Source: Clostridiales bacterium (GTDB taxonomy: Bacteria > Bacillota > Clostridia > Saccharofermentanales > Saccharofermentanaceae). From it: a DNA stretch of 64,000 nucleotides. A program made the translations under genes and the position numbers. The stretch spans positions 1 through 64,000 of the forward strand of contig JAFZWN010000042.1 in the NCBI GenBank assembly GCA_017617295.1, given 5' to 3'. The notes under the pieces are model-generated. The model was not told where the DNA came from. It made no database searches and worked only from the letters and a program-made list of their open reading frames with translations. Within the stretch, counting starts at the first letter, position 1, and every line of letters starts with the position of its first letter. Below, piece by piece: positions 1-64,000 of the stretch.

Positions 1-234
1 GACCTGATCAAGCTCCTGTCGTATGTGCTTTTGATCCTGTGTATGTCCATGGTCGCGTTTCAGATGCTCCTTGTCACCATTGTATCCACATTTGACAATA
101 CGGAGAGACCTACGGAGTTTATCGGTTCTTTCGGAAATATCAACGACGGATATGAGGTCGATATAATCGATACGCAGTTCTTTGTCCATGATTATGAAGA
201 GACATTCTTTTATAAGAATATGGCGAGGAGATAA
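1..234 (+). CDS. C-terminal end of a polytopic membrane protein (partial)
   Basis: The frame is open from base 1, so this is the last 77 codons of a gene that begins outside the window. It has one hydrophobic stretch (about residues 7-28) followed by a short polar tail that ends in an acidic, aromatic pattern (VHDYEE...FFYKNMARR). The two proteins downstream end the same way (YDHEDKLFYRIF; DGYEDSIFARYI), so this is a third member of the same tandem family. Its TAA is 3 bases before the next ATG, which implies one operon. Function is unknown beyond being an integral membrane protein. Confidence 0.75.
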   Translation, partial: DLIKLLSYVLLILCMSMVAFQMLLVTIVSTFDNTERPTEFIGSFGNINDGYEVDIIDTQFFVHDYEETFFYKNMARR

Positions 235-237
235 AGA

Positions 238-1746
238 ATGGAGATCAAATACCGTACTTTTCTGCTCCTGGCCTTTTCCTATCTCGCTCTCCCGGTCGCG
301 GTCTTTTTCTTCGGCTTCTTAAAGATCGGATGGGCAATACTGTTCTCAGTAGCTTTGATCGCGGCAGCTTTTTTTATGGTCAGGGATTCTTCGGAAAAGA
401 GAAAGATCAGGGTATCCCCGGCGCTTCTGATCGGGACTGCCGTATTCTGCCTGTTTTGGGCTTTCTTCGCCGGAATGGGAGAGTTCACGTGGACGACTGC
501 CGACCATACCGTAAGAGCCGCGGCACTGAACGACCTGGTCAATTACGACTGGCCGGTGTTCTTCGATCTGTCAAAGCAGAGTAATCCTGCCGTATTACGG
601 GAACTCGGGGGCGAGACCGTGGCATTTACATATTATTTTACGTTCTGGATGGTCCCCTCGCTGATCGGCAAGATCTTCGGGATAACTGCAGCCAGAGCGG
701 CTCTCGGGATATGGGGAGCATTAGGGCTCTTTATCCTTATCCTCGGCCTTTTCTTTACGCAGAAAAAGGCTTCAGTCTCCGCGATCGTCATCTGTTTCCT
801 CTTCGGAGGGCTTGATATCCTGCCGGATGTCTATCAGCAGTGCTTTACGGATATCGGAGTCTCGTGGGAAGGATGGAATAACCAGCTCTATATCCACGGT
901 AATCTCTATCAGACGATGAATGTCTTTCACCAGTGTATAGCAGGCTGGATCGCTACCGTACTTCTTTTTACGGCAGATAACAGGAAAAACATCGGAACGG
1001 TCGGTTCTGTAATCTTCTGTTATTCTCCGTGGGCGACTATAGGAGCGATCCCCGTTGCTTTTTATGAACTGCTGCGTAAGAGAGAGGGGGTCAAAAGAAC
1101 ATCCGGCATACTGTCTTACGGTAATCTCGCGGTCCCGGTCATCATCCTTTCCGTATTCGGAACCTTTTATACTGCCAATATCGGAGCGACCGGCGACAAG
1201 GGATTCATCTGGGAGTTCATCCCGGATATCAGGAGCCTTATCCCGGCATATCTCCTGTTAGTGATCATAGAGTTCGGCATCTGGGCTCTGGTCGTTTATA
1301 AAGACGAGAAGAAAAACGGTCTTTACTGGGTATGCCTTATCACTCTTCTGATATTCCCTGTCTATAAGATGACGGAAGCCAATGATCTTCTGATGAGAGG
1401 AACCATGGTCCCGATGTTTGTCTTTACCATTTTCCTGTTGTCAAAGACGGACAATGTGATCGGTAAGGTCAAAAAGGACAGAAAGATATCGGATGTGTTT
1501 ACTTTAGGCTTTTTAAGCCTTCTGTTCCTTATGGCGTTCATACCTTTTATGCTCATGACTACGATCGTTGACGGAACGATCTGTCTGTGGTCGGGAAGTG
1601 ACAGGACGACCAGACCGAAGGATGAGATCGTATCGTTCGGAGATATAAGGAACGAGGAGTTTGTCGATGTCACAAAACGTCAGTTCTATGTCTACGATCA
1701 TGAAGATAAGCTGTTCTACCGTATCTTCGGAAGGGGACAGGAATGA
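238..1746 (+). CDS. Polytopic membrane protein, GT-C-like tandem paralog 1
   Basis: A 502-residue protein with roughly a dozen hydrophobic segments. The first external loop carries GEFTWTTADH (residues 81-90), then a conserved RAAALNDLV and WPVFFDLSKQ. The next protein has the same landmarks in the same order, so the two are paralogs. An acidic residue in the first long loop of a large multi-spanning protein is typical of GT-C lipid-linked-sugar glycosyltransferases, but I do not recognise the family, and that role is inference. It sits 3 bases after the upstream paralog and overlaps the next by ATGA. The ATG at 238 is the first in frame after the upstream stop. Confidence 0.8.
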   Translation: MEIKYRTFLLLAFSYLALPVAVFFFGFLKIGWAILFSVALIAAAFFMVRDSSEKRKIRVSPALLIGTAVFCLFWAFFAGMGEFTWTTADHTVRAAALNDLVNYDWPVFFDLSKQSNPAVLRELGGETVAFTYYFTFWMVPSLIGKIFGITAARAALGIWGALGLFILILGLFFTQKKASVSAIVICFLFGGLDILPDVYQQCFTDIGVSWEGWNNQLYIHGNLYQTMNVFHQCIAGWIATVLLFTADNRKNIGTVGSVIFCYSPWATIGAIPVAFYELLRKREGVKRTSGILSYGNLAVPVIILSVFGTFYTANIGATGDKGFIWEFIPDIRSLIPAYLLLVIIEFGIWALVVYKDEKKNGLYWVCLITLLIFPVYKMTEANDLLMRGTMVPMFVFTIFLLSKTDNVIGKVKKDRKISDVFTLGFLSLLFLMAFIPFMLMTTIVDGTICLWSGSDRTTRPKDEIVSFGDIRNEEFVDVTKRQFYVYDHEDKLFYRIFGRGQE

Positions 1747-3284
1747 AGATAAGGATCGGTCTTGATAACTATCTGGCGGTAAGCCTTATATATCTGATCC
1801 TGCCGGTTATCGTTCTGGGATTCGGGATGATGCGTATCCCCTGGGCGGTGATACTGGGAGCTGCTCTCTTGGTTACCTCTTCATACCTTGTATTTCCGGG
1901 GCGGAAGAAAAAGGAGAAAGGACTGCCTGACTCCGAGAGCATAGAGATAAGCCCCGTCCTGTTCTTTGTATCCGTTCCTGTGATCATAATCTGGGTCTAT
2001 TTTTCCGGCATAGGGGAATTCTCCTGGACCACGGCTGATCATCCCTACCGGGCGGCCGTACTTAATGATATGGTCGCTTACAAGTGGCCGGTCGTATTTG
2101 ATCTGTCAAAGCAGACCGGTGCCCTTAAGGGCATGACCGGCACCAGAGTCCTGGCATATTATTATGCTTTCTGGACCATACCTGCATTGATCGGGAAGAT
2201 GTTCGGTATATTTGCCGCCAGGGTCGCACTTCTGATATGGTCCGTTTTGGGAGCGTTTCTTATCCTGACGGGTCTGTTCTTCATACAGAAAAAGCCGTCA
2301 TTTACTGCTCTTGCCATGCTGGTCCTGTTCTCCACATTTGATTTTATCCCGATCACTGTCATGGATATCCTGAACCTGTATGACGGGTCATGGGAAGGGT
2401 GGAATACCCATCTGAACCTTCATTCGAATACCTTTCAGATGATGAATGTGTTTAATCAGTGTATCCCGGGATGGCTTGCCACCGTGCTTCTGCTTAAGAA
2501 ACGCGACTGCAGATGGGTCGGACTTACGGGAAGCATAGTATTCTGTTATTCCCCCTGGGGAGCGGTCGGGATGGTACCGTTTGCCCTGTATGTCTGGCTT
2601 TATTCCCGTGACGGTAAGATAAACCGCATAAAGGATATGCTGAGCCTGTGGAATTTCCTGCCGGCTCTTTCCGTTATCGCTTTTATGGCGCCTTTTTATT
2701 TGATGAACACATTGACGATGAAAGGATGGGCAGTGTCATTTTACAGTAGTCCCGGGGCTTTCATAATATCGGTAGTCCTGTATTTCATCTTTGAGACCGG
2801 GATATGGTTCCTTCTTCTCTGGCCGAGAAGAAGAGACCCCGGCAACATCCTTTATGACAGGAAGCTTTTCGTGAGCCTTTTGCCCGTATTTATCATACTG
2901 CCGTTCTATCTTGTCGGAGGTATAACGAATGATCTGCTCATGAGGGGATCTCTTGTCCCGCTCTTTGTCCTCTTCGTGATGTCTGTCCTTCGCCTTGACG
3001 AGACAGTTGCTCCTCTCGGGAAAGGCGGAAAACATATCGGGATCAAGGATGCGGGGATCCTCTTAACATATTTCATCGCCGCCCTGACTCCCATAATGCT
3101 CATCGTGGCGTCGATCGCGGGTTCTGCCGTAATGTATCGTGAAAACGGGTTCAATAACCCTGATACATACAGTCTGGGTTCATACGGTGATGTCCGCGAT
3201 GAGGAATTTGAACAGAATGTCCTGTCGGTATATCTTGCCGACGGTTATGAGGATTCGATATTTGCCAGATATATAGCCCGGTAA
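1743..3284 (+). CDS. Polytopic membrane protein, GT-C-like tandem paralog 2
   Basis: A 513-residue integral membrane protein, clearly homologous along its whole length to the preceding gene: GEFSWTTADH at residues 91-100, RAAVLNDMV, WPVVFDLSKQ, a SWEGWN motif in the middle, a NDLLMRG motif near the C-terminus, and the same acidic aromatic tail. It has about 12 hydrophobic segments. The start overlaps the upstream stop (ATGA), so the genes are translationally coupled. Its stop lies 9 bases from the convergent glycosyltransferase with no terminator hairpin between them. A GT-C-type transferase for a cell-surface glycan is the best guess and is supported only by topology and neighbourhood. Confidence 0.8.
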   Translation: MKIRIGLDNYLAVSLIYLILPVIVLGFGMMRIPWAVILGAALLVTSSYLVFPGRKKKEKGLPDSESIEISPVLFFVSVPVIIIWVYFSGIGEFSWTTADHPYRAAVLNDMVAYKWPVVFDLSKQTGALKGMTGTRVLAYYYAFWTIPALIGKMFGIFAARVALLIWSVLGAFLILTGLFFIQKKPSFTALAMLVLFSTFDFIPITVMDILNLYDGSWEGWNTHLNLHSNTFQMMNVFNQCIPGWLATVLLLKKRDCRWVGLTGSIVFCYSPWGAVGMVPFALYVWLYSRDGKINRIKDMLSLWNFLPALSVIAFMAPFYLMNTLTMKGWAVSFYSSPGAFIISVVLYFIFETGIWFLLLWPRRRDPGNILYDRKLFVSLLPVFIILPFYLVGGITNDLLMRGSLVPLFVLFVMSVLRLDETVAPLGKGGKHIGIKDAGILLTYFIAALTPIMLIVASIAGSAVMYRENGFNNPDTYSLGSYGDVRDEEFEQNVLSVYLADGYEDSIFARYIAR

Positions 3285-3293
3285 GTTTTTGGA

Positions 3294-4232
3294 TCACTTC
3301 CGGGAGTCTTCTTCTGCCTTGATATAGACAGGTCTTCTCTTGACTTCCAAAAATGTCCTTCCGATATATTCTCCGAGGACTCCGAGTGCCATCAGTATCA
3401 GTCCGCCGATAAACAGGATGAAACAGAGAAGCGAAGGGTAACCCGGAACATCATTATAGATCCTTAAGATGATCGCTCTGATAAAGTAGTAGAGCATGTA
3501 TGTAAATCCCGCGAAAGCGGAAGCAAATCCGCAGTAAGTGGCCAGTCTCAAAGGAGCAACAGTGAATGAGACTATACCGTCGATCGCGTATTTAAACAGT
3601 TTCCAGAAGCTCCACTTTGTCTCGCCGGCGACTCTCTCGACATTCTGATGAGCTATCCATTTTGTCCTGAAGCCGACCCAGGCGAAGATACCCTTTGAGA
3701 AGCGCTGACGCTCTGAAAGCTCGAGTATGGCATCAACGACGCATCTTCTCATGAGCCTGAAATCACGGGCTCCGTCCGCGATCTCGACTTCTATCATCCG
3801 GTTTATCAGTCTATAGAACATCCTGGCGAAGAAACTCCGGATCTTAGGCTCGCCTTCGCGGTTCACGCGCCTGGCGGCTACTATGTCTGCCTCATCGTTT
3901 TCGAGGGATCTGATCATGGAGGGGATAAGGGACGGCGGATCCTGCATATCCGCATCCAGTATGGCCACGTAGTCGCCTTTGGACTTCTGAAGGCCCGCAT
4001 ACATGGCGCTTTCTTTTCCGAAGTTTCTCGAGAAGACCACATATCTTACGTCCTTGTCCTTCTCGGCCAGCCCCTTGATGACTTCCTTTGTGCGGTCCTT
4101 TGAGCCGTCATCGATGAAGATGAACTCAAAATCGTATGAGGTCTCGGCGGATCTTACGTCGCAAAGGGCATTATAGAGAAAAGGAAGCGATTCTTCCTCG
4201 TTGTAACAGGGGACTATCAGGCTTATGAGCAT
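3294..4232 (-). CDS. DPM-like family 2 glycosyltransferase with C-terminal membrane anchor
   Basis: A 312-residue GT2 enzyme. The nucleotide-binding start SLIVPCYNEEE (from residue 4), DDGS (41-44) and metal-binding DAD (93-95) are intact, followed by the DPM/GtrB-type middle (FRLMRRCV, KGIFAWVGF). Two hydrophobic segments near residues 235-257 and 268-290 anchor it. Such proteins move a sugar from a nucleotide donor to undecaprenyl phosphate, giving a lipid-linked sugar for extracytoplasmic transferases such as YfhO or GT-C proteins. Both kinds are next door: paralogs of a GT-C-like family downstream and YfhO divergent upstream. A GGAGG lies just before the ATG. Confidence 0.88.
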   Translation of the reverse strand: MLISLIVPCYNEEESLPFLYNALCDVRSAETSYDFEFIFIDDGSKDRTKEVIKGLAEKDKDVRYVVFSRNFGKESAMYAGLQKSKGDYVAILDADMQDPPSLIPSMIRSLENDEADIVAARRVNREGEPKIRSFFARMFYRLINRMIEVEIADGARDFRLMRRCVVDAILELSERQRFSKGIFAWVGFRTKWIAHQNVERVAGETKWSFWKLFKYAIDGIVSFTVAPLRLATYCGFASAFAGFTYMLYYFIRAIILRIYNDVPGYPSLLCFILFIGGLILMALGVLGEYIGRTFLEVKRRPVYIKAEEDSRK

Positions 4233-4251
4233 AAGGGACCTCCGATATGTG

Positions 4252-4304
4252 TTTAAGATATCCGATATTTGTATTATAATCTAAAAAGTACTTTTTTGCG
4301 GAGG
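4252..4304 (+). promoter_or_regulatory. Promoter and ribosome binding site of the YfhO gene (divergent intergenic region)
   Basis: In the 77-bp gap between divergent genes there is a perfect TATAAT at 4275-4280 with a weak TTTAAG 17 bases upstream (4252-4257), and GGAGG at 4300-4304 before the ATG at 4310. Because TATTATAAT is nearly palindromic, the same segment can serve as a -10 for the minus-strand glycosyltransferase. Confidence 0.5.
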
Positions 4305-4309
4305 AAATA

Positions 4310-7147
4310 ATGAAAGAAGCGTCCTCTTTGAAACCGGGATACATCAGGGAACCCCTGATCGCTGCTCTTATCACTGCGATATCATTTCTGGTCATGTGTG
4401 TCTCGGGTTCGGTATACCCGCTCGGAAAATACACCATATTGGTCAGTGATCTTGAAGCCCAGTATGCCCCTTTTCTGTTCTTCTGGAAGAATCATATTCT
4501 CGGTCTTGATCTCTCGCATCCGATACAGAGCCTGACCTATTCGTTCGGAATGGGCGCGGGCAAGAATATAATGAGCACTTTCGGTTATTATCTCGCGAGC
4601 CCTCTTAATATCTTTGTCTTTCTGTTTGACGAGACATGGGTAAACCAGTTTATCGAGTTCCTGATGATCGTCAAGCTCTCGGCGGCTTCGGCTTTCATGT
4701 GCCTTTTTGTTCACGAGAGGAGCAGCAGTAAGGATGCCAGATGGCCGGTCCTTTTCGGCGTCATGTATTCTTTCTCGTCTTTTGCCGGAGCCTTCATGTT
4801 CAATATCATGTGGCTCGACGGATATGCCCTCTTGCCCCTTCTTCTGTTCTTTACGGAGAGATTCATGGTATCCGGCCGCAGAAAGGGTCTTATCTTTACT
4901 CTTCTCTGGCTGTTTATCTCCAACTACTATATCGCTTATATGGCCGGTATCGGTTCTTTCTTCTATCTGATCGTAAGGATGATAGAGGAAGGTTATTTCA
5001 GCAACTTTAAGAAAGCTTTCAGAAAGATCGGAGTATTTGTCCTTAACGCTATATGCTGTGGTCTTTGTATCGGGTTGATCCTGATCCCGGTGGGACTTGA
5101 CACTATCCGTAACGGGGATCCTCTTAAGGAAGCTTCCAACGGGGAATATGTCGGTTTCTCGCTGATCGATATCGTAGACGGGCTTTTTATAGGAACCCCG
5201 GGAGAGTTCGGCGACGTGCTTCCCGGAAACCTTCCGTTCGTCTTTATCAGCCTTCTTGTCACCATATCCTGCGTGATCTATTTTTTGAGCCCCGTATTCT
5301 CGGGCAAGAAGAGAAAGATCCGTGCCGTATTGTTTGCACTTATATATCTCTGCCTGGCGGTAACATTCCTGGATAACGCATGGCAGGTCTTTGATTCCCC
5401 CAACTGGTTCTGGCACAGGGAGTCTTTTGTATTTATGCCTCTTTTCATACTCTGTTCTCTTGAAGTCCTCGAGAAGATAAAGGAGGTCGACAGGAAAGAT
5501 ATAGGCAAAGCCGCCGTCATCATATTTGTGCTCCTTTTCGTAGCCCAGAGCTTCGGAAAGATGAAGAAGGCCGATCCCATATTCCTTGCAAATATAATCT
5601 ATATCTGCATATTCTTCTTTCTCCTTCTCCTTCTCAAGAAGGAAAAGTGGCATGAGCAGCTCCGTAATATGCCCAGGATCGTTCCGATGCTGGTGGCTAT
5701 CTTTACGGTATTCGAAGTCGTGGCGGTAAATACCATGTTTTCCGCAGGTATAGATACACTGGCTGTCCATTACGGCGAAGCCGATACTTATATCGATTCG
5801 GTGATCGTGGCAATGGATTGTGCCAATGCTTCTTCGATAGTAGGAAACGGCATGCGCCACGAGACAGAGAACGTTGCCGTCCGCGGAGCTTCGATAATAG
5901 AATCCAACGGTTCATATTATTCGGGATCGCGCGGGATAACCCTATTCAATTCCGCTTCTAACAAGAGCTTCCACAGATTTTTGAAGCAGCTCGGCTATTC
6001 GGTAAATTATAACTACTTTGCCGCAGGCTATAACTGTTCTTCCCCCGATACAGATGCTTTCTTCTCTATCGGGACCCTTAACACGAGACATCCGTATTCG
6101 CTGGCCCGCTTTGTCATCGAGGATGAGCTCGGCGTGGGACTGTCGTTCTATATCAACGACAATGTTCTTCCCGTAGCATTCCCGGTGAGCAGCAGCGCAT
6201 ATGACTTTGATTTCTACAGTCTCGAGACCGATAATACCGACAAGGATTATCTGTCATTTAGAAATTCCTGGTATAATTCCCTTTTCCCGGATACATTTAC
6301 GGAAGACTTCTTCAGAAGTGTCAGCGGCGTTCGCGTTACACCTGTCAATGCGACTTCTGTCAACACGGCCGATTACTATACTGAAGAAGGCTTTGTAAGC
6401 TACGAGGAGCCGGAAGACGAGAAGGACAGTGACAGTACCGGTAATCCTGATACTTCTTCCCTGGAGACCGAAGATCTCTACAAAGATTCCAAGACAACGC
6501 TTTACCGTATCAATACTGAGATCCCGATCATCCTTAGCTGCGATTTCGTGGCTCCGGTATCGGGCGAGTATTATTTTAATCTGTCGGCACCGAGAGTGTT
6601 GAACGAGGCAAGTATCTATGTTAACGGCACGGTCATCAATTCCTATGCCGAGGGGTCATTCTATTCCGTTAACGAGAGGCTCGGAACGTTTGAAGCGGGA
6701 GAACGGGTAAATGTATCGGTTACTTCCAACAGGCCGTCTTTCGTCTACGAGGGCATCAACATTGCATACTTTGACAAGGAAGCCTTTGATGAGATGTTTG
6801 CGGGAACTGACGTATCTAACGTGACTGTTACCGAGCTTACGGACGGATATGTAAGACTTCAAAGTAACCTCAGATCCGGCCAGAGGATCCTGACGACGAT
6901 CCCCTATGAGGAAGGATGGACACTTTATATAGACGGACAGAAGACCCCGATCGCTGTTTACCAGAATGCCCTGATCGGTATCGATGCAGGAACAGGCGAG
7001 CACGAGATCATCCTGTCATTTGAGGCTCCCGGGCTTAAAGCCGGCGCGGCGAGCAGTATCCTCGGCATCATCGGACTGGCCGTTATGGGGATAATGTCAA
7101 AAAGAAAGCCCGATAAAAAAGTAAGAACAAAGGTTGAGACCAAGTAA
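4310..7147 (+). CDS. YfhO-family membrane glycosyltransferase
   Basis: A 945-residue protein of the bacterial YfhO family (GT-C fold; known members glycosylate cell-envelope polymers such as lipoteichoic acid from a lipid-linked sugar). The family start is clear: SGSVYPLGK, then the loop SDLEAQYAPF with acidic D47/E49, and SFGMGAGKN. About 12 membrane segments fill residues 15-430. A large extracytoplasmic region follows, and one C-terminal membrane segment (about 915-932) precedes a basic tail (KRKPDKKVRTK). It has its own promoter, is divergent from the DPM-like glycosyltransferase that could make its lipid-linked donor, and is 21 bases upstream of the phosphohexomutase. Confidence 0.88.
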   Translation: MKEASSLKPGYIREPLIAALITAISFLVMCVSGSVYPLGKYTILVSDLEAQYAPFLFFWKNHILGLDLSHPIQSLTYSFGMGAGKNIMSTFGYYLASPLNIFVFLFDETWVNQFIEFLMIVKLSAASAFMCLFVHERSSSKDARWPVLFGVMYSFSSFAGAFMFNIMWLDGYALLPLLLFFTERFMVSGRRKGLIFTLLWLFISNYYIAYMAGIGSFFYLIVRMIEEGYFSNFKKAFRKIGVFVLNAICCGLCIGLILIPVGLDTIRNGDPLKEASNGEYVGFSLIDIVDGLFIGTPGEFGDVLPGNLPFVFISLLVTISCVIYFLSPVFSGKKRKIRAVLFALIYLCLAVTFLDNAWQVFDSPNWFWHRESFVFMPLFILCSLEVLEKIKEVDRKDIGKAAVIIFVLLFVAQSFGKMKKADPIFLANIIYICIFFFLLLLLKKEKWHEQLRNMPRIVPMLVAIFTVFEVVAVNTMFSAGIDTLAVHYGEADTYIDSVIVAMDCANASSIVGNGMRHETENVAVRGASIIESNGSYYSGSRGITLFNSASNKSFHRFLKQLGYSVNYNYFAAGYNCSSPDTDAFFSIGTLNTRHPYSLARFVIEDELGVGLSFYINDNVLPVAFPVSSSAYDFDFYSLETDNTDKDYLSFRNSWYNSLFPDTFTEDFFRSVSGVRVTPVNATSVNTADYYTEEGFVSYEEPEDEKDSDSTGNPDTSSLETEDLYKDSKTTLYRINTEIPIILSCDFVAPVSGEYYFNLSAPRVLNEASIYVNGTVINSYAEGSFYSVNERLGTFEAGERVNVSVTSNRPSFVYEGINIAYFDKEAFDEMFAGTDVSNVTVTELTDGYVRLQSNLRSGQRILTTIPYEEGWTLYIDGQKTPIAVYQNALIGIDAGTGEHEIILSFEAPGLKAGAASSILGIIGLAVMGIMSKRKPDKKVRTKVETK

Positions 7148-7168
7148 ACATATTGGAGGTATGAGTTT

Positions 7169-8944
7169 ATGAGTTACAAAGACACTTATCAGATCTGGAG
7201 CACCGATCCGTATTTTGACGGGAAGACCAGAGAGGAACTTCTTTCCATAGGCGGTGACGAGAAGGAGATAGAGGACCGTTTCTATAAGGACCTCGAGTTC
7301 GGTACAGGAGGACTTCGCGGTATCCTCGGTGCAGGTACGAACAGGATGAACGTTTATACGGTTGCAAAGGCTTCCGCGGGTCTTGCCAACTATATCGTTG
7401 ATTCGGGCAAGGATGCGATGGAGCGCGGAGTAGTCATCTCATACGATTCCAGGCACTTTTCTCCCGAGTTCGCCGAGATCGCGGCGACCACTCTGGCGGC
7501 ATACGGCGTAAGAGTCCGTCTTTCCGATGAGCTCCGTCCCGTTCCCATGTGTTCCTTTGCGGTAAGATATTTCAATGCTTTTGCGGGCGTAATGGTAACC
7601 GCTTCCCATAATCCTCCCAAGTATAACGGTTATAAAGTATACGGCGAGGACGGCGGTCAGGTGACCAATGAGGCCGCATCGGCTATTCTTGAGAATATGG
7701 CCAGGTTCGCCGATGTCAGGACGATCCGCACCATGGAGCTTTCCGATGCGCTGGATCAGGGTCTTATCACAAGATTCGGACCTGAAGTCGATATCGACTA
7801 CACGGCTATGCTCACGGAGCTCGTCATAGATAAGGGCGCCATAGAGAGACAGTCCGACATGAGTATCATCTATACTCCCCTTCACGGCTCGGGAAACAAG
7901 CCCGTAAGACGAATCCTTCGGACAGTAGGCTTTAAGAACGTGACGATAGTTCCCCAGCAGGAGATCCCGGACGGATCGTTCCCTACCGTAAAGACACCCA
8001 ACCCCGAAGATCCCGCAGCTCTCACGATGGGCATCGAGATCGCCAAGAAGACAGGGGCATTGCTCGTATTCGGTACCGATCCCGACTCTGACAGACTCGG
8101 TATCGCCATCCGCTGCGCCGACGGATCCTATAAGTGCCTTACCGGCAATCAGGTCGGACTTATGCTCCTTGACTATATCCTTGATTCAAAGAAGCAGGCC
8201 GGGATCCTTCCCGAGGATTCTTTCGTTTGTACGACCATAGTATCGAGCAAGCTCTGCGCTTCCATCTGTAAGGCGTACGGCGTCGAGCTTCAGGAGACGC
8301 TGACAGGCTTTAAGTTCATAGGCGAGAGGATCAAGATCGATGACGAGTTCGGCAATAAGCACTTCCAGTTCGGCTTCGAAGAGAGCTACGGATATCTTTC
8401 CGGAACGAGCGTAAGAGATAAGGATGCTGTCGTGGCGGCAATGCTCGTCTGCGGTATGGCAGCCCAGTCAAAGGACAGAGGCGAGACTCTTCTCGACAGG
8501 CTCGAGGGCATCTACAGGAAGTACGGTTACGGCTATGAGCAGGCAGTAAGCTTTACTCTCGAGGGCAAGGAAGGCCTTGATAAGATAAAGGGCGCTATGG
8601 ACGAACTTCGTTCCGAGCTTGAAGCATGCAAGAACTCCGACGAGGCAAAGGACCTGATCGGAGGACCTTCGGTAGTAGCGGTAAGGGATTACAGCAAGTC
8701 CGTAAGATACGATTTCTCGGGAGGAACTGTAACGACTACAGAACTCACGCTTCCCAAGTCCAATGTGCTCCTTTACGAGCTCGGCGGTGACAAGGGACTC
8801 GACTGGGCATGCGCCAGACCTTCCGGAACAGAGCCCAAGCTCAAGATCTATTTCGGTGTTTATGATAAAGAAGACAGGGAAGCTCAGGACAGGCTTTCAA
8901 AGATCAAGTCCGAGATGTCTTCCTACGTTCAGGGCAAGCTCTGA
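7169..8944 (+). CDS. pgcA: Phosphohexomutase (phosphoglucomutase/phosphomannomutase)
   Basis: A 591-residue member of the alpha-D-phosphohexomutase superfamily with all four signature loops: the phosphoserine loop TASHNP (Ser146), the Mg-binding loop DPDSDR (304-309), the sugar-binding loop EESYG (404-408) and the phosphate-binding loop RPSGTEPK (550-557). It converts hexose 6-phosphate to hexose 1-phosphate. In this locus mannose 1-phosphate for ManC, and so GDP-mannose, is the likely product, although glucose 1-phosphate is equally possible for the long PgcA-type enzymes. GGAGG at 7155-7159 sets the start; an ATG at 7161 is out of frame and closes after three codons. Confidence 0.92.
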   Translation: MSYKDTYQIWSTDPYFDGKTREELLSIGGDEKEIEDRFYKDLEFGTGGLRGILGAGTNRMNVYTVAKASAGLANYIVDSGKDAMERGVVISYDSRHFSPEFAEIAATTLAAYGVRVRLSDELRPVPMCSFAVRYFNAFAGVMVTASHNPPKYNGYKVYGEDGGQVTNEAASAILENMARFADVRTIRTMELSDALDQGLITRFGPEVDIDYTAMLTELVIDKGAIERQSDMSIIYTPLHGSGNKPVRRILRTVGFKNVTIVPQQEIPDGSFPTVKTPNPEDPAALTMGIEIAKKTGALLVFGTDPDSDRLGIAIRCADGSYKCLTGNQVGLMLLDYILDSKKQAGILPEDSFVCTTIVSSKLCASICKAYGVELQETLTGFKFIGERIKIDDEFGNKHFQFGFEESYGYLSGTSVRDKDAVVAAMLVCGMAAQSKDRGETLLDRLEGIYRKYGYGYEQAVSFTLEGKEGLDKIKGAMDELRSELEACKNSDEAKDLIGGPSVVAVRDYSKSVRYDFSGGTVTTTELTLPKSNVLLYELGGDKGLDWACARPSGTEPKLKIYFGVYDKEDREAQDRLSKIKSEMSSYVQGKL

Positions 8945-8975
8945 TCCGTCTTAAAGGAAAGGAAGGAAACAGGGC

Positions 8976-10130
8976 TTGATAGCTTTCAATATGCAGCCTT
9001 TGGCTCTGGGAAACCTGACAGGTATCGGGTATTATGCCGCCAACGTAATGAAGGAGCTCGTACCCATACTCGACGAAGACCACGAGCTGCATGTGTTCGA
9101 CTTTATGGACAGGAACGGTGCCGCCTCGATGCTCCAAAAGCATCTGGGCGGTGCTTTTGACGTCTCCAAACTCCATACGGTCACTTCTGTTCCGCTGTCG
9201 CTCTATATCAGAGCGGGAAACGGCGGCAAGCTCTTTCCCTACGAGAAACTGGCAAAGTCAGATGCGGATCTGACTGTGTTCTTTAATTTTCTCTGTCCGC
9301 AGGGGATAACCGGGGATAATATCATCACGATATACGACATGGTAAGTTCGCGCTATCCCGAGACCATGCAGAGCAGGAACAGGAGGCTTTTGAAGCGTTT
9401 CCTGAAGCCCTCGGCGGATAATGCTTCGTATATAATAACGATCTCCGAGTTTTCAAAAAAGGAGATCATCGAGCTCCTCGGTGCTCCTGAGGAAAAGGTC
9501 AGGGTCGCCCACTGCGGTGTGGACACGTCTTTTTATTCGCCTTTTGAATCCGAAGTGGAGGAGAGTGCCGGGAGGGCCTATCTTGAGAGGACTTACGGTA
9601 TCGGCAGGTACATCCTTTATGTCGGGACTTTGGAACCGAGAAAGAACATAATCACGATAGTCAGGGCTTTTGAAAAGGCCGCCTCTTCGCATAAGGATGT
9701 CAAGCTCGTTCTGGCGGGGGGCGTCGGATGGAAGAGCGAAGAGACAATGAAGGTCATTGCCGGGTCGCCTTTTTCCGACCGGATCGTTCGGACCGGATAC
9801 ATAAGCGATGAGGACAAGAGGCTCTTATACAGGGGAGCGGAGTTCTTCGTATTCCCGAGCCTTTACGAGGGGTTCGGAATGCCTGTGACAGAGGCAATGG
9901 CATGCGGTACTCCTGCGGTGATCGCCGATACGTCGAGCCTTCCCGAGGCATCGGGAGGTCTTGCTTTGGCTTCCCCGGCAGAAGATGTATCGGGCTTTGC
10001 GGATATATTCGATCAGATATTAAGAGGAGACGCGGTACTCCCGTCTTCCGAAGAACTTATCCGGGCCGCATCCAAATTCACCTGGAACAATGCGGCAAGG
10101 GTTTATAACGATACATTCGGTATGTTATAA
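8976..10130 (+). CDS. Family 4 glycosyltransferase
   Basis: A 384-residue GT-B fold retaining glycosyltransferase. The N-terminus carries the usual acceptor-side pattern (LTGIGYYAAN), the middle has the donor-domain entry YVGTLEPRKN, and the C-terminal half has the E-x7-E nucleotide-sugar motif EGFGMPVTE. The TTG at 8976 is chosen because AAGGAAGG lies just upstream and the protein start then matches family length. The next ATG would remove only five residues. It follows the phosphohexomutase by 31 bases and precedes gmd, so it probably adds a sugar to the D-rhamnose-containing glycan. It resembles the 19750-20928 enzyme in overall pattern. Confidence 0.88.
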   Translation: MIAFNMQPLALGNLTGIGYYAANVMKELVPILDEDHELHVFDFMDRNGAASMLQKHLGGAFDVSKLHTVTSVPLSLYIRAGNGGKLFPYEKLAKSDADLTVFFNFLCPQGITGDNIITIYDMVSSRYPETMQSRNRRLLKRFLKPSADNASYIITISEFSKKEIIELLGAPEEKVRVAHCGVDTSFYSPFESEVEESAGRAYLERTYGIGRYILYVGTLEPRKNIITIVRAFEKAASSHKDVKLVLAGGVGWKSEETMKVIAGSPFSDRIVRTGYISDEDKRLLYRGAEFFVFPSLYEGFGMPVTEAMACGTPAVIADTSSLPEASGGLALASPAEDVSGFADIFDQILRGDAVLPSSEELIRAASKFTWNNAARVYNDTFGML

Positions 10131-10179
10131 TGTCTAACTGAAAAAATATAAAATAAATATATATGGGAGATTCTGTCAT

Positions 10180-11193
10180 ATGAAAAGAGCACTTATCACC
10201 GGTATCACCGGACAGGACGGTTCGTATCTTGCCGAGCTTCTGCTTGAGAAGGGTTATGAGGTTTACGGCATCTGGAGAAGAAAGGCATATGTCGACTACG
10301 GCAATATCGAGCACTTAAAGGACAAGGTTACTCTTATCTATGCCGATATGACAGACCCTGTATCCCTCATGTCCGCCATGAAGATATCCCTGGCTGATGA
10401 GGTATATAACCTCGCAGCCCAGTCGTTTGTCGCCACATCATGGGATACGCCTCTGGGAACCGCCGATATCGATGCCATCGGTGTTACGAACATGCTCGAG
10501 GCAATAAGGATCGTTAATCCTTCCGCCCGTTTCTATCAGGCTTCCACTTCCGAGATGTTCGGAAAGGTACAGGAGATCCCCCAGAAGGAGACGACTCCTT
10601 TCTATCCCCGTTCACCCTACGGTGTAGCAAAGCTCTACGGACACTGGATCACCAAGAACTACAGAGAGAGCTATGACATGTTCGCATGTTCCGGTATCCT
10701 CTTTAACCATGAGTCCGAGAGAAGAGGACTTGAGTTCGTAACGAGAAAGATCACCAATGCTGCTGCCAAGATCTCCGTTGGTCAGCAGGAATGCGTCGAG
10801 CTTGGCAATCTTTCCGCCAAGAGAGACTGGGGTCACTCCAAGGATTATGTCAGAGCCATGTATCTCATGCTCCAGGCAGATCATCCCGATGATTACGTTG
10901 TTGCAACGAATGAGACAAGAACGGTAAGGGAGTTCGCCGAGAGGGCCTTCGCTCATGTAGGCATGGATATCGCCTGGGAAGGTGAGGGCGTAAACGAGGT
11001 CGGTATCGACAAGAAGAGCGGCAAGACCGTAGTAAAGGTCAACCCCAAGTTCTTCCGTCCCGCTGAAGTCGAACTCCTTATCGGAGATCCCACAAAGGCA
11101 GAGACTGAGCTCGGATGGAAGAGAGAGATCACTTTTGACGAGCTTGTAAAGAGAATGGTCGAGAATGACCTGAGGATCGTTAAGAATTCATGA
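10180..11193 (+). CDS. gmd: GDP-mannose 4,6-dehydratase
   Basis: A 337-residue extended short-chain dehydrogenase. The NADP-binding GITGQDG (residues 8-14), the catalytic Thr123 and Glu125 in STSEMFG, Tyr147 and Lys151 in SPYGVAK, and the Gmd-specific FNHESERRG all match. It converts GDP-D-mannose to GDP-4-keto-6-deoxy-D-mannose. The next gene reduces this product, and ManC downstream supplies GDP-mannose. GGGAG stands ten bases before the ATG. The stop overlaps the rmd start by four bases, so the two enzymes are coupled. Confidence 0.95.
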   Translation: MKRALITGITGQDGSYLAELLLEKGYEVYGIWRRKAYVDYGNIEHLKDKVTLIYADMTDPVSLMSAMKISLADEVYNLAAQSFVATSWDTPLGTADIDAIGVTNMLEAIRIVNPSARFYQASTSEMFGKVQEIPQKETTPFYPRSPYGVAKLYGHWITKNYRESYDMFACSGILFNHESERRGLEFVTRKITNAAAKISVGQQECVELGNLSAKRDWGHSKDYVRAMYLMLQADHPDDYVVATNETRTVREFAERAFAHVGMDIAWEGEGVNEVGIDKKSGKTVVKVNPKFFRPAEVELLIGDPTKAETELGWKREITFDELVKRMVENDLRIVKNS

Positions 11194-12113
11194 GCAAAGC
11201 ACTTGTAACCGGAATCTGCGGCTTCGCCGGCAAGTCCCTGAGAAGAGAGCTCGAGGCATCCGGATATGATGTTTACGGTGTCGATATAGTTCCTTCGGAT
11301 GAGAAGGTCTTTAAGACCGATCTTCTCGACCGCGAAGCTACGAAGGATCTTATCGGCGATATAAGGCCGGATGTAATTTTTAATCTGGCGGGACAGGCTT
11401 CGCCTATCATATCGTGGCAGGATATCAACCTTACCATGCACCTGAATGTCGATCTGTCGGTCAATATCGCAGAGAGCGTCAGATCCGTGGCTCCCGGTAC
11501 CCGCATGATTTTTATCGGTTCCGCCAATCAGTATGACATGAGCGTGTCGGAGGACGGCCTTATCGGGGAGGATACCCCGAAGGTCAGTAATTCCCCGTAT
11601 TCGATATCGAAGAATGCCCAGGAAGACATACTTGCACTTATGGCGAAGAAGTACGATCTGGATATCATAATGACAAGATCGTTCAATCATATCGGACCCG
11701 AGCAGCGTCCGGGATTTGTCATTACCGACTATTCGCAGAGGATAGCTCAGCTCGAAGCCGGCAAGATCGATACGTTTACCTACGGCAACCTTAATTCCTG
11801 GAGAGATTTCTCGGATGTCAGGGATGTCGTAAGAGCCTACCGTCTTATTGCCGAGAAGGGCAGGAGCGGGAATATCTATAATGTCGGTTCCGGAGAGAGC
11901 TATTATATCAGGGATCTTATCGGGATCCTGGTGGATATGAGCCCCGAAGCGCAGAGCAAGACAGTTTTGCCGGAGAGACTCCCTGACAATGCCCTGATCC
12001 ATTACAGGGGAGATCTGAGCAGGCTTAAGTCCGATACGGGTTACGAGCCCCGCTATGATGTGAAAGAGACCGTATCTTCTGTGCTCGCGAGCTACAGAGC
12101 ACTTGAGAGATAA
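11190..12113 (+). CDS. rmd: GDP-4-keto-6-deoxy-D-mannose reductase (GDP-D-rhamnose synthase)
   Basis: A 307-residue extended SDR protein with the nucleotide-binding GICGFAG (residues 8-14), the catalytic Ser111 region (GSANQYD) and Tyr137/Lys141 in SPYSISK. The segment TRSFNHIGPEQ...FVITDYSQRIAQLE is the Rmd pattern and differs from GDP-fucose synthase (Fcl). It reduces the Gmd product to GDP-D-rhamnose. A reductase giving GDP-6-deoxy-D-talose is the main alternative and cannot be excluded from sequence alone. Coupled to gmd by ATGA and followed after 24 bases by the ABC exporter. Confidence 0.85.
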   Translation: MSKALVTGICGFAGKSLRRELEASGYDVYGVDIVPSDEKVFKTDLLDREATKDLIGDIRPDVIFNLAGQASPIISWQDINLTMHLNVDLSVNIAESVRSVAPGTRMIFIGSANQYDMSVSEDGLIGEDTPKVSNSPYSISKNAQEDILALMAKKYDLDIIMTRSFNHIGPEQRPGFVITDYSQRIAQLEAGKIDTFTYGNLNSWRDFSDVRDVVRAYRLIAEKGRSGNIYNVGSGESYYIRDLIGILVDMSPEAQSKTVLPERLPDNALIHYRGDLSRLKSDTGYEPRYDVKETVSSVLASYRALER

Positions 12114-12137
12114 GGATTTCGGGCGCTTTTTACAGAT

Positions 12138-12920
12138 ATGTTCAAAGAGATATACAAATACAGAGAGATGATATATACGATGGTCAGAAAAGACCTGCGC
12201 GGAAGATACAAAGGTTCCGTGCTGGGCTTTCTCTGGACGTTCATTAATCCGCTCCTGCAGCTTGTCGTATACTATTTTGTCTTTTCCATGATACTCGGGA
12301 ATAATATCCCGAAGTTCTATCTGTATCTTTTTGTCGGACTTATCCCGTGGATATTCTTCTCTGCATCGCTTACCGGAGGCTCCATATCCATAATCGCGCA
12401 GAAGGATCTGATAAAAAAGATCTATTTTCCGCGTGAGATAATACCCATTTCTTATGTGACATCGTGCTTCGTCAATATGCTCCTGAGCTTTGTCGTCGTT
12501 ATAGCCGTTGTCATCTTCTCGGGAGTAATGCCTTCGATCCTCGGTATCATCTGCCTTCCGGCCATAATGCTCGTCGAATACCTGCTTTGTCTGGGAATGG
12601 CTCTCATAACATCGGCACTGACCGTTTATTTCAGGGATCTTGAGCATATCCTCGGTATCGTGTCGATGGCATGGATGTATGCGACTCCGATCTGCTACCC
12701 TGCATCGCTCGTAGTAGAGAAGCTTCCTGAGAGATTCGTTTTCCTTTATAACCTGAATCCCATGACTCCGATAGTCGAAGCATACAGGGCCGTCCTTTAC
12801 GAAGGCGGGATCCCCAGAATGGAGACGCTCCTGTCTGCTACTGCTCTCGGAGCCGTTTTCCTGATCATAGGAATATTCGTCTTCAGGAAACTGAACAGAA
12901 ACTTTGCGGAGGAACTTTAA
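12138..12920 (+). CDS. wzm: ABC-2 type polysaccharide export permease
   Basis: A 260-residue permease of the Wzm/TagG/KpsM group with six hydrophobic segments and the family patterns KDLRGRYKGSVLGFLW near the N-terminus and YNLNPMTPIVEAYR before the last segment. It pairs with the ATPase that starts 4 bases after its stop. Together they export a finished lipid-linked glycan across the membrane. No good ribosome binding site is visible before the ATG (an AAGGA lies too far away), so coupling to the upstream gene is likely. Confidence 0.92.
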   Translation: MFKEIYKYREMIYTMVRKDLRGRYKGSVLGFLWTFINPLLQLVVYYFVFSMILGNNIPKFYLYLFVGLIPWIFFSASLTGGSISIIAQKDLIKKIYFPREIIPISYVTSCFVNMLLSFVVVIAVVIFSGVMPSILGIICLPAIMLVEYLLCLGMALITSALTVYFRDLEHILGIVSMAWMYATPICYPASLVVEKLPERFVFLYNLNPMTPIVEAYRAVLYEGGIPRMETLLSATALGAVFLIIGIFVFRKLNRNFAEEL

Positions 12921-12924
12921 AGTC

Positions 12925-14244
12925 ATGCCCGAGAACGAAGAACAGTTTGCCATCAGGGTCAAAAATGTCAGCAAGGGCTTTAAGATCTATTATGACAAGG
13001 GAGCGAGCCTTAAGGAGCGCCTTCTCTTCCGCGGACGCGACAAATATCACGAGAGAGTGGTATTAAAGGACATAAGCCTTGATATCAAAAGGGGAGAGGT
13101 CATCGGTCTTATAGGCCATAACGGCTGCGGAAAGAGTACTCTTTTAAAGCTCATGACCAAGATCCTTTATCCCGACAGCGGCGAGATAGAGGTAAACGGC
13201 AGGGTATCGAGCCTTCTTGAGCTCGGCGCGGGCTTCCATCCCGACATGAGCGGACGTGAGAACATCTATACCAATGCATCCATCTTCGGTCTGTCCAAAA
13301 AGGAGATCGACAGGAGGCTCGACGCGATAATATCCTTCTCGGAACTCGAGGAGTTCATCGATAATCCCGTAAGGACATATTCTTCGGGAATGTACATGAG
13401 GCTTGCCTTCTCTGTTGCCATCAACGTTGATGCCGACGTTCTTCTGATAGACGAGATCCTGGCCGTAGGAGATACCAATTTTCAGGCCAAGTGCTTCAAT
13501 AAGCTCCAGGAGATCAAGAGCAACGGGACCACGATAGTAATAGTCTCCCACTCTCTTAATCAGATCGAGAGCATCTGTAACCGCTCCATCTGGATCCATG
13601 ACGGCGGCATCAAGGCCGACGGATTCCCTAACGACGTCCATATGGATTACCTGACTTTTATGAGCAAGCTCCGTCAGATCAAGTCGAGGGAGATCGAGGA
13701 GGAGAGCAATGCCGCCAAAGCCGAGATCGCAGCCAGGAAAGCAGCCAAGGAAGCTAAGGAACTCGCCAGGCTCGAAGAGGAGAGGAGAAGGGAAGCTGCC
13801 AGGAAGAGATGGGGGTCGCGCGAGTGTTCTATCACGAACATCTATGCCGGAGATCTGCAAGGTAACGATAACCGTGTCATAAGAGTCGGAGATCCCATAA
13901 AGTTCCGTATCGACTACCGTGTTGATATCCCGATAAAGGATGCAGTTTTCGGTATAGGCATATTCAGGGCGGATGGCATGTATGTTTACGGTACCAATAC
14001 AAGGATCGAGAACTTCAAGAAGTTCGATCTCGAGAAGGACGGATCCTTTACGATAGTCCTGGAGCGTTATAATATGCTGCCCGGAAAATATATCGTGGGA
14101 TTCTCGATAGAGTACGGCGACGGCATTCCCGTGGATTACTGGAAGACGGCCTGCGAGATAGAGACTTATTCCGAGGTATCGGATGTCGGTTCCGTAAGGC
14201 TCGATCACACCTGGGAGTTCTCGCAGGACGGGATCGAACAATGA
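12925..14244 (+). CDS. wzt: ABC polysaccharide exporter ATPase with C-terminal glycan-binding domain
   Basis: A 439-residue protein. The ATPase half has Walker A GHNGCGKS (64-71), signature YSSGM (152-156), Walker B VLLIDE (172-177) and switch His209. A very charged helical linker rich in Ala, Glu, Lys and Arg (about 245-290) leads to a Wzt C-terminal beta-sandwich (about 295-435: IKFRIDYRV...PGKYIVGFSIEYGDG). In Wzt proteins that domain recognises the chain end before export. The ATG at 12925 is chosen because GGAGG sits at 12908-12912. A TTG seven codons earlier lies inside the permease gene and has no such site. It overlaps the next gene by four bases. Confidence 0.93.
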   Translation: MPENEEQFAIRVKNVSKGFKIYYDKGASLKERLLFRGRDKYHERVVLKDISLDIKRGEVIGLIGHNGCGKSTLLKLMTKILYPDSGEIEVNGRVSSLLELGAGFHPDMSGRENIYTNASIFGLSKKEIDRRLDAIISFSELEEFIDNPVRTYSSGMYMRLAFSVAINVDADVLLIDEILAVGDTNFQAKCFNKLQEIKSNGTTIVIVSHSLNQIESICNRSIWIHDGGIKADGFPNDVHMDYLTFMSKLRQIKSREIEEESNAAKAEIAARKAAKEAKELARLEEERRREAARKRWGSRECSITNIYAGDLQGNDNRVIRVGDPIKFRIDYRVDIPIKDAVFGIGIFRADGMYVYGTNTRIENFKKFDLEKDGSFTIVLERYNMLPGKYIVGFSIEYGDGIPVDYWKTACEIETYSEVSDVGSVRLDHTWEFSQDGIEQ

Positions 14245-14702
14245 GATATGAGAAGTACAGAAAAGTCCTGCTCGACTGCAGACCCGAAGGGATCGGATTC
14301 GCAAATGAGGCGGTACTCTATTTCTGTGAATTTTTTGACCGTTTTGCCGGTTTCTTTACGGTCTACCCGGAAGTCGTCCTCATATTAAGAGGCGAAGGAC
14401 AGGATCAGGTCAGGATCCCGGTAAAGCACAAGGAAGATATTGCAAGGGAAAAGGAGTTCTGTTCGGATGACGAGGTCATGGGCAGGAAAGAGGGTGAAGT
14501 CATGATCATACCGTATACTCCTTCGGATGATTATACAAAGCAGCTGCGAAAGACTGTTTCTTCCCCTCTTCTTGTGTCGGGCAGATGCTCCGCCGCTGTC
14601 GAGGATGTCAGAGCGAACGGCTGCGGGCTTTATTACAACGATTTTTACGAGTTCGAGGGGGGACTTTCATACCTTCTCGGAAAAGACAGCATATTTAAGT
14701 AA
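14241..14702 (+). CDS. Stand-alone half glycosyltransferase (degenerate GT-B C-terminal domain)
   Basis: A 153-residue protein of unknown role, coupled to wzt by ATGA. Its C-terminal part (PLLVSGRCSAAVEDVRANGC then GLYYNDFYEFEG) matches the end of the full-size GT4 at 16598-17782 (PVLVSGQCEVLLGHC, then GLYYMNYYEFEG). The earlier stretch PEVVLILRGEGQDQVRIP aligns with IKLVLMGKEIIEVP of that enzyme. So it is the donor-domain half of a GT-B fold without the acceptor half. The E-x7-E motif expected before PLLVSG is missing, with charged unrelated residues in its place. It is probably not a catalyst by itself; a partner or regulatory role is inference. A decaying gene fragment is the alternative, although the frame and the coupling are intact. 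Confidence 0.7.
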   Translation: MRYEKYRKVLLDCRPEGIGFANEAVLYFCEFFDRFAGFFTVYPEVVLILRGEGQDQVRIPVKHKEDIAREKEFCSDDEVMGRKEGEVMIIPYTPSDDYTKQLRKTVSSPLLVSGRCSAAVEDVRANGCGLYYNDFYEFEGGLSYLLGKDSIFK

Positions 14703-14716
14703 GGGGGCAGAAGGAA

Positions 14717-15154
14717 ATGTCACTTAACGAAGAAGAAAAGACAGGATCGGTTGATGTTGAAAAGATAATGGAGCAGATCCGTGACGAGATCGAAGTCTCG
14801 GGAGCTCGGGATATCCCTCTGTCCTTTGAAGATAAGGGAGCGGCAGGCCCTGCGGCTACCGTCACCGACGGCTCTAAGCTCGGTGATGCCGTGGAATATC
14901 TGTCCTATAATTACGAAGTCCAGCCGTATCAGCTCCTTACCGGCAATCCGGTCAAGGTCTTTATAAAGAAGGCCATAAGGAAGATCGCAGGCTTCTTCTT
15001 CCTGCCCATAGTAGGCCAGCAGAATACGCTTAATTTCAATTTCTTCCTTGTAAGCGAAGCTGTAAGGGAACAAAGAGACGAGATAGAGGAACTTAAAAAG
15101 GTCCTGTCTGATATGGAGAACAGGGTCAAGAGCCTTGAAGGAGAAAAGTCATGA
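14717..15154 (+). CDS. Small protein with C-terminal coiled coil, unknown function
   Basis: A 145-residue protein that I do not recognise. The N-terminus contains VDVEKIMEQIRDEI, a short acidic helix seen at the start of several clostridial glycan-locus proteins. The middle is low in complexity (GAAGPAATVTDG). Residues 80-100 are basic and amphipathic (KVFIKKAIRKIAGFFFLPI) and could lie on a membrane. The last 40 residues (EAVREQRDEIEELKKVLSDM) form a likely coiled coil. A QQNTLNFNF segment precedes that coil; the next small protein has VDQQNDVNEN at the same place, so the two look like divergent paralogs. AAGGAA precedes the ATG. Confidence 0.65.
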   Translation: MSLNEEEKTGSVDVEKIMEQIRDEIEVSGARDIPLSFEDKGAAGPAATVTDGSKLGDAVEYLSYNYEVQPYQLLTGNPVKVFIKKAIRKIAGFFFLPIVGQQNTLNFNFFLVSEAVREQRDEIEELKKVLSDMENRVKSLEGEKS

Positions 15155-15531
15155 CAGCCCGTGAGATGATAGAGCAAAAGGCTTCTGATCTGGGATCTGT
15201 CAGAGGCAGCGTCAGTCTTCCCGTCGACTTTGAGCAGATAAGCATGCTCGCGGGGATCTCTGCGGATGAAGCGTTATCCGGTGTGATCAGTAAGATCAGG
15301 GAAGATCACAGGATCGTATCCCAGTATCGAAGCGTCGGGGAGAAGATCGGAGGAGGTCTTTTCGGTTTCTATATCAATCACTCGGTAGATCAGCAGAATG
15401 ACGTGAACGAGAATCTCGCAACGGTATTTTCCGAGTTTGACGAACTCTCGAAGGAAAAGGCCGAGCTGCTCGGCAGGATCAATGATCTGTCCGTACGGAT
15501 CATGAAGCTGGAGAAGGAAAGATGCAGATAA
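15151..15531 (+). CDS. Small coiled-coil protein, likely divergent paralog of the preceding gene
   Basis: A 126-residue protein of unknown function, coupled to the previous gene by ATGA and overlapping the next glycosyltransferase by ten bases. It has an N-terminal helical region, a glycine-rich aromatic segment (GEKIGGGLFGFYINHSVDQQ) and a C-terminal coiled coil (EFDELSKEKAELLGRINDLS). The order hydrophobic patch, QQN, coiled coil is the same as in the 14717-15154 protein. Its place between Wzt and GT4 enzymes suggests a structural or chain-length role in the ABC-exported glycan. That is inference only. Confidence 0.65.
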   Translation: MTAREMIEQKASDLGSVRGSVSLPVDFEQISMLAGISADEALSGVISKIREDHRIVSQYRSVGEKIGGGLFGFYINHSVDQQNDVNENLATVFSEFDELSKEKAELLGRINDLSVRIMKLEKERCR

Positions 15532-16601
15532 TTCAGATACTCACCACCGTATCGTTCGGAGATGCCGTAAGCAATGACTGCCTGGCGATAAAAAAGCTCC
15601 TTGAGAGCCGCGGCTATAATACCTCGGTATATGCCGAGAATCTGGACAAGAGGATAAAGGATCCCGATATCCGTTACTTTAATAAGCTAAAAAATGTTTC
15701 CAAGGATGATATCATCATCTATCACCTTTCCACGGGGACTATACTGAACCGTAAGATAAAGAGCCTGCCGGGCAGAAAGTACGTTATCTACCATAATGTC
15801 ACCCCGCCGATATTCTTCGTGAAATACAGCGGCAAGCTCGCCAAACTGTGCAGCAAGGGCGTCAGCGAGGTTAAGGATCTGAAGGATACTTTCGAGGGCG
15901 GATGCTGTGATTCGCAGTATAATCTCGACGAACTCCGTTCTTACGGATATACCTGTCCGCTGTCGGTCAGGCCGATACTTATCCCTTTCGAGGATTATAA
16001 GAAAGAACCGGATCCCGAAGTGGTGTCCCGTATGAGCGACGGCGTTAAGAATATCCTCTTCGTCGGACGTGTGGCTCCGAACAAGTGTCAGCAGGATCTC
16101 ATATCCATGCTCTATGCATATAAGAAGATGTATTCCGATCCCGTAAGGCTCATACTGGCCGGTAACGGTGGGGGAATGGAGAAATATGTAGCCAGGCTCA
16201 AGTGCTATGCCGATAACCTGGGTCTTAATGCCGATGTGGTCTTTACCGGCCAGATCTCATTCCCCGCTATCCTGGCATATTACAGTACGGCAGACTGCTT
16301 CGTCTGCATGAGCGAACATGAGGGATTCTGCGTCCCTCTTGCCGAAGCCATGTGCTTCGATGTTCCGATACTGGCATATAGCTGCTGCGCGGTCCCAGGC
16401 ACTCTGGGAGGTACAGGGATACTTCTGCAAGACAAGGATCCTTCCGTCGCGGCGGCTTATCTTCATGAGATCCTTAATGATGAGGCTCTTCGCGGGAAGA
16501 TCGTAGAGGAACAGAGGGAGAGACTTAAGGACTTTTCATATGAGAATGTCTCGAAGCTGTTTATGGAGCAGCTGGAGAGCTTTATCGGAGGAAATAAGTG
16601 A
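15522..16601 (+). CDS. Family 4 glycosyltransferase
   Basis: A 359-residue GT-B glycosyltransferase. The N-terminal half begins IQILTTVSFGDAVSND, a form common in polysaccharide loci. The donor half starts at ILFVGRVAPNKCQQDL and carries the E-x7-E motif EGFCVPLAE, followed by AMCFDVPILAY. The start overlaps the upstream small gene by ten bases, with GAGAAGGAAAG as ribosome binding site, and its stop overlaps the next GT4 start. It probably adds one sugar of the ABC-exported glycan; donor and acceptor cannot be read from sequence. Confidence 0.9.
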   Translation: MQIIQILTTVSFGDAVSNDCLAIKKLLESRGYNTSVYAENLDKRIKDPDIRYFNKLKNVSKDDIIIYHLSTGTILNRKIKSLPGRKYVIYHNVTPPIFFVKYSGKLAKLCSKGVSEVKDLKDTFEGGCCDSQYNLDELRSYGYTCPLSVRPILIPFEDYKKEPDPEVVSRMSDGVKNILFVGRVAPNKCQQDLISMLYAYKKMYSDPVRLILAGNGGGMEKYVARLKCYADNLGLNADVVFTGQISFPAILAYYSTADCFVCMSEHEGFCVPLAEAMCFDVPILAYSCCAVPGTLGGTGILLQDKDPSVAAAYLHEILNDEALRGKIVEEQRERLKDFSYENVSKLFMEQLESFIGGNK

Positions 16602-17782
16602 AGCTTTGTTTTGTAGTTCAGAGAAGCGGTCTGGAAGTTAACGGGGGCGCGGAAGTCCTCGCGCGTCAGCTCGCCGAGAAGACGGCGCTCCTGACGGAAC
16701 ATGAAGTCGAGATCGCTACCACCAAGGCCATAGATTATGTCACATGGAAGAATGAATATACCGCCGATACCGAGGAATTGAACGGTGTCCTTATAAGAAG
16801 ATTTCCCGTCGTTTCCGAGAGGGACCAGGATAAGTTCAATAAGTTTACGGAGAAGATGCTCGCCTCGGGTGATGATATATCCGTTCAGGAAGAATGGATG
16901 AAGATGCAGGGACCGAACACTCCCGCGCTTATCGACTGGCTTACCGAGAATAAGGACGATTACGACTGCTTTATCTTCATGACATATCTTTATTACACAA
17001 CGTATTACGGACTGCGCGCCGTAGGAGATAAGGCCATATTCATCCCCACGGCCCACGAGGAGTGGCCGATACATTTAAAGATGTTCGAGGAGATGTTTAA
17101 AAAGCCGAAGTTCTATTACTACAACACCATAGAGGAAAAGATACTCGTTAATTCCCTTTTCCCTTTTACGGCAAACTTCCCCGACAATAACGGGACTGGC
17201 GGCGCAGGCGTCGATGTCCCTTCGGAAGTATCCGCTTCGGCCTTCAGAAGCAAATTCGGGATCGATGGGGACTTCATGGTCTATGTCGGAAGGATAGACG
17301 AGAATAAGTGCTGTCCCGAACTCTTCACTTACTTCAGAGAGTATAAGAAGAGGAATCCCGGATCGGATATCAAGCTCGTCCTGATGGGGAAAGAGATCAT
17401 AGAAGTTCCCAAGGCCGACGACATCATATCCCTGGGATTTGTATCGGAGGAAGATAAGTATAATGCCATCAAGGCATCGAGATTCCTGATACTGCCTTCG
17501 AAGTTCGAGAGCCTCTCGATCGTAGTCCTCGAGGCCATGTGCCTGGGGCGTCCGGTGCTGGTAAGCGGTCAGTGCGAAGTGCTTCTGGGGCACTGCAGAA
17601 GATCCAATGCGGGACTATATTATATGAACTACTACGAGTTCGAAGGTGCGGTCAATTTCTATCTTCGGAACAGCGGTACATGCGACCTCATGGGGGCAAA
17701 CGGGATAAGATATGTAAATGACAATTATTCCTGGGAGGGTATCATAAGCCGCCTCGATGATATAGTCAGAAAATACTTCTGA
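16598..17782 (+). CDS. Family 4 glycosyltransferase
   Basis: A 394-residue GT-B glycosyltransferase with GTG start at 16598 inside a GTGA overlap, after GGAGG. The acceptor half opens KLCFVVQRSGLEVNGGAE, the donor half has MVYVGRIDENKCCPELF, and the E-x7-E motif is ESLSIVVLE. Its tail PVLVSGQCEVLLGHC and GLYYMNYYEFEG is the same as in the truncated 14241-14702 protein. It is the last gene of this operon; its TGA directly abuts the stop of the convergent HAD gene with no intergenic base. Confidence 0.9.
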   Translation: MKLCFVVQRSGLEVNGGAEVLARQLAEKTALLTEHEVEIATTKAIDYVTWKNEYTADTEELNGVLIRRFPVVSERDQDKFNKFTEKMLASGDDISVQEEWMKMQGPNTPALIDWLTENKDDYDCFIFMTYLYYTTYYGLRAVGDKAIFIPTAHEEWPIHLKMFEEMFKKPKFYYYNTIEEKILVNSLFPFTANFPDNNGTGGAGVDVPSEVSASAFRSKFGIDGDFMVYVGRIDENKCCPELFTYFREYKKRNPGSDIKLVLMGKEIIEVPKADDIISLGFVSEEDKYNAIKASRFLILPSKFESLSIVVLEAMCLGRPVLVSGQCEVLLGHCRRSNAGLYYMNYYEFEGAVNFYLRNSGTCDLMGANGIRYVNDNYSWEGIISRLDDIVRKYF

Positions 17783-18610
17783 TCATCTTTTCTCTGAAAC
17801 GGTCTTAAGGATAAAATCCCCGACAGCCTTTGCGAAGCCGTCCTCTTCGCATGTGTCCGTTATATATTCGGCTGCCTGTAGAAGCCTCGGATCGCTTCCT
17901 TTCATGGCTATCGGATGCGAAGACGAAAGGAGCATCGACAGGTCATTCTCCGAATCTCCCAGAGCAAACGTCATATCAGAAGAGATCCCCAGATGACCGG
18001 CTATAAAGCGGAGTCCCGTCCCCTTGCTTATCCCTTTGTTCATCACATCAAAAAAGCCGCCTGCGGAACTTACCAGGTCAAGGGAAGGATAACTTCTGAC
18101 CATATCGAGTTCATCGTGCCGGGGTTCTATAATGAGGAACTTATTGAACTTCGGAAGCGGCCGGCCGAGATCATCCTCTGTAAGATGATAAAGCGGAGCC
18201 TGAAGATCAGGGGGGAGGCTTCTGTTATAGTCTTCAAGGAATTCGCCTCTGAGGCTTCCGGGCATCAGATATATCCCGTCCGGACCGTAAAGCGTCGCAT
18301 TGGTATTCCTTTTGATGAACAGTTTCAGGAGATCTCTTGCGGTCTCTTCTTCGATAAGGGAAGAGAATATCTCGCGCCTGCTGAGAGGATCGTATATCGA
18401 AGCGCCGTTACTGGCGATCACAGGGCAACGAAGATCCAGGTCCCTTATATATTTGGTGGTCATGTAAAAGGAACGTCCGGTCGACAGTACAAAGGCTCCG
18501 CCCATATCCCTGATACGGTTTACGGCCTCGATGTTACGCGAAGATACGTCACACCCCGGCATAAGGAGCGTGTGGTCCATATCGCTTGCTACCAGAAAAA
18601 GCCTGTTCAT
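17783..18610 (-). CDS. Cof-type HAD-IIB phosphatase
   Basis: A 275-residue haloacid dehalogenase of subfamily IIB. Motif I is ASDMDHTLL with nucleophile Asp10 and acid Asp12; motif II is STGRS (43-47); motif IV is GDSENDLSML near residue 220. These are cytosolic phosphatases of sugar phosphates or nucleotides, often broad in substrate. It reads against the glycan operon on both sides. The ATG has no ribosome binding site, and a TAGAAT ends only seven bases before it, which points to a leaderless transcript. The substrate is unknown; a hexose phosphate from the neighbouring pathway is possible. Confidence 0.9.
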   Translation of the reverse strand: MNRLFLVASDMDHTLLMPGCDVSSRNIEAVNRIRDMGGAFVLSTGRSFYMTTKYIRDLDLRCPVIASNGASIYDPLSRREIFSSLIEEETARDLLKLFIKRNTNATLYGPDGIYLMPGSLRGEFLEDYNRSLPPDLQAPLYHLTEDDLGRPLPKFNKFLIIEPRHDELDMVRSYPSLDLVSSAGGFFDVMNKGISKGTGLRFIAGHLGISSDMTFALGDSENDLSMLLSSSHPIAMKGSDPRLLQAAEYITDTCEEDGFAKAVGDFILKTVSEKR

Positions 18611-18611
18611 G

Positions 18612-18641
18612 TGGATAATTCTACAATACTTGGGGTATAAT
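18612..18641 (+). promoter_or_regulatory. Promoter of manC
   Basis: TATAAT at 18636-18641 has TGGATA (18612-18617, four of six matches to TTGACA) 18 bases upstream. GGAGG at 18661-18665 then leads to the ATG at 18675. The region is shared with the oppositely directed HAD promoter. Confidence 0.5.
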
Positions 18642-18644
18642 TCA
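18618..18644 (-). promoter_or_regulatory. Promoter of the HAD gene, leaderless arrangement
   Basis: On the minus strand TTGAAT (18644-18639) is followed after 16 bases by TAGAAT (18623-18618). Only seven bases separate the -10 box from the ATG at 18610, so transcription should begin at or next to the start codon. No Shine-Dalgarno sequence is present. Confidence 0.5.
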
Positions 18645-18674
18645 ACTACTATTCAAACGGGGAGGCATAAGATT

Positions 18675-19748
18675 ATGCATAAGACGGCTGTTATCATGGC
18701 GGGCGGCGGCGGAACGAGGTTCTGGCCGGTATCCAGGATGGAAAGGCCCAAGCAGCTGGTAAGACTTACGGGTAATGACGTTATGATCAACGAGACCATA
18801 AAGCATTACGACCACGTAATAGGAAGAGAGAATACTTTCATCGTTACAAACGAGAAGCAGGCAGGTCTTATGGACGAAGTCCTTTTCGATGAAGTCCCGA
18901 GAGATCATATCCTGGTCGAGCCTGTACAGAGGAATACGGCTCCCTGTATCATATATGCCGCGATGACGATAAAGAAGCTCTACGGAGATGCCGTTATGGC
19001 AGTTCTCTCCGCAGACCATAATATAGGCAATGTGAAGGAATACGAGAGAGTGCTTTCGCTTGCTCTCAAGACTGCCGAAGAAGAGGGGAAGATAGTGACT
19101 ATCGGTATAGAACCCTCGTTTCCGTCGACAGGCTACGGTTATATCAGATATGCCGGGGAGGCAGATTCGGAGGTTAAGGACCTTATCAGGTTCGTAGAGA
19201 AGCCCGAGCTTTCTATTGCCAAGGAATATGTGGAGTCCGGCGAGTATCTCTGGAATTCCGGAATGTTCATCTGGAAGGTATCGGTCATCCTCGATTACTT
19301 CAAGAAGCTCCTTCCCGATATGTATGAAGCCATGGATAATATCTACGATAAGCTCGGTACCCCCGAAGAGGCTTCCGCGATCGCTTCTGTCTACCCCACC
19401 CTTGAGAAGGTATCGGTGGATTACGGCATAATGGAAAAGGCCGAAGGCGTAAAGGTCATCCCCGCAGACTTCGGATGGAGCGATGTCGGCTCCTGGGATG
19501 CGCTGGATGATGTATTCGATCACGATCCCGAAGGCAATATCAGATCCGGAGATGCGGTCCTGATAGACTGCAGCGGAAGCGTGTTCTTTGACGATTCGGG
19601 CGATAAGCTCCTTACGGGTATCGGACTTAAGGATACCGTCGTCGTACAGACAAAGGATGCCATACTCGTAGCGGCCAAGGATCAGGTGCAGAAGGTCAAG
19701 GATATGGTGGATAAGTTAAGATCCGAGGGAAGGGAGGACCTTCTCTGA
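18675..19748 (+). CDS. manC: Mannose-1-phosphate guanylyltransferase
   Basis: A 357-residue nucleotidyltransferase with GGGGTRFWPVSR and RPKQL at the N-terminus, FVEKPE in the middle and GWSDVGSW for the sugar site. The length is that of the single-domain enzyme, without the phosphomannose isomerase tail of the long bifunctional form. It makes GDP-mannose from mannose 1-phosphate and GTP and so feeds gmd and rmd 7-8 kb upstream. The ATG at 18675 is preceded by GGAGG with nine bases between. A longer frame reaching back to 18531 would run through the divergent promoter and is rejected. The next gene starts one base after its stop. Confidence 0.94.
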   Translation: MHKTAVIMAGGGGTRFWPVSRMERPKQLVRLTGNDVMINETIKHYDHVIGRENTFIVTNEKQAGLMDEVLFDEVPRDHILVEPVQRNTAPCIIYAAMTIKKLYGDAVMAVLSADHNIGNVKEYERVLSLALKTAEEEGKIVTIGIEPSFPSTGYGYIRYAGEADSEVKDLIRFVEKPELSIAKEYVESGEYLWNSGMFIWKVSVILDYFKKLLPDMYEAMDNIYDKLGTPEEASAIASVYPTLEKVSVDYGIMEKAEGVKVIPADFGWSDVGSWDALDDVFDHDPEGNIRSGDAVLIDCSGSVFFDDSGDKLLTGIGLKDTVVVQTKDAILVAAKDQVQKVKDMVDKLRSEGREDLL

Positions 19749-19749
19749 C

Positions 19750-20928
19750 ATGAGGATCGCCATAGATCTGACATCGACTCCCAGGAATAAGACCGGAATC
19801 GGAAGATATATGCTCGGTCTTATAGAAGGGCTGCGAAAGACTGACAGGGAAAATGAGTATTTCCTTTTTGTACAGGATGATGATCTGGACGGGTTTCCCG
19901 CTCCGGAAAGCAATTTCACGATCGTCCCCGTCAAAAGCAGGATATTAAGAAAGCAGTATATAAGGATAATCTGGGAACAGGTCGTATTTCCATGGAGACT
20001 TCGTAAGCTTAATATCGATGTGCTCCATTCCCCGAACTTTACGATGCCTTATACGAGGTCTCTCGTATGTAATAAGATGGCCGTAGTGGATACTTTTCAC
20101 GATATGACCTATTTCTTCCTGCCGGAATTTCATGTCGGGTGGAAGAGGGAATTCTTCAAGGCGTATATAAAGCTTACGGCTCCCAGATGCGAGAAGATCG
20201 TTACGGTATCAAAGAATTCCGCAGCTGATATCCCGAAGTACTGCAAGCTTAAAAATCCCGATGTATCAGTTACCTATATGGGCGTGAAGAGCGACTTTTT
20301 CGAGGGAGCTAAAGCTACACCCGAGGTACTTTCCAAATACGGGGTTTCCGGCAGATACATCTACTACGTCGGAACTCTGGAGCCCCGTAAGAACGTCCCG
20401 GGACTTATCGAAGGCTACAAGGGTCTTCCAAAGGAGATAAGGGACGAGTATTCCCTGGTGATCACAGGAAAGAAGGGGTGGCTCTTTGACGAGATATTCA
20501 GGACTGTCGAGGAGAATCCCGAGCTTAAGGGAAGAGTGATATTTACGGGCTTTGTGGATGACGAAGACATGGTCCCGATGATGAAGGGAGCTTCCGTTTT
20601 CGCGTATGTGTCTTTCTACGAGGGCTTCGGGCTTCCCGTTATAGAAGGTATGGCGAGCGGAGTCCCGACAGTCACATCTTACGGGTCTTCACTCGAAGAG
20701 ATAGCGGGCGGACACTGCCTGCTCAGTACACCGCGTGAACCTTCGACCATTACGGATGCTCTCTTACGGGGTATCGAGATATCGAAGAAGGCGGAGGAAG
20801 GCGATCAGCAGGCTCTTTCCCTGATAAAGGGAGCAGAGGATCATGCCCGGACATTTAACTGGGAGGAGTTCGCTTTGAAGACCGAAGCTGCATATAAGGA
20901 AGCTTATGAGGTCAGACATGGCAGATGA
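19750..20928 (+). CDS. Family 4 glycosyltransferase
   Basis: A 392-residue GT-B glycosyltransferase. The N-terminus MRIAIDLTS...KTGIGRYMLGL is the mannosyl/rhamnosyltransferase type, the donor half starts YYVGTLEPRKNVPGLI, and EGFGLPVIE is the E-x7-E motif. It lies one base after manC, the GDP-mannose-forming step, so GDP-mannose or GDP-rhamnose as donor is a reasonable inference. The following GT2 gene starts inside its last codons. Confidence 0.9.
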   Translation: MRIAIDLTSTPRNKTGIGRYMLGLIEGLRKTDRENEYFLFVQDDDLDGFPAPESNFTIVPVKSRILRKQYIRIIWEQVVFPWRLRKLNIDVLHSPNFTMPYTRSLVCNKMAVVDTFHDMTYFFLPEFHVGWKREFFKAYIKLTAPRCEKIVTVSKNSAADIPKYCKLKNPDVSVTYMGVKSDFFEGAKATPEVLSKYGVSGRYIYYVGTLEPRKNVPGLIEGYKGLPKEIRDEYSLVITGKKGWLFDEIFRTVEENPELKGRVIFTGFVDDEDMVPMMKGASVFAYVSFYEGFGLPVIEGMASGVPTVTSYGSSLEEIAGGHCLLSTPREPSTITDALLRGIEISKKAEEGDQQALSLIKGAEDHARTFNWEEFALKTEAAYKEAYEVRHGR

Positions 20929-21739
20929 CTGTATCTTCATAATTCTTTCCCATAACAGTGAGGCGTATCTTCGCGGCTGTCTTGATTCGGTACTGGCCCT
21001 TTCGGCTGTCCGTCCTCTTATCTATATAGCGGATAACGGCTCGTCCGACGCCTCCGCCGGGATGATAAAGGACTATGCGGAAAAACATGAAGGTCAGGTC
21101 GATCCCCTGTTCCTTGATAAGAACCTCGGCACCACGGTCCCCCGTAACAGGCTTATAAAAAAGGCGTTAAAAGATCACCCTGATGCCTCTTATGTATGTG
21201 TCCTTGATTCAGATACGGTGATAAATGACGATGCCGTCCGTTTCCTGAAGGAGGCTCTGGATTCCGATAAGGATGTCATGATCGCGGCTCCGCGTATGTT
21301 TAACGGCGACGGAGTCGAACAGATGTCAGTAAAGAAGTTCCCGAGGCTTAGAAGCAAGCTCATGAAGGCCTGCCCCATAAAGTCGGTGGAGGAGAAGGGG
21401 CGGAAGGCCGAAGCATACGATTTCTTCCCCGCCAAAGAGTGGGATACGAATATCTACGAAGCCCAGTATGCGATCTCCGCCTGCTGGTTTATGAGAAGAG
21501 GGACGTATGAGATCCTGGGACCTCTTGACGAGAAGATCTTCTATGCTCCTGAAGATGTCGATTACTGTGCGACTGCCGCCGAGAAGGGCGGTAAGGTGGT
21601 CCTGGTATCGGGGGCAAGGATCCTCCACCTGACCCAGCGCATATCAAAAAAGAAGCTCATCAGCAGGATGAACTTCCTTCACATAAAGGGTCTTATCTAT
21701 TTCTCGAAGAAGCACAGAGACTTAATCAAAAAGCTCTGA
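20918..21739 (+). CDS. Family 2 glycosyltransferase
   Basis: A GT-A fold enzyme of about 273 residues: IFIILSHNSEAYL at the N-terminus, IADNGSSD for the nucleotide, VLDSDTVI as the metal motif, and an APEDVDYC acidic segment near residue 210, the form found in WcaA/RfbG-like rhamnosyltransferases. Two ATGs are possible, 20906 and 20918. I prefer 20918 because GAGG sits at the right distance and the protein starts closer to the first strand. Its last 18 bases overlap the 3' end of the convergent sugar transferase gene. Confidence 0.85.
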   Translation: MADDCIFIILSHNSEAYLRGCLDSVLALSAVRPLIYIADNGSSDASAGMIKDYAEKHEGQVDPLFLDKNLGTTVPRNRLIKKALKDHPDASYVCVLDSDTVINDDAVRFLKEALDSDKDVMIAAPRMFNGDGVEQMSVKKFPRLRSKLMKACPIKSVEEKGRKAEAYDFFPAKEWDTNIYEAQYAISACWFMRRGTYEILGPLDEKIFYAPEDVDYCATAAEKGGKVVLVSGARILHLTQRISKKKLISRMNFLHIKGLIYFSKKHRDLIKKL

Positions 21740-23158
21740 AGGGATCCCGTCCTTTTCATGTTCGGCTGCCGCGGATGAGGAGACGTATGTCTGCTTGTTG
21801 TCTTCAAAGCTCTGATTATAGAGATTGGGCGTGAATATCGCGCGGATCGTGAGAGCCATTATCTTGATATCCTGAAGTACCGAATAGTTCTTGATATAAA
21901 GAAGGTCATAACGGAGCTTGTCCTGAGGGGTGGTATCGTAATTGCCGGCTACCTGGGCCAGACCCGTGATACCTGCCTTAACGGCAAATCTCTGCGAGTA
22001 GCCCGGGATCTCCTTTTCGAAGTTCTCGACGAATTCGGGTCGCTCGGATCTGGGACCGACAACGCTCATCTCGCCCCTCAGTACATTGATAAACTGGGGG
22101 ACCTCATCGAACTTGGACTTTCGAAGGAATCTTCCGATAGGGGTAACACGCGGGTCATCCTTACCCGAGATGACAGCACCGGTATTATCCTCGGCATCCT
22201 GTCTCATCGTGCGGAGCTTGAATATCTTATACGGCTTGTTATTGATCGTAAGCCTCTGCTGACGGTAGAACACAGGGCCGCCGTCAGTCGCCTTGATGAT
22301 GATAGCGAATATCACCAGGAACGGAGAACTCAGGATAAGCGCCACAAGGGAGATGACGATATCCAGGAGTCTCTTAACTATCCTCTGTTCGAATGTCAGT
22401 CCCATCCTGTCTATGAGCATTACCATCAGGTCGTTAAAGTTGATGATCCTGGACTGGTAAAGGCTGATCTCGTAGAACTGGGGAACGATATAAACGACAG
22501 TCTTATATTTGGCGCTCGACAGGATGATGTCGGATTTGACATCCTCAGGGACGTCGGGACATACGAAGATCTCGGCGTTGCTCCTGATCGCGGCCCTTAC
22601 GGCGGATTTGTCGGAGTAGCGGATGAATTTGCTCATGTCGAGATCCAGATCCTTGAGCGAGGGATTGATCTTGTCGAGGACATTGTTCATCGTGGCCTTA
22701 TTGGAACCGATTATGACCAGTTCTCCGTTCTCGTAGAGCTTGTGGCTTATGATCTTACAGATCATCTCCCATGCAAAGACATAGATGATCAGTATCACGA
22801 AGCTTATCAGGATAACGCCTCTCGAGAAGGCTCTCTGTTCGGTAAGGTCTTTTGCGGAAAGCGTGATGAGCGTCAGGATAAAGCTGAAATACAGAGTCTG
22901 CGAGACCACGTCTATATTCTTTTTCCTGAAGAATCTGGGCATCTGAAGGAAATCGGCCAGTATTACGGATGCCAGCGAGATGACGGGCGCCAGGAATGTA
23001 TATGCGGCGAAGTTATCGACTTCGGTCGTTACATTACGAAGAGCGGGACCGAAATAGATGTAGAAACTGGTGATGTATGCCAGCTGAACCACAAGTACAA
23101 GTCCCAATATGAATGCGATCTTAAAAAGATGCGGTATTGTAAGTCGCTTATTGTTCAT
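21722..23158 (-). CDS. Initiating undecaprenyl-phosphate sugar phosphotransferase (WbaP/CpsE type)
   Basis: A 478-residue polyprenol-phosphate hexose-1-phosphate transferase. Four hydrophobic segments in residues 1-130 and a nucleotide-binding-like middle precede the catalytic bacterial sugar transferase domain (about 268-465): KRLLDIVIS, GPVFYRQQR, FKLRTM, GRFLRKSKFDEVPQ, VGPRSERPE and GITGLAQV. It starts glycan synthesis on undecaprenyl phosphate and is the probable primer for the ABC-exported polymer. GGAG lies before the ATG and a strong promoter upstream. The 3' end overlaps the convergent GT2 gene by 18 bases. Confidence 0.92.
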   Translation of the reverse strand: MNNKRLTIPHLFKIAFILGLVLVVQLAYITSFYIYFGPALRNVTTEVDNFAAYTFLAPVISLASVILADFLQMPRFFRKKNIDVVSQTLYFSFILTLITLSAKDLTEQRAFSRGVILISFVILIIYVFAWEMICKIISHKLYENGELVIIGSNKATMNNVLDKINPSLKDLDLDMSKFIRYSDKSAVRAAIRSNAEIFVCPDVPEDVKSDIILSSAKYKTVVYIVPQFYEISLYQSRIINFNDLMVMLIDRMGLTFEQRIVKRLLDIVISLVALILSSPFLVIFAIIIKATDGGPVFYRQQRLTINNKPYKIFKLRTMRQDAEDNTGAVISGKDDPRVTPIGRFLRKSKFDEVPQFINVLRGEMSVVGPRSERPEFVENFEKEIPGYSQRFAVKAGITGLAQVAGNYDTTPQDKLRYDLLYIKNYSVLQDIKIMALTIRAIFTPNLYNQSFEDNKQTYVSSSAAAEHEKDGIPSELFD

Positions 23159-23189
23159 TTTTCTCCGTGCGCAAATTACTTCAGACTAC

Positions 23190-23218
23190 ATTATAACCCG
23201 AAAGGCGGGTGTTCTCAA
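23190..23218 (-). promoter_or_regulatory. Promoter of the initiating sugar transferase gene
   Basis: On the minus strand TTGAGA (23218-23213) and TATAAT (23195-23190) are separated by exactly 17 bases. The hairpin-forming GCGGGT/ACCCGC segment overlaps the -35 side. Confidence 0.7.
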
Positions 23219-23327
23219 CAAACCCGCTCATTATCCTGTAAAATGCAGGGCATTGGAATATCCATTATTTGACAAAAATGCCGTTTCAGGAACATCGATT
23301 TTTGTGGTTTTTTTGTGGTTTTTATGC

Positions 23328-23356
23328 TTGAAAGTTTCAGTTGTGTTAAGTATATT
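23328..23356 (+). promoter_or_regulatory. Promoter of the VanW-domain gene
   Basis: TTGAAA (23328-23333) and TATATT (23351-23356) are 17 bases apart, about 50 bases before the start codon. Two GTGGTTTTT motifs at 23304 and 23315, one helical turn apart, lie directly upstream of the -35 box. Confidence 0.65.
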
Positions 23357-23407
23357 TTATTAAGTGATTAGATAATAGCCGAAAAAGTCCATTTGGGAGA
23401 CTGACAA

Positions 23408-25375
23408 ATGAAGAAAACGGGATCAGGTAAAAATATTTCATCGCGTTCGGGAGTTAGGAGTTCCTACTCTCCTTCTTCGAGCGCATCATCATACCCGAGG
23501 AGCACTTCGAGCGCTCCCGTACACAGGACACGCACCACACATTCGTCAACAGCTTCATCATCTTCTTACGGAAGCAGGAAGACCTCTTCAAGGAAAAAGA
23601 AGAAAAAAAATATGGCGATACCCGCACTTTCAACAGTGCTCGTACTTGCTGTCCTTGGCGCAGGCGGATTTTACTATGCCCAGAGCAAAGGTTATTTTGA
23701 TCCCAAGTACGAAGTGACAAATGCCGACGGCACCGTAGTCTCGTTGAAGGAAGAAGAGATCAGGAGTGCCATCGCAGGTGACAACACTTTCCCCGAGGGC
23801 ATATGGATCGACGGTATGAGCGTTGCCGGCATGACAAAGGAAGCCGCTCTTCAGATGCTCGCCGCCAATCAGCCCGAAGCACCCCTTGAGATCGACATCA
23901 ATCTTCTTGTAGACGGGCAGACCCTTCCTGTCGACCTTTCTTCGCTCCCTCTCGAGAACAACCTTTCCGAGATCGTTGACGAGGCTTACGATTATCTGAG
24001 ACCTTCCGGCAATGAGGATCTTGAGACTGCGATCGCCATCTATAACGGCCGCCAGGCTCTCAGGGTCACTCCCATGCAGTTCAATACGGCATATACCCTT
24101 CATTCCGACGGTATTTCCGAGATAGTTCACGGCATGCTCGACGGTCTTGAGAGCGAGGCAGTCGATGCTTATGTTACCGGTTTTAATGTCGAGACGCTCA
24201 CATTTGAATATACCGAGTCGAGCAGAGGCTTTGATATCGATATAGATAAGGCAGCGGATGACGTTAAGGCTCTTCTCGATTCCGGAACATATGTGGGAAC
24301 GGTTAATGTTGACGCCGAGGTTACCGAGCCTTCCGTAAGCACGGAAGATCTCTCGACCGGTTTCGGCATGATCTCTTCCTCGTCCTCGACGACTTCCAAT
24401 GTTGAGAACAGGAACCATAATATAAGCATTACATGCGAGAAGTTGAACGGTCTGGTCCTCCAGAACGGCGAGACATTCTCGTTCAACGGATATATCGGAC
24501 AGAGGACTGTTGCCGCAGGGTACAGGGAAGCCGGTGTTATCGCCAACGGTACGACCGATGTGGGCTTAGGCGGCGGTATCTGCCAGGTAAGCTCCATGAT
24601 ATATCAGTCTGTCATCAAGGCTGATCTTTGTGTCGTAGAGAGACACTGGCACATGTGGCCTTCCTCATACTGCGATGCAGGAACGGATGCTTCCGTCGAC
24701 TGGCCCAGCCAGGACTTCTCGTTTACGAATGACAGCGGTTATCCCATAGCTCTCAATGCATACTGGGATCCTGCCACCAGCCAGATCACGATAGCTATAT
24801 ACGGACACCTTCTTCCCGACGGACAGTATATCGATTTCCAGGGAGAGGTCATAAGCAGAACACCCGCGAGCGGAGTCTCGTATGTTGCCGATCCCGAGAT
24901 GGCAACCGGAACGCGCGAATCCGTCAGAGGTTCTCACGACGGTGTTACCGCCGCATCATATCAGATCTGGTATGATGCCAACGGAAACGAGATCAACAGA
25001 GTCCAGCTTGCCAACACAGTTTATTCTCCCGTATCCGCACAGATAAGGGTCGGAGTCAGGAATCCCGACGGATCCCTTGCGACGCTCAATACGGCGACAG
25101 GCGAGATCACGGGCGGAGTTCCTTCGGATGTGGATTCCAGCGTTTCGGATCCTTCGGCTTCGGATTCTACGCCTTCCGACACACAGCCTTCCGATACGCA
25201 GCCTTCCGATACCGGTTCCACTTCTTCCGATACCCAGGCTACTTCTTCGGAGACACAGGCGACGGCAGAGACCCCTGCTTCCACGCCGGATACACAGTCA
25301 ACGGAGTCTTCGGCTCCCCAGTCTTCAGAGGATGCGCCTCCGCCTCCTCCCATCGATGATATTCCTTCAGTCTGA
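23408..25375 (+). CDS. Membrane-anchored VanW-domain cell-wall protein
   Basis: A 655-residue protein. A basic, Ser/Arg/Thr-rich cytoplasmic tail (1-68) leads to one membrane segment (69-91), giving an outside-facing body. Residues 110-330 look like peptidoglycan-binding domain 4 as in YoaR, and 335-475 are a VanW domain (ETFSFNGYIGQRT, GGGICQVSSMIYQS, HWHMWPSSYC). The final 100 residues are a Ser/Thr/Asp/Pro spacer with repeated PSDTQ units. The VanW domain is widespread in Gram-positive cell-wall proteins and its chemistry is not established. GGGAGA is the ribosome binding site. The DnaD gene starts 11 bases later, so they may share a transcript. Confidence 0.88.
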   Translation: MKKTGSGKNISSRSGVRSSYSPSSSASSYPRSTSSAPVHRTRTTHSSTASSSSYGSRKTSSRKKKKKNMAIPALSTVLVLAVLGAGGFYYAQSKGYFDPKYEVTNADGTVVSLKEEEIRSAIAGDNTFPEGIWIDGMSVAGMTKEAALQMLAANQPEAPLEIDINLLVDGQTLPVDLSSLPLENNLSEIVDEAYDYLRPSGNEDLETAIAIYNGRQALRVTPMQFNTAYTLHSDGISEIVHGMLDGLESEAVDAYVTGFNVETLTFEYTESSRGFDIDIDKAADDVKALLDSGTYVGTVNVDAEVTEPSVSTEDLSTGFGMISSSSSTTSNVENRNHNISITCEKLNGLVLQNGETFSFNGYIGQRTVAAGYREAGVIANGTTDVGLGGGICQVSSMIYQSVIKADLCVVERHWHMWPSSYCDAGTDASVDWPSQDFSFTNDSGYPIALNAYWDPATSQITIAIYGHLLPDGQYIDFQGEVISRTPASGVSYVADPEMATGTRESVRGSHDGVTAASYQIWYDANGNEINRVQLANTVYSPVSAQIRVGVRNPDGSLATLNTATGEITGGVPSDVDSSVSDPSASDSTPSDTQPSDTQPSDTGSTSSDTQATSSETQATAETPASTPDTQSTESSAPQSSEDAPPPPPIDDIPSV

Positions 25376-25386
25376 TCCCGTATCAT

Positions 25387-26451
25387 ATGAAGAGGGATGA
25401 TGTCAGAAACGAGCTGCTTCTGTCGGATACGTCTGTTCCTGACGTGTTTCTCGTTCAGTATGCTCCTCTTCTGGGACGCGAAGCGGTAGTCGCCTATCTT
25501 TTTATCCGTATGCTCTTCCCTTCGGGGAGATTCACTCAGGATGATACCGGCAACATGAACTTCTTGTCGCCGTCCGATCTTTCCAAGGCGCTTGCCGAGC
25601 TCATCGAGAACGATCTTCTTATCAGAAACGAAAATGAATATACCCTGACCGACCTGAAGAAAAAGGAAGTTGAAGAGTATATAAAGGTATCCCTTGCCAG
25701 AGGCGGGGCAGACAGGGCTTCTCTTCCAGGGCTGTCAGCAGACGAGAAGCAGAGAAATGTCCTCGCGGATTCCATCTCCAAATCCATCTACGGCGGGCGT
25801 ATGGCATATGTCTTCCACCGCCTGGTAGATAAGTGCCTCTACGAGTATAAGTTTGAATCGGAAGTCGTATACAGGCTTTTCGAGGAGTGCGCGGAAGGCA
25901 ATTCCCGTCAGCATTATAAGATCTCCTATATGGAGAAAAAGGCCGAAGACTGGTATAAGTCGGGTTATACGACAATGGAGGCTCTTTCTCATGTCCTCGC
26001 AAAAAAGAAGAGAGTCGAGGACCTTGTCAAGATCATGGGCAAGCTCTCCAGGAAGCGTCTTGACGGTATCGATATCGAGAGGATAGAGACCTGGGTAAAT
26101 GCTCTTGACATCTCTCCTGAGCTTGCCGAATATGCATACAGGGTCAACAGTGACTACAGAAAGACCGTCACGATGAAGAATGTCGAAGACAAGCTGACCG
26201 AATGGGTAGCCGCCGATGTCAGGACTCTTGACAGGGCCGTCGTCTACGAGGCGGAACGCCATAACGAGAACAAGCTCAAGGCGAAGAAAACAAAAAGCCG
26301 CGAGAATGCCTGGAAAACGGGTAAGGATGCAGGTATAGTCAAAGGGTCTGACGACGGAAAGAAGGCCGCCAAGGCTCCTTCCGGACCCAAACCCGAAGAC
26401 GGGATCGGTGATGACGTTATACTTGCTCTTTTTGGAGATGATGAAGAATGA
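25387..26451 (+). CDS. DnaD-domain primosomal replication protein
   Basis: A 354-residue protein with an N-terminal winged-helix region (about 1-95) and a DnaD/DnaB_2 domain (about 120-295), including the terminal pattern MKNVEDKLTEW of the YxxxIxxxW type. A Lys/Ala-rich basic tail follows (KAKKTKSRENAWKTG). DnaD and DnaB proteins of Firmicutes remodel DNA at origins and restart sites and help load the replicative helicase. The next gene, overlapping by ATGA, is a DnaC-like loader, which supports that role. No Shine-Dalgarno sequence is evident, so its translation may depend on the gene upstream. Confidence 0.85.
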   Translation: MKRDDVRNELLLSDTSVPDVFLVQYAPLLGREAVVAYLFIRMLFPSGRFTQDDTGNMNFLSPSDLSKALAELIENDLLIRNENEYTLTDLKKKEVEEYIKVSLARGGADRASLPGLSADEKQRNVLADSISKSIYGGRMAYVFHRLVDKCLYEYKFESEVVYRLFEECAEGNSRQHYKISYMEKKAEDWYKSGYTTMEALSHVLAKKKRVEDLVKIMGKLSRKRLDGIDIERIETWVNALDISPELAEYAYRVNSDYRKTVTMKNVEDKLTEWVAADVRTLDRAVVYEAERHNENKLKAKKTKSRENAWKTGKDAGIVKGSDDGKKAAKAPSGPKPEDGIGDDVILALFGDDEE

Positions 26452-27326
26452 TGCGGACCATACAAAGCCTGATAGACGAGAAGAGAGCTTCGAATAAGGC
26501 CAGAAGAGCGATCGCGCTCGAAGAGAATGTGATGGATGTTTACGGGAGATTTCCCGAACTGGCCGAGATCGACCGTAAGATCGTCGAGGCCAGAAGAGAC
26601 AGGCTCGTTGCCCGTTTTGAAGAAAAAGACGTTACATTCGATTTCCTCGAGAAAGAGGGAAAGGAGCTTTCCGAGCGACGCGAGAAGTTTATCCGGGATA
26701 ACGGTATAGATCCCGATTTCGATCAGGAGAGACCCGTTTGCGGCAAGTGCCTGGACACGGGCTTTGTCAAGACTGCAGCAGGTCCCAAGGTCTGTTCATG
26801 TATGAAGAACGAACTCTCTGAATGTTATGAACTCTGCGGACTCGGCAATTTTGATACATATACCGAGAAGGGTCTTTCGATGGATCATTTCGGCGATACC
26901 AAGGGAAGGAGCGCGCAAAGAGAGAAGCTCCTTAAACTGGTTATGCATATGCCGCCCATGAACGAGAAGGGCGTATGGATATTCTCGGCTCCTCCCCAGA
27001 GCGGCAAGACCTATCTTACCGTCTGTATCGTAAAAGCGGCCATCAGGCTCGGCAAGAGCGCGGCATACGTAAAGGCCGACCGGCTTGACGAACTGTCCCC
27101 CGAAGACATCGGGTTTATCAGGCAATGCGAATTCCTGGCAATAGATGACTATTCCGCTGAGGTCACCGCCGGAGCGAGAAGGACCAATATATTGAATGAT
27201 ATACTGGAACTTCGTATCTCCAACAAGGCTGCGACCGTCATAGTTACGCCTTTCGCACGCGAAGAGACCATAAGCGGGAGCGATCTGAGGATCGCAGCCA
27301 AGCTCTCCGGGGCGGGGGATATATGA
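26448..27326 (+). CDS. DnaC/DnaI-like helicase loader ATPase
   Basis: A 292-residue protein with a helical N-terminus, a zinc-binding cluster (Cys98, Cys101, Cys116, Cys118) and an AAA+ core as in DnaI/DnaC loaders. The P-loop reads APPQSGKT (181-188): the GKT is kept but the usual first Gly is Ala. Walker B is FLAIDD (229-234). It probably loads the replicative helicase with the DnaD protein encoded just upstream. At 292 residues it is near the family length. It is coupled at both ends by 4-base overlaps. Confidence 0.85.
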   Translation: MMRTIQSLIDEKRASNKARRAIALEENVMDVYGRFPELAEIDRKIVEARRDRLVARFEEKDVTFDFLEKEGKELSERREKFIRDNGIDPDFDQERPVCGKCLDTGFVKTAAGPKVCSCMKNELSECYELCGLGNFDTYTEKGLSMDHFGDTKGRSAQREKLLKLVMHMPPMNEKGVWIFSAPPQSGKTYLTVCIVKAAIRLGKSAAYVKADRLDELSPEDIGFIRQCEFLAIDDYSAEVTAGARRTNILNDILELRISNKAATVIVTPFAREETISGSDLRIAAKLSGAGDI

Positions 27327-27727
27327 AGATCAGGACCGGAACGGACATAGTCGCCGTTTCCAGGATAGAAAAGATCCTTAAGAACAGAAAGGACAGTTTT
27401 CTCCTGAAATGCTTTACCGATCAGGAACGCGAATACGCAGAGTCGTTTTCCTCTCCGAAGAGACAGGCAGAGATCTATTCCGCGCGTTTTGCGGCCAAGG
27501 AAGCGGCGGCCAAAGCCCTGGGAACAGGATTATGCATTGACGGGATAACTTTCCTGGACTTCGAGGTATCAAGGGATCCCAACGGTGCTCCCGGGATATG
27601 CTTTCACGGCCGCGCAGAAGAGATAGCGCGGGGCCTTCGTATTATATCTGCGTCCCTGAGCCTTTCACACGAGAATGAATATGCAGTAGCCGTCTGCACT
27701 TTACTGACAGATGAAAAAGACAGCTGA
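27323..27727 (+). CDS. acpS: Holo-[acyl-carrier-protein] synthase
   Basis: A 134-residue AcpS: GTDIVAVSRIE with metal ligand Asp8, and FAAKEAAAKALGTG with Glu60. It moves 4'-phosphopantetheine from CoA to the serine of acyl carrier protein and so activates fatty acid synthesis. The length is slightly above the usual 118-126. GGGGG precedes the ATG. The next gene starts inside its last codons. Confidence 0.95.
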   Translation: MKIRTGTDIVAVSRIEKILKNRKDSFLLKCFTDQEREYAESFSSPKRQAEIYSARFAAKEAAAKALGTGLCIDGITFLDFEVSRDPNGAPGICFHGRAEEIARGLRIISASLSLSHENEYAVAVCTLLTDEKDS

Positions 27728-28949
27728 TAAGAAAGAACCCAAAAAGAGCCTGTTCAGATTCGGCTCATCCAAAAAGGATGAGTTCGAGTACACGACTCCC
27801 GACAGAGGTATCCGTCATCTCGAGGATGCCGCTTCTTTCCTGAACGAGGATTATTCGGCAGGCGGGCAGTTCGGACAGCCTGAGGATATGCAGGACCGCT
27901 GGGGCCTTTCCAAAAACGATGCTTTTGTCAAAAGACGTAAGCGCCGCGTTTTTCTTCGCTTCGGCATCGCCCTTGCCGTGACTGTACTTATAATAACATC
28001 AGTATTTTACTTTCTCCCGAGGATCCTTCCGGGATTCTTCAAAGGCTCTAATATCGAGCTTTTCGTCGAAAAGAATGTAGTGTACGAATACGGGGATTCC
28101 TATAGAGTAGTCAAGGAGACTGTCGCCAAGATAATGGAGCAGCCTATAGTATCTTCCGAATGCACGACCCAGGTTCTGTTTAACGAACCCGTGAGGCTCC
28201 TGGCTCCCGATGTCGGGAACGGATATGATCTTATCGAGACCATGGACGGCATCACGGGATACATCCGCTCGTCCGCGCTCACGCCTGACATGACTTCTGT
28301 AGAACCCGACCTTCATGAATATAAGCTGGTCGTATCGGATGCAAAAAAGAACATCATGAGCCACGCGAGCCACGGAACGCTTGTCACTGAAGTCATGATG
28401 AACACAGTTCTTTACGCAGATGTCAAAAGAGACGGCGTTTATCAGGTGTCGCTGCCTGACGGGGATACAGGCTGGATAGGTTCCTCGGGCGTTATAGAGA
28501 TCGGCCCGAGAGATCAGATCGAGGCAGTATCCACGAGATATTTCGTGAGCTCGGCCCTGACACTGGTCAACGCTATGTATTCCGAGAACGGTATTTCCGC
28601 CAAGGGGATCTCCATTAACGGCCTTGTCTATGTCTGCTCCAGCGTGAACGGCATACCGATGCCCAGGCTCGCGGAAGACCAGATCCTGGAGGGAACGGAG
28701 GTCGAGCTTCAGTACGATGTCGTTACGGGAGAACTGCTGACGGATCAGATAATCCCCGGGGACATCCTGTTCCTGGCGAGCCCATATGATCCCGACAGTA
28801 CCGAGATCTATGAGATGGCGGTCTGTACCGACTCGGGGACGCTTCTCAAAGTGTCGTCATCGGGGACCACGATAAGGCTCGTCCGCTTCGATTCTGAAAG
28901 TGAATTGTGCAACAGGATAATAGCTGTAAGACGCGTGTTTACCGAATAA
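27711..28949 (+). CDS. Membrane-anchored SH3-type protein with inactive-looking NlpC/P60 domain
   Basis: A 412-residue protein: cytoplasmic tail 1-80, membrane segment about 83-104, then two bacterial SH3-like domains (about 140-190, ending GITGYI, and 205-262, ending GDTGWI). A C-terminal domain (270-395) keeps the frame of NlpC/P60 cell-wall peptidases: GISINGLV at 299-306 where active enzymes have G-x-D-C-S-G, then IPMPRLAEDQILEG and PGDILFL (349-355). The catalytic Cys is Ile302, and the usual His is replaced in YEMAVC (367-372). It is therefore probably a binding or regulatory pseudoenzyme at the cell wall. It overlaps acpS by 17 bases and has no clear ribosome binding site. Confidence 0.75.
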   Translation: MKKTADKKEPKKSLFRFGSSKKDEFEYTTPDRGIRHLEDAASFLNEDYSAGGQFGQPEDMQDRWGLSKNDAFVKRRKRRVFLRFGIALAVTVLIITSVFYFLPRILPGFFKGSNIELFVEKNVVYEYGDSYRVVKETVAKIMEQPIVSSECTTQVLFNEPVRLLAPDVGNGYDLIETMDGITGYIRSSALTPDMTSVEPDLHEYKLVVSDAKKNIMSHASHGTLVTEVMMNTVLYADVKRDGVYQVSLPDGDTGWIGSSGVIEIGPRDQIEAVSTRYFVSSALTLVNAMYSENGISAKGISINGLVYVCSSVNGIPMPRLAEDQILEGTEVELQYDVVTGELLTDQIIPGDILFLASPYDPDSTEIYEMAVCTDSGTLLKVSSSGTTIRLVRFDSESELCNRIIAVRRVFTE

Positions 28950-28980
28950 GGAAATATGTCCGCGGCACATAAAAAAGTTG

Positions 28981-29009
28981 TTGCAAGAATCGGATTAATA
29001 TGATATCAT
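28981..29009 (+). promoter_or_regulatory. Promoter of rpmB
   Basis: TTGCAA (28981-28986) and TATCAT (29004-29009) are 17 bases apart, about 40 bases upstream of the L28 start codon. AGGAGGTG lies just before that ATG. Confidence 0.6.
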
Positions 29010-29048
29010 TTCACTTGCGTTTTAAAGATTGATAGGAGGTGTTTTCTA

Positions 29049-29246
29049 ATGGCTAAGTGTGAAATTTGTCAGAAGGATACATTTTTTGGCAGAAAGATAA
29101 GCATTACGCGTTCGCAGATTTCACGTCGTGCACTGACAACTCAGAAGCCTAACGTCAGAAACGTTAAGGTAGTTGTTGACGGCACCCCTAAGACAATGCA
29201 TGTTTGCACAAGATGTCTGCGTTCCGGTCTCGTAAAGAGAGCGTAA
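29049..29246 (+). CDS. rpmB: 50S ribosomal protein L28
   Basis: A 65-residue L28 of the zinc-ribbon type: Cys4/Cys7 (CEIC) and Cys53/Cys56 (CTRC), with the RSQISRRALTTQKPN core and basic C-terminus LVKRA. It is part of the large ribosomal subunit. A perfect AGGAGGTG ribosome binding site, its own promoter and a terminator make it a single-gene unit. The two CxxC pairs mark the zinc-binding form; many bacteria have a zinc-free version that replaces it under zinc limitation. Confidence 0.96.
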   Translation: MAKCEICQKDTFFGRKISITRSQISRRALTTQKPNVRNVKVVVDGTPKTMHVCTRCLRSGLVKRA

Positions 29247-29272
29247 GAGATCTTCTTATCCAAAAGTATTCA

Positions 29273-29300
29273 AGGAAGTTCCTTCGGGGACTTCTTTTTA
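29273..29300 (+). terminator. Rho-independent terminator after rpmB
   Basis: A ten-pair stem (AGGAAGTTCC, 29273-29282, with GGGACTTCTT, 29287-29296) closes a TTCG tetraloop and is followed by T residues. Confidence 0.88.
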
Positions 29301-29315
29301 GTTGTTTTTTGAGGA

Positions 29316-29437
29316 CCGGCTTATCCCAATGATAACAGATCCGTTCCGTCCGATGTCAAGGACTTCGTCGCGACGCGGTGCCCTTCGGGCATCCTTGACA
29401 TCCCGGACGGATCTGTAGGATGAGATATAACCCGGCC
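29316..29437. repeat. Large nested inverted repeat, possible structured RNA or cruciform
   Basis: Nested complementary segments fold this non-coding stretch into one long arm: CCGG 29316-29319 with 29432-29435; TTATCC 29321-29326 with GGATGA 29418-29423; CAGATCC 29336-29342 with 29409-29415; GTCCG 29348-29352 with 29404-29408; ATGTCAAGGA 29353-29362 with 29392-29401 (perfect). The top holds a palindrome CGTCGCGACG (29366-29375) and a hairpin TGCCC...GGGCA (29379-29391). No T-run follows, so it is not a second terminator. It may be a non-coding RNA, a mobile palindromic repeat or a DNA cruciform. Confidence 0.7.
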
Positions 29438-29456
29438 GATAAGAAAGACCTTGGAT

Positions 29457-29616
29457 CAGGCGGTATACGATTTATTTTCTGCGATTCCGTGGTGGTAATC
29501 ATTTATTTTTTTACGATTCCGTGGTGGTATACAATTATTTTTTTGAGTTTTTGTGGTGGTAATCACTTTAGTTTTCTCTTTTCCGTGGTTTTTATCATCC
29601 TATAAGACATAAAACC
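29457..29616. repeat. Five degenerate 32-bp tandem repeats
   Basis: The motif GTGGTGGTA begins at 29489, 29521 and 29553; a variant GTGGTTTTTATCA begins at 29585 and a more diverged CAGGCGGTATACGA at 29457. The period is exactly 32 bases throughout, with no spacers. Each unit starts G-rich and continues T-rich, often ending in TTCC. The array stops two bases before the -35 box of the nuclease-like gene, so it could be a set of protein binding sites placed on one face of the helix (three turns). With the inverted repeat, this accounts for the 446-base stretch between rpmB and that gene. Confidence 0.75.
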
Positions 29617-29618
29617 GG

Positions 29619-29647
29619 TTGAAATCATGATCCTTCGGGTTCATAAT
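29619..29647 (+). promoter_or_regulatory. Promoter of the PD-(D/E)XK-like gene
   Basis: TTGAAA (29619-29624) and CATAAT (29642-29647) are 17 bases apart. The -35 box begins immediately after the 32-bp repeat array. Confidence 0.6.
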
Positions 29648-29692
29648 ATAGAAAAATTTGTTCGTTTACAAAAAATGCAGGAGGGATTCAGT

Positions 29693-30469
29693 ATGGTTGA
29701 ACTGGCAAGGCAGAGACTTAAGTATCTGGATAATATAAGCAGTATCCTTCAAGATGCTGTAAGAACATCTCCTGCGGGCAGTCTGGTACTACGGAACACA
29801 AAACTAAACGGTCTGCAACTCTATATGAGAAAGAACGGAACTGAGATATACATACCCTTCTCCGAGGCCGGACCTCTGGCCACCAAGCGGTACCATATCT
29901 ATGTGCTGAAACTGGTGGATCAGGAGATCGGGGCTTTGGAGAAGTATCTGAAGGCGATGCCAAAGATCCGGTTTGAAGATGCACTCGCGCAAGTGCCGGA
30001 TCCCATAAAGCCGCTGATATCACCCGCCATAATGACTGATGAGGAATATGCCCGGAGGTGGCAGGCTGAGATCTATACCGGAAAAGGATTTGATCCGAAG
30101 GATACTACCGAATTCTACACGCGGAAGGGTGAGCGCGTGAGGTCAAAGTCGGAAGTGCTTATCGCCAATGCGCTCTATGATCTGGGTATCCCGTATAAAT
30201 ATGAGTGTCCCCTTGTGCTCTATGACGGGAGACTCATAATCCACCCTGACTTTACCATTCTCAATATGAGGACAAGGGAAGTGTATTATCTGGAACATGC
30301 CGGGAGGATAGACAAGGAGTCTTATGCCAAGTCTTTCGTTTTAAGGCTTAAGTATTATACGGATAACGGGATCTTCTTCGGCGACAGGCTGCTATTTACC
30401 TTTGAATCGGATGATATGCCGCTTTCCACAAAGGACCTGGATGCGTTCCTGAGACATTATTTCCTGTAA
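29693..30469 (+). CDS. PD-(D/E)XK nuclease-like protein of a clostridial orphan family
   Basis: A 258-residue protein with a helical N-terminal half (LARQRLKYLDNISS; a small basic beta region GLQLYMRKNGTEIYIP; helices to about 125). The C-terminal half carries YTRKGERVRSKSEVLIANAL, GIPYKYECPL, HPDFTIL and VYYLEHAGRID. RSKSE, PDF and E-x-H fit the acidic positions of a PD-(D/E)XK fold nuclease, with His where Lys is usual. I know related proteins in Clostridia that read YWEHFGMMD at the last motif; their function is not established. AGGAGG eight bases before 29693 sets the start. It has its own promoter and terminator. Confidence 0.7.
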   Translation: MVELARQRLKYLDNISSILQDAVRTSPAGSLVLRNTKLNGLQLYMRKNGTEIYIPFSEAGPLATKRYHIYVLKLVDQEIGALEKYLKAMPKIRFEDALAQVPDPIKPLISPAIMTDEEYARRWQAEIYTGKGFDPKDTTEFYTRKGERVRSKSEVLIANALYDLGIPYKYECPLVLYDGRLIIHPDFTILNMRTREVYYLEHAGRIDKESYAKSFVLRLKYYTDNGIFFGDRLLFTFESDDMPLSTKDLDAFLRHYFL

Positions 30470-30473
30470 ACAA

Positions 30474-30503
30474 AAAGGCTGCCGGATAGAAACGGCAGCC
30501 TTT
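30474..30503. terminator. Bidirectional terminator between the nuclease-like gene and serS
   Basis: A perfect 11-pair stem (AAAGGCTGCCG, 30474-30484, with CGGCAGCCTTT, 30493-30503) around an eight-base loop, with A-rich and T-rich flanks, sits between two convergent genes. Confidence 0.88.
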
Positions 30504-30523
30504 GATCTTTCATATATGAGATA

Positions 30524-31822
30524 TTACTTCGCGGGTACTTCGATGACGCTCTTGCCGCCCATGTACATGCGGAGAGGCTCGGGGATCCTGACGGAGCCAT
30601 CCTCGTTCAGGTTGTTCTCGAGGAATGCGATGAGCATTCTCGGCGGAGCGACGACCGTGTTGTTGAGAGTGTGGGCGAGATAGTTACCCTTGCTCTTGTC
30701 CTCGGGCTTGATCCTGATACCGAGCCTTCTTGCCTGGGCATCTCCCAAGTTCGAGCACGAACCAACTTCAAAATACTTCTTCTGTCTGGGAGACCATGCC
30801 TCTACGTCGCAGGACTTGACCTTGAGATCTGCTAGGTCGCCGGAGCAGCACTCGAGGGTGCGCACGGGGATATCGAGGCTCCTGAAGAAGTCTACAGAAT
30901 TCTGCCAGAGCCTGTCATACCATGCCTTACTGTCTTCAGGCTTACAGACGACGATCATCTCCTGCTTCTCGAACTGGTGGATACGGTATACGCCTCTCTC
31001 CTCGATGCCGTGAGCACCGACTTCCTTACGGAAGCAGGGGGAATAGCTCGTAAGTGTCTGGGGAAGCTGGGATTCGTCGGTAAGGGTATTGATGAACTTA
31101 CCGATCATGGAATGCTCGGATGTGCCGATGAGGTAGAGATCTTCGCCCTCGATCTTATACATCATGTTCTCCATCTCGGAAAAGCTCATGACGCCGGTTA
31201 CTACGCTGCTTCTGATCATGAACGGAGGGATATAGTATGTGAATCCGCGGTCGATCATGAAGTCGCGCGCATATGAGAGGATGGCGGAGTGGAGCCTGGC
31301 GATGTCGCCTCTTAAGTAATAGAAGCCGTTGCCGCTCGTGTCTCTTGCGGGATCGAGCTCGATACCGTTCAGGTTCTCCATGATATCGACATGATAAGGG
31401 ATCTCGAAAGAAGGTACGAGAGGCTCGCCGAACTTCTCTATCTCGACATTCTCGGAATCGTCCTTGCCTATCGGAACGGAAGGATCGATGATATTGGGGA
31501 TCACTCTCATGATCTTGTCGATCTTCTCTTCGTATTCAGTCTCTTTGACCGAAAGGGCGGCAAGCTCGTCTGCCATGGCAGCAACCTCAGCCTTCTTCTG
31601 CTCGGCCTCGTCCTTCTTGCCCTGTCCCATGCAGTAACCGATCTCCTTAGAGATCTTGTTCCTCTGGCTTCTCAGATATTCCGCGCGGGTCTTGGCCTCT
31701 CTGTATTCCTTATCGAGTGTCAGGACTTCGTCCACCAGGGGGAGTTTCTCGTCCTGAAATTTTTTCTTTATATTCTCCTTAACGAGTTCAGGGTCATTCC
31801 TTAAAAGCTTAATGTCGATCAT
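30524..31822 (-). CDS. serS: Seryl-tRNA synthetase
   Basis: A 432-residue class II synthetase. The N-terminal coiled-coil arm (about 27-105) binds tRNA-Ser. Motif 2 is PCFRKEVGAHGIEERG; TSEHSMIG and VGSCSNLGDAQARR form the serine site. Motif 3 reads LNNTVVAPPRMLIAFLEN rather than the textbook LNGSGLAVGRTLVAILEN. I recall the same variant from other clostridial SerS proteins, so it marks a subgroup and not a defect. GGAGG lies eight bases before the ATG. Only 42 bases separate it from the upstream gene on the same strand, so there is no room for a T-box leader. Confidence 0.96.
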   Translation of the reverse strand: MIDIKLLRNDPELVKENIKKKFQDEKLPLVDEVLTLDKEYREAKTRAEYLRSQRNKISKEIGYCMGQGKKDEAEQKKAEVAAMADELAALSVKETEYEEKIDKIMRVIPNIIDPSVPIGKDDSENVEIEKFGEPLVPSFEIPYHVDIMENLNGIELDPARDTSGNGFYYLRGDIARLHSAILSYARDFMIDRGFTYYIPPFMIRSSVVTGVMSFSEMENMMYKIEGEDLYLIGTSEHSMIGKFINTLTDESQLPQTLTSYSPCFRKEVGAHGIEERGVYRIHQFEKQEMIVVCKPEDSKAWYDRLWQNSVDFFRSLDIPVRTLECCSGDLADLKVKSCDVEAWSPRQKKYFEVGSCSNLGDAQARRLGIRIKPEDKSKGNYLAHTLNNTVVAPPRMLIAFLENNLNEDGSVRIPEPLRMYMGGKSVIEVPAK

Positions 31823-31864
31823 AAGCCAACCTCCAATTCTTAAGTCAATCTATTCTAGCACTTA

Positions 31865-33244
31865 TCAGCCGTTATTTCCGCTATAATTTCCTTCCGGGTA
31901 TTCACATGCGGCGTTCCAGAGGATGAATTCCGACAGTCCCGCATCCTGGACGGCCCGGATCTGGTCATTGATAGCGGTGTAATCGTAATCCATATAGTTG
32001 CCCGCTCCGATATATGCGGCAGTGAAAGCCTGTATATAGGGACGTACCACCGAATATCCTTCGCGGTCGTGGCGGCGGGATCCCACCTCAAGGGCATTAT
32101 ACATAATGTCATAGGGATACTTGTCCGGTGTATCGTAGCTTCTGCCGTTCAGGTAAGTTCCGAGAGCATAGTGGGACGGATATATCATGGGACAGAGGGA
32201 ATCCACTCCGGTGAATCCCATCGTCGCCCAGTCCTGGCCGAGAAGGTCGCCGTCCAGAGAACTCGTTACGGCTATTCCGAAAACATCTGCCGACAAAGGT
32301 ACGCCGAGCGTATCCTGTATCCTGATCCTGGCGGTCTGCAGGAATCTGTTGATGGCGTCCGCTTTGCCGGGGACCTCGTTCTCGGGGCCGAAATAAGGGG
32401 AATTGCCGCTTATCGAAGATCCTGTCGGGAATCTCACGTAGTCGAACTGTATCTCGTCAACGCCCATCTCGATAGCTTCTTCTGCGAGTTCGATAAAGTA
32501 ATCCCAGTTCCTGGAATCATAGGGGCTCAAGAAAGTCTCTGAGCCTTCGTTACTGAACCGGAGCGGCTGCCCGGTGCTGTCGCATACCGCGCGGTCGGGG
32601 AAGGCATCTGCCATCATGGGATCCTTGAAGCAGACTATTCGGCCGATGACGCGGGCTCCTCTGCTGTGGCATTCCTGACATATGGCCGGAAGGTTGATGA
32701 TATTCCTGACGTAACCGTTACCGACGGATAAAGCTGTCTGATTGTTCGTGTTATAGTAGATCCCGTCAGATTCCTTGAGATCTATTACCACTGAATCGAG
32801 TTCGGAGTTCTCTATCAGGGTGAGGTTCTGATCCAGATACATTGCAGCATTGAGATAGATGCCGTGTACGGGGACATGCTCGTAGGGGATCGGATCGGGG
32901 CATTCCTCGAGAGGTCCCCAGTAGTTGTCGGCCAGAGCATTTACCGGCAGGGATTCCGTTACGGTAAAAGGAGTGGTCGTCGCTTCGGTGGAGAACGTAG
33001 CAACAAAATCCGTTGTCTCGCCCGTGGCTTCGGATCCCGCCGAACGTCCGATGACAGTGTCGGACAGGCCGGATCTCTTCCCGAGGAAGGCTCCCGCCAG
33101 TATCAGCGCGAGCACCGTGGCGGTCAGGCTCATGCCGATAAAGATCTTCTGCAGCCTGGAAACGACTGCCTGTTCCTTACCGCTCTTCTGCCTCTGGGCG
33201 CGTTTATAAGAATCCAGATTGTACTTCTTGTTCTCGTTTATCAT
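31865..33244 (-). CDS. DUF4015 family putative glycoside hydrolase, membrane-anchored
   Basis: A 459-residue protein: short basic cytoplasmic tail, membrane segment about 31-54, a Thr/Ser/Glu-rich spacer to about 100, then a DUF4015 (GH13-like TIM barrel) domain. Family marks are VHGIYLNAAMYLD, ELDSVVIDLKESDG, ARVIGRIVCFKDP, FLSPYDSRNWDYFIELAEEA and DEIQFDYVRFPTG. The family is predicted to hydrolyse glycans; substrates are not known. It acts outside the membrane. Its ATG lacks a ribosome binding site and has TATAAT six bases upstream. serS is 42 bases downstream on the same strand. Confidence 0.85.
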   Translation of the reverse strand: MINENKKYNLDSYKRAQRQKSGKEQAVVSRLQKIFIGMSLTATVLALILAGAFLGKRSGLSDTVIGRSAGSEATGETTDFVATFSTEATTTPFTVTESLPVNALADNYWGPLEECPDPIPYEHVPVHGIYLNAAMYLDQNLTLIENSELDSVVIDLKESDGIYYNTNNQTALSVGNGYVRNIINLPAICQECHSRGARVIGRIVCFKDPMMADAFPDRAVCDSTGQPLRFSNEGSETFLSPYDSRNWDYFIELAEEAIEMGVDEIQFDYVRFPTGSSISGNSPYFGPENEVPGKADAINRFLQTARIRIQDTLGVPLSADVFGIAVTSSLDGDLLGQDWATMGFTGVDSLCPMIYPSHYALGTYLNGRSYDTPDKYPYDIMYNALEVGSRRHDREGYSVVRPYIQAFTAAYIGAGNYMDYDYTAINDQIRAVQDAGLSEFILWNAACEYPEGNYSGNNG

Positions 33245-33250
33245 AGGTGC

Positions 33251-33279
33251 ATTATACTCAATTGCAGTTTAAATTTCGA
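33251..33279 (-). promoter_or_regulatory. Promoter of the DUF4015 gene, leaderless arrangement
   Basis: On the minus strand TCGAAA (33279-33274) and TATAAT (33256-33251) are 17 bases apart. The ATG at 33244 follows the -10 box after only six bases (GCACCT), leaving no room for a leader or Shine-Dalgarno sequence. Confidence 0.6.
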
Positions 33280-33335
33280 TGAATATGTATTAAAATTATT
33301 TATATAATAAAATTCCCGACGGGAGAAAGTATATC

Positions 33336-33755
33336 ATGATTGTTCGTAATTGTGCAGGCGGAATAGTATTCCATGGCGACACTGTCTTTTTGCTCCAAAA
33401 CGATAAACGTGACTGGGCTTTTCCCAAGGGAGTCATAAGGGATAACCGTAAGCTTACCGATGTGGCGGTGGAGCGGCTTATGGTAGAGGCCGGGATACAG
33501 GCAAAGGTCCTGGCTCCTTGCGGGAAGACGCATTATGAGTTCTATTCGGTGACCAGACAGAAGCCGGTACATAACAATGTATCGTGGTTTGTCATGGAAG
33601 CTCTGAGTACTGATATCACCCTTGACGAGAGCGAAGGCTTTATCGACGGCAGGTTCTTTTCGATGGAAGAGGCGCTGGATACCATCACTTACAGTCAGGA
33701 CAGATCGCTGCTTTTGATGGCTTACCAGAAATACAGGGAGCTTAATGCGATTTGA
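33336..33755 (+). CDS. Nudix-fold protein with degenerate Nudix box
   Basis: A 139-residue protein with the Nudix fold pattern: AGGIVFHGDTVFLLQ strand pair, AFPKG before the box, and a C-terminal ESEGFIDGRFFSMEEAL typical of Nudix hydrolases. The box at residues 32-54 keeps the end glycines and one Glu (position 51). Three other acidic or Arg positions are changed: Arg38 for the first Glu, Glu46-Arg47 reversed against the usual Arg-Glu, and Val50 for Glu. Metal-dependent hydrolysis may therefore be lost or altered. GGGAGAAAG precedes the ATG. It overlaps yigZ by four bases. Confidence 0.8.
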   Translation: MIVRNCAGGIVFHGDTVFLLQNDKRDWAFPKGVIRDNRKLTDVAVERLMVEAGIQAKVLAPCGKTHYEFYSVTRQKPVHNNVSWFVMEALSTDITLDESEGFIDGRFFSMEEALDTITYSQDRSLLLMAYQKYRELNAI

Positions 33756-34393
33756 GCTCCTATCCGTTTGTTACTTTGGCGGGAGAGGGTAATTCCCGCA
33801 TCGAGATCAAGAATTCGGTATTTATCGGCAGGGCAACAAGGATCGGAAGCCGCGAAGAAGCCGAGGGATTCGTACGGGAAGCGAGAGATATGTATCCTGA
33901 TGCCAGGCATACCTGTTATGCCTGGATCTTTGACGGTGACATGCATATGAGCAAATACAGTGACGACGGGGAGCCGTCGGGAACTGCAGGCCTGCCGATA
34001 CTGTCGGTGCTGGAGAAGCCCGGGATCACAAATGCCGCGATAACAGTGACCAGGTATTTCGGAGGCGTGCTGCTCGGTAAGGGCGGACTCGTCAAGGCAT
34101 ATACCGATGCTGCAGCCGAGTGCGTAAGGGATGCGGGGAAAGTCTCAGCTGATCTGGGGCTGGAGTTCCGACTCGACACCGGGTACGATATGGCGGACAA
34201 GATGATCTTTACCCTCAGAAATTCGGGCTTTGAAGTTGCCGATACCGGGTATTCGGATATCGTATCCATAAAGACGGTAACGGCATCTTCGAGAGCGGAT
34301 GAACTCATAAAGCTCATAACCGACAGGAGCAGCGGACGCGTGACCCCCGTAAAGACGGGTGAAAGAGAACTCCTCTCACGGCTTGAAGATTGA
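33752..34393 (+). CDS. yigZ: YigZ/IMPACT family protein
   Basis: A 213-residue protein with the N-terminal UPF0029/Impact domain: NSVFIGRA, HTCYAWIF, YSDDGEPSGTAGLPIL, VTRYFGGVLLGKGGLVKAY. A C-terminal ferredoxin-like DUF1949 domain follows. The precise cellular role is unsettled; the eukaryotic homologue affects translation control. The TTG at 33752 overlaps the upstream stop (TTGA), with GGGAG 11 bases before it; no nearer in-frame ATG would keep the first strand. Confidence 0.9.
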   Translation: MSSYPFVTLAGEGNSRIEIKNSVFIGRATRIGSREEAEGFVREARDMYPDARHTCYAWIFDGDMHMSKYSDDGEPSGTAGLPILSVLEKPGITNAAITVTRYFGGVLLGKGGLVKAYTDAAAECVRDAGKVSADLGLEFRLDTGYDMADKMIFTLRNSGFEVADTGYSDIVSIKTVTASSRADELIKLITDRSSGRVTPVKTGERELLSRLED

Positions 34394-34482
34394 CTGCGTT
34401 TTGGCACAATTTTGCCGATGTTTTTGATCCTTTGGAGAGTAATATGAGAGTCGAAAGATGATATTTAAAGAGGTGACGGTTG

Positions 34483-35739
34483 ATGGATAACTACAGACCA
34501 TATACGGACGAACCCGGAATAGGGACGCCGAAGAAGAGCTTTGCGATGAAGATACTCGTAACTGCTCTGATCGTTTGTGTGCTTTTCTCGGGATTTCAGA
34601 CATTTTACATAATCGCTCTTACGACCGGAAGGATCGGGATCGACACATACAGAAACGGCAGGAACGGTCAGATCGAGATTACTGAAAGCCCTGAGGAAAC
34701 AAATTCATCAAGACGCATAAACACTTCCCTTGCCAATCCCGAATTCTCGTTGGAACAGGCTGCGAGCGTCTATGATCCCAATAAGCCTACATTGACGACT
34801 ATGGAGATAATCGAGGCTGTGAGCCCCGCTACGATCTCGGTATATATCTACGGGAACATAAACGGACGCGATACCGCGATATCTTCCGGTTCCGGTTTTA
34901 TCATCACTACGGACGGATATATCGTTACGAACGCCCATGTTGTCGAAAATGCCTATAACGATGATTCTCTGTGGGTGGAGATACATATCCCCGCAGATGA
35001 GGAGAATCTGATCGCAGACATAATCGGTATCGATCAGCAGACTGATATAGCAGTCCTGAAGATCCGTCAGGACGGTGTTTATCCGTGCGTAACGCTCGGA
35101 GATTCTGATCAGCTTCAGCAGGGAGAATTGGTAGTAGCCATCGGTAATCCTCTCGGAACCCTTGAAGGAACCGTTACGGCGGGAATAGTCTCCGCTTTGG
35201 ACAGACAGCTCAATAATAACGGATATAACATGACCCTTATCCAGACTGACGCTTCCATAAACAGCGGCAACAGCGGCGGCCCTCTCATCAATTCCTTCGG
35301 TGAGGTCATCGGAGTCACCAATGCCAAGATGGGTTCTTCTGAAGGTCTCGGATTTGCCATTCCTATATCAGAAGTCCGTAATGTCATCGAGACTCTGGCC
35401 ATGTACGGATATGTGGCAGGAAGGCCTTATCTCGGAGTGACAGTCTCATATGTTGACGAGTATGCATACTATGGCGCTGTGCCCGGAGTATATGTATACG
35501 AGATAGAGCCCGGAAGTCCTACGGAAGAGGCCGGCATAGAAGTCGGAGACCGCATCATATCCATGGGCGGAGTTGAAATAAACGAGACAAATGATATTAT
35601 AGATGTACGTGATTCCCATGAGGTCGGAGACGAGATCGAAGTCATCGTGGATCGCGACGGACAGAGGATCTGCCTGACTCTTACGATTGGAGAGAATAAA
35701 CCGTCTGATGAGAATGCAAAAGAATTCGGTAGCCACTAG
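34483..35739 (+). CDS. htrA: HtrA/DegP-like membrane serine protease with PDZ domain
   Basis: A 418-residue protein: short cytoplasmic N-terminus, membrane segment about 23-46, a polar spacer, a trypsin-like domain with His152 (TNAHVV), Asp188 (QQTDIAVL) and Ser264 (GNSGGP), and a C-terminal PDZ domain (about 320-405: YLGVTVSYV, GSPTEEAGIEVGD). It degrades or refolds misfolded proteins outside the membrane. GAGGTG seven bases before the ATG at 34483 decides the start over the adjoining TTG at 34480. A 37-codon frame begins inside its last codons. Confidence 0.95.
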   Translation: MDNYRPYTDEPGIGTPKKSFAMKILVTALIVCVLFSGFQTFYIIALTTGRIGIDTYRNGRNGQIEITESPEETNSSRRINTSLANPEFSLEQAASVYDPNKPTLTTMEIIEAVSPATISVYIYGNINGRDTAISSGSGFIITTDGYIVTNAHVVENAYNDDSLWVEIHIPADEENLIADIIGIDQQTDIAVLKIRQDGVYPCVTLGDSDQLQQGELVVAIGNPLGTLEGTVTAGIVSALDRQLNNNGYNMTLIQTDASINSGNSGGPLINSFGEVIGVTNAKMGSSEGLGFAIPISEVRNVIETLAMYGYVAGRPYLGVTVSYVDEYAYYGAVPGVYVYEIEPGSPTEEAGIEVGDRIISMGGVEINETNDIIDVRDSHEVGDEIEVIVDRDGQRICLTLTIGENKPSDENAKEFGSH

Positions 35740-35821
35740 AGTTATAGCAGTCATATTGGCTGCCAGCATGCTCCTTGGAGTCGTGGCTTTCATGCTTGCC
35801 ATGATCTTCTCCGGAAGGTGA
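35708..35821 (+). CDS. Small single-pass membrane protein (37 aa)
   Basis: A short frame that overlaps the last 32 bases of htrA in another frame. It encodes MRMQKNSVATRVIAVILAAS, then a strongly hydrophobic stretch and a short SGR end: a basic N-terminus plus one membrane helix. The layout resembles small one-helix proteins I recall from Clostridia, usually of unknown function. The second Met (35714) is an equally good start. The ribosome binding site is weak (GGAGAG is 13 bases away), so coupling to htrA is likely if it is made. Confidence 0.5.
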   Translation: MRMQKNSVATRVIAVILAASMLLGVVAFMLAMIFSGR

Positions 35822-35852
35822 TCAGGATCATGGGAGAAGGGATGCTTCTGAT

Positions 35853-36971
35853 ATGGCAGACACGATAAAATGTCCGAATTGCAGTGCTAATCTTGTTTTT
35901 GACGCTGACGCCCAGAAGATGCGCTGCGACTGGTGTGGCGCGATGTTCACGACCAAAGAGCTTGAAGATCTTAGAGTCGATGAACTCGAGGAAGTGGCTT
36001 CTTCAAAGGAGCAAAGTCAGGTTCAGACTGATACTTCTGTTCCCGAAGAAGAGTCAAAGACAGAAGAGATACCCCAGGAACAACCGGATGCACAGGAATA
36101 CGTCTGTAACAGCTGCGGTGCCGTAGTGGTTACGGACGCCAATACCAGTGCATCCTTTTGCGCTTTCTGCGGATCTCCCGCTCTGGTGGGGTCCAAGCTC
36201 ACAAGAGAATTCAGGCCTTCCAAGATAATCCCGTTCAAGTACGGAAAAGAGAAAGCCGTAGAGAAGTTCTTCGAATGGTGCAAAGGCGGACGCATGACGC
36301 CTCTTGACTTTGTGTCGGACAGGAATATAGAGAAGCTTACGGGTCTTTATGTCCCGTTCTGGCTCTTTGATGTCGACGGACACCTTGATATCGAGGCTAC
36401 CGCCACGAAGAGCAGTTCTGTTACTACGGGAAGCAAGACGGTAACTACGGTTCGGACATACAGGATAAAGAGAAGAAGAAAATATCACTGGAGCCGCATC
36501 CCTCTTGATGGAGAGACCAAGGTCGACGATCTTCTCATGGAGGCTATCGAGCCTTTCAAATATAAGGATCTCAGAGACTACGACTACAGATATCTGTCGG
36601 GCTTTTACGCTGATGTCTATGATCTTGACAACAAGGCCCTGGAACAGCGTTTGGTCAAAAGGATAACGGAATATATCGATGAAGAATATAAGTTGACGGT
36701 AAAGAACTACCCTTCTCCGAGGATCGTTTCGAATAAGAATAGGATCGGCGGGATCAAAGCGGAATATGCTCTTCTTCCTGTATGGTTCCTTCACTATAAA
36801 TATCTTAACAAAGATTACTACTTCGCCATGAACGGTCAGACCGGCGAGGTGGCGGGTGTTCCTCCCGTAAGCGTTTTAAAGAGGCTGCTTCTCTGTACGA
36901 CTGTTATGACCGCGGTGGCGCTCATAGTCAAGATCATCGCCATGCTTTTCCTTAAGGAGAGATTCGGATGA
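35853..36971 (+). CDS. Zinc-ribbon membrane protein
   Basis: A 372-residue protein with two zinc ribbons at the N-terminus: CPNC plus CDWC (residues 8-28) and CNSC plus CAFC (about 87-109), separated by a Glu/Gln-rich acidic linker. A beta-rich central region follows (RPSKIIPFKYGKEKA, GLYVPFWLFDVDG), then MNGQTGEVAG and one C-terminal membrane segment (about 345-365). The form is that of TFIIB-type zinc-ribbon proteins of unknown role found beside TPM-domain proteins; the TPM gene is next, overlapping by ATGA. GGGAGAAGGG lies upstream of the ATG. Confidence 0.8.
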   Translation: MADTIKCPNCSANLVFDADAQKMRCDWCGAMFTTKELEDLRVDELEEVASSKEQSQVQTDTSVPEEESKTEEIPQEQPDAQEYVCNSCGAVVVTDANTSASFCAFCGSPALVGSKLTREFRPSKIIPFKYGKEKAVEKFFEWCKGGRMTPLDFVSDRNIEKLTGLYVPFWLFDVDGHLDIEATATKSSSVTTGSKTVTTVRTYRIKRRRKYHWSRIPLDGETKVDDLLMEAIEPFKYKDLRDYDYRYLSGFYADVYDLDNKALEQRLVKRITEYIDEEYKLTVKNYPSPRIVSNKNRIGGIKAEYALLPVWFLHYKYLNKDYYFAMNGQTGEVAGVPPVSVLKRLLLCTTVMTAVALIVKIIAMLFLKERFG

Positions 36972-37876
36972 CAAAGGCGAAGACAACCAATATCAATAAA
37001 AAGGGCACATCCGGCAAGAAGAGCGGAGGGATAAAGAGAAGTATCTTCTCCGAATTTTCTGCCGTTTCCGGTCTTGCCGCACTCGGGATAATCGCATTCA
37101 TCATCCTTTGCGTGGTCCTTTATGTCTATATGCTGATGCCTACGAAGAAGATATCGGTCGTTACGGACGATGCCGACATCTTTACGAGGAATGAGCTTCA
37201 GGATATCGAGGATCTGGCGGATAAGATCAGGAAGAAAGAGAACCTGAACGTCGTGATAATCACGACAAGGCACAAGGGCCGCGGATATACCGATTCCGAT
37301 GAGGACTGTCAGCGCTATGCCGGCGACTATTATCAGAAGAAGGCCGTGGACAGCGTATTCCGTGATAATTCCGGGATATGCATCCTGGTCGATCTTACAC
37401 TTGATTACGACGGCGGAAGGTTCTTCTGGCTATATACATATGGTTCCGCCTATTACTGCATAGACGATGACACCGTAACAGATATCTTCAGAAGCCATAA
37501 ATCACAGCTGCAGGCCGGTGAATATGCGGATGCCATTGAGGATATCCTGAATGATGCTGCCAGGGAGCATAACGGCGGATCTGCCGGAAGAGGGTTTAAC
37601 TTCTGGCTCCTGATCATTCCCGCGGGACTGGCTTTCGTCGCGGCGTTTATAGCATCCAAGGGAAGGATCCTTGATAAGAAGCCCGCATCCAAAGAATATC
37701 TTAAGTTGGGTGAGACCGAGAAATATACCGACCAGGAAGAGGACACGGTAACCAATACCAGGACATATGTAACATATGCCTCCGAATCTTCGGGCGGAGG
37801 AGGCGGTTTCAGCGGCGGCGGAGGAGGGTTCTCCGGCGGGGGCGGCCACAGCGGCGGAGGCGGCGGCCGGTTCTGA
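36968..37876 (+). CDS. TPM-domain membrane protein with glycine-rich tail
   Basis: A 302-residue protein with a membrane segment near 36-58, an extracytoplasmic TPM (YgcG-type) domain at about 65-200 (DDADIFTRNELQDIEDLA, LNVVIITTRHKGRGYTD, GICILVDL), a second membrane segment near 210-230, and a tail of repeated GGGGGFSGGGG ending in GGGGGRF. TPM domains are linked to photosystem repair in plants and to membrane protein quality control by inference in bacteria. The zinc-ribbon protein upstream is coupled by ATGA. Followed by a strong terminator. Confidence 0.88.
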   Translation: MTKAKTTNINKKGTSGKKSGGIKRSIFSEFSAVSGLAALGIIAFIILCVVLYVYMLMPTKKISVVTDDADIFTRNELQDIEDLADKIRKKENLNVVIITTRHKGRGYTDSDEDCQRYAGDYYQKKAVDSVFRDNSGICILVDLTLDYDGGRFFWLYTYGSAYYCIDDDTVTDIFRSHKSQLQAGEYADAIEDILNDAAREHNGGSAGRGFNFWLLIIPAGLAFVAAFIASKGRILDKKPASKEYLKLGETEKYTDQEEDTVTNTRTYVTYASESSGGGGGFSGGGGGFSGGGGHSGGGGGRF

Positions 37877-37887
37877 TACGTATATTC

Positions 37888-37918
37888 AAAAGGAGCGATC
37901 AGTGAATCGCTCCTTTTT
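37888..37918 (+). terminator. Rho-independent terminator after the TPM gene
   Basis: A perfect stem of 12 pairs (AAAAGGAGCGAT, 37888-37899, with ATCGCTCCTTTT, 37906-37917) around a six-base loop, ending in a run of T residues. Confidence 0.92.
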
Positions 37919-38020
37919 CATTACATAAACTGTTTGCAGAAATCGGAAGGGGGACACGGGCGTGTCCGCATTGTCAACACTAAACGGACCATTCTTGATT
38001 GCAGCTCACCTGAAAGCCCC

Positions 38021-38863
38021 TTAGAGCAATACGTCCGTATAGTAGCCGTCGATCCCCTTACTGTCCCACTCTTCAACTTCTTCATAGGAATTCACGGTAA
38101 AGACATAGATCTGAAGTCCCGAGGATTCGACGTATGCGAGGAAGTCATCGTTAAGAAGATCGGGGTATGCAGCGATCACCTTGATGCCGTGCTCGGCGGC
38201 GAATCCGATAAAGTCACTGTACATGGTTCCTCTCGGAAGAAGGTAGGTGGTATAGATAATGGATTTCCAGTTATAGAAAGTGTTGATCTCGTCGAGCATC
38301 CCGTTATAGTAGATCTGCGGGATTATGCGGTCGAGAACGGACGGGTCGATCCTTTTACAGGTCTCGTAGATCTTTTGAAAGCGACTCATCGTCAATTCCG
38401 TATTCGGGCTCTTGGTGTCCGTTACCAGGTATATATCCTTATGAAGCGACATGAAGCTGACGACATAATCAAATGTCATCGTATGAAGATTTCCCTCGAT
38501 CTCAAGGGAATTGAATTCCTCAGTGGAGAGCTGGATGTTTCTGTATTCCTCGGGGATAAGTTCGTCCACCTGGGCTGTGGTCCAGCCGTGCCAGCAGACC
38601 AGATCCCCGTCAGTCGTCTCTATAAGATCGGCCTCAAAGACCTTATATCCTTCGGCATAGTTCCTTTGAAGAGCTTCCCTTGAATTGGTGTAGGCCCAGT
38701 TATTGGCTGCGCCGAAAGCATGAGCGATATATTTGTTGGATGTCCAGGAATAATCGTATCCGTTTCGTATCGAACACGAGGGCATAAGAGTAGTACATAT
38801 GCATATCAAAAGCATAATCGAGACGCACTTATATATATACTTTCTTACCTTATCCCGTATCAA
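38021..38863 (-). CDS. Glycerophosphodiester phosphodiesterase-family lipoprotein or secreted protein
   Basis: A 280-residue protein with an N-terminal hydrophobic signal (about 12-29) ending LMPSC, a possible lipobox with an unusual Pro. The GDPD barrel follows: IAHAFGA with the first catalytic His, YTNSREAL, FEADLIETTDGDL with Glu/Asp metal ligands, and WHGW with the second His. The family hydrolyses glycerophosphodiesters to glycerol 3-phosphate or acts on phosphodiester-linked glycans, which would fit a locus with Stealth transferases. The start is uncertain: TTG at 38863 has only a weak GGGG upstream. Confidence 0.82.
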   Translation of the reverse strand: MIRDKVRKYIYKCVSIMLLICICTTLMPSCSIRNGYDYSWTSNKYIAHAFGAANNWAYTNSREALQRNYAEGYKVFEADLIETTDGDLVCWHGWTTAQVDELIPEEYRNIQLSTEEFNSLEIEGNLHTMTFDYVVSFMSLHKDIYLVTDTKSPNTELTMSRFQKIYETCKRIDPSVLDRIIPQIYYNGMLDEINTFYNWKSIIYTTYLLPRGTMYSDFIGFAAEHGIKVIAAYPDLLNDDFLAYVESSGLQIYVFTVNSYEEVEEWDSKGIDGYYTDVLL

Positions 38864-38913
38864 TCAGTTCTGTGCCCCTGTCAGAAATCTAAAAGCCAAA
38901 CACTATTATAGGC

Positions 38914-40941
38914 TCAATGTACGAATTCGTAAATGGAATATGTTACGGATTCTTTGGTGAATCCGTTCGGAAGAAGGAACGGCCGCGACAGCATAAGTTC
39001 CCAGTCCATGCTCGAGTGATTACCGATGCGGGAGATTACCGGAAGATCTTTTTCGGAAAGAAGGTCGTAATTTGTCCCGTCATCGATCACGCATATGCGG
39101 ATGTATTTGGAAGCGATCTCATAAGCTTCAGAGTCGAAGTCAGAGAAGATCGGATAAACGTCTATCCCGAGGGATTTAAGATCGTAATAGAAATAGTGGA
39201 ACAGTGAAGGCTCCAAAAAGACAGCCTCGGTCCCGTTATCTATAAGAGTCTGTTCTACCAAACGGAGATTATCCCATTCGGTACGGCTGTCATCCTTATC
39301 CCTTATGAGAAGGATCGAGTAGGGAAGAAGCACCGCTATTGTAATGGCGAGAGCTATAACAGAGATCACGAACTTTTTGTATCTCATGAGAACGAGCGAC
39401 CCCGCCAGAAGTATCATCGGGATATACATGCACAGGTATCTGCTGTAGTAGTAGCAATACTGGACCTGCGGGATCATGACAATGGAGAAGAAGACCACGC
39501 AGTAAGAATAAACGGTAAGGATAACTGTATGACCGTGCGAATCTGTCCATTTCGAAGGGTTGATCAGCATATCGGCATAGGTAAGGATCGGAACGGCAAA
39601 GCCCGATAAGAGCGTCAGTGTCACAAATGTCAGGCGGAAGAACTCGTCAGGCGCGGTCTTTCCCGAGATAAGCCTGTAGGCACTGTATGCGAGGATCAGA
39701 AGGAGCCAGATCCGGATCGCCCATGAGATGACAGCGGGCTTCACCTTGATCGAAGGCTTTTTGACACGAAGAAGGATAAATCCGAGGATAATGGCCGCGA
39801 TGCATCCCCCGAAAACAAAATAAACGATATTATTGATATTTACCGGACCCTTAAAAAGCGGTGCATAGCTCTTCAATGTGTAATCGGTATTGTTCCATAC
39901 GTCGATAACAAACGAGAACAGGAAGCCTGCAACAGAATATATCATGGCCTTAAGGGCTGACCTGTCGCCGCTTATAAGCCAGAGGAGGATGAAGAGCAGA
40001 ACGAAAAGAGGCATGACCACGTAAAGAGATACATGATAGAGCCCGAAGACCGTGATGACAAGAGCCGTGAGCATATAAGCTCTCGAGTTCTTCAGAAGAA
40101 GAAGGTAAATAATGATCATCCACATCATGGTGATGCCGATCTCTGTCAGTGTGGACTTGGCGCACCAGAGGATCTGTGGCGATATGAGGAGAATACCGCA
40201 TAGAACCGCCTGTATCTTTTTGGGGATCTTAAGCGCCCCCATTACCTTACAGAACCAGAAGATACAGAGGACGAAGATTACCGTATTGATCTTCACCATA
40301 TTGGAGATCCCGAACAGGATCGCGCCCAGAGCGAGAAGCGACGAGAAGGTGTGGAGCCCGTGGAATACCTGGGTCACTTGATTTATGGAAAGACGGCTGC
40401 TGCCCGTTAAGACGCGGAAGATGTTGGTCTCGTCGTAATTCTTGGTGCCATACAGATTAGGCTCGGTCAGAGCGGACATGATCTGTTCTTTTTCCGAAGC
40501 GGTCTCTGCCACGTGGTATTCCTTTATATCCACCTGGCGTGAGGTCAGACCTCTGGCATACATTATCGCCTCGGTCTGGAATACCCCCTGATCCTGCCCC
40601 ATACCGAAATAATCAAACGGAACGGCGGAGACAAGTGCGACACCGATAAGCGAAGCCAGTACCGGAACGATAAAAGGCTTGAGATCGAAGGAAGCGGAGG
40701 GCTTAAATCCCTTTATGAGCTTACCCGTGGACAGTATGACCCACAAGAGCATACATAGGAAAGAAGCTTTCTTTACCGAGAAATAGTTCGGGACCAGAAG
40801 AAGAGCCGTGAAAAAAATGTACGAGAAAATGAATCCCGTCAATGAATAAACGACGATATCCAAGATCTCTGTATCTTTCGTCCTGCATGAGAAATACAGT
40901 CCGGCCCCGATCAGAGCGATAACAGTAAATGCGATCACCAT
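38914..40941 (-). CDS. Large polytopic membrane protein, GT-C-like
   Basis: A 675-residue protein with about 15 hydrophobic segments. The first long loop contains FDYFGMGQDQGVFQTEAI (Asp117), the acidic loop typical of GT-C glycosyltransferases. A short soluble C-terminal domain (from about 565) ends the chain. It is not clearly homologous to the 1-3284 tandem family. A role in adding a lipid-linked sugar to a surface glycan is inference from topology and from the divergent GT2 gene with membrane tail at 41047. The ATG has no ribosome binding site and lies seven bases after an extended -10 box. Confidence 0.8.
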   Translation of the reverse strand: MVIAFTVIALIGAGLYFSCRTKDTEILDIVVYSLTGFIFSYIFFTALLLVPNYFSVKKASFLCMLLWVILSTGKLIKGFKPSASFDLKPFIVPVLASLIGVALVSAVPFDYFGMGQDQGVFQTEAIMYARGLTSRQVDIKEYHVAETASEKEQIMSALTEPNLYGTKNYDETNIFRVLTGSSRLSINQVTQVFHGLHTFSSLLALGAILFGISNMVKINTVIFVLCIFWFCKVMGALKIPKKIQAVLCGILLISPQILWCAKSTLTEIGITMMWMIIIYLLLLKNSRAYMLTALVITVFGLYHVSLYVVMPLFVLLFILLWLISGDRSALKAMIYSVAGFLFSFVIDVWNNTDYTLKSYAPLFKGPVNINNIVYFVFGGCIAAIILGFILLRVKKPSIKVKPAVISWAIRIWLLLILAYSAYRLISGKTAPDEFFRLTFVTLTLLSGFAVPILTYADMLINPSKWTDSHGHTVILTVYSYCVVFFSIVMIPQVQYCYYYSRYLCMYIPMILLAGSLVLMRYKKFVISVIALAITIAVLLPYSILLIRDKDDSRTEWDNLRLVEQTLIDNGTEAVFLEPSLFHYFYYDLKSLGIDVYPIFSDFDSEAYEIASKYIRICVIDDGTNYDLLSEKDLPVISRIGNHSSMDWELMLSRPFLLPNGFTKESVTYSIYEFVH

Positions 40942-40948
40942 AAAATGG

Positions 40949-40957
40949 ATTATAACA
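40949..40957 (-). promoter_or_regulatory. Extended -10 promoter element, leaderless arrangement
   Basis: On the minus strand TGTTATAAT (40957-40949) fits the extended -10 consensus TGnTATAAT, which can work with the weak -35 seen here. The ATG at 40941 follows after seven bases, and no Shine-Dalgarno sequence is present. Confidence 0.5.
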
Positions 40958-40986
40958 CGAAAAATATATTATTATAATATAAGACC

Positions 40987-41016
40987 TTGAAAAACGGGCG
41001 CCGCGCTTGTTACAAT
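40987..41016 (+). promoter_or_regulatory. Promoter of the 41047-45201 glycan operon
   Basis: TTGAAA (40987-40992) and TACAAT (41011-41016) are 18 bases apart; GAGAGGAG follows before the ATG at 41047. Confidence 0.65.
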
Positions 41017-41046
41017 CAATAGGATAAAAACGAGAGGAGTCCCTTA

Positions 41047-42012
41047 ATGAAGCTGATCATCCAGATCCCCTGCTACAATGAAGAGGAGACTTTACATGTT
41101 GCATATAACGATCTGCCTAAGCAGATAGACGGCATAGACGAGATCGAGACACTTATAATAAATGACGGAAGTTCCGACCGGACGGTCGAGGTCGCCAAGA
41201 AGCTCGGCGTCAATTACATCGTAAACTTTAAGAGAAATAAGGGACTGGCATACGGCTTCATGGCCGGACTCGATGCCTGCCTTCACCTCGGGGCCGACAT
41301 TATCGTAAATACCGATGCCGATAACCAGTATAACGGTGCGGATATCGGAAAGCTCATTAAGCCTATCCTCGACGGTAAGGCCGACGAGGTCATAGGAGAG
41401 AGACCTATCGACCAGACCGAGCACTTCAGCGCCGGAAAGAAGATGTTCCAGCACCTGGGATCCTGGGTGGTCCGGAGAGCCAGTAAGACCGATATCCCCG
41501 ATGCCCCCAGCGGATTCCGCGCATTCAGCCGTGAAGCCGCCCTTCGGATCAATGTTACCAACAGCTATACTTATACGCTCGAGACCATAATCCAGGCGGG
41601 CCGTAACAGGATCGCCATCACGAGCGTCCCGATAAGGACCAACGGGGAACTTAGAAAGAGCAGGCTCTTCAAGAGCATGGGCGCGTATATGAAGAGATCC
41701 GCAGGGGTCATCATCAGGACATACATGATGTATAAGCCGCTGGCTTTCTTCGGTATCCTCTCAGCCATATTCTTCGTCCCCGGACTGGCACTGGGTATCA
41801 GGTTCCTGGTACTGGGCGGAACGGGACATATCCAGTCTTTGATCCTCGCCGCAGTCCTCATGATGCTCGGAGCACAGACCTTCTTTATGGGACTTCAGGC
41901 TGATCTTATCGCCTCCAACAGAAAACTCCTGGAGGATGTCCAGTATCGCGTCAGGAAACTGGAGGTCAGATCAGGCGAGCCTTCTTCCGATCTCGAGGTC
42001 AACGATAAATGA
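41047..42012 (+). CDS. DPM-like family 2 glycosyltransferase with membrane tail
   Basis: A 321-residue GT2 enzyme: IIQIPCYNEEETL, INDGSSDRT, metal motif TDADNQ, and the DPM-type SGFRAFSREAAL. Two membrane segments (about 238-262 and 272-295) and a short polar tail follow. It probably loads a sugar on undecaprenyl phosphate or adds it at the membrane face. It heads a four-gene operon (GT2, GT4, GT2, acyltransferase) with its own promoter and overlaps the next gene by ATGA. Confidence 0.88.
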   Translation: MKLIIQIPCYNEEETLHVAYNDLPKQIDGIDEIETLIINDGSSDRTVEVAKKLGVNYIVNFKRNKGLAYGFMAGLDACLHLGADIIVNTDADNQYNGADIGKLIKPILDGKADEVIGERPIDQTEHFSAGKKMFQHLGSWVVRRASKTDIPDAPSGFRAFSREAALRINVTNSYTYTLETIIQAGRNRIAITSVPIRTNGELRKSRLFKSMGAYMKRSAGVIIRTYMMYKPLAFFGILSAIFFVPGLALGIRFLVLGGTGHIQSLILAAVLMMLGAQTFFMGLQADLIASNRKLLEDVQYRVRKLEVRSGEPSSDLEVNDK

Positions 42013-43151
42013 GACTTGTCCTCATAGGACCCGTATATCCTTACAAAGGCGGCATCTCGCACTATACGGGAATGCTATGCAGATCCCTTTCCAAAGAGCA
42101 TGAGGTCAGGATGATATCCTACAGCATGCAGTATCCGAAGTTCATGTATAAGAAAAAGCAGAAGGACTTCGGCGACGATACCCTTAAGATCAGCGGCACG
42201 AAGTTCCTTATCGATACGGCTAATCCTTTTTCCTGGAGCAGGACCGTAAAAGATATAAGGGAGTATGCTCCCGATATGGTCATCATCCAGTGGTGGCATC
42301 CCTATTTCTCGCCGTGCTATATCTCGATGGCGGGAAAACTCGGCAAGTTCACCAAGGTAATGTTCATCTGCCATAATGTCTTCCCCCATGAGAGATTTCC
42401 GATGGACCGCTTTCTTACCAAGAGAGTCCTTTCAAAGGGAGATATGTTCATAGTGCATTCGGAGGAGGATCGAAAGGATCTGATGTCGATAGTTCCTGAT
42501 GCTCCTGTTATCAGGTCTCCGCTTCCCGTCTTTGATATGTTCGGAGGAAAAGATCTGACAAAGACTCAGGCCAGAACTGCTGTAGGCGAGGATCCGGACT
42601 GCAAGATGATCCTGTTCTTCGGCTTCGTCAGGAAATATAAGGGCCTCATGCATCTGATAAATGCAATGCCCGCGGTCCATGAGGCGCTGCCCGATGCCAG
42701 GCTCTATATAGCGGGTGACTTCGGCGATGACCGTGACGAATATATCAGAAGGGCAGAGGATAGCGGCATCCTTTCCTATACCACGATAAGGGAAGGGTAT
42801 ATACCCGACAAGGAGGCAGGCAAGTATTTTGCCGCATGTGATCTTGTGGTTCTCCCGTATGAATCGGCAACACAGAGCGGCATCGTCCAGACGGCTTTCA
42901 GCTTCGGTAAGCCCGTAGTCGTAACCAATGTCGGAGGCCTCCCCGAAGTCGTCGAAGACGGCAGGACGGGATATATCGTCCCCCCGCAGGATCCGAAGGC
43001 GATAGCCGAACGGATCGTAAAGTTCTTTACGGAAGACGACCGCGAAGCCTTTACCTCGAACATACGAAAAGAAGCATATAAATATTCCTGGGACAGGGTC
43101 AATGAGAATGTCAGGAAGCTTTATGAAGGGGTGAATACCGATGAGCAGTAA
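42009..43151 (+). CDS. Family 4 glycosyltransferase
   Basis: A 380-residue GT-B enzyme beginning RLVLIGPVYPYKGGISHYTG, with donor-domain entry ILFFGFVRKYKGL. The segment VVLPYESATQSGIVQTAFSF holds the first Glu of the usual E-x7-E motif and then the SG-Q pattern of a distinct GT4 subgroup. This is followed by GKPVVVTNVGGLPEVV. It is coupled to GT2 genes on both sides (4- and 11-base overlaps). The sugar donor is unknown. Confidence 0.9.
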   Translation: MRLVLIGPVYPYKGGISHYTGMLCRSLSKEHEVRMISYSMQYPKFMYKKKQKDFGDDTLKISGTKFLIDTANPFSWSRTVKDIREYAPDMVIIQWWHPYFSPCYISMAGKLGKFTKVMFICHNVFPHERFPMDRFLTKRVLSKGDMFIVHSEEDRKDLMSIVPDAPVIRSPLPVFDMFGGKDLTKTQARTAVGEDPDCKMILFFGFVRKYKGLMHLINAMPAVHEALPDARLYIAGDFGDDRDEYIRRAEDSGILSYTTIREGYIPDKEAGKYFAACDLVVLPYESATQSGIVQTAFSFGKPVVVTNVGGLPEVVEDGRTGYIVPPQDPKAIAERIVKFFTEDDREAFTSNIRKEAYKYSWDRVNENVRKLYEGVNTDEQ

Positions 43152-44124
43152 TGAATCTCCGCTGGTCTCGGTGATAATCCCCGTATATAACTCAGAACAA
43201 TATCTGAGGCAATGTCTTGATTCCGTTATAGGTCAGACATATAAGAAACTCGAGATAATTATCGTAGATGACGGGTCGGAAGACAGTTCTCCCGATATCT
43301 GTCGTGAGTATGCTTCAAAAGATAACAGGATAAGAGTGATAGAAGAAGAGAACGGCGGTCAGGCCGTGGCAAGGAACACGGCACTTGATATTATGACCGG
43401 AGATTATGTCTTCTTTGTCGATGCCGACGATTACATAAGTTTTGATGCCATAGAAGTTCTTATACAAGAGAGCCAAAAGAGCGGTTGCCTTATAGTCCAC
43501 GGTTACGCCAGGAAGTTCTGGGAGAACGGGAAAGAGGAGAAACTTTCTTTTCCCTATAACGAGACAAAGTACTTTACCGATACTGAGGTAATGCATAATT
43601 TCTGCTATCAGAGGATCTTTTATGCAGGGCCGGTAGCAAAGATAATCCATAAGGACATAATGAGCCGTTTCAGATTTCCCGCGAACAGGGGATATGAGGA
43701 TTATGCCATAATGTACAAGGTCTTATCCGCAGCCCCGAGGACTGCTCTTATCCCGCATGTCCTGTATTATTACCGGCAGCATAGTAATTCGACCATGCAT
43801 ACGGAGTTTAATCCCAAAAAGATCGACCGGATAAGGATAGCATCCGAACTTAAGGAATTCATAGACACCAATTATCCGTCTGAATCACTGGCCGTAAAGA
43901 CCAGATTCCTTTTGGCCAATATACAGCTTTGTATGGACATTCCTTTCTCTTCTGATTATAAGCCTCTCAGGAGCGAAGTGTATGGTAACATAAAGAGCGT
44001 TAGAAAGGATGTCATCGGGGATCGCGAGAGTAAATTAAGCCTTCGGCTGATGGCAGTAACGACATATCTCGGAATACATGCCACCCTCTGTCTTGGGCGG
44101 CTATATAAGAAAGTCTTTATCTGA
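43141..44124 (+). CDS. Family 2 glycosyltransferase
   Basis: A 327-residue GT-A enzyme of the common EpsH/WaaA-like capsule type: VSVIIPVYNSEQYL, VDDGSEDSS, GGQAVARNTAL and VDADDYI. An acidic GYEDYAIMYK is the likely catalytic base region. GGGGTG precedes the ATG. It is one of the sugar-adding steps of the second polysaccharide; acceptor and donor are not predictable. Confidence 0.92.
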   Translation: MSSNESPLVSVIIPVYNSEQYLRQCLDSVIGQTYKKLEIIIVDDGSEDSSPDICREYASKDNRIRVIEEENGGQAVARNTALDIMTGDYVFFVDADDYISFDAIEVLIQESQKSGCLIVHGYARKFWENGKEEKLSFPYNETKYFTDTEVMHNFCYQRIFYAGPVAKIIHKDIMSRFRFPANRGYEDYAIMYKVLSAAPRTALIPHVLYYYRQHSNSTMHTEFNPKKIDRIRIASELKEFIDTNYPSESLAVKTRFLLANIQLCMDIPFSSDYKPLRSEVYGNIKSVRKDVIGDRESKLSLRLMAVTTYLGIHATLCLGRLYKKVFI

Positions 44125-44142
44125 TATGGGCGGGAACAGGAA

Positions 44143-45201
44143 ATGATGTTATTCATATATGCGGCTTTCATACTGATACTTCTTCCCTGCCTGTTTATGA
44201 GACTGCGGTCCTCTTCGGCATCTTCTCAGCTATTGGAGAAAAAGGACACAACATCCGTCCGCGGTATCTCGGCACTGTTCGTTATTGCAGCTCACTATTC
44301 TATATGGATCGCTCTTTTGGACGGAGTATCTTTTATCAAGCCTGTTTCACTTGGTCTGGGACAGCTGGGCGGAATGGGTGTGCTCCTGTTCTTTTTCGTT
44401 TCCGGATACGGCATAAATGAATCTTACGGAGATAAGAAAGACCTTAAAGGTTATATTCTCAAGCGCTTCCTGGGAGTGTATCTTCCTTATGTCCTTATGA
44501 AGCTGATAACGGTTACCGCCGAGATCCTCTGCGGTGTGAGTGCGGAGGACCTAGCGATCCCGTTAAGGTATCTTCAGATCCTTATTATCCCCGACTGGTT
44601 CGTACTGGTCATAGTCTTGCAGTATATCTCGTATTATCTTTGCAGCCGCTTTGTTAAGAAATATCTCATTATCGGAAGCATCGTGATCGATGCCCTGATG
44701 TCGGCTGTGTTTATCCTGACCGATAAGCCCCTTGGATGGTTCAATGCGCTCTGGCTCTTTACATTCGGTGTTCTGGTCTCAAGATATCAGCCTAAGATAC
44801 GGGAATATATCGAAAAGAGACTCATCATCTGTTCTGTTGTTTCTTTTGTCGGATTTGCGGCCTTCGGAGCACTGTTCGCCGCTCTTAAGAGCGGGGGATG
44901 GATAAATGTTGTTAAGCCTGTATCGGGAATATTCCTGTGCCTGTTCATATGCTGTCTTCTGAGAAGGATTGATCTCAGTAACCGGGTCATCATGTGGTGC
45001 GGCAAAAGATCTCTGTATCTCTATATAGTCCACATCTCGGTCTGGGATTGCCTTCGGATATATATCGGTAATCCCGCACTTCTGATATGGATATCCCTTG
45101 CGGTTACGGCGGGAGTTACTGAGGGGATATATCGGGGCGTGAGCTTTGTGGTCGGCAGGATAAAGAACGTAAGTATAGGAGATACGAAGCGTGTAGAATG
45201 A
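44143..45201 (+). CDS. Membrane O-acyltransferase (acyltransferase family 3)
   Basis: A 352-residue integral membrane protein with about ten hydrophobic segments and the family 3 marks SVRGISALFVIAAHYS (Arg40, His51) and GVLLFFFVSGYGIN. These proteins move acetyl or other acyl groups onto cell-surface sugars. As the last gene of a glycosyltransferase operon it probably decorates the polymer. GGAACAGGAA precedes a double ATG. An 8-bp inverted repeat starts at its stop codon. Confidence 0.88.
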   Translation: MMLFIYAAFILILLPCLFMRLRSSSASSQLLEKKDTTSVRGISALFVIAAHYSIWIALLDGVSFIKPVSLGLGQLGGMGVLLFFFVSGYGINESYGDKKDLKGYILKRFLGVYLPYVLMKLITVTAEILCGVSAEDLAIPLRYLQILIIPDWFVLVIVLQYISYYLCSRFVKKYLIIGSIVIDALMSAVFILTDKPLGWFNALWLFTFGVLVSRYQPKIREYIEKRLIICSVVSFVGFAAFGALFAALKSGGWINVVKPVSGIFLCLFICCLLRRIDLSNRVIMWCGKRSLYLYIVHISVWDCLRIYIGNPALLIWISLAVTAGVTEGIYRGVSFVVGRIKNVSIGDTKRVE

Positions 45202-45226
45202 ACTGTATTCATGAATCAACAGTTCA
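45199..45226. repeat. Intergenic inverted repeat
   Basis: TGAACTGT (45199-45206) and ACAGTTCA (45219-45226) are perfect complements and enclose the palindrome ATTCATGAAT (45207-45216). No T-run follows, so this is not a standard terminator; it could be an operator or an mRNA processing hairpin. Confidence 0.5.
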
Positions 45227-45295
45227 CTGTTTGGGAAAACTTGGGGTATTATATAAAAAGGTATATCCTAACTGAAGAAGAGGTGCCTGCAAAAG

Positions 45296-46297
45296 ATGTC
45301 TGATATAGATCTGATCATATACTGGGTCGACGGAAATGATCCGGAATGGCAAAAAAAGAAGGCTTCATATACTCCGGGAGCCACCTGTGATGCCGCTTCT
45401 AACCGCTACAGAGATATGGGCACCTTGAAGTATTTCTTCCGCGGAGTCGAGAAGTTTGCCCCCTGGGCGAGGAAGGTATTCTTTGTTACCGACGGTCAGA
45501 TCCCGGAATGGATGGATACCGGTAACCCCAGGCTTACGATAGTCGATCATAAGGACTATATTCCCGAGAAGTATCTTCCGGTATTCAGTTCCCACCCGAT
45601 CGAACTCAATTTCCACAGGATAGAGGGGCTTTCCGAGCATTTTGTGGTAATCAATGACGATTTCTTTTTTACGGCTCCTTCCGCCCCCGAGGACTTCTTC
45701 CAGAACGGGCTTCCCGTAGACATCATGACCGAGATGCCGCTTCAGTATAAGACGAACCATGTTTATAACAGGATCCTGTTTAATAACTATGACACGATAG
45801 GAAAATACTTTCCCGATCGTAAGGAATACAAAAAGAGACTTAAGAATAAGATGCTGTCGCCCAAGTACGGAGCCTATTTCTTTTATAATCTTATTACTTA
45901 TATGCTCCCGTATTCGGGATTTTGGGGAGTGCACACCCCTCACTTCATGAGACCGTACAGAAAAACCGACTTCATCAAGATGTGGGAGATGGAGGGAGAA
46001 CTCCTGGATCGTACATGCAGTTCCCGTTTCCGTTCGGAGAACGATGTAAGCATCTATCTGATCAGGCTCTGGAACATCATGAACGGGGATTTTGTTCCCG
46101 GAAACATCTTTAAGATGGGACATGCGATAGTCCTCAAAAAGGATGATCCCGGTATTTATTCGGAGATCAGGAGCGGCAAGCATAAAATGCTCTGCCTAAA
46201 TGACGAGCTCAGCGACAGCGACTTTGACGCCGTAAGCGCCAAGATCTGCAGTGCTTTTGAAGATCTGCTCCCGGAAAAGTCGGGATTTGAGAAATGA
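45296..46297 (+). CDS. Stealth-family sugar-phosphate transferase (copy 1)
   Basis: A 333-residue Stealth protein. Conserved region 1 is IDLIIYWVDGNDPEW (4-18). Region 2 includes NRYRDMGTLKYFFRGVEKFA, ARKVFFVTDGQIPEW, HKDYIPEKYLPVFSS, HRIEGLSEHFVVINDD and FFFTAP. Later marks are the HTPHFMRPY region and NEDVS-like SENDVSIYL. Family members transfer a sugar 1-phosphate from a nucleotide sugar to a glycan, making phosphodiester links in capsules. GAGGTG is the ribosome binding site. Coupled by ATGA to the Gtf3-like gene, an arrangement repeated at 59103-62271. Confidence 0.93.
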   Translation: MSDIDLIIYWVDGNDPEWQKKKASYTPGATCDAASNRYRDMGTLKYFFRGVEKFAPWARKVFFVTDGQIPEWMDTGNPRLTIVDHKDYIPEKYLPVFSSHPIELNFHRIEGLSEHFVVINDDFFFTAPSAPEDFFQNGLPVDIMTEMPLQYKTNHVYNRILFNNYDTIGKYFPDRKEYKKRLKNKMLSPKYGAYFFYNLITYMLPYSGFWGVHTPHFMRPYRKTDFIKMWEMEGELLDRTCSSRFRSENDVSIYLIRLWNIMNGDFVPGNIFKMGHAIVLKKDDPGIYSEIRSGKHKMLCLNDELSDSDFDAVSAKICSAFEDLLPEKSGFEK

Positions 46298-47361
46298 GAA
46301 CATACGTAAGAGAACCCGAATACGACGGCCTCGATGCCGTCACCGCCAGGAGCAAGGCGAGATACGATGCCCAGGTCATAATGGATCAGATGAGTTTTCA
46401 GTCATTTTCCTTAGGAGCGGGCAGAAAAGACGATACTCACGGCATTAAAAGGATCCTGTGGCATATACATACACACGGACTCTGGAAAGAAAAGACCAAA
46501 TATCTTAAAGAAGGAGATATTTTCCTTATCCAGAGCCCCTGTACCGACTTCGAGTTCTTCTTCCCCGGGCTTGTTAAGAAGCTTGTAAAGCGTAAAGTCA
46601 GGGTGATCCTTCTGATCCACGATCTCGAACGATACCGTCATATGAAGGATAAGAACAGTTCTCTCGGCCGGAAGCTCCGCTTCCGGGCAGAGGAGAAGAC
46701 CCTTATCTACGCCTCATCTCTGATAGTTCATAACGATAAGATGAAAGCTGACCTGGCAGGATCGGGAATAGACGATAAAAAGATGGTCTCTCTCGAGATA
46801 TTTGATTATCTGGCTGCTGAAGCTGATACGGCGGAACGTAAAAACGCCGTTGATATGCCGCTGATCGTGGCCGGCAACCTTTCCAAAGCCAAATCCGGAT
46901 ATCTATACGAACTGCCTGATAATACCGAGTTTAATCTCTTCGGCATGGGGTATAGCGGAGAACCGAAGCCAAATATCAACATAAAAGGATCGTTTAAACC
47001 TGAAGAACTGCCAAGTAAGCTTGACGGCAGCTTCGGCCTCGTGTGGGACGGTCCCTCAGCCGAGTCCTGTATAGGAGCCACCGGAGAATACCTGAAGATA
47101 AATAATCCCCATAAGACCTCGCTCTACCTGGCGTCGGGAATCCCGGTCGCCATCTGGAAAGAGGCCGCACTGGCGAAGCTTATAGAAGAGAACGGCTGCG
47201 GGATAACTCTTGAAAATATCGGGGAAGCAAAGGAAAAGGCTGAGAAGATAAGTCCCGAAGAGTACGGGAAGATGGTCGGGAATACCAGGCGGATAGGAGC
47301 TAAACTTCGGGCCGGCTATTATCTCAAAACCGCAATAAGTAAAGCAATTGACATGGGATAA
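46294..47361 (+). CDS. Gtf3-like glycosyltransferase (galactofuranosyl/glucosyl type, copy 1)
   Basis: A 355-residue GT-B protein of the group that includes streptococcal Gtf3 and bacterial galactofuranosyltransferases: HIHTHGLW, VILLIHDLERYR, SLIVHNDKM, IVAGNLSKAKSGYLY, FGLVWDGPSAESC, GEYLKINNPHKTSLYLASG and PVAIWKEAALAK. The copy at 61228-62271 shares these marks. The donor (UDP-glucose, UDP-galactofuranose or other) cannot be read. The frame starts inside the Stealth stop codon. Confidence 0.85.
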   Translation: MRTYVREPEYDGLDAVTARSKARYDAQVIMDQMSFQSFSLGAGRKDDTHGIKRILWHIHTHGLWKEKTKYLKEGDIFLIQSPCTDFEFFFPGLVKKLVKRKVRVILLIHDLERYRHMKDKNSSLGRKLRFRAEEKTLIYASSLIVHNDKMKADLAGSGIDDKKMVSLEIFDYLAAEADTAERKNAVDMPLIVAGNLSKAKSGYLYELPDNTEFNLFGMGYSGEPKPNINIKGSFKPEELPSKLDGSFGLVWDGPSAESCIGATGEYLKINNPHKTSLYLASGIPVAIWKEAALAKLIEENGCGITLENIGEAKEKAEKISPEEYGKMVGNTRRIGAKLRAGYYLKTAISKAIDMG

Positions 47362-47405
47362 AACAAAATAAGTGATAGAATCGTATATAGAGTGAGATTT
47401 GTAAC

Positions 47406-48794
47406 ATGAACAGTAAAGGCGGCGCCAGAACAAAACATTTGGATTTTATTATCCTGGATCTGTTAAGTATCCAGGTCGCTTTTGTGTTGGCGGGGTTCAT
47501 CTTCTGGAGTAAGATAGGCAGTATTCTCGATCTCTATTGGATCATCGACGGTGCTATATCGATCCTATATCTCTTAGTAGTGCTTTTTAACGCACCTCAC
47601 AGCAGCATCATGAGAAGAGGGTACCTTAAGGAACTGTGGAGTGTCATAGTTACTAACATCTGGATGATGCTTTCCCTTCTGGCTATCCTTTTTGCGTTCA
47701 AGGAATCTGCTACATATTCCCGAGTATTCCTGGGAGCCTTTTCAATAGCTGATGTACTGGTAATGTTTATTTTCAGATGCATCTGGAAAAAAGTTCTCCG
47801 GATGCGCTTCAAAAAAGACAATTCCAAAGTCCTGATAATAGGATATAAAGATAATCTTGAAGAGTTCATTAATGCTCTGAAGAAAGACAACATCGGTTAC
47901 TATCTCTACAGGGGCGTGGTGTTGCTCGACGGAGACAATGAAGAGACCTTTATGGATATTCCGGTAGCTCCTCTCGAGGGAATACTGGATTATGTCAAAG
48001 AACATGTCGTAAATGAAGTGTATATCCTGGGCAGATCCAATGAGAATGAGAGTCTGGCCGATCAGTTCCTAGATATGGGTATCATGGTCCATGTTGTACT
48101 TAATTATGAGGTTCTCGATCTTACAAATGCACAGCTCGAGCAGATCGACAGATATGCTGTTCTTACTGCCAGCATCAGCAGAGGAACGTTTGGAGAACTC
48201 TTTATAAAGAGAGTGTTTGATATATTCGTATCGATAATCGGACTAGTCTTTACCGGTCTATTCACTCTTATCTTCGGCCCGATCATCTATCTTCAATCTC
48301 CCGGCCCGATATTCTTCTCTCAGAAGAGAGTAGGCAAGAACGGCAAGTTCTTTAAGATGTATAAATTCCGTTCCATGTATATGGATGCTGAAGAGCGTAA
48401 GAAGGAACTTATGGATCAGAATCAGATGAATGGTCTTATGTTCAAGATGGATAACGACCCCAGGATCATCCCGATCGGTAAGTTCCTCAGAAAGACCAGT
48501 ATCGATGAATTTCCCCAGTTCTGGAATATCTTCAAGGGGGATATGAGCCTTGTTGGTACCAGGCCTCCTACGCTCGATGAATTCGAACAATACGAATCCC
48601 ATCATCTGAGCAGACTGGCAATAAAGCCCGGGCTTACCGGTATGTGGCAGACCTCGGGAAGGTCAGATATAACTGACTTTGAAGAGATAGTAAGGCTTGA
48701 TAATGAATATATCAGGAATTTCTCGCTTGGTTTGGATATAAAGCTTATATTCAAGACGTTTACCGCTGTTTTGTTCGGCAAGGGGTCGAAATAA
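47406..48794 (+). CDS. Initiating sugar phosphotransferase of the second locus (CpsE/WbaP type)
   Basis: A 462-residue polyprenyl glycosylphosphotransferase. Four hydrophobic segments (about 18-115), a CoA-binding-like middle domain, and a C-terminal sugar transferase domain (about 260-460): KRVFDIFVS, GPIFFSQKRVG, MYKFRSM, GKFLRKTSIDEFPQF, VGTRPPTLDE and KPGLTGMWQ. It transfers hexose 1-phosphate to undecaprenyl phosphate to begin each repeat unit. It is distinct from the 21722-23158 enzyme, so the window has one primer per polysaccharide locus. The ribosome binding site is weak (GAGTGAG). Confidence 0.93.
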   Translation: MNSKGGARTKHLDFIILDLLSIQVAFVLAGFIFWSKIGSILDLYWIIDGAISILYLLVVLFNAPHSSIMRRGYLKELWSVIVTNIWMMLSLLAILFAFKESATYSRVFLGAFSIADVLVMFIFRCIWKKVLRMRFKKDNSKVLIIGYKDNLEEFINALKKDNIGYYLYRGVVLLDGDNEETFMDIPVAPLEGILDYVKEHVVNEVYILGRSNENESLADQFLDMGIMVHVVLNYEVLDLTNAQLEQIDRYAVLTASISRGTFGELFIKRVFDIFVSIIGLVFTGLFTLIFGPIIYLQSPGPIFFSQKRVGKNGKFFKMYKFRSMYMDAEERKKELMDQNQMNGLMFKMDNDPRIIPIGKFLRKTSIDEFPQFWNIFKGDMSLVGTRPPTLDEFEQYESHHLSRLAIKPGLTGMWQTSGRSDITDFEEIVRLDNEYIRNFSLGLDIKLIFKTFTAVLFGKGSK

Positions 48795-48802
48795 CGAAAA
48801 GC

Positions 48803-48831
48803 AAGACAAAACCGACAACATATATTATAAT
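48803..48831 (+). promoter_or_regulatory. Promoter of the Wzz-like gene
   Basis: AAGACA (48803-48808, four of six matches) and a perfect TATAAT (48826-48831) are 17 bases apart in the 73-bp gap. Confidence 0.6.
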
Positions 48832-48867
48832 ATAGCGGATTTCAATGAATGATACGGGGGATCCCTT

Positions 48868-50223
48868 ATGTATAAGACAACCGGCAGAGAGTGCTTTTTC
48901 TATATACTTCGCAAGTGGAAGATAATGCTTAGTCTTGGAATTATTGTCGGAATCCTTCTCGGAGGATATACATTAGCAAAGACGATCATCAATTGGGACA
49001 GGAATAAGAGCGAGATCGAAGAGGCCCAGGCTGCTTACGACGAGATGACTTTATATCTGAGCGGTGTACAGGATTTCTATAACAAGCAGATAGATGATAA
49101 GCAGAGACTCCTTGAAGAATACAGAAGTTCATTGGATAGCAACCCCATCCTCTCATATGATTCCACTAACATTGGAATGGCTTATGCGGATATTGTTCTT
49201 GATGCATTTAATTCTGATGGATCAGCCAGAGAGATCACAGACGATTATCTTAACGTATTTAGGACTGTGGTAGAAGATAATCTTGACTGGGAAGCTATTG
49301 CTCAAAACGGAAATCTTGACGAGGAATATGTCAAAGATCTGTACGGAGCCTGGTATTGGGGATCTACAAACCGAATGATGAGAGTTCGTTTCTATTCCGA
49401 TAACGAGACCAAGGCAACGGCAATGCTTGAGGAGTATCTTGCTCAGGCAGAAGCGATGCACGATCTGCTCGTTCGTCAAATGGGCGAATTTGAAATGTCG
49501 TCACTTAATATATTGAGCCGCACCGATAATGATGGCGGATTCGCTTCCATACAGCAGAATATCTTAAACAAGGTTGACGGATATCAGGGCGATATCGATG
49601 CTCTTAATGAAACCATAGCAGGATTGCCGTATCCGGCTGTCCCTCCGCAGATTCCCACGCCCGGTAAAATAGTATTGAGTGTAGGTAAGCATGCGGCAGT
49701 AGGGTTCGGCGCTGTTGTAGTTGCACTGATAGTTCTATATTATCTATTATTCTATTTGAACGGCAGACTGCATTCTACAAGCGAATCGGAATACTATTCT
49801 GGTTCAGCAGCAATCTCTTACGAGCCTGACTCCAAGAAGAAAAACAAAGGTATCGATAAGTGGATTGCTTCCATGGATACTAAGACTTTACTATATCCTC
49901 AGGCTGAAGCTGTCCACAGAGTTCTTCTTAATGCCAAGCTTGTTGCACCGGAAGCAGAGAAGATAATGTTTACCGGTCTTGACAGTGACAAGGAGATTCA
50001 GGATCTTAAGAATATCCTTACCGAGATCAAGGGAATGAGCTTCAAATTTGGACTTGAAAAGAATCTTCTTACAAACAGGGAATCCCTTGACCATTTGGCT
50101 GTATATGATGCTGTTGTACTTGTTGAGAAACTCGACAAAACGGATGTCGAACTTCTGAAGAAAGAAATTGAACTTATAAGGCTTTCCGGAAAGAAGATCG
50201 TTGGAGTATTAATGGTTCGATAG
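48868..50223 (+). CDS. Wzz-like chain-length protein fused to an inactive tyrosine-kinase-like domain
   Basis: A 451-residue protein with membrane segments at about 20-40 and 274-296 and a largely helical extracytoplasmic loop between them, the Wzz/CapA layout. The cytoplasmic C-terminus (340-451) follows the frame of CpsD-type BY-kinases: AEAVHRVLLNAKLV, then KIMFTGLDSDKEI (365-377), and finally YDAVVLVEKLDKTD and GKKIVGVLMV. Where a kinase has the P-loop GEGKS it has DSDKE, and no Tyr cluster ends the protein. It likely sets glycan length as a structural scaffold without ATP turnover. GGGGGAT precedes the ATG. Confidence 0.75.
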   Translation: MYKTTGRECFFYILRKWKIMLSLGIIVGILLGGYTLAKTIINWDRNKSEIEEAQAAYDEMTLYLSGVQDFYNKQIDDKQRLLEEYRSSLDSNPILSYDSTNIGMAYADIVLDAFNSDGSAREITDDYLNVFRTVVEDNLDWEAIAQNGNLDEEYVKDLYGAWYWGSTNRMMRVRFYSDNETKATAMLEEYLAQAEAMHDLLVRQMGEFEMSSLNILSRTDNDGGFASIQQNILNKVDGYQGDIDALNETIAGLPYPAVPPQIPTPGKIVLSVGKHAAVGFGAVVVALIVLYYLLFYLNGRLHSTSESEYYSGSAAISYEPDSKKKNKGIDKWIASMDTKTLLYPQAEAVHRVLLNAKLVAPEAEKIMFTGLDSDKEIQDLKNILTEIKGMSFKFGLEKNLLTNRESLDHLAVYDAVVLVEKLDKTDVELLKKEIELIRLSGKKIVGVLMVR

Positions 50224-50322
50224 AAATCAGAAAAATATAGTGGTCCGTTTGTTCTATTAGTATCGCTCTTGGATCTATTATATTTTGGTTAAAATGGAAA
50301 CTAACAAAGTTAAGGAGAGAGC

Positions 50323-51036
50323 ATGGAAAAGTTATTTATTGTTATGCCTGCTTATAACGAGGAAGAGAATATAAAGTCAGTGGTCGAACAATGGTATCCT
50401 ATTTTGGCAGGAAAAGCAGATGATTCACGTCTTGTTATCGCTGATAGTGGTAGTAGTGATAAAACACATGAACTCCTTGTTGAAATGACTAAAAAGGAAT
50501 ATCCCCAAATAGATATATTGTCAGACACTAATCAATATCATGGGCCCAAGGTTATAGCCTTATATGATTATGCTATTCAAAATGGGGCAGATTACATATT
50601 TCAGACTGATTCAGATGGACAAACGAATCCAGCTGAATTTGATGCATTTTGGGATGAACGTGATAGATATGATGGTATATTTGGTAACAGAACAGTAAGA
50701 GGAGATGGTAAAGATAGAGCTTTTGTAGAGAGAGTAGTATGTTTTCTTTTAAAAGTATATTTTGGGGTCAACCTACCGGATGCCAATGCGCCGTTTCGCT
50801 TAATGAAGGCCGATGTAGTAAAAAAATATTTATATAAGATGCCATCGGAATATAATCTCCCAAACATAATGATGACTACATATTATGCAAAGAATAAAGA
50901 AAAAATGGAATTCAAAGAGATATCTTTTAAGCCCAGACAAGGAGGGGTGAATTCAATTAACATTCCACGTATTATAAAGATAGGCTGGAAAGCATTAGGC
51001 GATTTTAGAAGATTCAAGAAGGATATGTATTTGTAG
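50323..51036 (+). CDS. Family 2 glycosyltransferase, short DPM-like
   Basis: A 237-residue GT-A enzyme with no membrane tail: FIVMPAYNEEENI, IADSGSSDKT, metal motif TDSDGQT, and NAPFRLMK as in dolichol-phosphate mannosyltransferase relatives. It may make a polyprenyl-phosphate sugar for the GT-C protein next to it. AAGGAGAG gives a strong ribosome binding site. Codon use is clearly more A/T-ending than in genes before 50 kb. Confidence 0.88.
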   Translation: MEKLFIVMPAYNEEENIKSVVEQWYPILAGKADDSRLVIADSGSSDKTHELLVEMTKKEYPQIDILSDTNQYHGPKVIALYDYAIQNGADYIFQTDSDGQTNPAEFDAFWDERDRYDGIFGNRTVRGDGKDRAFVERVVCFLLKVYFGVNLPDANAPFRLMKADVVKKYLYKMPSEYNLPNIMMTTYYAKNKEKMEFKEISFKPRQGGVNSINIPRIIKIGWKALGDFRRFKKDMYL

Positions 51037-51152
51037 ATAATATTGCATTGGTATTATATTTCGAGGCAATAATCAACATTATTTCTGGATGCATCTCTGA
51101 AATTGAAACAGTAACTTCAAAAGAAATAGAAAGCAACAACAAACCGTGTTAA

Positions 51153-52691
51153 ATGATGCAAATGAACAAAAATACTATTACACATAAATCACCTAACGCT
51201 ACTTTTAATAGTATTGTTTTCAAGAATAAAGAGAACATATCGGCACTCCTAATATCAGTAATGTTGGCTTTAATCTTTGGGTTTAACAGTCCTTTACATC
51301 CGTGGATCAAAGGAGAAGCCGGGGTGGATTCCAGCGTTTTCAAAACAGTGACCATGATGATGGAACGTGGTTACATGCCTTATAGGGATTCTTTTGATCA
51401 CAAAGGTCCCGTCATATATATATTTAACTGGTTCGGAAACAGATTATGTCCATATATCGGAATATGGATAATTGAAATAATAGCAATTACCATTACTTTT
51501 TTTCTTATGTATAAGATCGCACGTTTATCTTGTGGTATTACTGCATCTTTTATATCTGCTTTAACCGCCGTGTCTCTTTTGTTTATTTACTATGAGGGCG
51601 GGAATTTTACTGAAGAATATGCTATGCCTTGTATAGCAGCAGGATTATATTATTTTCTTGATTATCTGATAAATAACAAAATAAATAATAAAAGAATAAT
51701 AATTTCCGGAATATGTCTTGGAATAGTTTTGATGCTGAGACCAAATATGATTTCTGTGTGGATCGTATATTGTGTGATGATCGCAATTGTTTTGACAAAA
51801 AAGAAGGAGTTTAAAAAATTACTTGGTTTTGCTTTATGGTTCTCCTTGGGAATTGCAGTTGTGATCGTGCCGGTGCTCATATGGTTAATTGCGAATAACG
51901 ATCTGTATTACTTTTTTCAAGATTATATTATCTTTAACAGGAAATACACGTCTACTGAGGGTGGAAGAATTCTGTTTTCTTCAAAGTGGAGTGCATTTTT
52001 CCATTTTTCCGAGTCATCGGTATATATCATTGCACTCTTCAGCATCCTGTACCATCTAAGGAATAAAAAAGCAATCAATATCTCATATTTGGTCTATCTT
52101 GTATTGACTGTTGTACTTATGGTCATGAGCGGTCAAATATATGGTCATTACGGAATGATCTTGGTGCCTGCTGTTGTATATCCTATAAGTTTGGTTTTTG
52201 GTGATGTTCAGCGCATTAAGGAAACTAACACATCCCAAGCGCTAATTATACTGATTTCTTTGTATCTGTTGAGCGTAATGATAATGCCAAATTGGCTCGG
52301 AACAATAAAGGGGATAGCTTCTATTTACGAAAAGAAGGATGATATCTCTAATAATAGTTTAGCAACGGAATTTAAATATATTATCGAAAACACTACTGAT
52401 GAGGATGATAAAATTTCTGTGTATGGGAATTGGGATATTATATATGTTTTAAGTAATAGGGCGCATGCAACCAGATATTCATATCTTTTTCCTATTGGAC
52501 AGGTTATGCCGGAGATTATGGATGAGTATATGGAGAGTCTTCAAGAAGAATTACCGCGGATTATTATTGTTCAAAATGGCAGATACGATGAAAACATTCA
52601 ATCATTTTTGGATGATAACGATTATCAGCTAAGATATTCCAGTAATCCAAATAATCAATCCGATAGTTATATGCTGTTCATAAAGAAGTAA
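51153..52691 (+). CDS. GT-C (family 39-like) membrane glycosyltransferase
   Basis: A 512-residue protein with about 11 hydrophobic segments. The first long loop holds GEAGVDSSVFKTV (Asp59) and GYMPYRDSFDHKGP (Asp79, Asp82), the acidic loop of ArnT/PMT-type transferases that use polyprenyl-phosphate sugars. A soluble C-terminal part starts near 400. The GT2 gene upstream could supply its lipid-linked donor. No Shine-Dalgarno sequence precedes the double ATG. A+T-rich like its neighbour. A strong hairpin terminator follows. Confidence 0.82.
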   Translation: MMQMNKNTITHKSPNATFNSIVFKNKENISALLISVMLALIFGFNSPLHPWIKGEAGVDSSVFKTVTMMMERGYMPYRDSFDHKGPVIYIFNWFGNRLCPYIGIWIIEIIAITITFFLMYKIARLSCGITASFISALTAVSLLFIYYEGGNFTEEYAMPCIAAGLYYFLDYLINNKINNKRIIISGICLGIVLMLRPNMISVWIVYCVMIAIVLTKKKEFKKLLGFALWFSLGIAVVIVPVLIWLIANNDLYYFFQDYIIFNRKYTSTEGGRILFSSKWSAFFHFSESSVYIIALFSILYHLRNKKAINISYLVYLVLTVVLMVMSGQIYGHYGMILVPAVVYPISLVFGDVQRIKETNTSQALIILISLYLLSVMIMPNWLGTIKGIASIYEKKDDISNNSLATEFKYIIENTTDEDDKISVYGNWDIIYVLSNRAHATRYSYLFPIGQVMPEIMDEYMESLQEELPRIIIVQNGRYDENIQSFLDDNDYQLRYSSNPNNQSDSYMLFIKK

Positions 52692-52729
52692 AGTTGATCT
52701 ATAGCGTCACTCCGGGTCGCATGAAGCGG

Positions 52730-52768
52730 AACAGCATGCCGTTTCCGATAGAACGGCATGCTGTTTTT
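52730..52768 (+). terminator. Rho-independent terminator
   Basis: A perfect 14-pair stem (AACAGCATGCCGTT, 52730-52743, with its complement at 52752-52765) around an eight-base loop, then a T-run. It lies between convergent genes. Confidence 0.93.
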
Positions 52769-52793
52769 GTAGAATTTGTAATTCATTAGTAGC

Positions 52794-55700
52794 TTATCTG
52801 ATAATACCGTAACTTGCACAGATCCTTGTAAACTCGACAGACTGTGCAAATCCATTGAAGACCTCTTCTCTTGATATACCGGAATCAAGCTGTCCTACCC
52901 ACGCATCATAGCCTGCCTGATCCGGTTCTCTTCCCATAAAGGTCCTGTAGAGTCTTGCCACATATTCGCCATTATCGACATTCTGTCCAGTGAACTCTTC
53001 GCTAAAGAAGAATCCTCTAGCTGCTCCGGTTCCAGTATCACGCTGATTTGCCAGCTGATGTGCCCAGGCCATAAGTCCTCCCTGATCCGCATTCCTGTTG
53101 AGACAGGTCGTGTAAAGTCTTGTCGCAAAATCGATAGTTGCCTGATTCGGTTCGACTTCTATGGATGGAGTTCCGGTTCCGCCTGAAGGAATGCCATAGG
53201 AAAGGCAGAGATTTGCCCATTCAGTGGAATTAATGAATCCTTCAATGACATTCTGTCTGTTTTCACCACCGTCGAGAACACCTACCCAGGCAGCCAGTCC
53301 GCCTTCATCGGCTTCTCTTCCGAAGAAAGTTCGATACAGAGTCTGAACAAATTCAGTGTTGGAGCAATTCTTGTTAAGGAATTCATCACTATAGAGGAAT
53401 CCTCTTGCCAGATCGGCGCCTGTATTTTGTCCCGATGTTACAGTATCGACCCACTGCTGCTGACCGACAGGATCAGATCTTCTTCCAAGAGCTACGGTAT
53501 AAAGCCTTTCAACGAAGTCACTGACACCGTTCGTGTTACTATCTTCAGGAGTAGGAACAACCGTGACATCGGCAGGAGTCGTCGGAGTCGGTTCAGGAGT
53601 TGTTGTTGAATCTGCAGCAGGGTTTTGTACGGGTGTTGGAGTCGTTGTAGAATCCGTAGCAGGGGGTTGTGCAGGCGTTGGAGTCGTTGTAGAGTCCGCA
53701 ACAGGGTTTTGTGTAGGAACAGGAGTTATAAAATCCATATCCGATTCAGGCGTTACGGTTACATTAACACAATTATCCGTAACGCGGACTCTGCATTTCC
53801 ATTCCGGGATGTTGCTAAAGGTGTTATTTGAGATTGTTGCAGTATTGACGTTGTCAAGATACATACCATGCCCGTTCGTATTTGAAATACTGTTTCCATT
53901 GACAGTCAGGTTTCTGCATCCTGAGAAGCATATTCCAATTGAACCGCTATCGGAAATGGTATTATTTTCAAATCGTCCTGTTGAATCTACTGCATTGATT
54001 TGATGACTTGAAGTATTCCCGAAATTATTGTTTGTAACAGAAACATTTGAATTCTCATAGATTTGCAGAGCGTTTACACCTCCGCTGATTGTGTTTCCGT
54101 CTATGGTTGCAGTTGATGTTCCCTTAATGGTAATACCTGCTTCAGTATAGTTGCCGATGATATTGTTACTGATGTTGACGTTAGATCCGGATACTCCTAT
54201 AGAAGATCTATAGGGAGCGGATGTATTATTCATAGTATTATCAGATATTGTAACTCCATTGGAATCACTAACGTATACCAAGTATTTGGATGATTTCATG
54301 AAGGTATTGCCGGATATAGATACATCGTGGCCGGACATATTGTTGACATAAATGCAGTTATTGCCGTCAGTACTTAAATCGTTGCCCGATACCATTATGT
54401 CATCATCACCTCTATCAATCAGTATGCACGCTGTGATACTGTTGTCTGTTGTATTTATGGTATTGTCACGTATGGTAGCTCCATGAGAATCTAAAAGATG
54501 AATGTAACCACCTTCAAGAGTACAGTTGGAGATCACGGCAGCTGACTGGTTTATCATGATATTTTTATTGAATGTTTCATGTCCGACCGTAACTGATGCG
54601 TTCTCGACATATAACTCATTATTTCCATTTGTTGCATATGCATTTTGATGTTCTTCGGAAATATTATTGATAACAATCCCGTCGGAATCTTTAATGTATA
54701 TGCACGTTGTATTGGATCCGGATAATATGTTGGAGTCAATAGCTATGTTTGATGAAGACTCGGTAATCATAATGTTAGAATGGATCTTATCGTCAGATTT
54801 TATAGCATTACCGGTAATTGTAATCCCGGAAGATGTTTGTAGAAATATTGGAGAAAAAACATTAACATAGTCGGTATATGAATCCGGCGTGACCGTACCT
54901 GTTATTGTATTTCCGATGATAAGAGAGTTATGAGCATCATTAAAATCACAGAAACTTCCAACATTGGTTGCAGTGTTGTTTTTAATGATCATATTGTTGA
55001 AGCTGTATGCTGAGATGCACGTTGCACGGATATTATTGAATGTATTGTTTTCGACTATGATCTTATCTGCGTATCCGATAGCATAATTTTGGTCATTAGG
55101 AGAAGAAGAGATCGTATGGTGTGTTCCTAGTCCGCGGAAAACATTGTCAAATGTACAGTTTCTAACCGTAATATTATTACAGGGAGTTCCGTCCGCTGCC
55201 GGTCCGCCGCCCTCGCCAATCTCATTCATAAAATCCATATGAATGGCTTCAATCGGACAATGACGAGCAATCTTATCTTCTTCACTAAGACCTGAGTCAT
55301 AAAAACGTCTGTCATCTCCCGTGAAGACCTGAGCATCCTTGAACGTACAATTATCGATTAGTACTTTATTACTTCCGCTGATGTTTATCATATGGTTTAC
55401 GGCATCAGTTATAGTAATGTTGTTAAAGATAATGTTATTGGCGTGAGTAATAACGAGTATATTAGCAAAATCATGATCTGCTAAGTTTCTGTTTGCATTC
55501 CATGTTCCTCCCTCTATAAACACATTATGAATGGCATCATACCCGCCAACGGCGATATTGTTTGCATTCGCAGAACCATCTCCGGACATGAGCATATCGC
55601 CGCCGGGCCAATTATCCGATCGTATTATTTCTGTGCCTTCTTCTAATATCAGACGTGTGTTAGAGTAGATATAAAGGCTTCCGTTAGTAGTATATACTCC

Positions 55701-55961
55701 CGCAGGGATCGTAATCTGAGTAAGAACAGTCTCATCTGCCCCAATTGCCTGATTAAGAGCTTCCTGAATAAAGGTGGTATCGTCGCCCACTGCTGCATCG
55801 CGACTGACAGTGATCTCGTTTATAGTCTCATACCCGATCTCGTTCCAATCTGCCGGACCCGAGGCTTCTATCGGTTCGGAAGCCATTGCCGAAAATGCCG
55901 GCATGTTCAGAGTTAAACATATAACTAAAGTGATTAATATGGATTTAGCTGTTTTTTTCAT
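52794..55961 (-). CDS. Secreted parallel beta-helix protein with DUF4214 tail
   Basis: A 1055-residue exported protein. A signal peptide (KKTAKSILITLVICLTLN, cut near MASEP) leads to a pectate-lyase-like right-handed beta-helix of about 690 residues made of many short NN/NTxSGN-type coils (SNTRLILEEGTEI, NNIIFNNITITDAVNH, ENNTFNNI). A Pro/Thr linker of 14-residue repeats follows. The C-terminus (about 805-1055) is DUF4214 in two tandem pairs (RLYTVALGRRSDPVG, YRTFFGREADEGGLAAW, LYTTCLNRNADQGGL, YRTFMGREPDQAGYDAW). Helix proteins of this type cut, epimerise or bind polysaccharides; which applies is unknown. GAGGTG six bases before the ATG at 55961 sets the start. Confidence 0.88.
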   Translation of the reverse strand: MKKTAKSILITLVICLTLNMPAFSAMASEPIEASGPADWNEIGYETINEITVSRDAAVGDDTTFIQEALNQAIGADETVLTQITIPAGVYTTNGSLYIYSNTRLILEEGTEIIRSDNWPGGDMLMSGDGSANANNIAVGGYDAIHNVFIEGGTWNANRNLADHDFANILVITHANNIIFNNITITDAVNHMINISGSNKVLIDNCTFKDAQVFTGDDRRFYDSGLSEEDKIARHCPIEAIHMDFMNEIGEGGGPAADGTPCNNITVRNCTFDNVFRGLGTHHTISSSPNDQNYAIGYADKIIVENNTFNNIRATCISAYSFNNMIIKNNTATNVGSFCDFNDAHNSLIIGNTITGTVTPDSYTDYVNVFSPIFLQTSSGITITGNAIKSDDKIHSNIMITESSSNIAIDSNILSGSNTTCIYIKDSDGIVINNISEEHQNAYATNGNNELYVENASVTVGHETFNKNIMINQSAAVISNCTLEGGYIHLLDSHGATIRDNTINTTDNSITACILIDRGDDDIMVSGNDLSTDGNNCIYVNNMSGHDVSISGNTFMKSSKYLVYVSDSNGVTISDNTMNNTSAPYRSSIGVSGSNVNISNNIIGNYTEAGITIKGTSTATIDGNTISGGVNALQIYENSNVSVTNNNFGNTSSHQINAVDSTGRFENNTISDSGSIGICFSGCRNLTVNGNSISNTNGHGMYLDNVNTATISNNTFSNIPEWKCRVRVTDNCVNVTVTPESDMDFITPVPTQNPVADSTTTPTPAQPPATDSTTTPTPVQNPAADSTTTPEPTPTTPADVTVVPTPEDSNTNGVSDFVERLYTVALGRRSDPVGQQQWVDTVTSGQNTGADLARGFLYSDEFLNKNCSNTEFVQTLYRTFFGREADEGGLAAWVGVLDGGENRQNVIEGFINSTEWANLCLSYGIPSGGTGTPSIEVEPNQATIDFATRLYTTCLNRNADQGGLMAWAHQLANQRDTGTGAARGFFFSEEFTGQNVDNGEYVARLYRTFMGREPDQAGYDAWVGQLDSGISREEVFNGFAQSVEFTRICASYGIIR
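53602..53727 (-). repeat. Three 42-bp tandem repeats coding the Pro/Thr linker
   Basis: Units start at 53602, 53644 and 53686, exactly 42 bases apart, and encode PTPAQPPATDSTTT-type 14-mers between the beta-helix and the DUF4214 domains. Length variation here by slippage is plausible. Confidence 0.8.
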
Positions 55962-56158
55962 ATAATTCACCTCAACTTTCAATTCATACCTTACAACAAT
56001 AGATTATAATGTTGCGGTATACATGCCATTATTATTCTGTTATATTTTTGTGAACTTTCGAACGGGCAGGAATATATAGTTGCGAACGGACTCCATTAAT
56101 CCTGAGAGGCAGACGCCACGGATAATGTCGGTTGAACGGATATCCTTATCTTTAATGA

Positions 56159-57670
56159 TCAATTAGATGTTTCTTTTTTCAGATGCAACTTTTTCAGCAC
56201 TAAGTTAATTACTTCCAGTATTATCTCATCCTTGAATATGATCATAAGGATCCCGTATACTCCAAAGAACAATACAGATGCTATGGCAAGCTTTGTAAGA
56301 TTATAAAGTAAGATCTTTCCTTCAAGGAAGGGAATGTTCAAGTCAAATAATTTGATCCCGAAAGAAACAGCCAGACCTGCCAACGTTGCCAAGGTTATCT
56401 TAACATAATGAACCTGCTTGAACGATTGTATGATCGGCACCTCATTTTTCAGCTTTACCAGGAATATAAGCTGGACAACAAGTACGGCAAATTCGGCGGC
56501 AAGAGTTCCTATGGCCGCCCCTAGTGCTTTGTATTCGGGAATAAGAAGGAAATTGAGGATAAGGTCTACAACGGCTCCTACGGCAGTAGAGCAGACAACG
56601 AGCTTTTCTTTTCCAAGCGGTAAAAGGATCTGAAAACCGATGATATTGGTGATTCCGATAAGTACCAAAGTCGGCATGATAACCATCATGGGGTGAACAG
56701 ATGCTTCAAATTGTAAACCTGAAGCAACCATTATACTCTCAAAAGCAAAATACGTAAAAAAGACAAAGAGCGGAACTGATATTACAAAGACAAAACGAAG
56801 CGCTTTGGCGGTAATTCGATAGAATTCATCGTACAGCTTATTTTCCACATAGTAGGATACTCGAGGATATAATACAGCACCTAAGGATGTAACCAATGCA
56901 ACAAGTACGGACTTGATCTTTGTAGCCGATTCGTAATATCCGACATCAGTTCTTGTGGTCATTACGCCCAACATAAATCTATCCAGATTTAAGTAGATGG
57001 AGATCGTACAGGCGAATGCGAAAAAAGTAATGGTAGGTCCTATATGTTGTTTCAGATTAAGCTTGCCCAGCCCCTTGAAAACGATCATTTTCCGAAGATG
57101 AACAAAATTCATGATGTTAGAAGCGGATGCAGCAAATATTGTAATGGCACCGTAAATTACAACATCATTTTCGGTCCTGACGAGCAAGTACATGGCAATA
57201 AATGCTATAAATTTAAAAATCAAAGATCTGACCGTGATATATCTGTACTGCTCGATTGCTTTATAGAAAAACTCGACACCGATCGATGACAATAATATCG
57301 TCGATCCCAATATGAACATCAGCGCCTTGTCACAAGAGAACTGCGGTATCAAAAAAACAGCAGGAATAAAAACAATATAGACTACAAACGTCAATATCAG
57401 ATTTATTGCCTGTAATTCCAAAACGGTCTTGCTCAAAAGGGCCTTATTATCACGGACTTTGGCACATGCTCTTATTCCGTATGTCGGTATACCCAGAGAT
57501 GCGAAAAGAGCAAAATAGTTAACAGCTGAACTTGCAAAACCGACTCTTCCTGTTCCGGCGGGTCCCAGAACACGATTTATATATGGGTTAGTGAGTATCG
57601 GGAATATGATACTCGACAGTGAAAGCATAGTATTAAGTATAAAGTTCTTTTTTACTGACGGTTGTCCCAC
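56159..57670 (-). CDS. wzx: Wzx-type oligosaccharide flippase
   Basis: A 503-residue protein with 12-14 hydrophobic segments and the MVF/MATE-like polysaccharide transporter start: KNFILNTMLSLSSIIFPILT, NPYINRVLGPAGTGRVGFAS and FALFASLGIPTYGIR. It flips lipid-linked repeat units to the outer face of the membrane. It is placed beside a likely polymerase on the opposite strand. The GTG at 57670 is used with GGAT upstream; the start could be up to 14 codons later. Confidence 0.9.
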   Translation of the reverse strand: MGQPSVKKNFILNTMLSLSSIIFPILTNPYINRVLGPAGTGRVGFASSAVNYFALFASLGIPTYGIRACAKVRDNKALLSKTVLELQAINLILTFVVYIVFIPAVFLIPQFSCDKALMFILGSTILLSSIGVEFFYKAIEQYRYITVRSLIFKFIAFIAMYLLVRTENDVVIYGAITIFAASASNIMNFVHLRKMIVFKGLGKLNLKQHIGPTITFFAFACTISIYLNLDRFMLGVMTTRTDVGYYESATKIKSVLVALVTSLGAVLYPRVSYYVENKLYDEFYRITAKALRFVFVISVPLFVFFTYFAFESIMVASGLQFEASVHPMMVIMPTLVLIGITNIIGFQILLPLGKEKLVVCSTAVGAVVDLILNFLLIPEYKALGAAIGTLAAEFAVLVVQLIFLVKLKNEVPIIQSFKQVHYVKITLATLAGLAVSFGIKLFDLNIPFLEGKILLYNLTKLAIASVLFFGVYGILMIIFKDEIILEVINLVLKKLHLKKETSN

Positions 57671-57828
57671 TTACAGATCCGATCCTTTGATTTTTCTTAG
57701 AAGACTATTCTAATACAATATTATAATATATAAAATAAGTAAGATTGATTGTATTGTATAATTGTATAAGTGAAGTATAATAAGTAATGCTCAGCATTTA
57801 GATATTTCAGGTTTCTCAAGGATTTTAG
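57671..57828. promoter_or_regulatory. Very A+T-rich divergent promoter region
   Basis: This 158-bp gap between wzx and the polymerase-like gene holds several TATAAT copies, for example 57757-57762 and 57776-57781 on the plus strand and further TATAAT-like sequence near 57721 for the minus strand. No -35 box is good enough to choose one. AAGGA lies seven bases before the plus-strand ATG. Confidence 0.4.
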
Positions 57829-59073
57829 ATGGAGAATAACAGTTTAAACAACGAATGGCAAAGACCGATAAATATACTGTATTACAGTATTTTTGCCGGA
57901 ATATTTAACTATCATTTTATGGCATCCACTATGTTATATGGTGAATATTTTAAAGATTATTTTCCTGTATTTTCTGACATTTACGATAAGTGTTATTGGA
58001 TCCTTCTCGGACTATCGATCTTTACTGTCATCGTCTTGTTCAAGGGAGTGAAACCGAAGATCTTCCCGATTGCGATACTTGCAGTGGCTTTGCTGTACGA
58101 TCATTTCAGAGATATCACGACCATGCGAAGTCTCTCGATATTTTTGATGCTTATCATTTGTTCAAAAGAGAAATCATACAAAGTTATCGGAGTCATATCA
58201 CTGATAAGCGGTTGGGGATGGGTTATCTCAAGCGCAGTTGCCTGTAAAATGGGATTGATCCCAGATATTGTTTTCGGCAATCGTCATTCACTGGGCAGCA
58301 TATATATGACAGATCTTGCCTGTCATTTTCTGACACTTATGATGGTTACATGCATCATTCGTAAAGGTAAGCTCAAAATTTGGGAATATGCCGGTGCTTT
58401 TGCTCTTTTGGCCGTTAACATCCTGCTTATGAAGGCCAAAGTAGGTTTTCTATGTCTTTTTATTCTGATGGCGGGAACGTTATATTATCAATATGTATTA
58501 CCTCATAATCAAATCGGTATTGGCATTAAGAGAAATTATAAGAAAATGTGTTTTTTTGCTATTTTGATTCTAGTTCCATTGATGATATATTTAACCGCAA
58601 CCTACACTACAGATCCAAATGTACTTTATAACAAGGTAGGTGCACTTGATACTATCAAATCCAGGTTAATGCTTGGAAGAAAAGCTATGGACCAATACCC
58701 GATTACATTTTGGGGTACATATATACCGGAAAGAGGCAACGGGGGTAATACAACCGGAGTAGTTACTGATTATTTTTTCTTGGATATATCATATGTAAGA
58801 GTGCTTTTTAAAGAGGGTATAGTTATATTTGCTCTGGTAATCATCTTGTTTGTTAAACTTCAGAAAGTCTTGGCAGACTGTAAATGTATATATCTCATGT
58901 TTGTAGTTTTTGTGTTTTTATTGGATTGCTCAATAGAGCACCACATTTTAGAAATCGGGTATGATATATTGCCGTATTTGCTCTTCTGTAATGTGTTTAC
59001 GAAGGAAGATACAGTTGCTTTAACTAAACAAGTACAGACATCTGGTAATATTTTAACGTGCTATAAATGCTGA
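57829..59073 (+). CDS. Polytopic membrane protein, probable Wzy polysaccharide polymerase
   Basis: A 414-residue protein with about ten hydrophobic segments and one longer polar loop near residues 260-310 (YTTDPNVLYNKVGALDTIKS, then RKAMDQYPITFWGTYIPERG). The layout with a large loop in the C-terminal half is that of O-antigen polymerases, which have almost no sequence conservation. As the only such protein in a locus with Wzx and an initiating transferase it is the best polymerase candidate. The A+T-rich composition is shared with the neighbours. Confidence 0.7.
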   Translation: MENNSLNNEWQRPINILYYSIFAGIFNYHFMASTMLYGEYFKDYFPVFSDIYDKCYWILLGLSIFTVIVLFKGVKPKIFPIAILAVALLYDHFRDITTMRSLSIFLMLIICSKEKSYKVIGVISLISGWGWVISSAVACKMGLIPDIVFGNRHSLGSIYMTDLACHFLTLMMVTCIIRKGKLKIWEYAGAFALLAVNILLMKAKVGFLCLFILMAGTLYYQYVLPHNQIGIGIKRNYKKMCFFAILILVPLMIYLTATYTTDPNVLYNKVGALDTIKSRLMLGRKAMDQYPITFWGTYIPERGNGGNTTGVVTDYFFLDISYVRVLFKEGIVIFALVIILFVKLQKVLADCKCIYLMFVVFVFLLDCSIEHHILEIGYDILPYLLFCNVFTKEDTVALTKQVQTSGNILTCYKC

Positions 59074-59102
59074 TTGAACAAACCAATATAAAGGAGACTT
59101 AC

Positions 59103-60107
59103 ATGGCCGAGAATAATAAGATTGATGTTGTAATATCATGGGTTGACGGGAATGATCCTGTTTGGCAAGAAGAAAAAAACTCTTGGAAGGCTAAGAAAAC
59201 GTCTCAGGATAAAACTGCTGTAGCCGTCAATCGATATAGAGAATGGGATAATCTTCAGTATGTTTTCAGAGGAATAGAGAAGAATATGCCATGGGTAAAT
59301 AATGTATATCTGGTTACTTGGGGGCATTTACCCAAATGGCTCAACACAGAACATCCTAACTTGCACATAATTAATCATAAAGAATACATCCCTAACGAGT
59401 ATTTGCCTACATTTAATTCAAGTGTAATTGAGATCCATTTGCATCGTATTCCGGGAATAGCCGAAAACTTTTTGTACTTCAATGATGATATGTTTACTAT
59501 CAAGCCGACTAAGAGCACGGATTTTTTTGTCGATGGAAAGCCTTGTGATCTGGCCGCTTTGTCTCCACAACCAATGCAGCGTGATGTTATCGCAAACATA
59601 GAAACCAATAATTTGGGTGTTCTGAATACTCATTTTACGGTTAATGATGTTAAGAAGAATAAGAAATTATGGTTGGATTTCCGTCACTTCGGTTCATATG
59701 CTGTTAGAACATTGTTGTTTATGAAGTTTTCTACTATCATAGGTGTTTTTGAACCGCATCTTCCCATTCCATGTGTAAAGAGCACCATGCAGGAAGTTTG
59801 GAATGCTGAATTTGATGTACATGACAAAACATCGAAGAATAAGTTCAGAGAAGCAACGGATGTAAGCATTTGGCTTACAAGACAGTGGCAACTTATGAAG
59901 GGCGAATTTGTTCCGCGCTCCAAGGATTTCGGAAAACTTCTTTCAGCCAGCAATATAGCCGGACTCGATTACTGCATAAATAACAAGAAATGCAAAGTGA
60001 TCTGCATTAATGATGATGCCAGGGTAAGTGATTTTGAAACAAATAAACGTGAGGTTAACTCTCGTTTGGAAAAAATCCTTCCCGAAAAATCAAAATTCGA
60101 GATATGA
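59103..60107 (+). CDS. Stealth-family sugar-phosphate transferase (copy 2)
   Basis: A 334-residue Stealth protein clearly related to the 45296-46297 copy: IDVVISWVDGNDPVWQ, VNRYREWDNLQYVFRGIEKN, HKEYIPNEYLPTFNS, HRIPGIAENFLYFNDD, and a later EATDVSIWLTRQWQL. It would join a sugar through a phosphodiester. The ATG at 59103 is chosen for AAGGAG six bases upstream; an earlier in-frame ATG at 59067 lies in the previous gene. It is followed by a GT4 and a Gtf3-like gene. Confidence 0.93.
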   Translation: MAENNKIDVVISWVDGNDPVWQEEKNSWKAKKTSQDKTAVAVNRYREWDNLQYVFRGIEKNMPWVNNVYLVTWGHLPKWLNTEHPNLHIINHKEYIPNEYLPTFNSSVIEIHLHRIPGIAENFLYFNDDMFTIKPTKSTDFFVDGKPCDLAALSPQPMQRDVIANIETNNLGVLNTHFTVNDVKKNKKLWLDFRHFGSYAVRTLLFMKFSTIIGVFEPHLPIPCVKSTMQEVWNAEFDVHDKTSKNKFREATDVSIWLTRQWQLMKGEFVPRSKDFGKLLSASNIAGLDYCINNKKCKVICINDDARVSDFETNKREVNSRLEKILPEKSKFEI

Positions 60108-60120
60108 GGTAACATAAGAC

Positions 60121-61212
60121 GTGGAGAGAGTTTTAGTTTGTGGATTTACCGAAAACAGAGGTGGAATGGAATCATATTTGATGAATGTTTACCGAAATAT
60201 TGATAGAGAGAAACTGCAATTCGATTTTATAAATCTTAATCCCGGTGAAATGGCGTTTACCGAAGAGATTAATTTATTAGGCGGACATGTTTATAAGATC
60301 CCAAGGAGACGGGATGATATAGCAGCACACAAAAAAGCACTTGATGATCTCCTGTCAGCGCATAACTATAAGGGAATGTATTATCAGTGCACACGTAGAC
60401 TGACTACGATGGAATTCTTTAAATTGGCCAAGAAATATGGAATAGAAAAGAGAGTCATCCATTCTCACAGTTCCGACGAAAAAGGTATAGGTACGGTTAG
60501 CTCCATCAGGAAAAAGTGCGCTGCATTGACTATGAATCGATATATTAATGGCAGGTTAGCTTGTTCTAAAGCTGCCGGTAAGTGGATGTTCGGGTCTAAA
60601 GAATATCTGGTGATCAATAATGGAATTGATCACCAAAAATACAGATTCAACTCCGAAAAAAGACAAACAATAAGATCAGAATACGGAATCAGCAATGATA
60701 CCTTCGTATTAGGTACAGTCGGAAGGTTAGCTTATGAGAAAAACCCGTTATTTATGATTGAACTTTTTAATGAATACAAAAAAAAGCACAAAAAAACTGT
60801 GTTTTTACATGTTGGTACCGGAGTCTATCTTGAGCAGATGAAGCAGCGAATTAAAGAGTTATCTTTAGAAGACTCATATCTTTTGTTAGGGGAAAGAAAA
60901 GATGTTTATGATCTGCTTAATGCGTTTGATGTTTTCTTGTTACCGTCTCTTTATGAAGGATTTCCCCTTGTATTAGTCGAGTCCCAAGCCAATGGATTGC
61001 AATGTGTTATTTCTGACAATATTACCAGAGATATAGACCTTACAGGATTAGTACAATATGGATCTATTCAAAATATATCGGAATGGATAGGCTTACTTGA
61101 AAATGCTAGGTCTCATTTTGTTGAAAGAGAAAAATATAGTGAAGTTGTCAGGGAAAAGGGATTTGGAATAGAAGATTCTGCCCGAAAGATCCAGGAGTAT
61201 TTTCTAAGTTGA
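60121..61212 (+). CDS. Family 4 glycosyltransferase (EpsF/CapM-like)
   Basis: A 363-residue GT-B enzyme. The acceptor half begins RVLVCGFTENRGGMESYLMN, followed by FDFINLNPGEMAF, as in clostridial and bacillar EPS transferases. The donor half begins LGTVGRLAYEKNPLF, and EGFPLVLVE is the E-x7-E motif. The GTG at 60121 is preceded only by GAGG at distance. It lies between Stealth copy 2 and Gtf3-like copy 2. Confidence 0.9.
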   Translation: MERVLVCGFTENRGGMESYLMNVYRNIDREKLQFDFINLNPGEMAFTEEINLLGGHVYKIPRRRDDIAAHKKALDDLLSAHNYKGMYYQCTRRLTTMEFFKLAKKYGIEKRVIHSHSSDEKGIGTVSSIRKKCAALTMNRYINGRLACSKAAGKWMFGSKEYLVINNGIDHQKYRFNSEKRQTIRSEYGISNDTFVLGTVGRLAYEKNPLFMIELFNEYKKKHKKTVFLHVGTGVYLEQMKQRIKELSLEDSYLLLGERKDVYDLLNAFDVFLLPSLYEGFPLVLVESQANGLQCVISDNITRDIDLTGLVQYGSIQNISEWIGLLENARSHFVEREKYSEVVREKGFGIEDSARKIQEYFLS

Positions 61213-61227
61213 GGAAGCGAGTTAAGA

Positions 61228-62271
61228 ATGGAGAATAAATACTACATTACAAGAAACCAACCCAAGGCTAATCATGCCGGAAGCAAGGCTGTTTTGGATA
61301 CAGAATTGATCCTTGAAAAGTGTAATTATCGCAGGATCAATATTTTTCCATATCGAAAAGGATTAGCACCTTTACGCAAGGCCGGTAATGTCTTGAGTTT
61401 GTTGAATGTTTATTCTATAAAGAATAATAGTTTGGTTGTAGTTGAACATCCGTTATATATCAATTCGTTGTACTTACAGACTCTTAAAAAACTCAAGGCA
61501 AAAAGAAATGTAAAGATAGCCTTTTTGATCCACGATTTCGAGACTTTAAGAAATCTGTTTCCTGATAATGAAATGATGAGGATCGTTGATAAGGAAATGA
61601 TCAGTATTTCTGATTACCTTATAGTTCACAACAAAAAGATGAAAGAATACTTCATATCTGAATATGATTTCAAGCCGGAACAGTTGATCGAGTTAGGTGT
61701 CTTTGACTACATATGTGAAGGTGAGAATAGTATCGCTGACAGATCAAAAGAGGAAGGGGTTACTATAGCAGGTAATCTGAACCCTACCAAGAGCGGATAT
61801 GTTTATAAACTGCAATCTTCAGCAGTACATACTACTTTTAATCTTTTCGGTGTGAATTTCGACCAAACTCTTTCAGGTGACAACGTTAAGTATTTTGGGT
61901 CTAAAGATGCTGATGAACTTCCTAATTGCTTGAATGGTAAGTATGGCCTTATCTGGGACGGATCTTCCGTTGAGTGCTGTGAAGGCGCTACAGGAGAATA
62001 TATAAGATACAATAATCCTCATAAAGTTTCTCTTTATATCGCAGCCGGATTGCCGATAATCATATGGCGTAAAGCTGCTTTGGCTGATTTCGTTATCGAT
62101 AATAATATCGGTTTTGTCATTGATAATCTGGAAGAGATCCCTGAGAAGATCTCAGCGATAAGTGATGAAGAATATGAGCTTTTTTCAAACAACATGAGAT
62201 CCTTATCGAAAAAAGTAAGGACTGGAGAATTCCTGGAAAATGCACTTAAGGAATTAGAAAGAAAAAATTGA
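61228..62271 (+). CDS. Gtf3-like glycosyltransferase (copy 2)
   Basis: A 347-residue GT-B protein paralogous to 46294-47361: IAFLIHDFETLR, YLIVHNKKM, TIAGNLNPTKSGYVY, YGLIWDGSSVECC, GEYIRYNNPHKVSLYIAAG and PIIIWRKAALADF. The N-terminus keeps the donor-independent start KYYITRNQPKANHAGSKA. Product specificity is unknown. GAGGAAGCGAG lies before the ATG. Only 21 bases separate its stop from the convergent acetyltransferase. Confidence 0.87.
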   Translation: MENKYYITRNQPKANHAGSKAVLDTELILEKCNYRRINIFPYRKGLAPLRKAGNVLSLLNVYSIKNNSLVVVEHPLYINSLYLQTLKKLKAKRNVKIAFLIHDFETLRNLFPDNEMMRIVDKEMISISDYLIVHNKKMKEYFISEYDFKPEQLIELGVFDYICEGENSIADRSKEEGVTIAGNLNPTKSGYVYKLQSSAVHTTFNLFGVNFDQTLSGDNVKYFGSKDADELPNCLNGKYGLIWDGSSVECCEGATGEYIRYNNPHKVSLYIAAGLPIIIWRKAALADFVIDNNIGFVIDNLEEIPEKISAISDEEYELFSNNMRSLSKKVRTGEFLENALKELERKN

Positions 62272-62292
62272 GGAGGCTATTTCCTTCTTCTA

Positions 62293-62910
62293 TTATTTTC
62301 TGGAACGGATTTTTTTGTTTCTTTCGTCAATTATCAGACTGTATGGAGGAACATCCTTTGAGATCAATGTTCCTCCACCGATTACAGATCCTTTTCCGAT
62401 TGTAACACCATCAAGGATTATTACGTTACTTCCGATCCAGCAGTCGTCTTCAACGGTGATTCCGTTTTGATTGACACCTTGGCTCTTTATGGTCGATTCC
62501 GTATCTGAGAAGACATGATTCTCTGCAAACAGACTGCACTTTGGTCCGAACATGACGTTAGAACCGATCGTTATCTTTCCTGAGCAACCGACATAATCGT
62601 AAGGTCCGATTGAACTGTGATCGCCCATGACAAGACCTTTGCCGAGATCTCCGCCATAGTAGCTTGACGGGCGGATCATGACACCGCGGCTGATGGTGAC
62701 GTTATCACCAAAAGAAAGGCCTTCGAAGCAAAGGTCGTGTATCTCGGAATGATCTTCGAATTTACCATTACGACCGCATCTGATGTGGCTTCCGTGAGTT
62801 ATGGTTACATCTTTACCTACAAGGAAAATTTTTAATGAACAGTCTTTTCCAAAGGCCTCTAAAAGCCTTTGCAGCGGTATTCTTGTATATGATGAATTTA
62901 TCCAATCCAT
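62293..62910 (-). CDS. Hexapeptide-repeat acyltransferase
   Basis: A 205-residue left-handed beta-helix protein with many hexapeptide turns (VTITHGSHIRCGRNGKF, VTISRGVMIRPSS, ITIGSNVMFGP, CWIGSNVIILDGVTIGKGS) and the ENHVFSD loop with the probable catalytic His. It probably O-acetylates a sugar from acetyl-CoA in the cytosol, as WcaF-like proteins do. It is preceded by a GT4 gene on the same strand with a 23-base gap and no clear ribosome binding site. Confidence 0.88.
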   Translation of the reverse strand: MDWINSSYTRIPLQRLLEAFGKDCSLKIFLVGKDVTITHGSHIRCGRNGKFEDHSEIHDLCFEGLSFGDNVTISRGVMIRPSSYYGGDLGKGLVMGDHSSIGPYDYVGCSGKITIGSNVMFGPKCSLFAENHVFSDTESTIKSQGVNQNGITVEDDCWIGSNVIILDGVTIGKGSVIGGGTLISKDVPPYSLIIDERNKKIRSRK

Positions 62911-62933
62911 TTATTTCGCTATGCATATCAGTC

Positions 62934-64000
62934 TTACTTTCCGACTACGCTGTTATAGATCTTCATAAGCTGATTGTAATTGTCCTCTGGCATATACTTC
63001 GACTCATAGTCTTTTCGAGCATTAAGACCCATTTCCTTGCACTTGTCTGGATCGTTCCATAAAGCCTTGATCTTACCTGTAAGATCATCAAGGCTTCCGA
63101 GCTTGAACTTGCTGCCGTTATAATCTTCTGTTACTGCTTCAACGGAGAATCCGAGGTCGGTTGCTACAAGCGGCTTACCAAGCGACATAGTCTCGATCTC
63201 GACCATGGAACACCCCTCGTACCAGATGGAAGGGAATACGACGAACTCGGCTCCCTTAACGATGCTAAGGCACTTGTTGTGTTCGGTGTATCCGAGATAA
63301 TAAACGTTATCTTTTGTATCAGCCCAAGTCTTGAATTCATTTTCGAGAGGACCGCCGCCCATTACTACAAGCGGGATATCAGTTATCTGATCCCATGCCT
63401 TCATAAGCATGCGAATGCCTTTTTCCTCGCCGATACGACCATAGAAAACAACATAACGGTCAGGGATGCCTTCGATCTTTTGGGACTTGGCATTTGCTTC
63501 TGCATCAGGCACGAAGTTGTATTTCTTGATAATCTTATTTTTTTCGAATCCGATATTGGTAAGAAGACCTATCTGGTTGTCGTTGAGACAGACATATCTG
63601 TCAATCTGATCGTAGAAAGTCCTTTTCTTCCTGTGGTAGGAAAAGATGTTCGCAACGATCAGGCTCTGAGCTTTGGAACCTTTGAAGCATCCGTATTTGC
63701 ACATACGAATATACTTTCCGTCACCGCACTCGTTGCAGAGCTCTGTTCCGCGAAGAGATGTAGCGCACGGGCATACAAACCTCGTATCGTGAAGTGTCGC
63801 AACGACAGGAATATTGAGTTCTTTTGCAGCATAAAGGATCGAAGGTGACAGAAGCGGGAAGAATGTATGTACATGAACGACGTCAGGATGCTCTTTGTTG
63901 ATCAGATCCTGAACCGCTTTATAGTTCTTCTTGGACCAGCGCATATTGAACATCATCTTGATCTTTCCCATTGCGCCTGCGTTATCGAATTCGTCATTAC
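62934..64000 (-). CDS. Family 4 glycosyltransferase (N-terminus outside the window)
   Basis: The frame is open to the window edge, so the Met at 63971 is internal: upstream in frame reads NDEFDNAGAMGKIK, as expected inside a GT4 N-terminal domain. The visible part has DVVHVHTFFPLLSPSIL, a cysteine-rich insert (FVCPCATSLRG, CNECGDG, CKYGC) that may bind zinc, the donor-domain start VVFYGRIGEEKG and E-x7-E motif EGCSMVEIE. It is the first gene of the minus-strand unit ending with the acetyltransferase. Confidence 0.88.
   Translation of the reverse strand, partial: NDEFDNAGAMGKIKMMFNMRWSKKNYKAVQDLINKEHPDVVHVHTFFPLLSPSILYAAKELNIPVVATLHDTRFVCPCATSLRGTELCNECGDGKYIRMCKYGCFKGSKAQSLIVANIFSYHRKKRTFYDQIDRYVCLNDNQIGLLTNIGFEKNKIIKKYNFVPDAEANAKSQKIEGIPDRYVVFYGRIGEEKGIRMLMKAWDQITDIPLVVMGGGPLENEFKTWADTKDNVYYLGYTEHNKCLSIVKGAEFVVFPSIWYEGCSMVEIETMSLGKPLVATDLGFSVEAVTEDYNGSKFKLGSLDDLTGKIKALWNDPDKCKEMGLNARKDYESKYMPEDNYNQLMKIYNSVVGK

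What the first reader, a model, noticed from the sequence alone, without database searches (positions are those of the whole stretch)
29316..30503. Candidate module: structured element, repeat array and PD-(D/E)XK nuclease-like gene
An isolated nuclease-like gene of an uncharacterised family sits with its own promoter and terminator behind a structured element and a phased repeat array, between two housekeeping genes. Nuclease plus non-coding structured DNA is the layout of guide-RNA, defence and transposition-related systems. The link is only proximity, but this is the best place in the window for something undescribed.
Basis: inference. Interest (0 to 1): 0.65.

Follow-up and report, generated by a model that had tools for sequence, protein, structure and literature searches.

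The report
Nuclease with its own phased repeat array
An uncharacterised DNA-cutting enzyme, found in many gut and rumen bacteria, usually sits beside an array of short DNA words that is particular to that copy and spaced by whole turns of the double helix, and array copies are scattered elsewhere in the genome, which suggests a new enzyme-and-repeat mobile partnership.

Summary
The hairpin, the 32-bp array and the PD-(D/E)XK-like gene are real. The module is an insertion: relatives keep rpmB-serS with a 107-165 bp gap and no gene. The genome has 11 relatives of the gene; the closest eight each carry an upstream array with a different motif. Across 88 loci, 57 upstream regions hold more repeated 8-mers than shuffles allow, and strict arrays cluster within 500 bp of the gene. 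Same-strand periods fall on multiples of 10.5 bp (R=0.72, n=90; 169 control windows R=0.05), so the array is probably read as double-stranded DNA, not guide RNA. Array copies without a nuclease are dispersed in the same genome. In one family of 103-bp copies motifs hold while spacers drift (4% vs 27%), and that motif abounds only where its nuclease occurs. Best reading: a REPIN-RAYT-like partnership built on an unrelated nuclease fold. Binding, cutting and mobility are inferred, not shown. The hairpin is a separate lineage-specific repeat that often neighbours arrays; it is not a general part of the unit.

The parts
29313..29443 (.). Palindromic hairpin element with outer CCGGCTTAT/ATAAGCCGG-like ends, middle CAGATCCG/CGGATCTG and inner GTCAAGG/CCTTGAC arms; one of about 18 copies in this genome
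29456..29599 (+). Phased array, five 32-bp steps, motif CGTGGTGGTA(TAC / ATCA alternating); copies start at 29456 (degenerate), 29488, 29520, 29552, 29584 (degenerate)
29619..29647 (+). Promoter-like TTGAAA-N17-CATAAT between array and gene
   Evidence: 10 of 12 consensus positions; a consensus match only
29693..30469 (+). Gene of a two-domain protein, 258 aa: N-terminal helix / beta-hairpin / helix domain (about residues 1-125) and C-terminal PD-(D/E)XK-type nuclease domain (about 126-258; invariant E154, P185-D186, E201-H202, G204)
30474..30503 (.). Two-way terminator-like stem shared with the convergent serS gene
29049..29246 (+). rpmB, left flank (conserved order in relatives; not part of the unit)
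30524..31822 (-). serS, right flank (conserved order in relatives; not part of the unit)

Best explanation
The gene encodes a sequence-specific nuclease whose recognition site is the motif of the array next to it. Several protein subunits bind the array side by side on one face of the double helix; the motif steps are whole helical turns apart and usually alternate in orientation, so they most likely bind as dimers. Nuclease plus array behave as an autonomous repeat element, and arrays without a nuclease are its non-autonomous copies, as RAYT transposases relate to REP/REPIN repeats. The nuclease probably nicks or cuts at or beside arrays, and repair or strand transfer then copies array (and sometimes gene) into intergenic sites, above all between convergent genes. 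Shown here: association, private motifs, helical phasing, dispersed orphan copies, motif constraint in one orphan family, co-occurrence of motif and nuclease in one case, insertion between rpmB and serS. Inferred: that the nuclease binds the array, that it cuts there, and that cutting drives dispersal.
For: (1) Eleven paralogues as singletons between unrelated genes; the closest eight each have an upstream array with a different motif. (2) In 88 loci, 57 upstream regions have repeated 8-mers at p<=5% against shuffles; strict arrays: 19 within 500 bp upstream (37.6 kb) and 8 within 500 bp downstream (39.0 kb), against 7 in the remaining roughly 310 kb. (3) Same-strand periods are multiples of 10.5 bp: R=0.72, n=90, against R=0.05 in 169 control windows of the same loci, which show codon period 3 instead; in 55 regular arrays R=0.85. 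(4) 369 of 479 steps between neighbouring sites switch strand. (5) Orphan arrays carry motifs of resident nucleases: window motif at C8, C72, C14; L006 motif at C7; L007 motif at C14, C89 (two), C156; L009 motif in about 12 further 103-bp copies. (6) In that 103-bp family motif columns are 4.1% off consensus, other columns 26.5%. (7) The L009 motif pair occurs 23 times in this genome and at most once in each of 58 other genomes of the genus, none of which has a close orthologue of L009 (best 36% identity). (8) Motif similarity rises with protein similarity (Mantel p 0.0005). (9) Copy number 0-8 within the genus; conserved rpmB-serS gap without the unit in relatives. (10) Orphans are 9 of 21 between convergent genes against 38 of 280 gaps.
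Against: No insertion boundary or target-site duplication could be fixed: relatives are only 67-77% identical at the DNA level around orphans. In the main family the motif lies on one side of the gene only (0 of 90 with the same motif downstream), unlike a two-ended transposon. The Mantel correlation is weak (r=0.18), and motif-protein tracking is not stronger for the N-domain than clearly separable from the C-domain. Array density falls with nuclease number only roughly (26, 14, 15, 11, 5 per Mb in five genomes). Some arrays (GTATACCA) have no matching nuclease found in the assembly, which is 92% complete. The related loci are not phylogenetically independent, so the Rayleigh p values overstate significance.
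Confidence: 0.55

Rival explanations
1. The array is an operator: the protein binds the array upstream of its promoter to control its own gene, and orphan arrays are degenerate or decoy sites or sites of other control.
For: Arrays lie mostly just upstream of the promoter (19 upstream against 8 downstream within 500 bp). Helical phasing and alternating orientation suit cooperative protein binding.
Against: Orphan arrays favour convergent gaps (9 of 21) and avoid divergent promoter regions (2 of 21). Some arrays lie downstream of the gene (L050, L104) or on both sides (L009, L255). Five to ten copies with a private motif per paralogue is more than autoregulation needs.
Confidence: 0.2
2. A defence or addiction device: the array is a sink that holds a harmful nuclease inactive, and loss or degradation of host DNA releases it.
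For: C-terminal domain is close to the C-terminus of the PADLOC candidate PDC-S68 in all 79 members. Private motifs and patchy distribution are also typical of conflict systems.
Against: PDC-S68 proteins are about 1200 aa and the match covers only their last 110 residues; no partner or antitoxin gene and no defence island at this locus. The array motif is dispersed through the genome, which a sink does not require.
Confidence: 0.12
3. The nuclease is a passenger: arrays are miniature repeats moved by another transposase, and nuclease genes merely insert or persist beside them.
For: The 103-bp family has TA at both ends like many MITEs. The hairpin family moves with arrays of several motifs in this genome.
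Against: Every paralogue has its own motif, and the same orientation class recurs within a protein subfamily (direct 32-bp arrays in L001-L003, inverted pairs in L004-L008). Motif and nuclease co-occur. Strict arrays are more than 20-fold denser beside the gene than elsewhere in the same loci.
Confidence: 0.1
4. A guide-RNA system: the array is transcribed and its spacers guide the nuclease, as in TIGR-Tas or CRISPR.
For: Alternating 8-12 nt repeats beside a nuclease gene resemble TIGR arrays as described in PMC12045711.
Against: Periods are multiples of the DNA helical repeat and differ between loci, while TIGR units are about 36 nt with 9-nt spacers. Dispersed copies share their spacers with drift. 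No Nop-domain match. The likely promoter lies between array and gene.
Confidence: 0.03

Closest known systems
REP/REPIN/BIME repeats and RAYT transposases (PMC2817692, PMC3116915)
   Same: A chromosomal nuclease gene beside repeats that are private to it; repeats regularly spaced in alternating orientation; cognate repeats dispersed in intergenic DNA; repeat abundance depends on the presence of the cognate gene; motif and protein change together (description of RAYTs).
   Different: Nuclease is PD-(D/E)XK-like, not a HUH/Y1 tyrosine enzyme; arrays are phased to the DNA helix; copy numbers are about 3-16, not over 100; the main family has the array on one side only.
TIGR-Tas (PMC12045711)
   Same: Alternating short repeats with variable spacers, upstream or downstream of a nuclease gene.
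   Different: No Nop domain, no RuvC/HNH; spacing helical and 31-104 bp per period, not a 36-nt unit with 9-nt spacers; spacers shared between dispersed copies.
Tn7-type ends with TnsA/TnsB
   Same: Ordered multiple protein-binding sites beside a mobile-element nuclease (from general knowledge); nearest, but weak, structural match of the C-domain is TnsA (Z 8.3).
   Different: No transposase, AAA or target selector next to the gene, no second end in the main family, and the TnsA match stands no higher than unrelated rows.
PADLOC candidate PDC-S68 (defence candidate)
   Same: Homologous C-terminal nuclease domain, E 1e-23 to 4e-30 in all 79 members.
   Different: PDC-S68 is about 1200 aa with other domains; this family is about 260 aa and has an array.

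Membership tests
PD-(D/E)XK nuclease superfamily | Conserved catalytic acidic residues on the common core | tested here: met
   Invariant E154, P185-D186 and E201 in 79 sequences, placed on a helix and two strands of a model with pLDDT 96; the third position reads E-H-x-G, not E-x-K.
PD-(D/E)XK nuclease superfamily | Fold similarity to solved members | tested here: inconclusive
   Best rows for residues 122-258 are TnsA, Bax1, Vsr, VRR-NUC, Can2 with Z 6-8; no Foldseek match in PDB at E<=0.001; viral DUF2726/DUF559-like models reach E 1e-4.
RAYT-REPIN | HUH / Y1 tyrosine transposase | tested here: not met
   No family match of that kind; the protein is a different fold.
RAYT-REPIN | Gene flanked by two repeats | tested here: not met
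   0 of 90 main-family loci have the same motif downstream; met only in the second subfamily, L009 and L255.
RAYT-REPIN | Cognate repeats dispersed in the genome and dependent on the gene's presence | tested here: met
   dispersal; co-occurrence for one motif.
TIGR-Tas | Nop domain | tested here: not met
   No Pfam Nop match in any of the 25 most frequent families of 79 members; predicted fold differs.
TIGR-Tas | Array units of about 36 nt with 9-nt (up to 12-nt) spacers | tested here: not met
   Periods 31-32, 41-42, 51-53, 62-64, 73-74, 84 bp; definition.
CRISPR-Cas | Direct repeats of 25-36 nt with unique spacers and cas genes | tested here: not met
   8-12 bp alternating motifs; no cas-like neighbour at this locus.
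TnsA / Tn7-like | TnsA family match and tnsB/C partners | tested here: inconclusive
   Structural row only, Z 8.3 tied with unrelated rows; no partner genes at this locus.
Phage or plasmid gene | Full-length relatives in phages or plasmids | tested here: not met
   0 of 7 plasmid matches cover 80% of the protein; one full-length match in a 4.2 kb unannotated 'phage' fragment; only distant hits in viral contigs.

The most novel reading that the evidence does not exclude
A previously undescribed class of mobile DNA: a PD-(D/E)XK nuclease with a fast-changing DNA-binding domain that copies helically phased arrays of its own half-sites around bacterial chromosomes. Each paralogue has a private recognition word, so the family is also a natural library of programmable-looking site-specific nucleases with their targets written beside them.
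Probability: 0.35. Interest if true: 0.88.

Novelty: new variant of a known kind. Interest (0 to 1): 0.74.

Why it matters
If the nuclease reads the adjacent array, hundreds of genomes hold pairs of 'enzyme plus its written target', which makes the DNA-recognition code of a new domain directly testable from sequence and could yield compact site-specific nucleases. It would also mean that REP-like repeat populations arose more than once, on unrelated nuclease chemistry, and it would give a cause for otherwise unexplained intergenic repeats in gut and rumen Clostridia. The helical quantisation of the spacing is a sharp, simple prediction about the protein-DNA assembly.

Tried and rejected
Rfam search of window and locus: nothing. 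Guide-RNA reading (TIGR, CRISPR, HEARO-like): rejected on spacing, promoter position, absence of Nop domain and shared spacers. Hairpin as an obligatory part: rejected, present in 6 of 80 outside loci. Phage or plasmid cargo: not supported. Two-ended transposon for the main family: not supported (0 of 90 with the motif downstream). Empty-site boundaries by DNA comparison with relatives: too divergent. Fold of the N-terminal domain: structural rows are generic long helices such as prefoldin and SMC coiled coils; nothing can be concluded, and the domain was not predicted alone. Motif tracking by N-domain rather than C-domain: not separable with these data. Literature: two broad searches for nuclease-linked phased repeats found no paper and one on nuclease with repeat array and Lachnospiraceae gave none relevant; the library lacks most subscription journals. 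One query on related domain names found none.

Full report
Check of the observation. The hairpin (29313-29443), the 32-bp array (29456-29599) and the gene (29693-30469) are all present. The hairpin folds far better than shuffles (z -4.4). The array has five steps of 32 bp in which CGTGGTGGTA is followed alternately by TAC and ATCA. A promoter-like site lies between array and gene and a two-way terminator-like stem follows the gene.

The unit is an insertion. In the genus the order SH3 protein - rpmB - serS - next gene is kept, and in at least seven relatives the rpmB-serS gap is 107-165 bp with no gene in it, against 1278 bp here. In another relative (G019, locus L155) the same gap holds an array of a different motif (TATACTAAA / TTTAGTATAC) without any nuclease, and two others hold unrelated genes, so the gap tolerates insertions. 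Number of main-family copies per genome in the genus runs from 0 (for example G001, 100% complete) to 8.

The protein. No Pfam, PHROG or NCBIfam family covers it. The C-terminal half matches the last 110 residues of the PADLOC candidate PDC-S68 in all 79 aligned members. An AlphaFold2 model built on 79 natural sequences is confident (pLDDT 96; pTM 0.70, so the two domains may move) and shows an N-terminal helix, beta-hairpin, helix domain and a C-terminal PD-(D/E)XK-like core. Nearest solved structures for the C-domain are TnsA, Bax1, Vsr, VRR-NUC and Can2 with Z 6-8, which is weak. E154, P185-D186, E201-H202 and G204 are invariant, so catalysis is presumably kept.

The key finding: private arrays. 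The genome has eleven relatives, all singletons. Of the closest eight, each has an upstream array, and each array has another motif: GTGGTGGTA, TTTCGTTGTA, GGGGGTAA, TTTGGNATAC, TTCTACTAAA, TTTGCACCA, ATATACGG, GTGTGCCA. Eighty further relatives come from Lachnospiraceae, other Clostridia, Fibrobacter, Treponema and an Eggerthellales bin. In 88 loci with enough upstream sequence, 66 have an 8-mer at least three times within 400 bp and 57 are at p<=5% against dinucleotide shuffles. With a strict detector, 19 arrays lie within 500 bp upstream and 8 within 500 bp downstream, against 7 in all the rest of the same loci. A motif search gives arrays in 92 of 118 loci, most in strictly alternating orientation, but that search had no shuffle control.

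Helical phasing. In alternating arrays two gaps take turns, and their sum is constant within an array. Between loci that sum takes only certain values: 31-32, 41-42, 51-53, 62-64, 73-74, 84 and 103-104 bp (55 regular arrays). This is the ladder of 3, 4, 5, 6, 7, 8 and 10 turns of B-DNA. An independent count on exact 8-mers gives R = 0.72 at 10.5 bp for 90 upstream regions and R = 0.05 for 169 control windows of the same loci, which instead show the codon period of 3. A protein that assembles along one face of the duplex explains this; a guide RNA does not. The window array (32 bp, direct) is the three-turn case. The loci are related, so the nominal p values are too small, but motif and spacer sequences differ between loci.

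Orphan arrays. Arrays without a nuclease are common in this genome. The window motif recurs at C8, C72 and C14; the L006 motif at C7; the L007 motif at C14, twice at C89 and at C156, three of these as clear copies of one array-hairpin element with different surroundings. The second subfamily (L009) is flanked on both sides by a 103-bp element, and about twelve more copies of exactly 103 bp are scattered in the genome. In that family motif columns deviate from consensus in 4.1% and other columns in 26.5% of cases, more than for any circular shift of the mask. The motif pair occurs 23 times in this genome and at most once in each of 58 others of the genus, while a close orthologue of L009 occurs only here. 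Another member of that subfamily, in another species, is also flanked on both sides by palindromic elements with a different motif (L255). Orphans favour gaps between convergent genes (9 of 21, against 38 of 280 gaps) and rarely lie in divergent gaps (2 of 21). In five genomes sampled, array density roughly follows the number of nucleases: 26, 14, 15, 11 and 5 per Mb; this is suggestive only.

Co-variation. Motif similarity rises with protein similarity (mean 0.34 below 25% N-domain identity, 0.41 at 35-45%, 0.45 at 45-60%; Mantel p 0.0005, r 0.18). Clear cases are L060, L069 and L099, which share CCCGACTA. The N-domain diverges faster than the C-domain, which fits a specificity domain, but the test cannot separate the two.

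The hairpin. It is a repeat family of its own, with about 18 places in this genome. Of six that were not used to build the model, four lie directly beside arrays, and of the 16 inspected, 14 do, though ten of these were found through their likeness to the window hairpin or their nearness to nucleases. It adjoins arrays of several motifs, upstream or downstream of nucleases. Outside this group a hairpin with the same core was seen in 6 of 80 loci. It is therefore not a general part of the unit; it may be a companion repeat, a preferred landing site, or one end of the element in this lineage.

Mechanism. Shown: association, private motif, phasing, dispersal, constraint in one orphan family, co-occurrence in one case, insertion. 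Inferred: the protein binds its array through the N-domain as a row of dimers; it nicks or cuts at or near the array; repair or strand transfer spreads the array, as RAYTs are thought to do for REPs. Main rivals are an autoregulatory operator and a conflict or defence device. Nothing here excludes that the protein does two of these.

Known or new. It works like RAYT-REPIN in genome layout, but is not a member: the nuclease fold is different and the main family is not flanked on both sides. It is not TIGR-Tas or CRISPR. I found no description in the papers searched, and that library is incomplete.

Noticed in passing
L155 (G019), between serS and rpmB, about 2816-3241: In a relative the same rpmB-serS gap holds an array TATACTAAA/TTTAGTATAC without a nuclease.
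   Followed up: partly
L158 (G011), rpmB-serS gap: In another relative the gap holds an inverted-repeat stretch (AAATGCTAAAAAAGTG...TTTTTTAGCA) unlike the phased arrays.
   Followed up: no
L138:3790-4560 (C89:19790-20560): An ATATACGG array, a GCAACAT array and a hairpin lie side by side; at C63:14389 (L294) a hairpin is sandwiched between two arrays of different motif.
   Followed up: partly
L117:18980-19200 (C7): An AGGTTGTA array appears to sit inside a hairpin element, between its CAGATCCG and GGATCTG halves, next to a GGTGCAAA array.
   Followed up: no
L043, L047, L052, L056, L071, L179 and others, 50-150 bp upstream of the gene: A separate pair of boxes (AGTCTCAA / TTGAGACT) sits between array and start codon in a group of relatives, perhaps an operator.
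   Followed up: no
window 23299-23323: Short 11-bp direct repeat TTTTTGTGGTT upstream of the gene at 23408, reminiscent of the GTGGT word of the array; unrelated by spacing.
   Followed up: no
window 53596-53717: 42-bp tandem repeat, 2.9 copies, highest TRF score in the window; probably coding.
   Followed up: no
plasmid hits H1-H7: The C-terminal nuclease domain is also found, at 36-38% identity, at the ends of AAA ATPase or helicase genes on proteobacterial and other plasmids.
   Followed up: no
L140-L145, arrays GTATACCA at C144, C97, C142, C31: Long arrays of one motif next to hairpins with no matching nuclease found in this 92% complete assembly.
   Followed up: no
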